This document shows, piece by piece, positions 1 through 55,149 of a DNA stretch of 55,149 nucleotides (within the stretch, counting starts at the first letter, position 1; the number at the start of each line of letters is the position of its first letter). A program made the position numbers and the translations under genes. The stretch is taken from contig JAJYBG010000003.1 in NCBI GenBank assembly GCA_021779075.1, positions 1 through 55,149 on the forward strand, written 5' to 3'. This DNA comes from Actinomycetes bacterium. GTDB taxonomy: Bacteria; Actinomycetota; Actinomycetes; Actinomycetales; Microbacteriaceae. The notes under the pieces are model-generated. The model saw only the letters and a program-made list of their open reading frames with translations, was not told where the DNA came from and searched no databases.

Positions 1-354
1 ACGGCGCAGCACGGCGCGGATGCGCGCGAGCAGCTCGCGGCTCGAGTACGGCTTCGTCACGTAGTCGTCCGCACCGAGTTCGAGCCCGACCACGATGTCG
101 ACCTCCGAGTCCTTCGCGGTGAGCATGATGATGGGGACGCTGGAGCGAGTGCGGATCTCGCGGCAGACCTCGGTGCCCGGAATCCCCGGCAGCATGAGGT
201 CGAGCAGGATGAGGTCGGCGCCGTCGCGGTCGAAGATGCCGACGGCGTCCGTCCCGGTCTCGGCGATGACCACCTCGTAGCCCTCGCGGCGCAGCAGGAA
301 GGCGAGCGGCTCGCTGAGCGAGGGCTCGTCCTCGACGAGCAGGATGCGGGTCAC
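1..354 (-). CDS. regX3: Response regulator, OmpR/PhoB family (RegX3-like), N-terminal receiver part only; truncated by window edge
   Basis: Reverse-strand translation VTRILLVEDEPSLSEPLAFLLRREGYEVV...DLILLDLMLPGIPG...VPIIMLTAKDSEVDIVVGLELGADDYVTKPYSSRELLARIRAVLR; GTG start overlaps the stop of the adjacent kinase. Confidence 0.9.
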   Translation of the reverse strand, partial: MTRILLVEDEPSLSEPLAFLLRREGYEVVIAETGTDAVGIFDRDGADLILLDLMLPGIPGTEVCREIRTRSSVPIIMLTAKDSEVDIVVGLELGADDYVTKPYSSRELLARIRAVLRR

Positions 355-1514
355 GGTGCGGTTTCTCCTTGGGCTGTGGCGAGGACGCGGGCGGCGTCGG
401 CCTGCGGCAGGCGGATGGTGAAGGTGGAGCCGCGCCCGGGCTGCGACCAGACGCGGACATCGCCGCCGTGGTTCTGCACCGCGTGCTTGACGATCGAGAG
501 GCCGAGCCCCGTGCCGCCCGTGGCGCGCGAGCGCGCCTGGTCGACGCGGAAGAAGCGCTCGAAGATGCGGCTCTGATCGGCGTCGGGAATCCCCTCGCCC
601 TGATCGGTGACGGCGATCTCGACGACCCCGTCGTTGACGCGGGCGCCGATGCCGACCCGCGAGCCGTCGGGCGAGTAGCGGATGGCGTTCGAGATGAGGT
701 TGTCGACGGCGGTGATGAGCAGCCGAGGGTCGCCGTAGACCTGTGCATCGCTGCGCTCGCTGGTGGCGAGCTCGATGCCGTGGAGCTCGGCGGTGACGCG
801 GTTTTGATCGACCGCGGCCGAGAGGATGCGGTCGATGGAGACGAGTTCGGCATTGGCGACGACGTCGACGGCCTGCAGCCGCGAGAGTTCGATGATGTCC
901 TGGGTGAGGGTCGCGATCCGACCGGATTCCGCGGTGAGGCGCTCCGCGAAGATGCGAACCTGCTCGGGGTCGTCGGCCGCCGTCGTGAGCGCCTCGGCGA
1001 GCAATCCGATGGCCCCGATCGGGGTCTTGAGCTCATGGGAGATGTTGGCGACGAAGTCGCGGCGCACCGCCTCGAGGCGGTACGACTCGGTGCGGTCGTC
1101 GACGAGCAGCAGCACGAAGCGGCTGCCGAGCACCGAGGCGCGCACGCTCACCTGGAGCGTCGCGTCCCGGAAGCGCCCGAACTGCAGCTCGAACTCCTCG
1201 GAGACGCTCTCGCCGGTATGGCGCACCCGGTTGACGACGTCGATGAGTTCGCTGAAGACGATGTGGCCGTTCGAGACGAGTGCGAGCTGGTGCGCGCGCG
1301 CCGACGCCTTGACCACGTTGAGCGACTGGTCGACGACGAGGCCCGCGGACTCCATCGCGTCGAGCACCTCGGCGACGCCGTCCGGCACGCCGTTGCCCGC
1401 GACATGCGTAGCGGCGCGGCTGCGCCGGGCGACGACGGTGAGGACCGCGACGAAGCCTGCCCCGACCAGGAGGCCGAGAGCGGCGGCGACCAGCACCTGC
1501 CAGGTGTCGTGCAT
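351..1514 (-). CDS. senX3: Sensor histidine kinase, SenX3/PhoR-like
   Basis: DFVANISHELKTPIGAI H-box, N-box DNLISNAIRYSPDGS, GTGLGLSIVKH G-box; next to regX3 and divergent from phoU. Confidence 0.92.
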   Translation of the reverse strand: MHDTWQVLVAAALGLLVGAGFVAVLTVVARRSRAATHVAGNGVPDGVAEVLDAMESAGLVVDQSLNVVKASARAHQLALVSNGHIVFSELIDVVNRVRHTGESVSEEFELQFGRFRDATLQVSVRASVLGSRFVLLLVDDRTESYRLEAVRRDFVANISHELKTPIGAIGLLAEALTTAADDPEQVRIFAERLTAESGRIATLTQDIIELSRLQAVDVVANAELVSIDRILSAAVDQNRVTAELHGIELATSERSDAQVYGDPRLLITAVDNLISNAIRYSPDGSRVGIGARVNDGVVEIAVTDQGEGIPDADQSRIFERFFRVDQARSRATGGTGLGLSIVKHAVQNHGGDVRVWSQPGRGSTFTIRLPQADAARVLATAQGETAP

Positions 1515-1682
1515 GGCACTACAGTAACGAGACGTGCGCCGGCCACCCCGACCGAGTCGAGGGCGATCGCGCGTACTTTAGACAGTGTTAAGGCCCCAGC
1601 CAGCACCCGTTCACCTGCCCTGATGAGGATGCTGACGGGCAGCCGCTGCGGCGGCGAGATACGAGTAGAGAGCCGCGACGAC

Positions 1683-2336
1683 ATGCGCGAGGTATTCCAG
1701 CAGGAGTTGTACGAGGTGCAGGTGCGCCTCGTCGAGATCAGCGAGCTGGTGCTCCAGTCCATCCGCAAGGCGACCGAGGCGTTCAACGAGTCCGACGTGG
1801 CGCTCGCTGACCAAGTCATCTCGGCCGATCGCGAGATCGACGAGGCGGCGCTCTCACTCGACGAGCTCGCGATCGAGATCCTCTACCGCGAGCAGCCCAT
1901 GGCCCGCGACCTGCGGATCGTCGTCAGCGCGCTGCGGATGAGCGCCTCGCTCGAGCGCATGGGCGACCTCGCCCAGCACATCGCGCAGCTCGCCCGCTAC
2001 CGCTACCCCGACAGGGTCGTGCCCGACAGCCTGCACGGGACCTTCCTCAAGCTCGGCGCCCAGGACGTCCTCATCGCCCAGATGCTCACCGAGCTGCTGC
2101 GCACGCAGGATGTCGAGCTCGGCGACCGCATCCGCAGTGAGGACGACGTCGTGGACAAGCTGCACCAGAGCGTCTTCGACGCCGTGCTCAGCCCCGATTG
2201 GACGGGCGAGGCCGGGAACACGGTCGACGTGACCCTCGCCTCGCGCTACCACGAACGCTTCGCCGACCACGCGGCGTCGATCGCCAAGAAGGTGCAGTAC
2301 CTCGCCACCGGCGACTGGGCCGGCGCGGACGCCTAG
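1683..2336 (+). CDS. phoU: Phosphate signalling complex protein PhoU
   Basis: MREVFQQELYEVQVRLVEISELVLQSIRKATEAF...ARDLRIVVSALRMSASLERMGDLAQHIA; internal start of ORF 369..2336. Confidence 0.93.
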   Translation: MREVFQQELYEVQVRLVEISELVLQSIRKATEAFNESDVALADQVISADREIDEAALSLDELAIEILYREQPMARDLRIVVSALRMSASLERMGDLAQHIAQLARYRYPDRVVPDSLHGTFLKLGAQDVLIAQMLTELLRTQDVELGDRIRSEDDVVDKLHQSVFDAVLSPDWTGEAGNTVDVTLASRYHERFADHAASIAKKVQYLATGDWAGADA

Positions 2337-2362
2337 GTGAAAGGTGCACCGCGCCTTTCACC
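2336..2362 (+). terminator. Hairpin after phoU, no U-tract
   Basis: GGTGAAAGG (2336-2344) / CCTTTCACC (2354-2362), 9-bp perfect stem. Confidence 0.55.
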
Positions 2363-2464
2363 GCGTCCGTCTGAGCCTCGCGGGCGCGACATCACGCGGC
2401 CCCGGGCGGGGCGGGTTCCGATCCGGGGCCTGGCCGCCGCCGACCCTCGATAGAGTCGCTACCT

Positions 2465-3232
2465 ATGTGGCGGCGGATCGCTCCGAAGCTGCACGTCGCG
2501 CACGACTCGGGCGAAGGTCCGGCGGTCGTGCTGCTGCACGGGATCGCGTCATCGTCGGTCACCTTCAAGAACGTCATCCCGCTGCTCGACCACCACCGGG
2601 TCATCGCCCTCGACCTCCTCGGCTTCGGCGAGTCGCCCGCCCCCGCAGGCGCCGAGTACTCGATGGCGGAGCACGTCGCGGCTATCAAGCGCACGCTGCG
2701 CTCGCTGAGGATCCGGGGACCGTACACTCTCGTCGGACACTCCATGGGGGCGCTCTTCGCCGCGCGCATCGCCGCAAGGAATCCGCACCGGATCCGCCGC
2801 CTCGTCCTGGTGTCGCCGCCCATCTACATCCTGCCCGCCGAGCTCAGCCGTCTGCACGAGCGGGAACTGATGGGCCTGTACCTGCGCGCCTATCGCTTCA
2901 TCAGGGAGAACCAGGAGTTCACCCTGCGGAATGCGCACATCCTCCAGAGGCTGCTGCCGGTGCGCGGCATGCTCGACATCACTGAGCGCACCTGGACGCC
3001 GTTCGTGAAGTCGCTGGCGAACTCCGTCGAGCAGCAGACCGCACTCAGCGACCTCGCGGACGTGCGGGTGCCCGCCGCGATCGTCGTCGGATCCAACGAC
3101 GAGTTCACGTCGAGCGGGGCGATGAAGATCGCCGGCCGGCTCGAGGGCGTCAGCCTGCACCGGGTGCCGGGCGGCTACCACATGATCGGCCGACGCCTCG
3201 CACGCGCCGTCGTGCAGGCGATCGACGCCTGA
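2465..3232 (+). CDS. Alpha/beta hydrolase
   Basis: VVLLHGIASSSVTF..., GHSMGALFA nucleophile elbow; TAGAGT -10 located 8 nt before ATG. Confidence 0.88.
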   Translation: MWRRIAPKLHVAHDSGEGPAVVLLHGIASSSVTFKNVIPLLDHHRVIALDLLGFGESPAPAGAEYSMAEHVAAIKRTLRSLRIRGPYTLVGHSMGALFAARIAARNPHRIRRLVLVSPPIYILPAELSRLHERELMGLYLRAYRFIRENQEFTLRNAHILQRLLPVRGMLDITERTWTPFVKSLANSVEQQTALSDLADVRVPAAIVVGSNDEFTSSGAMKIAGRLEGVSLHRVPGGYHMIGRRLARAVVQAIDA

Positions 3233-3247
3233 GCGCGAGCGCCGGGC

Positions 3248-3958
3248 TCAGGCGATGGCGGTGCCGAACAGCCGTCCGACCGCGTAGGTGACCGCCATCG
3301 TGATGACGCCCATGCCGACGTTGCGCAGAATGGCCTTGAGCCGCGGCGCGCCGCCGAGGCGTGCGCTGAGCAGGCCGGTGATGAGCAACCCGAGCGCGAC
3401 GGCGATCACGCACACCCACACCCGCCAATCGCCGGGGGGAAGCAGGATCGCAGCCAGCGGAATGAGCGCTCCGGCCGCGAACGAGACCAGCGACGACAAT
3501 GCTGCGGCCCACGGATTGGTGAGGGCGTCCGGGTTGATGCCGAGCTCCGCATCGGCGTGGGCGCGGAACGCATCTTTCGCGGTGAGGTCCTCGGCGACCT
3601 GGCGGGCGAGCTCCGGCCTGATGCCCTTGTCGACGTAGAGCTGGGCGAGCTCGTCGAGTTCGTGCTCCGGGAGGTTCGCGAGCTCCCACCGCTCTTTCGC
3701 CAGCGCGGCCTTCTCGGAGTCGAGCTGCGCGCTGACGGACACGTACTCGCCGCCGGCCATCGCGAGCGACCCGGCGACGAGGCCCGCGATGCCGGCGGTC
3801 GCGATCGCCACCACGCTGCCGGACGCCCCTGCCACGCCGATGACGATGCCGGCGGTCGAGACGATGCCGTCGTTCGCGCCGAGCACCCCGGCGCGCAGCC
3901 AGTTCAGCCGGGGGCCGATATCACCCTGATGCTGCTCCTGCGGATGCCCCAGGCTCAT
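3248..3958 (-). CDS. VIT1/CCC1 family transporter
   Basis: GVLGANDGIVSTAGIVIGVAGA...SLAMAGGEYVSVSAQ...; internal start of ORF 3248..4525, overlapping the upstream gene by ATGA. Confidence 0.88.
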   Translation of the reverse strand: MSLGHPQEQHQGDIGPRLNWLRAGVLGANDGIVSTAGIVIGVAGASGSVVAIATAGIAGLVAGSLAMAGGEYVSVSAQLDSEKAALAKERWELANLPEHELDELAQLYVDKGIRPELARQVAEDLTAKDAFRAHADAELGINPDALTNPWAAALSSLVSFAAGALIPLAAILLPPGDWRVWVCVIAVALGLLITGLLSARLGGAPRLKAILRNVGMGVITMAVTYAVGRLFGTAIA

Positions 3959-4449
3959 GCGGCACCGCGCCAGAGCGCACGAGCACCGGTGTCGCCGACG
4001 ATGATCATCGAGACAATCGCGAAAACCGCCACGACGCTCAGGGCGATCGCGATGACGACGGAGAGGACGCGGGCGGTGCGGGGATCCGCCACGAGGGCCG
4101 CGGAACGGCCCGGGCGCGGCCGCGTGAAGTAGCGGGGCCACGCCCAGTGCACCCAGGTGCCGGCGAACAGCAGTGCGGCTCCGGCGACCGCGACATCCGC
4201 GATCTGGGTGTGCGCGGTGATCGCCGCAGTCCGCGTCACCTGCTCCGCGAGCGCCTCTCCCGACTGCTGGGTGACCAGGGTCGCAAGGAACGCGAGAGTA
4301 GCGAGCACCGGCAGGACGATGCCGAGCCAGTTGCGCATCTTCGGAATCCATGCGGCGGCGAGGGCAAGCAGGGCGACGACCGGCACCGAGATCACCGCCG
4401 CGTGGACGAAGAGAGGGTGCAGCGGCAGTCCGCCGAAAAGCCAGGACAT
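3955..4449 (-). CDS. DUF2231-like membrane protein
   Basis: MSWLFGGLPLHPLFVHAAVISVPVV... with four hydrophobic segments. Confidence 0.75.
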   Translation of the reverse strand: MSWLFGGLPLHPLFVHAAVISVPVVALLALAAAWIPKMRNWLGIVLPVLATLAFLATLVTQQSGEALAEQVTRTAAITAHTQIADVAVAGAALLFAGTWVHWAWPRYFTRPRPGRSAALVADPRTARVLSVVIAIALSVVAVFAIVSMIIVGDTGARALWRGAA

Positions 4450-4600
4450 GCGAATAACTCCGTCGATTCGCGAAGGGGATCAAAAGGCGGCACCGTCTGA
4501 TCGGTCCGATCTGGCGGACCCGCACACCTGTCTACCGGCTGGAATCATCGCGCGCCAGCGAGGCGAGGCTACCCTTATCGGGCCGCGGCACCTGCGGCCG

Positions 4601-5350
4601 CTACTTCCGACCCTGCGCCGCGACGGCCGCAGCACCCGCCGCCGCCGCCTCGGGGTCGAGGTACTCGCCCGGGTCGAGGGGGGTGAAATCCTTGTCGAGC
4701 CGGTAGACGAGCGGGATTCCGGTGGGGATGTTGAGCCCGGCGATGTCGGCGTCGGAGATGCCGTCGAGGTGCTTCACCAGCGCGCGCAGCGAGTTCCCGT
4801 GCGCGGTGACGAGCACGGTCTGGCCGCTCGCGAGCGACGCGGTGATGTCGGACTCCCAGTACGGGAGGAAGCGGTCGATGACGTTCTTCAGCGCCTCGGT
4901 GCGGGGGACCTCGCCGTCGATGCCGAGGTAGCGCGGGTCGTGCACCTGCGAGTACTCGCTGTCGTCCGGGAGCGGGGGCGGCGGCACGTCGAAGGAGCGT
5001 CGCCATACCGCGAACTGCTCCTCGCCGAACTCTGCGAGGGTCTGGGCCTTGTCCTTGCCCTGGAGGGCGCCGTAGTGGCGCTCGTTGAGGCGCCAGGAGC
5101 GCTTCACCGGAATCCAGAGACGGTCGGCGGTGTCGAGGGCGAGATTCGCGGTCTGGATCGCCCGGGAGAGCAGGCTGGTGTAGAGAATGTCGGGCAGCAG
5201 GCCCGAGGAGGCGAGGAGCTCGCCGGCGTGCTTCGCCTCAGCGACGCCCTGCTCGGTGAGACGCACGTCGACCCAGCCGGTGAACTGGTTGGACCGGTTC
5301 CACTGCGACTGGCCGTGGCGAAGCAGGATGAGCGTGTAGGAGGCAGCCAT
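4601..5350 (-). CDS. gpmA: 2,3-bisphosphoglycerate-dependent phosphoglycerate mutase
   Basis: [31 protein letters not shown]...[11 protein letters not shown]...[15 protein letters not shown]. Confidence 0.96.
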
Positions 5351-5383
5351 GGAGCCAGCCTAGCCAGGCGCCAAGATAGGGGA

Positions 5384-6204
5384 ATGGCGGGTCGAAGCAG
5401 GGCGATCGGGGTGATCACCCGCGGCACCACGAACACCAATCGGCTGCGCCGCGTCGACCGCTGGATCGCCGCGCAGGGCGCCCTGCGGTCGGCATCCGAT
5501 CCGCTCGTCGTCGACCTCGGGTACGGGGCCAGCGCTGTCACGACGTTCGAGCTGTGGTCGCGGCTGGCGAGGGCGCGGCCGGATGTCTCGGTCGTGGGAC
5601 TCGAGATCGACCCGGGCCGGGTGGCGACCGCGCGCGCCCAGCTGGACGCGGTGAAGGAGGGACTGACGCCGTTCGACCCCGGGATGGCGGTCTCGTTCGA
5701 GCGCGGCGGATTCGAGGTGCCGCTGCCCCTGGGCCGCCGCGCCGCCGTCATCCGGGCGTTCAACGTGCTGCGGCAGTACCGCGAGGACGAGGTCGCCGGG
5801 GCCTGGGCGCGGATGACCGCCCGGCTGCAGCCGGACGGGATCCTCGCCGAGGGCACCTGCGATGAGATCGGACGCGTGAGCTCGTGGGTCGCCCTCGGGC
5901 CGGAGGGGCCGCATACCTTCACCATCTCGCTCAGGTTGGCCGGCCTCGAATCGCCGGCCGTCGTCGCCGAGCGGCTGCCCAAGGTGCTCATCCACCGGAA
6001 CGTGCCGGGCGAGCGGATACACGATTTCGTCGCCGCGCTGGATTCCGCCTGGACGCGCGCCGCGCCGCTGTCCGCCTACGGCGTGGTCCAGCGCTGGCTG
6101 GGCGCGATCTCGACGCTCAAGGCCGAGGGCTGGCCGGTGATCGGCGGCACGACCCGCTGGCGGCTCGGCGAGGTCACCGTGCCGTGGCAGGCCGTCGCGC
6201 CGGC

Positions 6205-6208
<4 letters not shown>
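5384..6208 (+). CDS. SAM-dependent methyltransferase (class I)
   Basis: VVDLGYGASAVTTFELWSRLARARPDVSVVGLEIDPGRV; internal start of ORF 4157..6208. Confidence 0.75.
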
Positions 6209-7958
<1,750 letters not shown>

Positions 7959-8006
7959 CTAGGCGCGCAACGCGCACCGCGACCCGGCACGTCACGTCAC
8001 GACGGG

Positions 8007-9113
8007 CTAACGGGTGCGCGCGCCCAGCCGCGGCAGGCGGGGCACGTCGGCGGTGGCGCCGGCGCCGGGCGGGACGATGACCTCCTGCGCCGCGGCGACG
8101 TCGCCGCCCTCGGCGCGCACCATGAGCACGGCGTCCGTCGGCGTCGAGCGCTTGACGACGGCGAGGGCGATAGGGCCGAGCTCGTGGTGGATCGCCGCCG
8201 AGGTGATGAGGCCGACAGGATCCCCCCCGAGCAGCACCGGGTCGCCGTGAGCGGGCAGCACCGCATCGCTGCCGTCGAGGTGCAGCATGACGAGGCGGCG
8301 CGGCGGGTGGCCGAGGTTGTGCACCTTCGCGACCGTCTCCTGCCCGCGGTAGCAGCCCTTGCTGAGGTGCACGGCGCTGCGCAGCCAGTCGAGCTCGTGC
8401 GGGATGCTGCGCTCGTCCACCTCCGCGGCGGCGCGAGGCCGCCACGCGGCGATGCGCAGCGCTTCGAGCGCGGCGGTGCCTGCCAGCGGTGCACCAGATT
8501 CCGCGAGCCTCTGCTGCTCGTCGGGGCTGACGATGCTCTCGTACCAGCTCCACTGCGCGGCCGGGTGCTCGCCGAGCGCGTACTGGTGGCCGCCCGCCGT
8601 AACGTGCGACCACGGGTCGTGCCACTCGGCCACGATCTCGTGATCTCCACCGGATCGCTGCGCGATCCAGTCGGTCAACGGGATCGAGGAGCCGATCACG
8701 GCGTACTCGCCGGTGGCGTCGCGCGGCTCGACCCGCAGCATGAAGCGCATCTTCGTCAGGAATCCGAGCAGCCCGTCGACCTCGGGGCGGTCGACGATGA
8801 GCCAGGCCGTCGCGCCGTCGTCGACGACCTTCGCCGCCCATTCGATGCGGCCGGTCGGGTCGAGGACGAGCAGCTCGGTGGACTCGCCGGGCGCGAGGCC
8901 GAGCAGTTCCTGCGAAGTGATGGAGTTGAGCCAGGAGAGCCGGTCCGGGCCGGGCACCGCGATGACGCCGCGCGAGGAAAGGTCGACGATCGCGTCCCCG
9001 CGTTCGAGAGCGCGCTGCTCGCCGAGCGGGTTGCCGTAGTGCCAGACGGCACCCTCGTCGGGCCAGGGCGCGGCGACGGCGCCCGCCAATCGGAGGAAGG
9101 GATTACTGCTCAC
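8007..9113 (-). CDS. ygfZ: YgfZ/GcvT-domain folate-binding protein
   Basis: LSKGCYRGQETVAKVHNLG signature. Confidence 0.92.
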   Translation of the reverse strand: MSSNPFLRLAGAVAAPWPDEGAVWHYGNPLGEQRALERGDAIVDLSSRGVIAVPGPDRLSWLNSITSQELLGLAPGESTELLVLDPTGRIEWAAKVVDDGATAWLIVDRPEVDGLLGFLTKMRFMLRVEPRDATGEYAVIGSSIPLTDWIAQRSGGDHEIVAEWHDPWSHVTAGGHQYALGEHPAAQWSWYESIVSPDEQQRLAESGAPLAGTAALEALRIAAWRPRAAAEVDERSIPHELDWLRSAVHLSKGCYRGQETVAKVHNLGHPPRRLVMLHLDGSDAVLPAHGDPVLLGGDPVGLITSAAIHHELGPIALAVVKRSTPTDAVLMVRAEGGDVAAAQEVIVPPGAGATADVPRLPRLGARTR

Positions 9114-9188
9114 CGCGCCACCTGCCTGCCGCGGCGGAGGTGCGCGCGACGGTCCACCGGACCACCGCCGTCAGCGAGCGCGTCCGCA

Positions 9189-9785
9189 TCAGTCCACCTT
9201 CGCGAGGCGTGCCGAGGCGTGGGTGCGCAGGTGCTGGCCGAGCGCCGCGATGTCCCACGCCCAGAGCAGGTGCCCTTCGACGAGCCCGTAGAGGCGAGTC
9301 GCCGCAGCGTACTCCTTCGCCCCGGCAGTGCGCATCACGGCGTCCGTCGCGAGGTCGATGCGGGGGCCCTTCACCTGTCCGAGATACACCTCGCTGACAC
9401 CGTCCGGATGCACGAGCGAAACCTCGATGTCGAAGCCGTCGGCGGCATTGCGCAGTGTCTCGACCTCGTCCGCACTGCCGAAGGGGCGCTCCCCCACTCC
9501 GGGCAGCATGCCGGGGCCGGGATCGCCCGGCTGCAGCGGGCGCGACAGTCGCCAGTAGCCGGTCTCGGCCACCAGCGGCGTGTGCGCGTCGTCGAGCACC
9601 CACGAGTACGCGCTGTAGTTGAGGTACGGCAGGCCGTCCTGGCTGAAGCTGATCCGCTGGCCGAATTCGCGCTGCACGTGGTCGGTGCCGATCGTGTAGT
9701 CGAGCACGCCGGTGCCCTCCCACACGCCGAGCAGCCACGACAGCGGCACGATCTCGGCGGGAACGCCGATGGGCAGCTCGATCAC
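9189..9785 (-). CDS. FABP / nitrobindin-like heme-binding protein (DUF1794/UPF0678)
   Basis: PLSWLLGVWEGTGVLDYTIGTDHVQREFGQRISF...LYGLVEGHLLWAWDIAALGQHL; GTG start inside ORF 9189..9863. Confidence 0.85.
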   Translation of the reverse strand: MIELPIGVPAEIVPLSWLLGVWEGTGVLDYTIGTDHVQREFGQRISFSQDGLPYLNYSAYSWVLDDAHTPLVAETGYWRLSRPLQPGDPGPGMLPGVGERPFGSADEVETLRNAADGFDIEVSLVHPDGVSEVYLGQVKGPRIDLATDAVMRTAGAKEYAAATRLYGLVEGHLLWAWDIAALGQHLRTHASARLAKVD

Positions 9786-9795
9786 GAGCGGCCGC

Positions 9796-9906
9796 TCAGC
9801 GCTGGCCGCGGAAGAGGTTGTAGACGACGAGAACGGCCGTGCCGGCGATCGCGAGCCCCGCAAGGCCCAGCAGACCGACGAAGACGAGTTCCAGCGTCAC
9901 GAGCAT
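9796..9906 (-). CDS. 36-aa single-TM membrane microprotein (not in the ORF track)
   Basis: Translation MLVTLELVFVGLLGLAGLAIAGTAVLVVYNLFRGQR*; TAGACT -10 (9914-9919) 7 nt before ATG. Confidence 0.7.
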   Translation of the reverse strand: MLVTLELVFVGLLGLAGLAIAGTAVLVVYNLFRGQR

Positions 9907-9916
9907 GAGACCGAGT

Positions 9917-10198
9917 CTACCGGTGGAGAAGGAAAACGACGCCAGTCGCGACCACGAGAATGATGACCGCGCCGGTCACGGAGGCGCCGAGGCGGCGCAC
10001 GAAGCCGCGCTTCTCCTGGGTGGCGAGTTGGATGCACAACGACAGCACGGTGCACCCGCCGAGCGAGATGCCGAGCCAGGCGGCGTCCTCGAACGCGCGC
10101 GAGAAGATCGCGATGAGAACGCCGGCCGCGAGCGCCGCCGCCCACACCGCCGCGACGGTGCCGCTCGCCGCCGCGACAGGCAGGGAATCGGAGGACAT
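9917..10198 (-). CDS. Small membrane protein, 93 aa, unknown function
   Basis: MSSDSLPVAAASGTVAAVWAAALAAGVLIAIFSRAF...VTGAVIILVVATGVVFLLHR; three hydrophobic segments; internal start of ORF 9917..11254. Confidence 0.65.
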   Translation of the reverse strand: MSSDSLPVAAASGTVAAVWAAALAAGVLIAIFSRAFEDAAWLGISLGGCTVLSLCIQLATQEKRGFVRRLGASVTGAVIILVVATGVVFLLHR

Positions 10199-10288
10199 AC
10201 GCCCATTCTGCCGCTCAGCACCTGCCCGGCGATCTGTAACCTGCCCGTCATATAGAATTCTCGGCAAAGCGGTCGAGGTGGAGGTGTT

Positions 10289-10954
10289 ATGGCGCAGCTG
10301 CTGATCTTGACGTCCGCCCAAGATCACGACGTGCTGCCTGCCCTCGGGCTCCTCACCCACCGCACCCGCACCGTACCCGCAGACGCCTCGTCCCTCGTCA
10401 ACGCTCCCAGCTGCGACATCATCTTCATCGACGCCCGCCGCGACCTCGTGGGGGCCAAATCCCTCGCGAAGCTGCTCGAGACCACCGGCTCCGCCACTCC
10501 GCTGCTGCTCATCCTCACCGAGGGCGGCCTGCCGGCGGTGAACGCCGACTGGGGCATCAGCGACGTCGTCCTCGCCGACGCCGGCCCCGCCGAGGTCGAC
10601 GCGCGCATCCGGCTCGCCATCGACCGGCAGTCGCGCGACTCGCAGGGCTCCAAGATCCAGACCTCCGGCGTCGTCATCGACGAGGCCAGCTTCTCGGCCA
10701 AAGTGCACGGCCGCTCCCTCGACCTCACCTTCAAGGAGTTCGAGCTGCTGCGCTTCCTGGCGACGCATCCCTCGCGCGTCTTCACCCGCGAACAGCTGCT
10801 CAGCGAGGTATGGGGCTACGACTACTTCGGCGGCACCCGCACGGTCGACGTGCACGTGCGGCGCCTGCGTGCCAAGCTCGGCGACTCCGAGTCGCTCATC
10901 GGCACGGTGCGCAACGTCGGCTACCGCTTCAACGTCTTCGAAGACGGCCAGTGA
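10289..10954 (+). CDS. GlnR-like OmpR-family winged-helix regulator with atypical receiver domain
   Basis: C-terminal [55 protein letters not shown]; adjacent to mshD as for GlnR in mycobacteria. Confidence 0.85.
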
Positions 10955-11766
10955 CCCGGGAGGGGCTCGTCGCGGCGGATGCCGCGATCGCGCCCGTCCT
11001 CCCTTTCGACGAGCAGACCCGGCTCGATGTGGCCGCCGGCCGCCGACTCGCGTACGAGATCCACGCCATCGACGGCGAGGTCGTCGGGTACGGGGTGCTC
11101 GGCCGCGGCCAGCTCGACCTGGAGCTTGCGCCCCGCTGGCGCGGCCTCGGACTCGGCAGGACCGCTGCCGAGTCGCTGCTCGCCCTCGCCGGCGCCGGCG
11201 CCCTGACGGCCTGGTCGCACGGCGACCACCCGGCCGCGCGCACCCTCGCCGCACGATTCGGATTCCGCGCGGCGCGCACCCTGTACCGGATGACGGCCAC
11301 TCGTCTCGACCCGCGCGCCGCGCCGAGCGGGCCTGCCGCCGAGATCGCTGCGTTCCGCCCCGGCGCCGACGACGCGGGGTGGCTGGCCCTCAACGCCCAG
11401 GTCTTCGCAGACCATCCCGAGCAGGGTGGCGTCACGCTCGCCGACCTCCAGGAGCGGATGGCCGAGCCGTGGTTCCAGGCCGGCGACTTCCTCGTCGCCC
11501 GCGACCCGGATGGCGCCATGGTCGGCTACTGCTGGACCAAGTTCGAGCCCGGCGATGACGCCGGCGAGATCTACGTCCTCGGCGTCGAGGGCCGCGTCCG
11601 CGGAACAGGCCTCGCCGGCCGCCTGCTCGCCGCCGCCGCCGCGCTGCGGACGCCGCCGGCCGGCTGGTTCCTCTACGTCGACGGCGATAACGACAACGCC
11701 ATCCGGCTGTACCGGCGGTGGGGTTTCGAGGTCGCCGAGACCCACGTGCAGTACGCCCGCCCGTAG
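10951..11766 (+). CDS. mshD: Mycothiol synthase (tandem GNAT)
   Basis: [56 protein letters not shown]...[14 protein letters not shown] overlap with upstream gene. Confidence 0.93.
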
Positions 11767-11785
11767 CCTGTAGCCCGGAATCCGG

Positions 11786-11803
11786 CGTCACCGCCAGTTC
11801 ACC
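11786..11803 (+). promoter_or_regulatory. Putative PHO box upstream of ppk
   Basis: CGTCACC-GCCA-GTTCACC, repeat units phased by 11 nt. Confidence 0.5.
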
Positions 11804-11835
11804 CGCGCCACAGTGCCCGGTCGGGGCGGGATGAC

Positions 11836-14022
11836 ATGATGAAACGCATGGACGCCGAGAACCTCGTGGACGAGACGCCCGCCTACGACATCGACGACGA
11901 CTTCGAGCCGTGGGCGGCGAATGCCGACGCGACGCTCCCGCACGACCGCTACATCGACCGCGAGCTGAGCTGGCTGTCCTTCAACCAGCGCGTGCTGGAG
12001 CTCGCCGAAGATCAGACGCTGCCCGTCCTCGAGCGCACCAACTTCCTCGCGATTTTCGCAAGCAACCTCGACGAGTTCTTCATGGTGCGCGTCGCCGGTC
12101 TCAAGCGGCGCATCATCACCGGCATCGCGGTTCCGACGAACGTCGGCAAGGCGCCGCTCGACGTCCTCGCCGACGTCGCCGAGCGCGCGCACGCCCTGCA
12201 ACTGAGGCATGCCACGGCGTTCCGCGAGCTCGTCTACCCGGAGCTCGCGAGGGCCGGCATCACGCTCGTCGAGTTCGCGAGCCTCGACGCGGCCGAGCGC
12301 GCCCAGCTGCGCGATGTCTTCAGCAAACAGATCTTCCCCGTGCTCATGCCGCTCGCCGTCGACCCGGCGCACCCGTTCCCCTACATCTCGGGCCTGTCGC
12401 TCAACCTCGCAGTGCGGGTGCGGCACCCCAAGACCCTCAAGGAGCAGTTCGCGCGCCTCAAGGTTCCGACGAACGTGCTGCCGCGCTTCGTGCGCGTCGG
12501 TGCGGGGAGCGCGCGCAGCGTGAGATACGTCCTCCTCGAGGACCTCATCGCCAACCACCTCGGCGACCTGTTCCCCGGCATGGAGGTGCTCGATCACCAC
12601 CTCTTCCGTGTCACCCGCAACGAGGACGTCGAGATCGACGAGGACGAGACCGAAAACCTGCTGCAGGCGCTCGAGAAGGAGCTGCTGCGCCGCCGCTTCG
12701 GGCCGCCCGTCCGCCTCGAGGTGCAGGACGGCATCGACCAGGTCACCCTCGACCTGCTCGTGCGCGAGCTCGACATCACCGAGCAGGAGATCTACCGGCT
12801 GCCCGGTCCCCTCGACCTGCGCGGGCTGTTCGACCTCGGCCGCCTCGACCGCCCCGAGCTCAAGTACGCGCCCTATGTGCCGACGACGCCGGTCGCGTTC
12901 CAGACGAGCGAGCCCAACCAGCCCGCCGACATCTTCGCCGCCCTCCGCCGCCAGGACGTGCTCGTGCACCACCCCTACGAGTCCTTCGCGACGAGCGTGC
13001 AGGCGTTCCTCGAGCAGGCGGCGCGCGATCCCGATGTCCTCGCCATCAAGCAGACGCTCTACCGCACCAGCGGCGACAGCCCGGTCGTCGAGGCGCTTAT
13101 CGCCGCCGCGGAGGCGGGCAAGCAGGTGCTCGCCCTCGTCGAGATCAAGGCGCGCTTCGACGAGCAGAACAACATCGAGTGGGCCCGCAAGCTCGAGCGC
13201 GCCGGCGTCCACGTCGTCTACGGTCTCGTGGGCCTCAAGACGCACTGCAAGCTGGCCCTCGTCATCCGTCAGGAGAAGGGGCAGCTGCGCCACTACAGCC
13301 ATATCGGCACCGGCAACTACAACCCCAAGACGAGCCGCATCTACGAGGACCTCGGCCTCTTCACCGCCGACGACCAGGTCGGCAAGGATCTCACTCGGCT
13401 CTTCAACGAGCTCTCCGGGTACGCCATCGAGAGGAAGTTCAAGCGCCTGCTCGTCGCCCCGCTGCACCTGCGCAAGGGATTGCTCAAGGCGATCCTCGCC
13501 GAGCAGAGCAACGCCGAGGCGGGCAAGCCCAGCGGGATCCGGATCAAGGCCAACTCCCTGGTCGACGAGGCAATCATCGACGCCCTCTACCACGCGAGCC
13601 GCGCCGGCGTTCCGATCGACATCTGGGTGCGCGGGATCTGCGCGATCAGGCCGGGCCAGGAGGACTACTCGCAGAACATCCGGGTGCGCTCGACCCTCGG
13701 ACGCTACCTCGAGCACTCGCGCATCTTCCGCTTCGTGGGCGACGGCGAGCCTCTCGTCTACATCGGCAGCGCTGACATGATGCACCGCAACCTCGACCGG
13801 CGCATCGAGGCGCTCGTGCGCCTCACCCGGCCCGAGCACATCGCCGACATCGACGAGATGTTCGACCTGGCGATGAGCGACACCACCGCGTCGTGGGCGC
13901 TCGAATCCGACGGCACCTGGCTGCGCCGCAGCATCGCCGAGGACGGCGCACCGCTGGCCGACATGCAGGACCGCCTCATGCAGATCATCCAGTCGAGACC
14001 GCGCCTGGCGGTGCGCCGGTGA
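11836..14022 (+). CDS. ppk: Polyphosphate kinase 1
   Basis: [20 protein letters not shown]...[13 protein letters not shown]...[29 protein letters not shown]. Confidence 0.97.
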
Positions 14023-14954
14023 CGGAGGCCGTGTACGCCGCCGGAGCGGTGTGCTGGCGCAACGTCGACGGCGTGACGCGCATTCTCGTCATCCACCGCC
14101 CGCGCTACGGCGACGTGACTCTGCCCAAGGGCAAGGTCGACGTCGGCGAGACGCTGCCGCAGGCGGCCGTGCGCGAGGTGGCCGAGGAGACCGGCCTCAC
14201 CCTCGCGCTCGGAACTCCGCTCGGCCAGACGCACTACCGCATCGGCAGCGGCCGCGAGAAGCTCGTGCACTACTGGGCGGCCGAGGTCACCGACCGAGCG
14301 CTCGACAAGTCGGTGTTCCGTCCCAACGACGAGGTCTCGCACTTCGAGTGGGTGACGCTCGACGAGGCCCGCTCCGCACTGTCGTATCCCCACGATCTCG
14401 ACATCGTCGACGAGTTCGTCAGGCTGCACGGCGAGCTCGCCCACCCCACTTTCGCCCTCATCGTGCTCCGGCACGCCAAGGCGCTGGCGCGCTCGGAATG
14501 GTCCGGCGCCGACTGGAAGCGGCCACTCGCCGCGCGCGGGCAGTTCCAGGCGCGCTCCATCGTGCCGACCGTGCGGGCGTGGAGTCCGAAGCGGATCATC
14601 ACCTCGAACGCGGTGCGGTGCGTCTCGACCGTGAAGCCGCTGGCGCGGGCGCTGGGCCGTCGGCCGAAGCTCGTCGAGGAACTGAGCCAGGATGCCTGGG
14701 ACGAGGGCAAGTCGGCGGCGGCCGACATCGTCGCAAAGCGCCTGGAGCGGCGCAAGACCGCGGTGCTGTGCTCGCACCGGCCGGTGCTGCCCGACCTCCT
14801 GCTCGAGCTCGCGCTCGCCACGAACACGACGATGGGCGACTACATCCGCGACGCCGCCGCGCTCGAGCCGGCCGCCTTCTCGATCGCGCACCTGCGCGTC
14901 GAGGACCCGTTCACAGGCATCCTGGCGATCGAGACGCACCGGGCGCTCATCTGA
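14019..14954 (+). CDS. NUDIX hydrolase fused to histidine phosphatase domain (MutT1-like)
   Basis: Nudix box [23 protein letters not shown]; phosphatase motif [15 protein letters not shown]; adjacent to ppk. Confidence 0.9.
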
Positions 14955-14967
14955 ACCGGACCGGGTT

Positions 14968-14985
14968 GTTAACCTTCTGTTTACC
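14968..14985 (+). promoter_or_regulatory. Putative PHO box upstream of pstS
   Basis: GTTAACC-TTCT-GTTTACC, repeat units phased by 11 nt. Confidence 0.65.
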
Positions 14986-15075
14986 CCGAGGTCGGCAGCA
15001 GGTCAGGCCCCGAACCTACGCTCGTACGCGGGTCACCCCTGATCCCAGCACCACGTCCTTGAAAGGGAATATCAC

Positions 15076-16203
15076 GTGAAGACCACTCGCATCGCCGCCA
15101 CCGCGGCGCTGATCGCGGCAGCGGCTATCGGCCTCTCCGCCTGCGCCTCCAGCGGCGCATCGTCGAGCCCGTCGGGGTCCGGCACCTCCACGTCCGGCTC
15201 GGGCGCCGCCCTGAGCGGCACCATCACCGCCGGCGGCTCGAGCGCGCAGGCCAACGTCCAGACCGCGTGGACGACCGGATTCACCGCCGCAAACGCCGGC
15301 GTCAAGGTCAACTACGACAAGTCGCAGGGCTCCGGCGGCGGCGTCACCAACTTCCTCGCCGGCAGCTACGACTTCGCCGGCACCGACGCCTCCCTCAAGC
15401 CGGACCAGTTCACGAAGGCGAAGACCACCTGCGGCGCCGACGGCGCACTCGACATCCCGGTGTACCTCTCCGGCGTCGCGATCATCTACAACCTTCCCGG
15501 CGTGACCGGTCTCAAGCTCGACGCGACGACCATCGCGAAGATCTTCGCCGGAAAGATCACCACGTGGAACGACCCGGCCATCGCCGCGCTCAACTCGGGC
15601 GCGACCCTGCCGGGCACCGCGATCACCGTCGTGCGCCGCTCGGACGGTTCGGGCACCACGGCCAACTTCACCACCTACCTCCACCAGCAGGACCCGACCG
15701 ACTGGAGCTGGGCCGCAGGCACCGCGTGGCCGACGATCCCCGGTGACAAGAGTTCGGGCCAGCAGGGCGGCTCCGGCGTGGTCGGTGCCGTGACCGCGGG
15801 CAGCGGCACGATCGGCTACGCCGACCAGAGCGCCATCGGCACCGCCACCGCGGCGCAGATCGAGGTCGGCACCTCGGGCACCTTCGTCGACTACAGCGCC
15901 TCCGGTGCGACCGCCGCGTTCGACGCCGCCGCACAGGACGCCTCACAGGGCGCCGGCGACCTCACGGTGAGCCTCGACTACACGAAGATCATGGCAACCT
16001 CGGCATACCCGATCCCACTGCTCTCGTACGACGTCGTCTGCAAGACCTTCAAGAACGCCGCCCAGGGCGCGCTGACGAAGGCCTACCTCACCTACGTGAC
16101 CAGCTCCGCCGGTCAGCAGCTCGCGGCGGCGAACGCCGGCGCGGCCCCGCTGCCCGACAGCACCCTCACGAAGATCGCGGCGAGCCTCGCCGAGGTCAAG
16201 TAG
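15076..16203 (+). CDS. pstS: Phosphate ABC transporter substrate-binding lipoprotein
   Basis: Lipobox LSAC; GSSAQANVQTAW..., YDKSQGSGGGVTNFLAGSYDFAGTDA. Confidence 0.96.
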   Translation: MKTTRIAATAALIAAAAIGLSACASSGASSSPSGSGTSTSGSGAALSGTITAGGSSAQANVQTAWTTGFTAANAGVKVNYDKSQGSGGGVTNFLAGSYDFAGTDASLKPDQFTKAKTTCGADGALDIPVYLSGVAIIYNLPGVTGLKLDATTIAKIFAGKITTWNDPAIAALNSGATLPGTAITVVRRSDGSGTTANFTTYLHQQDPTDWSWAAGTAWPTIPGDKSSGQQGGSGVVGAVTAGSGTIGYADQSAIGTATAAQIEVGTSGTFVDYSASGATAAFDAAAQDASQGAGDLTVSLDYTKIMATSAYPIPLLSYDVVCKTFKNAAQGALTKAYLTYVTSSAGQQLAAANAGAAPLPDSTLTKIAASLAEVK

Positions 16204-16213
16204 TCTCGCGATC

Positions 16214-17344
16214 ATGACGCAGTACGTCGCGCCGCGCCCCGGTTCTTCCGGGGCGCGGCGCCTCGTCGGCGGACCGCGGCCCTCCGACCGCATCTTCCGC
16301 GGATTGAGCTACGGCTCGGCCGCGCTCATCATGGTGATCCTCGCGGGGGTCGCCGTGTTCCTCATCATCAAAGCCGCTCCCGCGATCGCGGCGAGCTGGT
16401 CGACCGGCGACCTCGCCTCGGGCACGACCGCGGGGTACGCGAACTTCTGGGCCTACTCGGGGCCGCTCATCTGGGGCACGCTCTGGATGTCCTTCATCGG
16501 CCTGCTCATCGGCGCACCCGTCGCGGTGGGCATCGCGCTCTTCATCTCGCACTACGCGCCGCGCTCGCTCGCCGGCATCCTCGGCTACCTCGTCGACCTC
16601 CTCGCCGCGGTGCCGTCCATCATCTTCGGCCTGTGGGGCATCGCGGTGATCCGCCCCTACCTGCTGCCGTTCTCCCACTTCCTCACCGAATACCTCGGCT
16701 GGTTCCCTCCCTTCGGCGGCCAGGTCTCGACGACCGGCTCGACCGTGCTCGCCGGCGCCGTGGTCCTCGGGGTCATGGTGCTGCCCATCATCACCTCGAT
16801 CACGCGCGAGATCTTCCTGCAGACCCCGCGCCTCCACGAGGAGGCCGCCCTCGCCCTCGGGGCGACGAAGTGGGAGACCGTCCGCCTCGCCGTGTTCCCC
16901 TACGCGCGCTCGGGCATGGTCAGCGCCATCCTGCTCGGCCTCGGCCGCGCGCTCGGCGAGACGATGGCGATCGCGCTCATCATCTCGCCCTCGATCGTCT
17001 TCTCGGTCGCGCTGCTCACCGAGAACCAGAACTCGCAGACGATCGCCGCGAACATCGCGGTGAACTTCCCCGAGTCCAACGACCTCCCGCGCGCCGGCCT
17101 CATCGGCACCGGCCTCATGCTCTTCGTCATCTCATTCGCAGTGAACTTCGCCGCGCGCTGGATCGTGGGACGCACCGGCGGCAGCGCGAAGGAGCGCCGC
17201 AGCAGGAAGATCGCGCCGCCGTCGGACGCCGCCAGCATTCTGACCCTCGACGTCGCCGCGAGCCCGCTCGAAGCCCTCGAGCCGCGGGGCTCCTCGGCAC
17301 ATCCTGAAGGCCAGGAGCCATCCATCCCGGAGCTGCGAGACTGA
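16214..17344 (+). CDS. pstC: Phosphate ABC transporter permease
   Basis: LGATKWETVRLAVFPYARSGMVSAILLGLGRALGETMAIALI. Confidence 0.95.
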   Translation: MTQYVAPRPGSSGARRLVGGPRPSDRIFRGLSYGSAALIMVILAGVAVFLIIKAAPAIAASWSTGDLASGTTAGYANFWAYSGPLIWGTLWMSFIGLLIGAPVAVGIALFISHYAPRSLAGILGYLVDLLAAVPSIIFGLWGIAVIRPYLLPFSHFLTEYLGWFPPFGGQVSTTGSTVLAGAVVLGVMVLPIITSITREIFLQTPRLHEEAALALGATKWETVRLAVFPYARSGMVSAILLGLGRALGETMAIALIISPSIVFSVALLTENQNSQTIAANIAVNFPESNDLPRAGLIGTGLMLFVISFAVNFAARWIVGRTGGSAKERRSRKIAPPSDAASILTLDVAASPLEALEPRGSSAHPEGQEPSIPELRD

Positions 17345-18429
17345 TGAGCGCCGATACCGCCCGCACCGCCAGCAACTCGTTCACGGCAACCCGGCTGCCG
17401 CGCCTGATCGAGCTCTACACCGCTCTCGGCGCACTCGCGGTCTCCGGCATCGTCATCGCCCTGATCGGCTGGACGACAACCGGGTTCCTCGTGCTCGCCG
17501 CCGCGCTCTACCTGATGCTCACCGGCGTGGTCTCGGGCGTGGTCGAGAACCGCCGCAAAGCCGTCGACCGGCTGGTCCGCGGCCTCGTCACCGTCGCTTT
17601 CCTGCTCGCGCTCGCCCCGCTCGTCTCGACGCTGTACGAGGTCATCGTCCGGGGCTGGCAGGCGCTCGACTGGAACTTCATCTTCACCACCGGCGGCACG
17701 ATCATCGACCCGGCGACGATGAAGATCACCAACACGATCGGCGCCTGGCAGGCCGTCATCGGCACCCTTGAGATCACCGGCATGGCGACGCTCATCTCGG
17801 TGCCGATCGGCATCCTCACCGCGGTCTTCCTCGTCGAGTACAGCCCGCCCGGCCACTGGATGTCGCGCACGGTGACCTTCCTCGTCGACGTCATGACCGG
17901 CATCCCGTCGATCGTCGCCGGCCTCTTCGCGTTCGCGCTCTTCACGCTCGTCGTCGGGCCGAAGGCGTTCAGCGGCTTCTCCGCGTCGATCGCGCTGTGC
18001 GTGCTCATGATCCCGACCGTGGTGCGCTCGAGCGAGGAGATGCTCAAACTCGTCTCGCCCGAGCTGCGCGAGGCGTCCTACGCGCTCGGCGTGACGAAAT
18101 TCACGACGATCGTGCGCATCGTGCTGCGCACCGCGATCGCCGGCCTCATCACCGGCGTCATGCTCGCCATCGCCCGCGTCATCGGCGAGACGGCACCCAT
18201 CTTCATCGCGGCGAGCTTCACCAACAACTTCAACGGCGACCTGTTCTCAGGAGCGATGCAGACCCTGCCCGTCATGGCCTACACCGGCTACAAGTTCCCG
18301 AGCAGCGACATCCCCGCATCGTTGCAGTCCGCCTGGGGCGCGGCGCTGCTGCTCGTCATCCTCGTCGTCATCCTCAACCTCATCGCCCGGCTCATCGCCT
18401 GGGCGTTCAAACCCAAGGGTCTGCAGTAG
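17344..18429 (+). CDS. pstA: Phosphate ABC transporter permease
   Basis: [17 protein letters not shown]...[45 protein letters not shown]. Confidence 0.95.
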
Positions 18430-18464
18430 CCGCAGGCGTCGCCCCAGCTCGTCAAAGGAATCCC

Positions 18465-19244
18465 GTGTCGAAGCGCATCGAAGTCAACGACCTCAACGTC
18501 TATTACGACAAGTTCCTCGCCGTCGAGGGCGTTTCCATCGAGATCGAGCCGCGCAGCGTCACCGCGTTCATCGGCCCGTCCGGCTGCGGCAAATCGACAT
18601 TCCTGCGCACCCTCAACCGGATGCACGAGGTCATCCCCGGAGCCCACGTCACCGGCCACGTGTTCATCGACGGCGACGACCTCTACGCCCCGGGCGTCGA
18701 CCCGGTGCTGGTGCGGCGCGAGGTGGGCATGGTATTCCAGCGCGCGAACCCGTTCCCGACGATGTCGGTCCGCGACAACGTGCTGGCGGGCGTGAAGCTC
18801 AACAACGTACGACTGCCGAAGCGGGATGCCGACGATCTGGTCGAGAAGTCACTGGTCAACGCGAACCTCTGGAACGAGGTCAAGGATCGGCTCGGTGCAC
18901 CCGGCTCGAGCCTCTCGGGCGGTCAGCAGCAGCGCCTCTGCATCGCGCGCGCCATCGCCGTGCAGCCCGACGTGCTGCTCATGGACGAACCGTGCTCCGC
19001 GCTCGACCCGATCTCGACTCTCGCCATCGAGGACCTCATCCACGAACTGAAGAGCGAGTACACCATCGTGATCGTGACCCACAACATGCAGCAGGCGACG
19101 CGCGTCTCGGACAAGACGGCGTTCTTCAACATCGCCGGCACCGGCAAGCCCGGCCACCTCATCGAGTTCGACGACACCACGACGATCTTCTCGAACCCGA
19201 AGGTGAAGGCCACCGAGGACTACGTGTCGGGCCGGTTCGGATGA
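18465..19244 (+). CDS. pstB: Phosphate ABC transporter ATP-binding protein
   Basis: [26 protein letters not shown]...[39 protein letters not shown] start. Confidence 0.96.
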
Positions 19245-19260
19245 TCCCGGTCGCCTGGTC

Positions 19261-19320
19261 CGCGGATCCCGCCGGTTTCCCGTTCCCCGGCTCGCCCATC
19301 AGGCAACCACGGGATCCGCG
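19261..19320 (+). terminator. Inverted repeat after pstB
   Basis: CGCGGATCCCG (19261-19271) / CGGGATCCGCG (19310-19320), 11-bp perfect arms. Confidence 0.45.
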
Positions 19321-19335
19321 ACGCTGCAGCTCGTT

Positions 19336-19432
19336 TAGACTGGTGGGCGCCGGGCCGCAGTAACCCCGGGCTCCAACTTTCGCCGCCGCGAGCGGCCTTC
19401 CGCCGAGAGGCGTTCTGCGGCCCGGTTCCGCC
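19336..19432 (+). ncRNA. Candidate small structured RNA with own -10 element (no family assigned)
   Basis: TAGACT (19336-19341) upstream of an 11-bp closing stem CCGGGCCGCAG (19350-19360)/CTGCGGCCCGG (19415-19425), enclosing GCCG-CGAG-CGGC and CGCC-GAGA-GGCG hairpins. Confidence 0.4.
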
Positions 19433-19472
19433 GTCTTCGCCGGCGGGCATCGGCGTCGCAGACTCCTCCGCC

Positions 19473-20117
19473 TCAGCGGACGCCGCGAACTCGGCCGATC
19501 GAGGCCGGCTCCGGGATGCCGGAGCGCAGGTCAGGCGCCGGGTGCACGCGCACGGTCGCGGCCGACGGGCCGTAGCGCAGCACGCCCGCCCAGGCATCGC
19601 CTGCGATATCCTCGTCCGGGTCCTCCGGCCAGTGGTCGGAGGAGCGCAGCGACCATTCGCCGATCGGCATCCCGAGCACCGTCGTCGCCGCGAGCTCGCG
19701 CTTGGTCGACGCGCGCACCTCCGCGGTGCGACCCGGGATGAGGCGATCGGTCATGGCCCGGAGCGCCTGTTCCTTGGCGTCCCCCTCGAGCGCCGCCCAC
19801 GACCCGAACAGCACGCCGCTGGTGTAGACGAGCGACGACTCGAACGCCGAGCGCGCGACGACGACGCCGTCGACCGCGGCGAGCGAGACGGCGGTCGGGA
19901 TTCCGCTCGCGATCAGGCGCATCCAGCGCGAGCCCGTCGAGCCGTGCGCGACGACGGTGTCGCCGAGGCGCGCCACGGCGGTCGGGACGACGGCGGGAGA
20001 GCCGTCCTCGTCGATGAAGGCGATGTGCGCGAGGACGGTGCTCTCGAACAGGGCGTCGAGGTCCGCTCGGTCACGGGACATGCGCTCGGGCATGCGGGTC
20101 GGTTCGGTTCGGCTCAC
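19473..20117 (-). CDS. Pyridoxamine 5'-phosphate oxidase-like FMN-binding protein
   Basis: LDALFESTVLAHIAFIDEDGSPAVVPTAVARLGDTVVAHGSTGSRWMRLI...YTSGVLFGSW. Confidence 0.8.
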   Translation of the reverse strand: MSRTEPTRMPERMSRDRADLDALFESTVLAHIAFIDEDGSPAVVPTAVARLGDTVVAHGSTGSRWMRLIASGIPTAVSLAAVDGVVVARSAFESSLVYTSGVLFGSWAALEGDAKEQALRAMTDRLIPGRTAEVRASTKRELAATTVLGMPIGEWSLRSSDHWPEDPDEDIAGDAWAGVLRYGPSAATVRVHPAPDLRSGIPEPASIGRVRGVR

Positions 20118-20136
20118 CGGTCCAGTCTTCCAGCGG

Positions 20137-20209
20137 TGCCCCCGGCCAGGCTCGAACTGGCGACCCGCGGATTAAAAGTCCGATGCTCTACCAACTGAGC
20201 TACAGGGGC
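20137..20209 (-). tRNA. tRNA-Lys (anticodon UUU)
   Basis: Reverse strand GCCCCTGTAGCTCAGTTGGTAGAGCATCGGACTTTTAATCCGCGGGTCGCCAGTTCGAGCCTGGCCGGGGGCA; 7-bp acceptor stem with one G-U; CCA not encoded. Confidence 0.95.
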
Positions 20210-20286
20210 GGTGGCATCCAGGCTATCGGGTGAAACCGCACGGAATCCGGACGCGAAAGCAGCACCCCGATGCGAGAGTAGGAGCG

Positions 20287-20916
20287 ATGAGCGACGAGTT
20301 CGATCGCCCCGTGAAGTTCCCCGGGCGAGTGTTCGAGGCCTTCCGCGGGGGCGACGACCCCGCAGAGGCCAGCCGCGTCGCGCACGAGACGGCGCACGCG
20401 CTGCTGGCCCGAGTGCGGCAGTCCCCCGAGCCCGAGATCGTCGACCGGCTCGTCGCCTACACCGACAACCACGGCATCGACGCCATCGCGGAGCTCTGGG
20501 CGCGCTCGCTGCCGCGCAGCCTGCCCGGCGCGCTGTGGCGCATCTACCTCGTGCGGGTGCTCATCCGCCAGGACCCCGAGGGCACGGCCTACCTCTTCGA
20601 GCGCGGTGCCGAGGCGAACGCAACGATCGACCCTGTCATCGCCGGCGCCGAGATGCCGACAGGTCCGGCCGAGATCACCGAGCTCGCCGACCGGATCCTC
20701 CGCGGGGCGTTCGTGGGGGATTTCGCCGACGCGCTCGACCGGGCCGCCGCGTTCTGCCGCATCGAGTCGTCGGGGTGCGCAATCGTCGCCGACGAGGCCG
20801 AGGCCACCGAGCCGGAGCGGGCGACCGAACTCACCACGCGCGCCCTGCGGTTCTCGACGACGGCGCGGGAGCTGACGAGCGCAGCGCGGCTCTGGCGGGT
20901 CGGCTCGCTCGACTGA
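20287..20916 (+). CDS. Hypothetical protein
   Basis: MSDEFDRPVKFPGRVFEAFRGGDDPAEASRVAHETAHALLARVRQ...; internal ATG of ORF 20230..20916; soluble with coherent coding composition. Confidence 0.7.
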   Translation: MSDEFDRPVKFPGRVFEAFRGGDDPAEASRVAHETAHALLARVRQSPEPEIVDRLVAYTDNHGIDAIAELWARSLPRSLPGALWRIYLVRVLIRQDPEGTAYLFERGAEANATIDPVIAGAEMPTGPAEITELADRILRGAFVGDFADALDRAAAFCRIESSGCAIVADEAEATEPERATELTTRALRFSTTARELTSAARLWRVGSLD

Positions 20917-21043
20917 CCGGGCCGCTGGCTTCGGACAGGACGGCCGTCGGCCGCATAATGCAGCCATACGCACCTGAACCGAACGTTGCGCTCAGCCGAA
21001 CCACGGAGCCTGGCAGCGGCGCGCTGCGCGGCAGCAGCGGCGC

Positions 21044-21976
21044 TCAGAAGCCGGCGAGACGGATCCCCCACCGCGCCGACCACGACTCGCCGGGCGCGAG
21101 CCAGCGCAACCCCGTGCCGGAGTTCAGCGCGTCGGCCGGTGCGGTCATCGGCTCGAGGGCGAGCGCGACCGCGCCCTCCGGCAGCGGCGGATGCCTGCGG
21201 TGCGTGAACACCTGCAGATACGTCGTCGCCTCGTCGCCCCAGAGCTCGACACTGCGGCCGTCCGGCGCACTCAGCGCCGCCAGCACGCCGGGCCCGGCCG
21301 AGCCGAAGCCATCGTCGAGCACGAGGTCGCCGACGAGCCGCGGCGAGCGCAGATCGAAGCGCGTGCCCTCCACCGGCACCTCGGCGACGGGGTCGAGCCG
21401 GGCGTCGACGTTGAAATGGGGCTGCGCGGCGACGGCGAGCGACAGGGTCTCGGTCGGCACATCGCCGATGCCGAGGTACGGATGCGCTCCGAAGGCGACG
21501 GGCGCCGACGCCGCGCCGACGTTGGTCGCGGAGTGCTCGACGACGAGCCCGTCGTCGACGAGCGCGTAGGACACGCTCGTGTCGAGGGTGAACGGCCATC
21601 CCGTCTGCGGGAAGATCGTCGCCGCCAGCGCCACCGAAGCCATGCCCTGCTCGACGAGCGCGTACGGGGTGTACCGCAGCAGCCCGTGCAGGGCGTTCGC
21701 CTTGTCAGGCTCGGTGACGGCGAGCGCCTCGTCATAGCGCACCCCGTCGGGCGACACCGCCGACCAGCGGGCATCCCGCACCCGGTTCGGCCACGGCGCC
21801 AGCGCGATGCCCGAGGCGCCAGGCGGCGCGGCGTCGACCGGGAAGGGCACGGCGATGTCGACTCCGGCGAGGGAGAGCTCGCGCAATCCCGCCGCGACCT
21901 CGGTGACGACGGCCCGCAGCACCCCCGCCGAGGTGTCGAGGACGATCTCGTACTGCTCTCCGGTGGGGTGCCGCAC
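21044..21976 (-). CDS. Aldose 1-epimerase family protein
   Basis: LAPWPNRVRDARWSAVSPDGVRY...NALHGLLRYTPY...FGAHPYLGIGDVP. Confidence 0.88.
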   Translation of the reverse strand: MRHPTGEQYEIVLDTSAGVLRAVVTEVAAGLRELSLAGVDIAVPFPVDAAPPGASGIALAPWPNRVRDARWSAVSPDGVRYDEALAVTEPDKANALHGLLRYTPYALVEQGMASVALAATIFPQTGWPFTLDTSVSYALVDDGLVVEHSATNVGAASAPVAFGAHPYLGIGDVPTETLSLAVAAQPHFNVDARLDPVAEVPVEGTRFDLRSPRLVGDLVLDDGFGSAGPGVLAALSAPDGRSVELWGDEATTYLQVFTHRRHPPLPEGAVALALEPMTAPADALNSGTGLRWLAPGESWSARWGIRLAGF

Positions 21977-22015
21977 CCCGCCAGCCTAGTGACGACACGC
22001 CGGTACGCTCAGAAC

Positions 22016-22678
22016 GTGGAGCTCATCACGCTGCTCGGTTCGCCGATCGGCACCGACGGTCTGACGCTCTCGTTCGCCGTCGACGAGCCAGCCGTGCTGT
22101 TCGACCACCGCGACGCCTCAGCTCGGACCGTTCCGCTGGGGCTGCGCGAAGCCGGGCTGACTCTCCTCGTCATCGAGCCCGCCACGCCGCCGAAGGTGTT
22201 CGGCGACGAGGTCACCGCCAAGGAGGATGCCCTGACCTCGGCGACGGCGACCCTCGGCGTCGCCTCGCTGCGGGATGTCTCGGTCACCGACCTCGCGCGT
22301 GTCCGCGACCGGCTCGACGGCCCCACCTACCGCGTCGTGCGCCACGTCGTCACCGAGAACCAGCGGGTGCGCGACACGCTCAGGATGCTGCGTGACGAAG
22401 GGCCGCAGGGCATCGGAGACCTGCTCTACGAGTCGCACCGCTCCCTGCGCGACGACGTGCAGATCTCACGCCCGGAGCTCGACCTCGCGGCCGAAGTGTC
22501 CCAGAACTACGGCGCGCTCGGCGCCCGTCTCACCGGCAGCGGCGACCAGCTCGCCGTCATCGCGCTGGTGCCGGTCGGGCTCGTCTCGCAGGTGCAGGTC
22601 TCGGTCGACAGTGCCTTCGCCGAGCACGGCTACGCCCAACCCGAGATGTACACGGTGCAGCCGACGGAGTCGGCGTGA
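22016..22678 (+). CDS. Standalone galactokinase/GHMP-kinase C-terminal-like protein lacking the N-terminal ATP/galactose-binding half
   Basis: DEPAVLFDHRDASARTVPLGLREAGLTLLVIE...YRVVRHVVTENQRVRDTLRMLRDEG...ESHRSLRDDVQISRPELD...GALGARLTGSGDQLAVIALVP aligns by eye to the GalK C-terminal half. Confidence 0.72.
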   Translation: MELITLLGSPIGTDGLTLSFAVDEPAVLFDHRDASARTVPLGLREAGLTLLVIEPATPPKVFGDEVTAKEDALTSATATLGVASLRDVSVTDLARVRDRLDGPTYRVVRHVVTENQRVRDTLRMLRDEGPQGIGDLLYESHRSLRDDVQISRPELDLAAEVSQNYGALGARLTGSGDQLAVIALVPVGLVSQVQVSVDSAFAEHGYAQPEMYTVQPTESA

Positions 22679-23157
22679 CGGCAGGGTCGCACCCGGCGGT
22701 CGACCGGTTCGCCGCGGCGCTGGCCGCGCACGGCCTGCACCCCGAGATCATCTGGCACGAGGAATCCACGCCGTCGGCCGCCGCCGCGGCGGAGGCGCTC
22801 GGCATCGACGTCGGCGCCATCGCGAACTCCCTCGTCTTCACCCTCGACGGCGAGCCGGTCCTCGTCATGACGAGCGGCGGTCACCGGGTCGACACCGAGT
22901 TCCTCGGCCGTGCGCTCGGCGGCACGCTCGAGCGCGCCTCAAAGGAGGCGGTGAAGGAGGCCACCGGCCAGACGATCGGCGGGGTCGCGCCGACAGGGCA
23001 TCCCGCGCCCGTGCGCACCTTCGTCGACCGCTCGCTCGCACGGTACGGCACGGTGTGGGCCGCCGCGGGCCACCCGCACACGTCGGTCCCGCTCAGCTAC
23101 GACGAGCTGCTGCTCGTCACGGCCGGCACCGAGGTCGACGTCGAGCCGGCGGTGTGA
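22675..23157 (+). CDS. YbaK/EbsC-family aminoacyl-tRNA deacylase-like protein
   Basis: EIIWHEESTPSAAAAAEALGIDVGAIANSLVFTLDGEPVLVMTSGGHRVDTEFLGRALG...GGVAPTGHP. Confidence 0.9.
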   Translation: MTAGSHPAVDRFAAALAAHGLHPEIIWHEESTPSAAAAAEALGIDVGAIANSLVFTLDGEPVLVMTSGGHRVDTEFLGRALGGTLERASKEAVKEATGQTIGGVAPTGHPAPVRTFVDRSLARYGTVWAAAGHPHTSVPLSYDELLLVTAGTEVDVEPAV

Positions 23158-23160
23158 CCT

Positions 23161-23251
23161 CGCGTGCGCTCGGACTGAGATCCGGTGCGCGGTTCGACGT
23201 GTCCGCGCGGAGGTCCGGCGTGTTGCCCGGATCTCAGCCCGAGCGCACGCG
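23161..23251. terminator. Long inverted repeat between convergent genes, probable bidirectional terminator
   Basis: 25-nt arms 23161-23185 / 23227-23251 with one non-Watson-Crick position. Confidence 0.55.
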
Positions 23252-23261
23252 GCTGCTCAAC

Positions 23262-23780
23262 TCAGTCGCCTGCCGACGACGCAAAGAGGCGGCCCCGCTC
23301 GACGTAGTGGCGCGCGTTCTCGTGGATGCTCTCGACCTCGGCATCCGTCAGCTCGCGGATCACCTTGCCGGGCACCCCCGCGACGAGCGAGCGCGGCGGG
23401 ATGACCTTGCCCTCGCTGACGAGCGCGCCCGCGGCGATGAGGGATTCGTGCCCGATCACCGCGCGGTTCATGATCGTCGCGTGCATGCCGACGAGGACAT
23501 CGTCCTCGATGGTGCAGCCGTGCAGCACCGCGCTGTGGCCCACCGAGACGCCCGCGCCGACCGTGAGCGGGATGCCGTCGTCGGCGTGGCATGCGACGAG
23601 GTCCTGCAGGTTCGATCTCTCGCCGAGGATGATGGACTCGTCGTCGGCGCGCAGCACCGCGTTGAACCAGACGCTCGAGTCCGCGGCGAGCCGCACGGCG
23701 CCGATGAGGACGGCGCCCGGCGCGACATAGGCAGTGGGGTCGACCGCGGGCGAGCCGATGGGAAGAGTCAGACGGGTCAT
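23262..23780 (-). CDS. Gamma-carbonic-anhydrase-like (left-handed beta-helix) protein
   Basis: AYVAPGAVLIGAVRLAADSSVWFNAVLRADDESIILGERSNLQDLVACHAD...VGHSAVLHGCTIEDDVLVGMHATIMN. Confidence 0.93.
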   Translation of the reverse strand: MTRLTLPIGSPAVDPTAYVAPGAVLIGAVRLAADSSVWFNAVLRADDESIILGERSNLQDLVACHADDGIPLTVGAGVSVGHSAVLHGCTIEDDVLVGMHATIMNRAVIGHESLIAAGALVSEGKVIPPRSLVAGVPGKVIRELTDAEVESIHENARHYVERGRLFASSAGD

Positions 23781-23952
23781 GTGACCAACGGTAGCGAGGT
23801 AACACGCCCCGCTAATCAGCCATCAGCGAACCGGCGGCCTGCGCGCCGATTCGCGCGGATGGCGCTCAAAGGCGACGGGCCAGTGGGCCGTCGCGCGCCG
23901 GCCGCCGCCGAAGGCAGACCCACGCCTGGCCAGGACCGGCGCGGAAACAAGT

Positions 23953-24828
23953 TCAGCGGCGCTCTGCGGCGTCGACCACGTTGGCGAGCAGCATCGCCCG
24001 GGTGAGCAGGCCGACTCCGCCGGGCACCGGCGAGAGCCATCCTGCGACGTCCCAGACGCCCGGGTCGACGTCGCCCGCGAGTTTCGCGCGACCGGATTCC
24101 GTCGTACCGACCCGCGAGACGCCGACGTCGACGACCGCAGCGCCCGGCTTCACCCAGTCGGCCTTGACGAGGCCGGGTACGCCGACGGCGGCGATGACGA
24201 TGTCGGCGCGGCGCACCTCCGCGGCGATGTCCGGGGTGCGCGAATGGGTCAGCGTCACCGTGGCGTCGATGCCCTTGCGGGTGAGCAGCAGGCCCAGCGG
24301 CCGGCCGACCGTGAGCCCGCGGCCGATCACCGTCACACGACGGCCGGCGATCGGGATGTCGTAGCGACGCAGCAGTTCGACGACGCCGGCGGGGGTGCAG
24401 GGCAGCGGGGAATCCAGCTCGCCCTCGACTCCGAGCACGAGCTTGCCGAGGTTCATCGGGTGCAGGCCGTCGGCGTCCTTGGCGGGGTCGACGAGCTCCA
24501 AGGCGCGATGCTCGTCGAGACCCGTCGGCAGCGGCAGCTGCACGATGAAGCCGGTGACCTCGGGGGCCGCGTTGAGATCGGCGATGGCGGCGTCGACATC
24601 GGCCTGGGACGCGGTCGCCGGCAGGTCGACGCGGATCGACTCGATGCCGACCTCGACCGAGTCGCGGTGCTTGCCTGAGACGTATGAGACCGAGGCGGGG
24701 TCCGCGCCGACGAGCAGGGTCGCCAGGCCCGGGACAACGCCACGCGCCCGCAGCGCCGCCACCCGTAGAGCCAGCTCCGACTTGATGGCCGCGGCGGTCT
24801 CCACGCCGTCGAGGCGGATCGCCGTCAT
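23953..24828 (-). CDS. folD: Methylenetetrahydrofolate dehydrogenase/cyclohydrolase
   Basis: [16 protein letters not shown]...[15 protein letters not shown]...[10 protein letters not shown]...[18 protein letters not shown]...; internal start of ORF 23953..24906. Confidence 0.95.
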
Positions 24829-24832
24829 CGGC

Positions 24833-26098
24833 CTAGAGCCCCGGGTAGAGCGGGAAGGCCACGGTGAGCGCGGCCACCCGCGCGCGCAGTGCCGGAATGT
24901 CGGCATCCGGCCGCAGTGCGAGCGCGATGACGTCGGAGACCTCGGCGAACGCGGCGTCGTCGAAGCCGCGGGTCGCGAGCGCCGGGGTGCCGATGCGCAG
25001 GCCCGAGGTCACCATCGGCGGGCGCGGATCGAACGGCACCGCGTTCTTGTTCACTGTGATGCCGACCTCGTGGAGCCGGTTCTCGGCGTCCTTGCCGGTG
25101 AACTCGCTCTCGCGCAGGTCCGCGAGCACGAGGTGGACGTCGGTGCCCCCGGTGAGCACGTTGACGCCGGCCGCGCGCGAGGCATCCGACGTCAGCGCCG
25201 CGGCGAGCAGTTTCGCGCCGCGGATGGTGCGCTCCTGGCGGTCCGCGAACTCGGGAGTGCCGGCGAGCTTGAACGCCGTCGCCTTGGCGGCGATGACGTT
25301 CATGAGCGGGCCGCCCTGCTGACCGGGGAAGACGCTGGAGTTGATCTTCTTGGCGAGCGCCTCATCGTCGGTGAGGATGAACCCCGACCGCGGGCCGCCC
25401 ATCGTCTTGTGCACGGTCGACGAGGTCACGTGTGCGTAGGGCACGGGCGAAGGGTGCACTCCGGCCGCGACGAGCCCGGCGAAGTGCGCCATGTCGACCC
25501 AGAGGTACGCGCCGACCTCGTCGGCGATGGCGCGGAACGCGGCGAAGTCGAGCTGGCGGGGATACGCCGACCAGCCGGCGATGAGCACCTTCGGCCGGTG
25601 CTCGAGTGCCTTCTCGCGCACGACGTCCATGTCGACGAGGAAGGTCTCGGGGTCGACGCCGTAGGACGTCGCGTGGTAGAGCCTGCCCGAGAAGTTGAGC
25701 TTCATGCCGTGGGTGAGGTGGCCGCCGTGCGAGAGCTCCAGGCCGAGGATCGTGTCGCCAGGCTCGGCGAGCGAGGCGAGCACGGCGGCGTTCGCCGAGG
25801 CGCCCGAGTGGGGCTGCACGTTGGCGAAGCCTGCGCCGAACAGCGCCTTGGCGCGCTCGATGGCGAGGGATTCCGCGACGTCGACGAACTCGCAGCCGCC
25901 GTAGTAGCGCCGGCCGGGGTACCCCTCGGCGTACTTGTTGGTGAGCACCGATCCCTGCGACTCGAGCACGGAGCGCGGGACGAAGTTCTCGGACGCGATC
26001 ATCTCGAGGAAGTCGCGTTGGCGGCCGAGCTCGAGCCGGAGGACCTCGGCGATCTCGGGGTCCACCTCGGCCAGCGATGCGTTGAAGGTGTCGGCCAT
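24833..26098 (-). CDS. glyA: Serine hydroxymethyltransferase
   Basis: [41 protein letters not shown]...[19 protein letters not shown]. Confidence 0.97.
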
Positions 26099-26154
26099 GA
26101 CGGGCTCCTCAGGGTCTTCGTGCCTGTCGGCACAACGGTGTGGATGAATCTGGA

Positions 26155-26235
26155 TCGGCCCAGGCGTTCGACCGATTGACCCTGTAGGAGCCGCTCCCCG
26201 GTGGTGGCCACCTCATGCGCCAGTCGCGACGCGTC
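26155..26235 (-). ncRNA. ZTP riboswitch (pfl motif) upstream of glyA
   Basis: Reverse strand GTCGCGACTGGCGCATGAGGTGGCCACCACCGGGGAGCGGCTCCTACAGGGTCAATCGGTCGAACGCCTGGGCC has the pfl core elements GACUGGCG, GGUGG..CCACC, GGGGAGC and CGCCUGGGC, in order. Confidence 0.9.
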
Positions 26236-26390
26236 CAGAATACTGGATGCCGCGGCCCGCCTCCCCTTCTCAACGCGCATCCCGTGCTCGAGCCCATCGC
26301 GCCGGCCTGGATCGGCAACGCGATCCGGCTGGTCATCGTCGCCTTCGACCACCCGCAGCTCCGGCGCATCGAAGCCGCTAGCCTGAGCGA

Positions 26391-27242
26391 GTGACCTCGA
26401 CCCATTGGGTGCTCACACTGGTGTGCGCCGACAGACCCGGCATCGTGCACGCTGTCAGCGGCGCGATCGTCGCGGCCCGCGGCAACATCACCGAGTCGCA
26501 GCAGTTCGCCTCCGACGACACCGGGCGCTTCTTCATGCGGCTGCAGGTCGAGTCGGATGCCTCACGCGAGAGGTTCATCGCCGCGTTGGCACCCGTCGTC
26601 GAACGCTTCGACATGGAGTGGCACCTCGACGTCGTCGGCCGGCCGATCCGCACGCTGATCCTCGTCTCGACCGCAGCGCACTGCCTCGCCGACCTGCTCT
26701 TCCGCCAGCGCGCCGGGCAGCTCGCGATCGACGTGCCGCTCGTGCTCGCGAACCACGAGGCGCTCGGCGATCTCGCCGCGTTCTACGGCGTTCCCTTCGA
26801 GCACCTGCCGGTGACGTCACCGGAGTCGAAGGCGGCGCTCGAGGCGCGCGTGCTCGACGCCGTCGAGGAGCACGACATCGAGCTCGTCGTCCTCGCCCGC
26901 TACATGCAGATCCTGTCGCCCGGGCTGTGCGAGCGGCTCGAGGGCCGCATGATCAACATCCACCACTCGTTCCTGCCCGGCTTCACGGGCGCGAACCCTT
27001 ACAGGCAGGCCCACCAGCGCGGCGTCAAGCTCGTCGGGGCCACCGCCCACTTCGTCACGAGGGACCTCGACGAAGGGCCGATCATCGAGCAGAACGTCGT
27101 GCGCGTCGACCACGCGGACTCGGTCGCGCAGCTCACCGCGATCGGGCAGGACGAGGAGAGCCGCACGCTGCGTCAAGCGGTCAAGTGGTTCTCGGAGGAC
27201 CGCGTCCTTCTCGACGGGCGACGCACCATCATCTTCAAATAG
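26391..27242 (+). CDS. purU: Formyltetrahydrofolate deformylase
   Basis: VLTLVCADRPGIVHAVSGAIVAARGNITESQQF...NIHHSFLPGFTGANPYRQAHQRGVKLVGATAHFVTRDLDEGPIIEQ. Confidence 0.96.
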   Translation: MTSTHWVLTLVCADRPGIVHAVSGAIVAARGNITESQQFASDDTGRFFMRLQVESDASRERFIAALAPVVERFDMEWHLDVVGRPIRTLILVSTAAHCLADLLFRQRAGQLAIDVPLVLANHEALGDLAAFYGVPFEHLPVTSPESKAALEARVLDAVEEHDIELVVLARYMQILSPGLCERLEGRMINIHHSFLPGFTGANPYRQAHQRGVKLVGATAHFVTRDLDEGPIIEQNVVRVDHADSVAQLTAIGQDEESRTLRQAVKWFSEDRVLLDGRRTIIFK

Positions 27243-27253
27243 GCCTGATCGGG

Positions 27254-27344
27254 GTGGGTTGCGGGGCGTTCGCCCGCCCATGCCGTATGCGCTTCGCGGA
27301 TGCGGCACACGCCCGCCGCACCCGGCGAACGTCCCGCAACCCAC
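27254..27344 (+). terminator. Long hairpin after purU with nested inner hairpin
   Basis: 21-nt arms 27254-27274 / 27324-27344 with one G-U; inner stem 27281-27288 / 27300-27307. Confidence 0.5.
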
Positions 27345-27364
27345 GCCTCGATACTCTTGACGAT

Positions 27365-27718
27365 GTGGCGCAGAACCCCGAGCAGTACACGTTCGCCTGG
27401 AATGACGCGGTCCGCTTCCTGCTGGAGATCTTTGCGATCGTGTCACTCGCGGTGTGGGGGTTCGCGAGGTTCGACCTGCCGTGGAACTGGGTGGTCGGCA
27501 TCGGCGCGAGCGTCGTCGCCCTCCTGCTCTGGGCGCTGTTCCGCTCGCCGCGGGCCGTGATCCGGGCGGATGCCTATGGCAAGGCCACCGTCGAGATCAT
27601 CGTCATGGCGAGTGCGGCGCTCGCCTGGTGGAACCTCGGCCAGCCCGTCGTTGCCGGCGCGTTCGCCGTGGTCGCGCTGATCTCGGGTGTCATCAATGGG
27701 CGGCGCGAATTCCAGTGA
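27365..27718 (+). CDS. YrdB-like membrane protein (DUF2568)
   Basis: FAWNDAVRFLLEIFAIVSLAVWGF...ALFRSPRAVIRADAYGKATVEIIVMASAALAWW; GTG start. Confidence 0.82.
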   Translation: MAQNPEQYTFAWNDAVRFLLEIFAIVSLAVWGFARFDLPWNWVVGIGASVVALLLWALFRSPRAVIRADAYGKATVEIIVMASAALAWWNLGQPVVAGAFAVVALISGVINGRREFQ

Positions 27719-28884
27719 CCACGTCGACCGTCATCCACTCAGCGCGCACGATCGACGCCGACGGCGAGGTCGACGACTTCTGGGTGGCGTTCGAAGGCGA
27801 TTCGATCGCCGCGACCGGCACCGGCATCGGCTGGGAGCAACTCGGCATCGCCGATGTGGCGGACGTGGTGGATGCCGGCGGCAATTGCCTCGCCCCCGGA
27901 TTCATCGACCTGCACGGCCACGGCGCGGGCGGCTTCTCGTTCGATGACGGAGCCGCCGCGATCGCGAGCGCGCTGGCGACGCACCGCGCACACGGCACGA
28001 CGCGCTCGGTCGTCTCGCTCGTCGCGGGTCCGGTCGAGACGCTGGCGGCCTCGCTGTCGCAGATCGCCGATCTCGCGGAATCCGACCCGCTCGTGCTCGG
28101 CGCGCACCTCGAGGGGCCGTTCCTCGCACCGAGCCGCCGGGGCGCCCACAACCCCGAGTTCCTCATCGACCCGTCGCCCGCCGTGATCGACCGCCTGCTC
28201 GACGCCGCGCGCGGGCACCTGCGCCAGGTGACGATCGCGCCCGAGTTGCCCAACGCGCTGGAGGCGATCGAGATTCTCGTCGAGGCGGGCGTCATCGTCG
28301 CCGTGGGCCACACCGACGCGACAGAGGCGCAGACCCAGGATGCCTTCCACGCCGGCGCCCGCCTGCTCACCCACGCCTTCAACGCCATGCCCGGCATCGG
28401 CCACCGCGCGCCGGGGCCGGTCGTCGCGGCGCTGCAGGACGACCGGGTGACCCTCGAACTCGTCCTCGATGGGGTGCACGTGCATCCGCACGTCGCCCGG
28501 CTGCTCTTCGATGCCGCGCCCGGCCGCGTCGCGCTCGTCACCGACTCGATGGCGGCGGCGGGCACATCCGATGGCCGCTATGCGCTGGGGTCCTTGGAGG
28601 TCGTCGTGTCGGATGGCCGCGCCCTGCTCGCGAACGCCGATGGCACGACCGGTGCCATCGCCGGCTCGACGCTCACGCTCGACCGTGCCCTGCGCATCGC
28701 CACGACGAGCGCGCGTCAGAGCGTGCCGGTCGCGGTCGCGGCGCTGACGGCGACTCCGGCGCGCGTGCTCGGCCTCGAACACCGGCTCGGCCGTCTCGCG
28801 CCGGGCTACGCCGCCGATGCCGTGCTGCTCACCGGCGAATGCGACGTGCTCGCCGTCTGGGCCGCCGGCGCGCGCCTGCGCTGA
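27715..28884 (+). CDS. nagA: N-acetylglucosamine-6-phosphate deacetylase
   Basis: LAPGFIDLHGHGAGGFSFDDG...LGAHLEGPFLAPSRRGAHNPEFL...VAVGHTDAT...LTHAFNAMPGIGHRAPG. Confidence 0.93.
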   Translation: MTTSTVIHSARTIDADGEVDDFWVAFEGDSIAATGTGIGWEQLGIADVADVVDAGGNCLAPGFIDLHGHGAGGFSFDDGAAAIASALATHRAHGTTRSVVSLVAGPVETLAASLSQIADLAESDPLVLGAHLEGPFLAPSRRGAHNPEFLIDPSPAVIDRLLDAARGHLRQVTIAPELPNALEAIEILVEAGVIVAVGHTDATEAQTQDAFHAGARLLTHAFNAMPGIGHRAPGPVVAALQDDRVTLELVLDGVHVHPHVARLLFDAAPGRVALVTDSMAAAGTSDGRYALGSLEVVVSDGRALLANADGTTGAIAGSTLTLDRALRIATTSARQSVPVAVAALTATPARVLGLEHRLGRLAPGYAADAVLLTGECDVLAVWAAGARLR

Positions 28885-28958
28885 GAGACCCCGGTGCTCG
28901 GGCGCCCGAGCCGCCACTCGCGGCGACCCGCCGAGGCCGCGCGCTGACATCCCGCGCT

Positions 28959-29015
28959 CGAGGTCCCCCGAATCGACCCTTCCCACGCGGAGAAAGGTCG
29001 ATTCGGGGGACCTCG
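28959..29015. terminator. Perfect 20-bp inverted repeat between convergent nagA and icd
   Basis: CGAGGTCCCCCGAATCGACC (28959-28978) / GGTCGATTCGGGGGACCTCG (28996-29015). Confidence 0.6.
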
Positions 29016-29028
29016 GGGCCGGTGAGGC

Positions 29029-31239
<2,211 letters not shown>

Positions 31240-31288
31240 ATCGGCTCCTTCGCTCGTGCCTCTACCAGCCTAACGTCACCCCGAGATT

Positions 31289-31306
31289 TATCTTGACGTC
31301 GAGATA
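31289..31306 (-). promoter_or_regulatory. Near-palindromic operator upstream of icd
   Basis: TATCTTGACGTCGAGATA, 8 of 9 symmetric positions; resembles the site at 41821-41838. Confidence 0.6.
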
Positions 31307-31327
31307 GTTTGGCCCCTCGCCGGCCGC

Positions 31328-33142
31328 TCAGACCAGCGAGTCGCGCCAGGCGGCGTGCAGCTGGGCGAAGCGCCCGGTGCCGCCGATGAGGTCGGCGGGC
31401 GACCCGTCTTCGACGATGCGGCCGTGCTCGAGCACGAGCACCCGGTCGGCGATCGCCACCGTCGACAGCCGGTGCGCGATGATGACCGCGGTGCGGTCGG
31501 CGAGCAGTGTCTGCAGCGCCCGCTGCACGAGCCGTTCGCTCGGGATGTCGAGCGACGAGGTCGCCTCGTCGAGGATGAGGACGGCCGGATCGGCGAGGAA
31601 GGCGCGCGCGAACGACACGAGCTGGCGCTGCCCGGCCGAGAGGCGGCCGCCGCGTTTGTTGACGTCGGTGTCGTAGCCGTCGGGCAGCCGCTCGATGAAC
31701 TCGTGCGCGCCGACGGCCCGCGCGGCCGCCTCGATCTCGGCGCGGCTCGCCTCCGGCTTGCCGAGCGCGATGTTGTCGGCGACCGAACCCGAGAACAGGT
31801 ACGCCTCCTGCGTGACCATGACGATCGCGCGGCGCAGGTCGTCGTTGCTCAGCGAGCGCAGGTCGACGCCGTCGAGTGCGACGCGACCGTGCGTGGGGTC
31901 GTAGAAGCGCGCGATGAGCTTCGCGAACGTCGACTTGCCCGCGCCCGTCGACCCGACCAGCGCGATCGTCTGCCCGGCCGGAATGTCGAGGTCGAAGTGC
32001 GGCAGCACCTCGCGGCCCTCCTGGTAGGCGAACTGCACGTCGTCGAAATCGACGTGACCGGATGCTCGGCGGAGCGCCACCGCTTCCTCCGGCTCGGGCA
32101 CGCCCGGCTTCTCCTCGAGCACGCCGGAGATCTTCTCCAGCGCCGCGGCTGCCGACTGGTAGGAATTGTAGAACATCGCCATCTCCTCCATCGGGTCGAA
32201 GAAGCGCCGGACGTAGAGCAGGACCGCGAGCAGCGCGCCGAGGGCGAGAGAGCCCTCGGCGACGCGGAATCCGCCGACGAGCAGCGCGACGACGACGGTG
32301 ACATTGCCGATGAGCACGAGCGCCGGGTCGAAGATCCCGAAGAGCTGCACGGTCTTCGCGTTGACGTCGCGGTAGTCCTCGACGAGGTCGCCGTACTGCT
32401 TCTCACCCCGCCGCTCCCTGCGGAACGCCTTGACGGCGCGGATGCCCGTCATCGTCTCGACGAAATGGACGATGAGCTTGGCGGACGCCGTGCGCGAGCG
32501 GCGGAAGAGCAGCTGCGACCGGTTCTGGAACCAGCGCACCAGGAAGTACAGCGGCACGAGCGAGCACACGACGACGACTCCGGAGACCCAGTCGACGACG
32601 AAGACCGCGATGAGGATGAATCCCGAGTAGAGGATGCCCTGCACGAGCTGGTTGATGCCCGAGTCGAGCAGCTCGCGGATCGCGTCGAGGTCGCTCGTCT
32701 GCCGGGCGATGACCCGCCCCGAGGTGTAGGTCTCGTGGAACTCCAGGCTGAGGCGCTGGGTGTGCTGGAAGACCCGGGTGCGCAGGTCGATGAGGATCGC
32801 CTGGCTGATCCGCGCCGACGCGACCTGGTAGTAGCCGATGAGCAGCGCGCCACCGATCGCGGTGACGACGTAGGCGCCGCCGGTGGCCGCGATCGGCCAC
32901 CAGTCGCCGCTCGTCAGCGCCGCGAGGCCCTGGTCGATGCCGATGCCGACCAGCGCGGGGCCCGCGACCTCGAGCAGCGTCGAGACCACGACGACGCCCA
33001 GGGTGAGCCAGAGTTTGAGCCGCAGCGGTCTGACGAGCGAGCCGAGCAGGCGCAGCGAGCGCTGGCGGATGGAGCGGGACTCGGTCTTCGAGAGGTCGGC
33101 GCGGTCCTCGCCGCGCACGCCGGTGACAGTGGCGGTGGTCAT
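31328..33142 (-). CDS. ABC exporter subunit (TMD-NBD)
   Basis: [25 protein letters not shown]...[32 protein letters not shown]. Confidence 0.93.
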
Positions 33143-34968
33143 GTCTCCTCCTCCTCCTCCTCCTCCAGGCTCGAGATGACGAAGCGGTAGTGATCGCTGA
33201 CGGCGAGCAGCTCGCCGTGGGTGCCGACGGCGTCGATGCGGCCGTCCTTGAGCACCGCGACGCGGTCGGCGAGCGCCACCGTCGACGGCCGGTGGGCGAC
33301 GATGAGCGCGGTCGTCCTGGTGAGGACGGTGCGCAGGCCCTCCGTCACCAGAGCCTCGGTGTCGACGTCGAGCGCCGACAGCGGGTCGTCGAGGACGAGG
33401 ATCGCGGGCTTCGCCGCCACGGCGCGGGCGAGCGCGAGGCGCTGCCGTTGACCGCCGGAGAGACTGAGGCCCTCCTCGCCCACCTTGGTGTCGACCCCGT
33501 CGGGCAGGTCGTAGGCGAACTGCGCCTGCGCGACGCGCAGCGCCTCGGCGAGCTGGGCCTCCGTCGCCTTCCGCGTCGCCTCGTCGTCGGCCTCGAGATC
33601 AGCCCGGCCGAGCAGCACGTTGTCGCGCACCGAGGCCGAGAAGAGCGTGGCGTCCTCGAAGGCCATGGCGACATGCGTGCGCAGCTCGCCGAGCGTGAGG
33701 TCGCGGACGTCGACACCGTCGATCATGACGCTGCCGCCCGTGACGTCGTAGAGGCGCGCGGCGAGGCTCGTGAGCGTGGATTTGCCCGAACCGGTGAGCC
33801 CGACGAGCGCCATCGTCTCGCCGGGGCGCACCGTGAGGTCGATCCCGTCGAGGATGTCGGGGGCGTTCTGCGGGGCATCCTCATAGCGGAAGTGCACGCC
33901 CGCGAAGGCGAGCTCGCCCCGGGGGTCGACGATCGTCGCCGGCTGCTCCGCATCGCGGATGTCGACGGGCGTGTCCATGACCTCGAAGAACCGGTCGACC
34001 GCGGTGCGGGTGTCGACGGTCATCGACAGCAGGAATCCGATGGAGTCGAGCGGGAACCTCAGCGCCGTGGCCGTCGCGAAGAACGCCACCAGGCGGCCGA
34101 CCGACATCTGCCCGTCGGAGACGAGCCAGACGCCGATGACGAGGCAGATCGCGAAGGCGAGGTTCGGGATGAGGTTGAGCCACAGCCACAGCTGCGCGAC
34201 CGCGCGCGCCTTCTCGAGCTCGGTGCCGCGCAGCTCCTCGGCCTGCTCGCGGAACCGGCCCAGCGCGTGTCTGCCGCGTCCGAACGCCTTGAGGACGCGG
34301 ATGCCGTGCACCGACTCCTCGACGGCGGTGGCGAGATCGCCCGCCTGGTCCTGGCTGCGCCGGGCGACGACGTGGTACCGCTTCTCGAACGCGAACCCCA
34401 CCCACCACATCGGCGCCGAGACGGCGAGGAACACCAGCGCCAGCAGCCAGTGCCAGTAGGCGAGCAGGAAGAATCCCACGACGATCGTGACCATGTTCAC
34501 GACGAGCAGCACGAGGCCGAACGACAGCCAGCGGCGGATGAGGCTGAGATCGCTCATCGAGCGCGACAGCAACTGGCCGCTCGGCCACCGGTCGTGGAAG
34601 CTCACCGGCAGCGACTGCAGCTTCGCGTAGAGCGCGCCTCGCAGCGTCGCCTCGACCCTGGTGCCCGGCGTGAGGACGAACCAGCGGCGCAGCGAGATGA
34701 GGACGGCCTCGGCGATGCCGAGCCCGAGGATGGTCAGCGCCGACGGAAGCACCTGGGTGGTGAGGCCCTTGCTGATCGAGCCGTCGACGAGCGTCTGCAG
34801 CACGAGTGGGATGACGAGCGCCACGACCGACGCCGCAAGCGCCGCGACCATGCCGAACACGATGCGCGGCAGCGCCCGGCGGCCGTAGGGGTAGAGCCGG
34901 ACGAGGGAGCGGAAGGTGCTGAGCCGCTCGCCGTTCGGGCGCGTTCGAGAGTCGTCTTCGGTAAGCAT
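33139..34968 (-). CDS. ABC exporter subunit (TMD-NBD), heterodimer partner
   Basis: [25 protein letters not shown]...[34 protein letters not shown] (atypical D after Walker B); ATGA overlap. Confidence 0.93.
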
Positions 34969-35052
34969 GCGAAAATCCGTGGTGCAGTCGTCGTCGTGCG
35001 GTGACAGGAATCCGGCGCCCTGGTGGGGCAGCGGAAAAAGACAGAGCCCTAC

Positions 35053-35081
35053 AGGCTATGTCGGCGTCATCCCGCCGTCAA
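35053..35081 (-). promoter_or_regulatory. Sigma70-type promoter for the ABC exporter
   Basis: Reverse strand TTGACG-N17-TAGCCT. Confidence 0.55.
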
Positions 35082-35095
35082 ACCCCTGTCGCGCG

Positions 35096-36280
35096 TCAGC
35101 CGAGCCGGATCGAGAGGCAGGTCGTCGAGCCTTCGACCTTCTCGAATTCCGAGAGATCGACCGTGACGACGGCGTAGCCGAGGTCCTCGACAAGCGCTTT
35201 GGTACCCGGCGCCGAGGCGGGCAGCAGCACCGTGGACTCGTCGAGGATGACGAGGTTGGCGCCGGCCGCCTCAGGCACGACGAGCGCGCCGGCGAAGAAC
35301 GTCGGGTCGATCGTGCCCGGTGCGACGAGCACGGTGCCGTCCGGCAGCGCGGTTGCCACCGACTTGAGGTGCAGCGCACCGGCCACCGGGACCGCGACGA
35401 CGGTGCCCGCGCCGAGATCGTCGACGAGCTCGCGCAGCTCGCGCACACCGGCGGCGTTGGTACGACTGGACCGGCCGACGTAGAAGACGTCGCCGACCCT
35501 GAGGACATCGCCGCCGTCGAGTGTGGCCGGTTCCTCGACGTCATAGAGCGTGAGGCCGAGCGAACGCAGCCTGTCGGCGACGGATGCCGTCTCAGCACGC
35601 CGCTCGGGGGCGCCGGGCCGCGTGATGAGGGCGATGCCGGGGCTGATGACCACGGCGGCGTCCTCGACGAAGACGCCGTCGGGCAGCCGGTCGGCGCTCT
35701 CGACCTCGACGGTCTGCCAGCCGGCGATGGTGAAGGCAGCGACGTAGGCATCCCACTGCTCATCGGCCTTCTCGATGTCGACCTCGGTGCGCGCGATGTT
35801 CGTGACGATGCCCTCGCCGAGAACGCTCGACGGGGCGCGCACGAGCACGACGCGGCCGCCCTGGCCGCGGAAGAGCCCGAGGACCCAACGGTGCACGAGG
35901 ATGCCGAGCGTCGGGGTGGCGACGATGAGCCCGGCGAGCACGAAGAAGTAATAGCCGAGGTATTCGACGGTGAACTGGAACCCACTGAGGCTGCCGGCCT
36001 GCTGCACCACGGCGAGGACGAAGGCGATCGCCGCCGCGACGACCCCGGCGACGGCGGCGACCCAGCGCCGCCGGTAGGCGCCGAACAGCCCCGCGAGCAG
36101 CAGCACGACCGCGCCGTAGAGCGCGGCGGTCCAGTACAGCGACAGCGCGTTGGCCGTGACCGTGAACTCGAACTGGCTCGCCGGAAGCCAGGCGATCGCC
36201 CCGGCGGCCAGCGAGGCGGCGGCGACCGCGAATGCGGCGGAGACGGCGGCGGTGAGGCGGCGGATCCAGAGGGGGGTCAT
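35096..36280 (-). CDS. Membrane-anchored dimethylarginine dimethylaminohydrolase (DDAH)-like fusion
   Basis: Four N-terminal hydrophobic segments, then VRAPSSVLGEGIVTNIARTEVDIEKADEQWDAYVAAF...DGVFVEDAAVV...LDGGDVLRVGD...GALHLKSVAT...STTCLSIRL. Confidence 0.85.
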   Translation of the reverse strand: MTPLWIRRLTAAVSAAFAVAAASLAAGAIAWLPASQFEFTVTANALSLYWTAALYGAVVLLLAGLFGAYRRRWVAAVAGVVAAAIAFVLAVVQQAGSLSGFQFTVEYLGYYFFVLAGLIVATPTLGILVHRWVLGLFRGQGGRVVLVRAPSSVLGEGIVTNIARTEVDIEKADEQWDAYVAAFTIAGWQTVEVESADRLPDGVFVEDAAVVISPGIALITRPGAPERRAETASVADRLRSLGLTLYDVEEPATLDGGDVLRVGDVFYVGRSSRTNAAGVRELRELVDDLGAGTVVAVPVAGALHLKSVATALPDGTVLVAPGTIDPTFFAGALVVPEAAGANLVILDESTVLLPASAPGTKALVEDLGYAVVTVDLSEFEKVEGSTTCLSIRLG

Positions 36281-36288
36281 CTCAACTC

Positions 36289-37923
36289 TCAGTGGAAGAA
36301 GTGGCGTTCGCCGGTGAAGTACATGGTTACCCCGGCGGCCTGTGCGGCGGCTATGACGTCCTCGTCGCGGATCGAGCCGCCGGGCTGCACGATCGCGGCG
36401 ACGCCGGCGTCGATGAGGATCTGCGCGCCGTCGGCGAAGGGGAAGAACGCATCGGAGGCCGCGACCGCGCCGCGGGCGCGCTCGACGCCGTCGGCGAGGG
36501 TGTTGGCGCGCTCGACCGCGAGATGGCAGGAATCCACCCGGTTGACCTGCCCCATGCCGACGCCGACGGAGGCGCCGTCCTTGGCGAGCAGGATCGCGTT
36601 CGACTTCGCGGCGCGCACCGCGCGCCAGGCGAACTCGAGGTCGGCGAGGGCCTGTCCGTCGGCCGGGTCGCCCGAGACGAGCTGCCAGCCCGCCGAGATC
36701 GACCCCGCGGGGAGGACATCCGCCTGCTGCACGAGCACGCCGCCGGAGATCTGCTTGAACTCGTAAGGCGCACGGGCGTAGCCCGCAGGCAGCTGCAGGA
36801 TGCGCAGGTTCTTCTTTGTCTGCAGCAGCTCGAGCGCCGCGGGCTGGTACGAGGGCGCGACGATGACCTCGGTGAAGATGCCCTTCACCGTCTCGGCGAG
36901 GGCGAGCGTGACCTCGCGATTGGCGGCGATGACGCCGCCGTACGCGCTCACCGGGTCGCACTCGTGGGCCTTGCGGTGTGCGTCCGCGATGTCGGGGGCC
37001 GTCGCTATGCCGCAGGGGTTGGCGTGCTTGATGATGGCGACGGCGGGCGTCTCGAAGTCGTACGCGGCTCGCAGTGCGGCATCCGCGTCGGTGTAGTTGT
37101 TGTACGACATCTCCTTGCCGCCCAGCTGCATCGCCTGGGCGATGCCCGTGCCCGATTGCAGCGGGCCGACAGCGCCGTCGCGGTAGAGCGCGGCGGCCTG
37201 ATGGGCGTTCTCGCCGTAGCGCAGCACCGCCCCGAGATCGCCCGCGATCGCGACGGAATCGCAAAATGCGTATTCTGCGTAATCGCCGCCGGCGAGGCCG
37301 GTCTCTTCGAACCACGCCGACACGGCCGCGTCATAAGACGCCGTGTGGCGGAACGCCTTCGCCGCGAGGCGGCCGCGCAGGGCGAGGTTGGTGCCGCCGA
37401 AGTGGATGGCCTCGAGCACCTCCTCGTAGGAATCCGGCGAGACGACGATCGCGACATTGGCGTAGTTCTTCGCGGATGCCCGCACCATGGCTGGCCCGCC
37501 GATGTCGATCTGCTCGATGACGTCGTTCCCGACCGCACCGGCGGCGACGGTCTGCTGGAACGGGTAGAGGTTGACGACGACGAGCTGGAACGGCTCGATG
37601 CCGAGCTCGGCGAGCTGCTCCTCGTGCGCCTCGAGGCGCAGGTCGGCGAGCAGGCCGGCGTGCACGGCGGGGTGCAGGGTCTTCACCCGGCCGCCGAGCG
37701 ACTCGGGGAATCCGGTCACCGCGGCGACGTCGGTGACGGCGAAGCCCGCCTGGCGGATGGTCGCGGCCGTCGAGCCGGTCGAGACGATCTCGATGTCGAG
37801 CCCGGCGAGCTCGCGGGCGAAGTCGACGAGACCCGTCTTGTCGCTGACGGAGACGAGGGCGCGCGTGACCGGGACGAGGTCGCGCTCGCGGTAGAGGGCG
37901 GGATCGGCGGCGTGAGCGCTCAT
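36289..37923 (-). CDS. purH: Bifunctional AICAR formyltransferase/IMP cyclohydrolase
   Basis: [39 protein letters not shown]...[14 protein letters not shown]...[10 protein letters not shown]. Confidence 0.97.
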
Positions 37924-38516
37924 GAGCGGGCGAGCTCCTTCAGGTCGAGGGTGCCGAGGGCGATCGCACGCACCGCGTCGATGAGCAGGCGGCGTTCGAC
38001 GGGCTTGATGCGGTCGTGGAGAGTGGTCTCGGTGTCGCCCGGCAGCACGGCGACGCGCTCCTGGGCGATGACGGGGCCGGAGTCGACGCCGTTGTCGACG
38101 ACGATGAGGGATGCCCCGGTCTCGGTCGCCCCCGCGGCGAGCGCGTCGCGCACGCCGCGCGCGCCGGGGAACTCAGGCAGGTAGGCGGGGTGCGTGTTGA
38201 TGAGGTCCGGAGAGAGCGCGCCGACGACCGCAGGCGGCAGCAGGCGCATGAACCCGCTGAGCACGGTGAGGTCGGGCCGCCACTGCTCGATCTGGCTGAG
38301 CAGCTCGTCGCCCCAGTCCGCGCGGTTGCCGAAGTCCTCCAGGGCGACGGTGAAGGTCGGGATGCCGAACTCGGCGGCCACGTCCAGGCCGCCCGCGTCG
38401 GGCCGATCGGAGCCCACCGCGACGACCCGCGCGGGGTAGTCAGCCGTCGCCGCCGCTTCCAGCAGCGCGCGGAGGTTGGACCCGCCCCCCGACACGAGCG
38501 CCACGACGGAAAGCAC
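37920..38516 (-). CDS. purN: Phosphoribosylglycinamide formyltransferase
   Basis: [19 protein letters not shown]...[51 protein letters not shown]. Confidence 0.95.
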
Positions 38517-39678
38517 CCGCCCAGACTACCGGCGGCACGAGTTCGCCGAGGAAGACGCCGATGGCCGACTCGAGCGCGGCGAAGAGGCCCACGACGAGGC
38601 CGTCCGGCCCCATGCGCTCGAGCACGCCGGGCGCGACCGTGCCGCCGGACCACCACGAGAGCAATCCGGCCGCGATGCCGACGGCGATGCCCGAGCCGAC
38701 CGCGGCCAGCGCCCTCGTCGAGAGGGCTTCCGTCGAGCGCAGCAGCACTCCCGCCAGCACCCCGGCGAGCACGATCACCAGCACGCCGGCGTACTGCCCT
38801 GCCGAGCCGTGGTCGGGCAGGATGCCGAAGAGCGGGAACGCCGGCAGGGTCGCCGGGTGCACCGCGCCCGGCGTCACCGTCATCGCGCCGACCGAGAACC
38901 CGGGGCCGGCGAACCAGGCGAGCTGCCAGACGACGGCGTTGGGCAGCAGCGCGAGCTGGGCGAGCGTCAGCGTCGTGCCGCCGAGATAGCCGGACTGGAG
39001 GGCCTCGTAGAGCGCGACGACCTGGCCGAAGTGCGTGAAGAGCAGCATCGCGACGGTGAACGCCGCGACGAAGACGGCGATGGCGAGCGCCGCGGTTCCG
39101 GCCCGGAGGGACTGCCCGACGACGGTCCGGGCCAGCACCGGCAACGGGATGCGGCCGGGCAGTCCCGCGCCCCGCGCGCGGTCCAGCCCGACGCCGAACG
39201 CGATGCCGAGCGCCATGACGAGCGCGGGCAGGATTCCGGCCTGCCACCACACCGGAGCCGCGAGCGGTGCGATCGCGCTGAGCCCGACGAACTGGGCGAC
39301 GACGAAGAACACGGCGACGGCGGAGATCCCGCCGGCGAGCACCTGGCCCGCCTCCGCCGCCCGCTGGCCGGTGCGCGTTCCCATCGCGAAGGTGAGGAAG
39401 GCGATGCCGAGCGCCGCGAAGCCGGCCGTGAAGGGCGGGATCGCCCCCCCGAGGCCGAGGGCGACCGCGGTCGTCTTGTCGAGTGAGACGGTGAGGTCGA
39501 CGCCGTGGCCGAGCAGCCAGGCATCCACCGACGCCCGCCAGAATTCGGTCCAGTCGGCGGCCATGTGGAACTGGACGGCCCAGACGATGCTCAGCGGGGC
39601 GAGTGCGACGCCGATGCCGATGGCGGCGGCGATGAGCGCTTCGAATCCGGCGAGAGAGGCAACGGTCGCACGGTTCAC
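38440..39678 (-). CDS. DUF6350-like polytopic membrane protein
   Basis: Many TM segments; located between purN and sucD; same-strand 77-nt overlap with purN. Confidence 0.75.
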
Positions 39679-39726
39679 GCCCTGAGCGTATCCGCGCGAC
39701 CGCTGCCCGAAACGGTGCCTCGCCGC

Positions 39727-40632
39727 CTATGCGGCGGCGGCGAGGATCTCGCGGAGGAGGGCGGCCGTCTCGGACGGCGTCTTGCCGACCTTGACGCCGG
39801 CGGCCTCGAGGGCCTCCTTCTTGGCCTGGGCCGTACCCGCCGAGCCGGAGACGATGGCGCCGGCGTGGCCCATCGTCTTGCCCTCGGGGGCGGTGAAGCC
39901 CGCGACGTAGCCGACGACCGGCTTGGTCACGTACTCCGTGATAAACGCCGCGGCGCGCTCCTCGGCGTCGCCGCCGATCTCGCCGATCATGACGATCGCC
40001 TCGGTCTCGGGGTCATCCTGGAACGCCTTGAGCGCGTCGATGTGCGTCGTGCCGATGATCGGGTCGCCGCCGATGCCGATGGCGGTCGAGAAGCCGAGAT
40101 CGCGCAGCTCGAACATCATCTGGTAGGTCAGCGTGCCCGACTTCGAGACGAGACCGATCGGACCCTTGCCCGTGATGTTCGCCGGGGTGATCCCGACGAG
40201 CGACTCGCCCGGGGTGATGATCCCGGGGCAGTTTGGGCCGATGATGCGGGTCTTGCCGCCCTTCGCCTTCGCGTACGCCCAGGCCTCGGCCGAGTCGCCG
40301 ACCGGGATGCCCTCGGTGATGACGACGAGCAGCGAGATGCCTGCGTCGATGGCCTCGATCATCGCGTCCTTGGCGAATGCCGGGGGCACGAAGGCGATCG
40401 ACACGTCGGCGCCGGTCTCCGCGATGGCCTCGGTGACGCGGCCGAACACGGGCAGCTCGACGGCCGAGCCGTCCTTCGCGGTGTGCGCGACGGTCGTTCC
40501 GGCCTTGCGGGCGTTCACGCCACCGACGATCTGGGTGCCGGCCTTGAGCATGAGGGCGGTGTGCTTTGTGCCCTCACCGCCGGTGATGCCCTGGACGATG
40601 ACCTTGGAATCCTTGTTGAGGAAGATCGACAT
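39727..40632 (-). CDS. sucD: Succinate-CoA ligase alpha subunit
   Basis: [45 protein letters not shown]...[12 protein letters not shown]...[12 protein letters not shown]...GHAGAIVSG. Confidence 0.97.
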
Positions 40633-40646
40633 ATCTCTTTCCGTCC

Positions 40647-41810
40647 TTATGCGTTGGCCAGAGCGGCGGCCTTGTCGGCGCCGTCGTCCATGGTGAGAGC
40701 CAGAGTGACAAGCGGGTGCGCGGCGGCGGTGAGGATGGCGCGGCCTTCCTCGACCTGGTTGCCGTCGAGGCGTACGACGAGAGGCTTGTTGGCCTCGGAC
40801 CCGAGGATCTCGAGGGCCTTGACGATGCCGTTGGCGACGGCCACGCACGAGGTGATGCCGCCGAAGACGTTGACGAACACGCTCTTGACCTGCGGGTCGC
40901 CGAGGATGACGTCGAGGCCGGCGGCCATGACCTCGGCCGAGGCGCCGCCGCCGATGTCGAGGAAGTTCGCCGGCTTCACGCCGCCGTGGTTCTCGCCCGC
41001 GTAGGCGACGACGTCGAGGGTGGACATGACCAGGCCCGCGCCGTTGCCGATGATGCCGACGCTTCCGTCGAGCTTGACGTAGTTGAGGCTGTGCTCCTTG
41101 GCCTTCGCCTCGAGCGGGTCCGCGGAGGCCGCATCGACGAGCGCCTCGTGGTCGGGGTGGCGGAACTCGGCGTTGTCGTCGAGGGTGACCTTGCCGTCGA
41201 GGGCGATGATGTCGCCCGAGCCGGTGAGGACGAGCGGGTTGACCTCGACGAGTGTGGCGTCCTCGCCGTGGTAGACGTCGTAGAGCTTCTCGAAGACGGG
41301 CACGACCTTGGCGACGAGGTCGTCGGGGAAGCCGGCGGCCTTCGCGATCTCGGCGGCCTTGGCGGCGTCGATGCCGACGAGCGGGTCGACCTCGATGCGG
41401 GCGAGCGCCTCGGGCTTCTCGACGGCGAGCTGCTCGATCTCCATGCCGCCCTCGACGCTGCTCAGCGAGAGGTAGGAGCGGTTCGCGCGGTCGAGGAGCA
41501 CCGAGAAGTAGAACTCGCGCTGGATGTCCGCACCGCCGGCCACCATGACGCGCTTGACGACGTGGCCCTTGATGTCGAGGCCGAGGATGGCTTGCGCCGC
41601 CGTGAAGGCGTCGTCGGGGGTCTTGGCGACCTTGACGCCGCCGGCCTTGCCGCGACCGCCCACCTTGACCTGGGCTTTGACGACGGTGACGCCTCCCAGC
41701 TTCTCCGCGGCCGCACGCACCTCGTCGGGCGTGTCGGCGACGATGCCGGGAAGGACGGGGACCCCGTACTTCTCGAACAGGTCACGGGCCTGATACTCGT
41801 AAAGATCCAC
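40647..41810 (-). CDS. sucC: Succinate-CoA ligase beta subunit
   Basis: [31 protein letters not shown]...[16 protein letters not shown]...[18 protein letters not shown]...[21 protein letters not shown] start. Confidence 0.97.
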
Positions 41811-41820
41811 GGCTGTCCAC

Positions 41821-41838
41821 TCTCTTGATATCGAGATA
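41821..41838 (-). promoter_or_regulatory. Near-palindromic operator upstream of sucC
   Basis: TCTCTTGATATCGAGATA, 7 of 9 symmetric positions; resembles the icd site. Confidence 0.55.
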
Positions 41839-41854
41839 TTTCCAGCGATCGACT

Positions 41855-43033
41855 CTACCCCTCCGACTGATCCGTTTTCGCCGCGTCCAGAGGCAGCTCG
41901 GCGGTGAGCAGCGCACCTCCGAGAGTCTCGCCCTGGCGCAGTTCGAGGTGGCCGCCGAGCATGTCGAGACGGTGCCCCAGCAGACCCAGTCCGTTGAGGT
42001 GCGGCTCGGCGGGCAGGCCCGTGCCGTCGTCTTCGACCTCGATGGTCACCGCGCCGTCCGCGTAGCCCAGGGCGACCCGCAGCTTCGAGGCGTGCCCGTG
42101 CCGGAGCGCGTTGGAGACCCCCTCCTCGATGATGCGGATGAGGTTGAGACGCTGGGGCTCTGTCATGACGCGCGCGTAGGTGTCGATCTCGTTGACGGCC
42201 GGCGCGATCGAGAGGTCGACGAGGATCGTCGACGGCACTCGCCGGACCATGATGCGCACCGCCTGCACGAGCCCGACCTCGAGGCCGTCGGGGTAGAGCA
42301 TCTGGCTCATCTCGCGCACATCGACCTGGCGGAGCTGATCGAGGTCGCCGCGCAACGCGAAGAGGTCGGCGACCGCCCCGTTGCGCGAGCCGCCCTCGGT
42401 GATCTGGCGGACGACCTGGTCGATGCGGGCGCCGACGAGCACGAGGCGCTGCTGCACGCTGCCGTGGAGACCTTCCGCGACATCCCGGCGCACCCGGAGC
42501 TCCTCCGACTGCATGGCAGCGAGCGCCGCCGTCGCGCGCGCCTCGTGCGAGACGCTGCGCACCCGCTCTTCGCGCAGCCTGCGACCCGTCGTGGACAGCA
42601 TCCCGGCGAACGTGACGGCGAGGGCGTCGGCGAACACGCCGAGCAGGAACTCGATGACCGGCGCGGTCGGCGGCGCGACGATGAGCACTCCGAGCGCGTA
42701 CTCGAGCAGGATCCAGACGCTGCTGCCGACCACGCCGAGGCCGATGTTGCGCAGGATGGCGCTCGGGCCGCGCAGGAAGACGAGGCGCGGGATCGCGAAG
42801 ACGAGCATGAGCGCGACGAGGCCCGCGATGCCGGCGATCAGGCGCCTCAGGAGATACCACCCGATGACGGAGAGGGGTGCCGGGAAGTCGCTGAAGTGGA
42901 CGAGCGTGCTCTGCAGGGCGTCGCCGAGGACGAAGAACGCCGCGATGATGGCGGAAGCCGCACGGAGTGTACGGGCGAAGCTCAGCCGCTCTTTCGCCGC
43001 CCTCGCATCCCGCCGCTGGGCGTCAGAAGTCAT
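41855..43033 (-). CDS. NarL-type sensor histidine kinase
   Basis: [25 protein letters not shown]..., [47 protein letters not shown]. Confidence 0.88.
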
Positions 43034-43670
43034 GCCTCGAGGTCTCCTCGATGAACCGCAGCACCGCGGAGACCCGCTGGTTGCGCCCCCGCGGAAGGCC
43101 CAGCGAGGCGTAGATCGCGTTGATGTGGTTCTCGACGGAGCGCGACGAGATGCCGAGCTTCTCGCCGATGCCTTCGTTGGTGAGACCGGCCGCCACGTGG
43201 CGCAGCACCTCGTACTGCCGATCGCTGAGCACCGACAGGCTCGACCCCGCGCGCGGGAAGGCGCCCTCGGCGAGCGCGGGGTCGATGACGGTGATGCCGC
43301 GGGCGGTCGACTGGATCGCGCGCATGAGAACGTCGACCGACGTGGTGGAATTCTTCGAAAGGTAGCTCCACCCCGCCCGCACGTCTTCGGGAAGGTCGAG
43401 GAGGAGCTCCATGACGTCATGGCTCGAGAGCAGCAGCACGCCGAGGTTCGGATCCTTGCGGCACAGCGAGACGCCGAGAGCGAGACCGTTGCCATCGGAG
43501 AGGTGCACGTCGAGGACGGCGACGTCGATGGTGCCGGGCTGGAACTCGGCCCGTGCCGAGGACGCGCCGTCGGCGATGAGCACGACCTCGACCCCCTCCT
43601 GCGCACGCAGCAGCGTGACGATCATGTCGCGGTACAGCGGCTGATCTTCGACGACAGCGACCCGAACCAC
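43023..43670 (-). CDS. NarL/FixJ response regulator with LuxR-type HTH
   Basis: VRVAVVEDQPLYRDMIVTLLRAQEG...VAVLDVHLSDGNG...LSDRQYEVLRHVAAGLTNEGIGEKLGISSRSVENHINAIYASLGL. Confidence 0.93.
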   Translation of the reverse strand: MVRVAVVEDQPLYRDMIVTLLRAQEGVEVVLIADGASSARAEFQPGTIDVAVLDVHLSDGNGLALGVSLCRKDPNLGVLLLSSHDVMELLLDLPEDVRAGWSYLSKNSTTSVDVLMRAIQSTARGITVIDPALAEGAFPRAGSSLSVLSDRQYEVLRHVAAGLTNEGIGEKLGISSRSVENHINAIYASLGLPRGRNQRVSAVLRFIEETSRHDF

Positions 43671-43678
43671 AGGACCTC

Positions 43679-46060
43679 TCAGATTTTCTCTATTGGAGCG
43701 ATCCTAATGAGGAGTTTCTTCGCACCGACGGCATCGAAGACCACGTGCGCAATGCGTTTCGCCCCTGCGCCGGTCACCTCGGTCACCTGGCCGTCGCCGA
43801 AGTCGACGTGCCGGATGCGATCGCCGGGGTTCAACTCGAGGTCGCCGTTGTCGCGCACCGCCCCGCTGACCGGATTGGGCCACTGCGCTTTGGGGCGCGG
43901 CGGAAGCGCCGGAGAGGCGAGGGAGGCGCCCTGATCGGCGCCCGGGCGCCGAGCGTTGAGGGCACGGGATTGCGCGCCGCCGCGGCCGTTCGCCTGGCCG
44001 GGCGACTGGCGCCAGTCGATGAGGTCGGCGGGGATCTCCTGAAGGTAGCGGCTCGGCATCGCGACCGCGGTGTCGCCGAACTGGGAGCGCGTCATCGCGA
44101 GGGTGAGGTAGAGCCGCTGGCGCGCGCGCGTGATGCCGACGTAGAACAGCCGGCGCTCCTCGGCGAGCCCGCCGGGCTCGCCGGCCGAGATGCGGTGGGG
44201 CAGCAGGTCCTCCTCGACGCCGGTGATGAAGACGGCGTCGAACTCGAGGCCTTTGGCGGTGTGCAGCGTCATGAGCGAGACGGTGCCGTCCTCGGAATCC
44301 AGCTCGTCCGCCGCGGCGACGAGCTGCACCTCGGTGAGGAAGTCGACGAGCGTGCCGCCAGCGTTCGCCCGCGCGAACTCGCGGGTGACGGAGACGAGCT
44401 CCTCGACGTTCTCGGCGCGCGCCTCGTCCTGCGCGTCGCGAGTGGCGCGCAGCGAGGCGAGCAGCCCCGAGCCCTCGAGGAGGTGCACGAGCAGGTCGGC
44501 GACCGACTTCCGCCCCTGCGGCAGCGCGGGGTCGATCAGGCGCGCGCCCTCGTCGAGCAGCTCGGAGAGGGCGGTGATCGACGCCGTCGCCTTGGCGCCG
44601 AGGCCGAGATCGGATGCCGCACGCAGGGCGTCGCGGAAGCTGAGGTCGTTGTCCTCGGCGAAACGGGCGAGCTGCGTCACCGTCGCCTCGCCGATGCCGC
44701 GCTTGGGGGTGTTGACGATGCGCCTGAGCGCGAGGTCGTCGGCGGGGTTCGCCACGCTCGTGAGGTAGGCGAGGGCGTCCTTGATCTCGGCGCGCTCGTA
44801 GAACTTCGTGCCGCCGAGGATGCGGTACGGCACCGCGGCGCGGATGAAGATCTCCTCCAGCGCGCGGGTCTGAGAGTTCGTCCGGTAGAACACGGCCATC
44901 TCGTCGTAGGGGATGCCGCCGCGGTGCAGCGCCTCGATCTCGTCGGCGACGAACTGCGCCTCGTCGTGGGCGCTGAACCCGGTGTAGCCGGCGATCTTCT
45001 CGCCGGGGCCGCCGGCGCTCCAGAGGTTCTTCGCCTTGCGGTCGAAGTTGTGGGCGATGACGGAGTTGGCAGCGGAGAGGATGTTCTGGCTCGAGCGGTA
45101 GTTCTGCTCGAGGAGGACGACCTTGGCGCCCGGGTAGTCGTGCTCGAACTCGGTGATGTTGCGGATGTCGGCGCCGCGGAACGCGTAGATCGACTGATCC
45201 GAGTCGCCGACGACGGTGACCGAGGCGCCAGGGATGCCGCCGGACGCGTCGACGAGCGAGTCGACATGCACTCCGTCGGTCTTCAGCTCGGCGACGATGT
45301 GCGGCTCGACCGGCCGGGTGAGCTCGCGGACGAGGGCGTACTGGGCGTGGTTGGTGTCCTGGTACTCGTCGACGAGGATGTGCCGGAAACGGCGCTGGTA
45401 GAGGGCGGCGACGCGCGGGAACGCGCGGAACAGGTACACCGTCTGGCCGATGAGGTCGTCGAAGTCGAAGGCGTTGGCGCGGACGAGCTCGCGCGAGTAG
45501 TCACGGAAGAGCTCGAGGAAGAGCGCCTCCTTGGGGTCGTCGGTGTTCACCGAGCGCGCGTAGCTCTCGTAGTCCATGAGATCGTTCTTGAGCTTCGAGA
45601 TCTTGGCGGCGACGTTGCCGGGGGTGAAGCCGAAGGTGTCGGCCTCGCGCTCGCGGATGATGCGCTTGAGCAGCGCGCGGGTGTCGCCGGAGTCGTAGAT
45701 GGTGAACGACTGGGTGAAGCCGAAGTGCTGCGCCTCGCGGCGCAGGATGCGCACGCAGGCGGAGTGGAACGTCGAGATCCACATACCGTCTGCAGCCTCG
45801 CCGAGCAGTCCCTCGACGCGCTCGCGCATCTCGGCGGCGGCCTTGTTGGTGAAGGTGATGGCGAGGATCTGGCTCGGCCACGCCTCGCGCGAGCCGATGA
45901 GGCTCGCGATGCGGCGAGTCAGGACGTTGGTCTTGCCCGATCCTGCACCCGCCACGATGAGCAGTGCCCGGCCGCGGTACTCGACCGCCTCGCGCTGCTC
46001 GGGGTTGAGACCGTCGAGCACGGCATCGGGCGAGAAGAACGCGGGCGTCGACATTGCCAC
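43679..46060 (-). CDS. pcrA: UvrD/PcrA-family ATP-dependent helicase
   Basis: LNPEQREAVEYRGRALLIVAGAGSGKTNVLTRRIASLI...VDEYQDTNHAQY...VVGDSDQSIYAFRGADIRNI...LMTLHTAKGLEFDAVFITGVEEDLLPH. Confidence 0.96.
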   Translation of the reverse strand: MAMSTPAFFSPDAVLDGLNPEQREAVEYRGRALLIVAGAGSGKTNVLTRRIASLIGSREAWPSQILAITFTNKAAAEMRERVEGLLGEAADGMWISTFHSACVRILRREAQHFGFTQSFTIYDSGDTRALLKRIIREREADTFGFTPGNVAAKISKLKNDLMDYESYARSVNTDDPKEALFLELFRDYSRELVRANAFDFDDLIGQTVYLFRAFPRVAALYQRRFRHILVDEYQDTNHAQYALVRELTRPVEPHIVAELKTDGVHVDSLVDASGGIPGASVTVVGDSDQSIYAFRGADIRNITEFEHDYPGAKVVLLEQNYRSSQNILSAANSVIAHNFDRKAKNLWSAGGPGEKIAGYTGFSAHDEAQFVADEIEALHRGGIPYDEMAVFYRTNSQTRALEEIFIRAAVPYRILGGTKFYERAEIKDALAYLTSVANPADDLALRRIVNTPKRGIGEATVTQLARFAEDNDLSFRDALRAASDLGLGAKATASITALSELLDEGARLIDPALPQGRKSVADLLVHLLEGSGLLASLRATRDAQDEARAENVEELVSVTREFARANAGGTLVDFLTEVQLVAAADELDSEDGTVSLMTLHTAKGLEFDAVFITGVEEDLLPHRISAGEPGGLAEERRLFYVGITRARQRLYLTLAMTRSQFGDTAVAMPSRYLQEIPADLIDWRQSPGQANGRGGAQSRALNARRPGADQGASLASPALPPRPKAQWPNPVSGAVRDNGDLELNPGDRIRHVDFGDGQVTEVTGAGAKRIAHVVFDAVGAKKLLIRIAPIEKI

Positions 46061-46098
46061 TTCAGCCTAGTTCTGCGCGCCGACGCCACGGCCGGGCC

Positions 46099-47052
46099 CT
46101 AGGACGCGGTGACCGAAAGGGTGTCGCGCACCGCGGCCGCGAGGTCGGGGTGGTCGGCGAAGACCCCGTCGACGCCCGTTGTCAGGATGGCCCGGAACTC
46201 CTGCTGCCACGCGCCGAACGCGGCATCCGCGTCGCCGCGACGGTGGGCCGGGGCGAGGAAGGCGTTCTCGGGCCGCAGCGTCCAGGCGAACACGGCGAGC
46301 CCGTCCGCGTGAGCGAGGTCGACGAGTTCGGGACGCGCGTGCCCCTCGGCGTCGAGCAGCAACGCCCTCTCGACGCTGACACCCTCGAGATCGCCTGCGG
46401 TGAGGTCGACGAGGGCCTCGGCTGTCTCGGTGAGGAGCACCCGGGTGCCCCGCACGCCGCGCTTTCTCACCTTCGCGAGCACAGGTCGCTCGAAGGACTC
46501 GATGACGAGGCGCGAGGTCTCGGCGCTCCAGCCGGCGTCCTGCACGGCCTGGGCGAAGAGGTCGTCGAGGGGCAGCCCGAGATCCTCGAAGTAGGCCGGG
46601 TGCTTGAGCTCGGCGACGAGGCCGAAGGGGCGGTCCTCCCTCTCGGCGGCGGCGTCGACGATGTCGAAGAGGCTGGACAGCTTGAGGATGGGGAACTGGC
46701 CATCGAAGCTCGAGCTCGCCTGGCGCAGCGCGCCGAGGCGCTCCCTCGCCCGCAGCAGCGCCAGCTCGGGCCAGCTGAAGTCCTCGACGAACCATCCGGT
46801 GAGCGTCACGCCGTCCACTTCCTTGGTGGTGCGGCGGCGTGCGAACTCGGAGTGGGCGGCCACGTCGGTCGTCTCGGAGAGTTCGATGTCGTGGCGGATG
46901 ACGAGCACGCCGTCCTTCGTCGCGACGATGTCCGGCTCCACCGCATCGGCGCCGAGCTGGAAGGCGAGCTCGTAGGCGCTGCGGGTGTGCTCAGGGCGGT
47001 AGCCGGACGCGCCCCGGTGTCCGATGACGATCGGTGAGGGGTGCCCGCGCAT
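46099..47052 (-). CDS. glpQ: Glycerophosphodiester phosphodiesterase
   Basis: IVIGHRGASGYRPEHTRSAYELAFQLGADAVEPDIVATKDGVLVIRHDIELSETTDVA. Confidence 0.93.
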   Translation of the reverse strand: MRGHPSPIVIGHRGASGYRPEHTRSAYELAFQLGADAVEPDIVATKDGVLVIRHDIELSETTDVAAHSEFARRRTTKEVDGVTLTGWFVEDFSWPELALLRARERLGALRQASSSFDGQFPILKLSSLFDIVDAAAEREDRPFGLVAELKHPAYFEDLGLPLDDLFAQAVQDAGWSAETSRLVIESFERPVLAKVRKRGVRGTRVLLTETAEALVDLTAGDLEGVSVERALLLDAEGHARPELVDLAHADGLAVFAWTLRPENAFLAPAHRRGDADAAFGAWQQEFRAILTTGVDGVFADHPDLAAAVRDTLSVTAS

Positions 47053-47112
47053 GTCGCCGATGCTAGCGACGGAGTGTTACAGGGGGAAGCACGGAGAAGG
47101 GCGAAGCGGCAC

Positions 47113-47159
47113 GCGAAAGGCGCCGAAGAGCGGATCCCGCGCCTTTCGGCGCCTTTCGC
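47113..47159. repeat. Inverted repeat in the guaA-glpQ intergenic region
   Basis: GCGAAAGGCGCCGAA (47113-47127) / TTCGGCGCCTTTCGC (47145-47159), 15-bp perfect stem. Confidence 0.55.
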
Positions 47160-47304
47160 TGCGGCTCAGCCGCGCTTCAGCGAGGCGCAAGACGGCGAAT
47201 GCCCGGCAAACCGGCTGCCGCCGACCCGCTGCTGATCGCTGAAGACCTCGTTGAACCAGCCGTGCTTCGTTGCGTGGCGATAGCGCGGCCTTCGCCTGAT
47301 CCGG

Positions 47305-48869
<1,565 letters not shown>

Positions 48870-48873
<4 letters not shown>

Positions 48874-49385
48874 ACGCCGCCTTCCGCGGCGGTCCGCGCT
48901 GCCTCGTGCTCGGCGAGGTAGCCGCGCACCTGCCTGCTGATGATGGCCTCGACGATGAACGACATGAACGGGATGACGCCGCCGAGGGCGACCTGCACGA
49001 ACTTCGTGAAGGGCATCCGCATCAGGCTCCAGAGCCGGAAGTCGGCGAAGAGGTAGAGCACGTAGAGCCAGCCGTGGGCGATGAGCACCCCGATGGAGAC
49101 GTTGACGCCGTGGTAGTAGATGTCGTTCGGGCCTACCGGCAGGAGCGCGACGAGCGGCTCGTGGGGCGCGAAGGCGTACACCCAGTAGCCGAAGCCGTAC
49201 CTGACGATCATCTCGATCACGAGCAGCAGCAGCATGATGCCGGTGATGTACGCGGTGACCTGGTAGAGCCGCAGCGCCGCTGGCATCTTGGGCAGGTCGA
49301 CGTCGCGCGGGCGCGCGCCTTTGACGCTCCGCAGCTGCTCGAGGAGGCGGCTGAAATACGTGCCCTCATCACTCAACTGCGTCAC
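48870..49385 (-). CDS. DUF3817-like integral membrane protein
   Basis: [36 protein letters not shown]...[43 protein letters not shown]. Confidence 0.85.
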
Positions 49386-50223
49386 CCTCCGAGTTTAGTT
49401 TCATGTCCTCGAGCTCGCGCTCGTACACATCGCGGGTGACGCGATACCAGAGGTAGAGCGCGAAGCCCGCGAAGAGCGCCCACTCGGCCGCGTAGAAGGC
49501 GTTGAGCCAGTCGATCGCGGTCTGCGCGTAGGGCGGCGGCGAGTAGATCGCATCGAGGCCGGCCGGAATGTTGTCGCGGGCCACGAGGTAGGCCTCGTAG
49601 ACCGGCACCGCGGGCTGCTTCCACACGTTGACGAGCAGCGCGACGGCGACGTCGTCCATGCGCGGCGGGTCGCCGACGAGGGAGTCCTGAGGCTGCTCGG
49701 GCGGGTCGGTGGGCAGCAGCCGGCCGGTGAGGGTGAGTGGAAGATTCCGTCCCGACGGATTCGGCGACGCGAGCTCCGCGTCGAGCCGCTGCTGCACGCT
49801 CTTCGCCGTGGCCGCATCGCTCGTGAATCCGAGCGCGACGGCGAGAGATGCCGTCGCGCCGCCGCTCCCGTCGGGCACGATCGCATGCCCGAGAATCCAG
49901 TAGCCGGTGTCGGAGCCGTTGTTGTTGCGGCCCGTCGAGACGACGAAGTCACCGGCCGCCCAGGTCACATCGGATACCGTGACGAGTTGACCCACCCGGT
50001 TGTCGGCGATCGCGACGCCGGGCTGCAGCGCGGAGTCCAGCGGGACGGTCGCCTCGGTGACAGTCGGCCCGGCCTGGCCCGACGCGATGGCGCGCCCGAG
50101 CTGCCACTGGCCGAGCCAGGCGAAGATGCCGGCCACGGCGAGCGCGAGCAGGAGCGCGATGATCCACCGCGGCCGCACCATGACGCTGACGAGGCGGAGG
50201 TCGCCGGGATGCCTCGGGCTCAT
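49369..50223 (-). CDS. SURF1-family cytochrome oxidase biogenesis protein
   Basis: MVRPRWIIALLLALAVAGIFAWLGQWQLGRA... and C-terminal NAFYAAEWALFAGFALYLWYRVTRD. Confidence 0.88.
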   Translation of the reverse strand: MSPRHPGDLRLVSVMVRPRWIIALLLALAVAGIFAWLGQWQLGRAIASGQAGPTVTEATVPLDSALQPGVAIADNRVGQLVTVSDVTWAAGDFVVSTGRNNNGSDTGYWILGHAIVPDGSGGATASLAVALGFTSDAATAKSVQQRLDAELASPNPSGRNLPLTLTGRLLPTDPPEQPQDSLVGDPPRMDDVAVALLVNVWKQPAVPVYEAYLVARDNIPAGLDAIYSPPPYAQTAIDWLNAFYAAEWALFAGFALYLWYRVTRDVYERELEDMKLNSEGDAVE

Positions 50224-51488
50224 TCGCGCTCCTCTTCAGCCTCGCCCCGCATCGCCTGTTCGATGATGGGGTCCAGGGCGATAGTGGCACGGGTTGCTCG
50301 GAGTTCCTCGGCGGTGCGCTGCGCCGTCGACGTGCGCGGCCCGGCGAGGTGGCCGATGCGCTCGGAGTTCGCCGCGAACAGCGGACCCGCGATCGCCATG
50401 ACGAGCACGTAGAGGCCGGCGAACGGGGTGAGGCGGGGGTCGAGACCCGCGCCGACGGCGAGCGTGGCAAGAATGAGCGTGAACTCGCCGCGGCTGGTGA
50501 GGATGGCGGCGATGTTGATGCCCTCGCGCCGGTGCAGCCCGTTGAGCCGTGCGATGACGAGACCCGAGACGACGTTGAGCAGCAGAGTGCCGACGACCGC
50601 GATGGCCACCTCGCCGACCACCGAGCCGAACTTGCCGATGTCGAGCGCGAGACCGAAGTTGAGGAAGAAGAAGGCGCCGAACACGTCGCGCAGCGGCTCG
50701 GACAGGCGCTGGATGCGGGCGGCGTTCCGGGTCGCGCCGAGGACGAGGCCGATGAGGAACGCCCCGATCGCGTCGGTGACGCTGGTGACCTCGCCGAGCC
50801 CTGCGAAGAGCACGGCGAGGCCGAAGAAGAGCACGGTGACGAGCTCGTCGTCGTGCGTCGTGAAGAGCCAGTTCACCGGGCGGGCGGCGAAGCGGGCGAG
50901 CAGCGTCATGGCGGCGAGGAATCCGATGGCGATGCCGAGCTGCAGCACGATCCCCCACACGTTGCTGCGCCCGGAGAGCACGACGGCGACGACCGCGAGA
51001 TACACGGCGATGAAGACGTCGCCCACCACCGTCGCGCCGAGGATCACCGGGGTTTCGGCGTTCGCGAGGCGCCGCAGCTCGATGAGCAGCTTCGTGATGA
51101 TGGCGCTCGACGAGGTGCCCACCATGCCCGCGATGATGAGCGCCTCGCGCGGCCCCCACCCGACGAGGAATCCGAAGAGCAGACCGAGGCCGACGTTGAG
51201 CACGATGTAGGCGCCGCCCGAGAGCAGCATGCGGCCGGCACCCGAGATGAAGGCGTCCTGGTCGAACTCGAGCCCGAGGTTGAACAGCAGCAGGATGAGG
51301 CCGAACACGGCCACGAGCTCGACGTCGGCCGCCGGGAAGCTCAGGGGGAAGATCTCGGTGTGCGGGCTCGCAAGGACGCCGACGATCATGTAGATCGGCA
51401 CCGCGGGCAGACCGATGCGTTTGCCGAGACGACCCAGGACGTAGGCGATGACGAAGAGCGCGCCCAGTACGAGCAGGTCGTCAGACAT
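50220..51488 (-). CDS. CPA2-family cation:proton antiporter (KhtU-like)
   Basis: About 12 TM segments; LNLGLEFD, GTSSSAIITKLLIELRRLANAETPVILGATVVGDVF. Confidence 0.9.
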   Translation of the reverse strand: MSDDLLVLGALFVIAYVLGRLGKRIGLPAVPIYMIVGVLASPHTEIFPLSFPAADVELVAVFGLILLLFNLGLEFDQDAFISGAGRMLLSGGAYIVLNVGLGLLFGFLVGWGPREALIIAGMVGTSSSAIITKLLIELRRLANAETPVILGATVVGDVFIAVYLAVVAVVLSGRSNVWGIVLQLGIAIGFLAAMTLLARFAARPVNWLFTTHDDELVTVLFFGLAVLFAGLGEVTSVTDAIGAFLIGLVLGATRNAARIQRLSEPLRDVFGAFFFLNFGLALDIGKFGSVVGEVAIAVVGTLLLNVVSGLVIARLNGLHRREGINIAAILTSRGEFTLILATLAVGAGLDPRLTPFAGLYVLVMAIAGPLFAANSERIGHLAGPRTSTAQRTAEELRATRATIALDPIIEQAMRGEAEEERE

Positions 51489-51996
51489 GATGCGCGGGTG
51501 CGACCACTTCGCCGGTGCGGAAGAAACTGAATGCCTTGGCGACCTTCTCGGGACTTCCGGCGACGACGAGCGTGTCGCCGGGGAAGACCTTGAAGTCGCT
51601 GGACGGGGCCGGGTTCGCCGACTCGCCCCGGACGACGGCGACGACCGTGAGGCCGGCGAGGCCGTGGTCGGCCGGGCTGCCGAGCGCCTGCCCGGCGATG
51701 TGGTCGTCGTAGTCGACGGTGAACCAGTCGATCGACAGGCCGGGGATCTGGTCGAGGGCGGTGAGCGTCTCGGTGATGTGCGTGCCGCCGAGCAGTTCGG
51801 CGAGGGTGTGCGCCTCGTCCTCGCTGAGACGCAGGCTCACCTTGGCGACGTCGGCACTGTCGGAGTCGTCGCTGAAGCTGATGAGATCGCTGTGGCCGCT
51901 GCGGTGCGCGATGACGCCCACCTTGCCGCCGTCGGCGGTGACAAAGGTGTGCAGCACACCGACGCCGGGCAGCTTGACCCGTTTGACCTCGACCAT
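51481..51996 (-). CDS. RCK_C/TrkA-C domain protein (KhtT-like antiporter regulator)
   Basis: LPGVGVLHTFVTADGGKVGVIAHRSG...GLAGLTVVAVVRGESANPAPSSDFKVFPGDTLVVAGSPEKVAKA; overlaps the antiporter gene. Confidence 0.88.
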   Translation of the reverse strand: MVEVKRVKLPGVGVLHTFVTADGGKVGVIAHRSGHSDLISFSDDSDSADVAKVSLRLSEDEAHTLAELLGGTHITETLTALDQIPGLSIDWFTVDYDDHIAGQALGSPADHGLAGLTVVAVVRGESANPAPSSDFKVFPGDTLVVAGSPEKVAKAFSFFRTGEVVAPAHHV

Positions 51997-52017
51997 GGCG
52001 CTCCTCTCGCGGCCAGT

Positions 52018-53727
52018 CTACGAGTCGGGGGCGGAGAGCCTCACCCGGTCGGCTGAAGCGTCGTCAGGTTGCTGCTGCGAGGCGATTTCGGCCTCGACGC
52101 GCTTGAGGTAGAGGTCGACTTCCTTCTTGACGCGGGATGGATTCCAGCCGAGCTCGGCACCCATGAGCTTCGCCGCGACGGGTGCGGCGCTCACGCCGCG
52201 GTCCCATGCCTCGATGGAGATGCGGGTGCGGCGCGCGAGCACGTCGTCGAGGTGCAGCGCCCCTTCGTGCGTCGCCGCGTAGACGATCTCGGCGCCGAGG
52301 TAGTCGTCGGCGCCGGGAAGCGGCTCGGCGAGCTCGGGACGCTCGGCGATGAGTTCGACGAGGTCCTCGGCGAGCACGCCGTAGCGGTCGAGCAGGTGCT
52401 CGACGCGGCTGACGTGGATTCCGGCGCGCTTGGCGATCCGCGCGCGCGAGTTCCATGCCGCCGGGTACCCCTCCGCGCCCACCAGCGCGATCTCGGCCGT
52501 GGCCGAGGCGGGGACGCGGTACCGGAAGTCGAGCGCGGCGACGGCGGCGTCGACGGCATCCTTCGCCATCACCCGGTATGTGGTGAACTTGCCGCCGGCG
52601 ATGACGACGAGGCCCGGCACCGAGTGGGCGACGAGGTGCTCGCGGCTGAGCTTGCTCGTCTCCTCGCTCTCGCCGGCGAGCAGCGGGCGCAGCCCGGCGT
52701 AGACGCCCTCGACGTCCTCGCGGGTGAGCTTCACGGCGAGTACCTCGTTGACGTGCGCGAGGAGGTAGTCGATGTCGGCCGCAGTGGCGGCGGGATGGGC
52801 CTTGTCGAGGCGCCAGTCGGTGTCGGTCGTGCCGATGAGCCAGTGGCGGCCCCAGGGGATGACGAAGAGCACGCTCTTCTCGGTGCGCAGCAGCAGCCCC
52901 GTGTTCGACTGGAAGCGGTCGCGCGGCACGACGAGGTGCACGCCCTTGGACGCCCGGACGTGGAACTGCCCGCGCGCCCCGACGAGCGACTGCGTCTCGT
53001 CGGTCCACACCCCGGTCGCGTTGATGACCTGCCGGGCGCGGATCTCGAAGGCGGTGTCCGTCTGCAGGTCGCGCGCGTGCACGCCGACGACCCGCTCGCC
53101 GACCTTGAGGAAGCCCTCCACCGCGACGCGGCTCGCGACCTGCGCGCCGTAGGACGCCGCCGTCCGGACGAGGGTGGCGACGTAGCGGGCGTCGTCCACC
53201 TGGGCGTCGTAGTAGACGAGGCCGCCGATGAACGCATCGGGCCTGAGCCCGGGCGCAAGACGGCGCAGCTGCCCGCGGCTGAGATGCCGATGGTGCGGAA
53301 CACCCGGCGGGCGCAGGCCGGTGTACGAGAACGCGTCGTAGAGCAGCATCCCGGCGCCGACGTATGCCCGTTCGAGAATGGGCTTCGTCAGCGGGTAGAG
53401 GAAGCGCACCGGCTTCACGAGGTGCGGGGCGATGCGCTCCAGCAGCAGCCCGCGCTCGACGAGCGCTTCGCGCACCAGGCGGAAGTCGAACTGCTCGAGA
53501 TAGCGGATGCCGCCGTGGATGAGCTTCGACGATCGGCTCGACGTGCCGCTCGCCCAGTCCCGCTGCTCGACGAGGCCGACGGTGAGGCCGCGGGTCGCAG
53601 CGTCCAGCGCGGCACCGGCCCCGACGATGCCGCCGCCCACGACGAGGACGTCGAGCTCATCCGCCTGGAGCGCGGCGATCGCGGCGTCGCGCTCGTCCGG
53701 GCCCAGCTTCGAGGAGTAGGTCAGCAT
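52018..53727 (-). CDS. glpD: FAD-dependent glycerol-3-phosphate dehydrogenase
   Basis: DVLVVGGGIVGAGAALDAATRGLTVGLVEQRDWASGTSSRSSKLIHGGIRYLEQFDFRLVREAL. Confidence 0.96.
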   Translation of the reverse strand: MLTYSSKLGPDERDAAIAALQADELDVLVVGGGIVGAGAALDAATRGLTVGLVEQRDWASGTSSRSSKLIHGGIRYLEQFDFRLVREALVERGLLLERIAPHLVKPVRFLYPLTKPILERAYVGAGMLLYDAFSYTGLRPPGVPHHRHLSRGQLRRLAPGLRPDAFIGGLVYYDAQVDDARYVATLVRTAASYGAQVASRVAVEGFLKVGERVVGVHARDLQTDTAFEIRARQVINATGVWTDETQSLVGARGQFHVRASKGVHLVVPRDRFQSNTGLLLRTEKSVLFVIPWGRHWLIGTTDTDWRLDKAHPAATAADIDYLLAHVNEVLAVKLTREDVEGVYAGLRPLLAGESEETSKLSREHLVAHSVPGLVVIAGGKFTTYRVMAKDAVDAAVAALDFRYRVPASATAEIALVGAEGYPAAWNSRARIAKRAGIHVSRVEHLLDRYGVLAEDLVELIAERPELAEPLPGADDYLGAEIVYAATHEGALHLDDVLARRTRISIEAWDRGVSAAPVAAKLMGAELGWNPSRVKKEVDLYLKRVEAEIASQQQPDDASADRVRLSAPDS

Positions 53728-53730
53728 GGT

Positions 53731-54849
53731 TCAGCGGGGGGTGTACGGCGCGACGACGACCTCGACGCGCTGGAACTCCTTGAGATCCGAGTAGCCCGTC
53801 GTCGCCATCGAGCGGCGCAGCGCACCGACGAGGTTCGCCGTGCCGTCGCTCACCGTCGCCGGGCCGTAGAGGATCTCCTCGAACGTGCCGACCTGGCCGA
53901 CCGGCATCCGCCGCCCGCGCGGCAGTTCGCTGTGGCGCGCCTCGGCGCCCCAGTGCCAGCCGCCGCCGGGCGCCTCGGTGGAGCGGGCGAGGGTGGTGCC
54001 GAGCATGACGGCATCCGCCCCGCACGCGATCGCCTTGACGATGTCGCCGGAGGTGCCGAGGCCGCCGTCGGCGATGACATGGACGTAGCGGCCGCCCGAC
54101 TCGTCCAGGTAGTCGCGGCGCGCGCCCGCGACGTCGGCGATCGCGGTCGCCATCGGTGCGTGAATGCCCAAGGTCGCGCGCGTCGTCGAGGCTGCGCCGC
54201 CGCCGAAGCCCACGAGCACTCCCGCCGCCCCCGTGCGCATGAGGTGCAGGGCCGCGGTGTAGGTGGCGGCCCCGCCGACGATGACGGGCACGTCGAGCTC
54301 GTAGATGAACTTCTTGAGGTTGAGCGGCTCGCGGTTCTTGGCGACGTGCTCGGCCGAGACGGTCGTGCCGCGGATGACGAAGAGGTCGACGCCTGCGGCG
54401 ACCACGGTCTCGTAGAACTCCTGCGTGCGCTGCGGCGAGAGGGCGCCGGCGACGGTGACGCCTGCGGCGCGGATCTCGGCGAGGCGGTCGCGGATGAGCT
54501 CGGCCTTGATGGGCGCCGAGTAGATCTCCTGAAGACGCCGCGTTGCGGATTCTTGCGGAAGGTCGCGGATCTCCTCGAGCAGCGGCTCGGGGTCGTCATA
54601 GCGGCCCCAGAGGCCCTCGAGGTCGAGCACGCCGAGGCCGCCGAGGCGGCCGATCGCGATCGCCGTCGCGGGCGAGACGACGGAGTCCATCGGGGCCGCA
54701 AGGAACGGGATCTCGAACGTGTAGGCGTCGATCGTCCATGTCACGGAGACGTTCTCCGGGTCGCGCGTGCGGCGGCTCGGGACGATCGCGATGTCGTCGA
54801 ATGCGTATGCCCGACGAGCCCGCTTGGAGCTGCCGATCTCGATCTCCAT
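53731..54849 (-). CDS. guaB3: GuaB3-family IMP dehydrogenase-related protein
   Basis: MEIEIGSSKRARRAYAFDDIAIVPSRRTRDPENVSVTWTIDAYTFEIPFLAAPMDSVVSP...GGRYVHVIADGGLGTSGDIVKAIACGADAVMLGTTLA. Confidence 0.92.
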   Translation of the reverse strand: MEIEIGSSKRARRAYAFDDIAIVPSRRTRDPENVSVTWTIDAYTFEIPFLAAPMDSVVSPATAIAIGRLGGLGVLDLEGLWGRYDDPEPLLEEIRDLPQESATRRLQEIYSAPIKAELIRDRLAEIRAAGVTVAGALSPQRTQEFYETVVAAGVDLFVIRGTTVSAEHVAKNREPLNLKKFIYELDVPVIVGGAATYTAALHLMRTGAAGVLVGFGGGAASTTRATLGIHAPMATAIADVAGARRDYLDESGGRYVHVIADGGLGTSGDIVKAIACGADAVMLGTTLARSTEAPGGGWHWGAEARHSELPRGRRMPVGQVGTFEEILYGPATVSDGTANLVGALRRSMATTGYSDLKEFQRVEVVVAPYTPR

Positions 54850-54969
54850 GCGCCTAGCCTATTGTCGTGCTGAGTTGTGTCGGCCGCGCTACGGCCGGGT
54901 CTGAGCGCGCGTCACGGTGCATGCTCCACGCTACTCGGACCAAGCAGGAGCGCACGTAGAGTCGTGGAC

Positions 54970-55149
54970 ATGGCGATTGAGAAGGCGCAGGCGGAGCCTT
55001 TGGAGAAGCTGCGGCAGCGCCGCAGCTCCAAGTGGACAACGTACCCGCCGGATGTCCTGCCCCTCTGGGTCGCCGAGACGGACTACCCGCTCGCCCCGGC
55101 CATCGCCTCCGCCCTGCACGCCGCCGTCGACCGGAACGACACCGGCTAC
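54970..55149 (+). CDS. PLP-dependent aminotransferase / cystathionine beta-lyase-like (MalY/PatB), truncated by window edge
   Basis: [60 protein letters not shown]. Confidence 0.8.

What the first reader, a model, noticed from the sequence alone, without database searches (positions are those of the whole stretch)
26099..26235. ZTP riboswitch on glyA with an SD-sequestering partner inside the aptamer linker
Sequence: the pfl core elements occur in order on the minus strand, about 60-135 nt upstream of the glyA ATG. The linker between the two aptamer halves (minus strand GGCTCCTACAGGGTC, 26178-26192) is complementary over 14 bp, with one bulged nucleotide, to GACCCTGAGGAGCC (26103-26116), which contains the glyA SD GAGGAG 6 nt before ATG. 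Knowledge: ZTP riboswitches sense ZMP/ZTP and regulate one-carbon and purine genes such as glyA, folD and purH. Inference: translational control, with the ligand-stabilised pseudoknot (CGCCUGGGC, 26157-26166) disfavouring the linker:SD helix. The linker itself acting as anti-SD looks unusual next to the common terminator-type platform. folD follows glyA directly and purU is divergent, so the switch sits in a one-carbon locus.
Basis: partly seen in the sequence, partly recalled or inferred. Interest (0 to 1): 0.75.

Follow-up and report, generated by a model that had tools for sequence, protein, structure and literature searches.

The report
glyA ZTP riboswitch with linker anti-SD
In front of the serine hydroxymethyltransferase gene of a Microbacteriaceae bacterium (probably Gryllotalpicola) sits a standard ZMP/ZTP-sensing riboswitch, and the loose linker joining its two halves is complementary to the gene's ribosome-binding site; relatives across the family show the same kind of co-evolved pairing, mostly just upstream of the Shine-Dalgarno sequence.

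Summary
Observation confirmed. RF01750 hits 26237-26151 (minus) at 53 bits, gathering 39, upstream of glyA-folD, with purU divergent. The linker 26192-26178 pairs with 26116-26103 (7 bp, bulged A, 7 bp), covering the glyA SD. None of 20,000 linker shuffles reaches it, and it is the best partner in 55 kb apart from the linker's own antisense.

It is not an isolated curiosity. In about 250 glyA leaders from Microbacteriaceae and other Actinomycetes, the linker co-evolves with the ribosome-binding region. Native linker:RBS pairs beat swapped pairs in similarity bins up to 0.9 (e.g. 117 independent pairs, p=4e-11), while a control region shows nothing. The signal lies at about -20 to +3 of the SD. 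So the family-wide contact is mostly just 5' of the SD; full SD burial as in the window is the extreme case.

Best reading: a translational ZTP ON-switch whose OFF helix is built from the P1 3' strand plus linker, unlike the terminator type that invades P3/pseudoknot. Ligand response and direction are inferred. Energies suggest kinetic control. New variant of a known kind. Key ZTP papers were not available to check priority.

The parts
26237..26242 (-). -10 promoter element TATTCT; inferred transcription start near 26230
   Evidence: 116 of 151 distinct leaders have a TANNNT-type hexamer (at least 4 of 6) at exactly -20/-19 from the CTGG of the aptamer; the start itself is inferred from spacing
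26151..26237 (-). ZMP/ZTP riboswitch aptamer (RF01750)
   Evidence: 53 bits, gathering 39
26226..26230 (-). P1 5' strand GUCGC (pairs with 26190-26194 GCGGC, one U.G)
   Evidence: alignment; P1 strands co-vary over relatives (GAC/GUC, GGC/GCC, GAU/AUC)
26218..26221 (-). pseudoknot 5' partner GGCG
   Evidence: alignment; established pfl fold
26200..26212 (-). P2 hairpin GGUGG CCA CCACC
   Evidence: alignment
26178..26192 (-). P1 3' end (GGC) plus linker GGCUCCUACAGGGUC = anti-SD strand
   Evidence: co-evolution
26154..26176 (-). P3 stem-loop with pseudoknot loop CGCC and GGGC (CGCCUGGGC 26158-26166)
   Evidence: alignment; fold
26117..26153 (-). spacer between aptamer and SD strand, with hairpin GUGCC GACA GGCAC
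   Evidence: fold
26103..26116 (-). GACCCUGAGGAGCC: SD strand, complementary to the linker over 14 bp with one bulge
24833..26098 (-). glyA, serine hydroxymethyltransferase
   Evidence: NF000586 574 bits, cut-off 335
23953..24828 (-). folD, start codon 4 nt after the glyA stop; probably in one transcript
   Evidence: NF010789 438 bits, cut-off 401; start ATG at 24828 from the ORF
26391..27242 (+). purU, divergent formyltetrahydrofolate deformylase
   Evidence: TIGR00655 307 bits, cut-off 286

Best explanation
This is a ZMP/ZTP riboswitch that controls translation of glyA (and, by proximity, folD). The transcript starts at the P1 5' strand. Without ligand, the P1 3' strand and the linker between the two aptamer halves pair with the ribosome-binding region, in this genome with the SD itself, and keep glyA off. 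When 10-formyl-THF is short and ZMP/ZTP rises, the ligand locks P1, pseudoknot and P3 before the SD strand is made or before it can invade; the linker is held away and the RBS stays open. Shown: the aptamer match, the complementarity, its co-evolution across relatives, its position at the RBS, the gene context. Inferred: ligand binding, ON direction, translational level, kinetic rather than equilibrium choice.
For: RF01750 match, glyA/folD/purU. Helix is 0 of 20,000 shuffles and unique in the window. SD unpaired probability 0.002, against 0.48 with shuffled linkers. 268 glyA leaders: 23-24% reach p<=0.05 under composition-keeping shuffles. 151 distinct leaders: linker complementarity mainly in windows around -20..+3 of the SD (mean z -0.82 at -16..-1; windows further upstream about +0.3). 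Full-leader partition functions: 3.5 against 1.2 linker:RBS pairs, 50 of 150 leaders at p<=0.05. Swap test significant in similarity bins from below 0.5 up to 0.9, control region null. P3/pseudoknot segment shows no such complementarity (z +0.2). 25 of 40 strong helices use the P1 3' strand. No terminator on this strand.
Against: On average the linker does not lower SD accessibility itself over the family. Column-by-column covariation is weak because the register slides. In the window the OFF fold is -72.6 kcal/mol, against -54.0 with the aptamer forced and -39.4 with the linker kept single as well (no pseudoknot or ligand energy), so ligand could hardly reverse it at equilibrium. About 11 bp of the helix can coexist with P1 in secondary structure. 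One of four genus members (L003) shows no strong linker:RBS helix. purH leaders show no linker:RBS signal.
Confidence: 0.72

Rival explanations
1. Same aptamer and same helix, but the helix acts mainly on the standby region or the early ribosome contact upstream of the SD (and perhaps mRNA stability), and SD burial in the window is a lineage-specific extension.
For: Family signal centred 3-16 nt 5' of the SD; the SD itself is not less accessible on average, while the wider RBS is slightly so (0.405 against 0.428, p=1e-5).
Against: In the window the SD is fully paired, and several relatives (L020, L046, L062, L159, L211) also pair the SD with the linker.
Confidence: 0.35
2. The riboswitch works through Rho-dependent or other transcription control and the linker helix is only a by-product.
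For: Translational blocks often lead to Rho termination in bacteria (general knowledge).
Against: No intrinsic terminator on this strand in the leader; the co-evolving contact sits at the RBS.
Confidence: 0.1
3. The window's very stable helix has made the switch a permanent OFF or a strongly biased, poorly inducible form in this lineage.
For: 18-33 kcal/mol between OFF and aptamer states before ligand and pseudoknot are counted; the P1 U.G wobble weakens P1.
Against: Aptamer core fully conserved; cotranscriptional order lets the aptamer form about 40 nt before the SD strand is made.
Confidence: 0.12
4. Chance complementarity in GC-rich RNA.
For: High G+C, SD-like purine runs.
Against: 0 of 20,000 shuffles, swap test and control region, position profile.
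Confidence: 0.02

Closest known systems
ZMP/ZTP (pfl) riboswitch, terminator type (e.g. Clostridium beijerinckii pfl, Fusobacterium ulcerans, Thermosinus carboxydivorans)
   Same: Same aptamer family (RF01750), same pathway genes; glyA and folD listed among pfl targets in PMC2864571; ligand expected to turn the gene on
   Different: There an invading strand disrupts the apo aptamer, P3 and pseudoknot first, and builds an intrinsic terminator (PMC10085676, PMC7484762, PMC10907184). Here there is no terminator and the P3/pseudoknot segment is not the partner of the platform; the linker and P1 3' strand pair with the RBS
Complete ZTP covariation model of the 2026 NAR paper (PMC13273304)
   Same: Looks at aptamer plus platform by covariation
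   Different: Built from terminator-filtered sequences; in the passages read, a translational glyA type is not described
Translational strand-exchange riboswitches in general (for example add adenine, thiB TPP; named from general knowledge and from references in PMC13273304)
   Same: Aptamer strand also serves as anti-RBS strand
   Different: Here the exchange strand is the variable linker between two halves of a pseudoknotted aptamer

Membership tests
ZMP/ZTP riboswitch (RF01750) | Covariance-model score above the curated threshold | tested here: met
   53.0 against 39 bits
ZMP/ZTP riboswitch (RF01750) | P1-J1/2-P2 half with CUGGCG and GGGGAGC, and P3 with CGCCUGGGC forming the pseudoknot | tested here: met
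   Conserved letters present in the alignment; GGCG 26221-26218 complementary to CGCC 26166-26163
ZMP/ZTP riboswitch (RF01750) | Upstream of one-carbon/purine genes | tested here: met
   glyA, folD, purU; second copies before purH-like genes in relatives
ZMP/ZTP riboswitch (RF01750) | Binding of ZMP/ZTP | not testable with these tools
   needs in-line probing or SHAPE
Terminator-type ZTP platform | Intrinsic terminator overlapping the 3' part of the aptamer | tested here: not met
   no terminator-like site on the minus strand in 25700-26700
Translational (RBS-occluding) platform | RBS paired in one of two alternative states | tested here: met
   SD unpaired probability 0.002 in the window; prediction only
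Translational (RBS-occluding) platform | Evolutionary support for the RBS-occluding helix | tested here: met
   swap test and position profile
Translational (RBS-occluding) platform | Strict mutual exclusion with the ligand-bound aptamer | tested here: inconclusive
   3 nt of P1 shared; about 11 bp can coexist with P1 in 2D; 3D not modelled

The most novel reading that the evidence does not exclude
Actinomycete glyA ZTP riboswitches form a distinct, so far undescribed translational type, in which the supposedly unconstrained linker between the two aptamer halves is the regulatory strand and co-evolves with the RBS.
Probability: 0.5. Interest if true: 0.6.

Novelty: new variant of a known kind. 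Interest (0 to 1): 0.52.

Why it matters
Mechanistic papers on ZTP riboswitches available here concern terminator types and treat the linker as variable filler. If the linker is the anti-RBS strand in a whole bacterial family, it explains why it varies (it must track each RBS), gives a translational model for a well-studied aptamer, and makes a testable prediction of different roles for P1/linker and P3/pseudoknot in the two types. The start of transcription at P1 and the fixed -10 element also define the exact RNA to test.

Tried and rejected
Column covariation over related pairs and in one clade: too few double changes because the register slides; not decisive, not used as main evidence. A second helix on alignment A1 failed on string length and was dropped. 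SD-only accessibility as family-wide measure: no effect, so the claim was moved to the wider RBS. purH leaders as a second test set: no signal in 14. Intrinsic terminator: none. P3/pseudoknot as platform partner: no complementarity. The first permutation test could be inflated by shared base composition, so composition-keeping shuffles and the swap test replaced it. Kim 2015, Trausch 2015 and Strobel 2019 are not in the paper library.

Full report
WHAT IS THERE. On the minus strand of the window, upstream of glyA, cmscan finds one ZMP-ZTP riboswitch, 26237-26151, 53.0 bits against a gathering score of 39. glyA, folD and the divergent purU are confirmed by NCBIfam models over their cut-offs; folD starts 4 nt after the glyA stop. 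It is the only RF01750 match in this genome, a MAG about 89% complete. A genus mate lies on a contig of the same length as Gryllotalpicola ginsengisoli NZ_AULK01000005, so the genus is probably Gryllotalpicola, family Microbacteriaceae.

THE LINKER:SD HELIX. GGCUCCUACAGGGUC (26192-26178) and GACCCUGAGGAGCC (26116-26103) form 7 bp, a bulged A, and 7 bp. RNAduplex gives -28.8 kcal/mol; 0 of 20,000 shuffles of the linker reach that, though the best comes close at -28.0. Over 3,674 stretches of 60 nt on both strands of the window, only the platform and the linker's own antisense reach it. The minimum-energy fold of the leader is built around this helix. In partition-function folds the SD is unpaired with probability 0.002, against 0.48 when the linker (beyond its first three letters) is shuffled. 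No intrinsic terminator lies on this strand.

RELATIVES. RF01750 is found in 355 of 400 genomes of the same family, 78 of 85 genera, and 132 of 198 of an order sample. I collected 372 loci, of which 307 give a parsed glyA leader and 268 are distinct in linker and platform. Linker sequences differ widely, yet composition-keeping shuffles give p<=0.05 in 23-24% of leaders. In 151 leaders filtered for low similarity, the excess complementarity is concentrated in 16-nt windows from about -20 to +3 of the SD (mean z -0.61, -0.82, -0.71), with a weaker dip over the SD-to-start stretch and the first codons, and none further upstream. Full-leader folds show 3.5 expected linker:RBS pairs against 1.2 with shuffled linkers; 50 of 150 leaders have p<=0.05.

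CO-EVOLUTION. The strongest test exchanges RBS regions between two species and asks whether native combinations pair better than swapped ones. They do in all similarity bins below 0.9 (independent pairs: native favoured in 57 against 23, 89 against 28, 83 against 30, 52 against 20, and 23 against 13; p from 4e-11 to 0.02; no difference above 0.9, where the sequences hardly differ), while a control region 20-52 nt upstream of the SD shows nothing. This statistic cancels composition and conservation that belong to one partner alone. In the genus of the window, L002 and L004 have linker:RBS helices just 5' of the SD, and the window's helix lies over the SD; L003 has no strong one by partition function.

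Over the family the contact is mostly 5' of the SD or on both sides of it (for example GACUGGC with GCCAGUC between SD and UUG start in an Agromyces-like group). SD accessibility itself is not lowered on average (0.42 against 0.40, 0.41 against 0.40); the wider RBS is slightly less open (0.405 against 0.428, p=1e-5). The window is the most extreme case of direct SD burial among the distinct leaders.

ANATOMY OF THE SWITCH. A TANNNT-type -10 element lies at a fixed distance upstream of the aptamer in 116 of 151 leaders; in the window it is TATTCT 26242-26237. Transcription therefore probably starts at the P1 5' strand (near 26230), and P1 is about 5 bp: GUCGC/GCGGC with one U.G. P1 strands co-vary among relatives. 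The OFF helix takes GGC from the P1 3' strand; 25 of 40 strong helices in relatives also use that strand. About 11 bp of the helix can coexist with P1 in secondary structure until the last GCC is transcribed. That a long helix between P1 and P3 would prevent the pseudoknotted, ligand-bound form is an inference from the known fold.

ENERGETICS. Nearest-neighbour energies are -72.6 (free), -54.0 (aptamer helices forced) and -39.4 kcal/mol (aptamer forced and linker single). Pseudoknot and ligand are not included, but the gap is large, so the choice is probably made during transcription, before the SD strand appears; this would agree with the kinetic control reported for a terminator-type ZTP switch (PMC7484762).

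SPECIFICITY. The P3/pseudoknot segment, which the invader attacks in terminator types (PMC10907184, PMC10085676), shows no complementarity to the RBS (z +0.2), while linker and P1 3' strand do (21% of leaders below z -1.64). The conserved GGGGAGC segment also has a negative mean (z -0.51) but fewer strong cases (12%). Second riboswitch copies in relatives sit before purH-like genes and show no linker:RBS signal (14 leaders, mean z -0.02), so the arrangement seems particular to glyA, with the small sample in mind.

LITERATURE. glyA and folD are known pfl targets, with terminators as the described platform (PMC2864571). The variable linker is mentioned as such (PMC10085676), and extra helices in it are noted (PMC7484762). 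A 2026 covariation study of whole ZTP riboswitches used terminator-filtered sequences (PMC13273304). Nothing found in the held library describes a linker-based translational type, but the discovery and structure papers are not held, so priority is open.

VERDICT. The aptamer is a new member of a known class; the platform is a well-supported variant, translational and linker-based, conserved as a principle though not as a sequence.

Noticed in passing
window 26237-26242 (minus) and 116 of 151 relatives: A -10 hexamer (TANNNT, often TAGACT) at a fixed distance of 19-20 nt upstream of the aptamer CTGG; the Rfam model's outer P1 pairs overlap the promoter and are probably not transcribed.
   Followed up: yes
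L021, L043, L076, L114, L116, L202, L204, L209, L213, L222, L307-L309, L317, L325: Additional ZTP riboswitches upstream of a gene that reads as purH (bifunctional IMP cyclohydrolase, by its N-terminal motif), without the linker:RBS complementarity.
   Followed up: partly
L157, L186, L251, L253, L362, L366, L367, L369, L371: One group of leaders has a long linker (about 37-42 nt) with an apparent internal hairpin (CUCCGG..CCGGA) and a pyrimidine-rich end.
   Followed up: no
window 22675-23157 plus strand: ORF that reads like a YbaK/prolyl-tRNA deacylase-type protein, by eye only.
   Followed up: no
window 23262-23780 minus strand: Gamma carbonic anhydrase-like protein downstream of folD (NF050158, below the curated cut-off).
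   Followed up: partly
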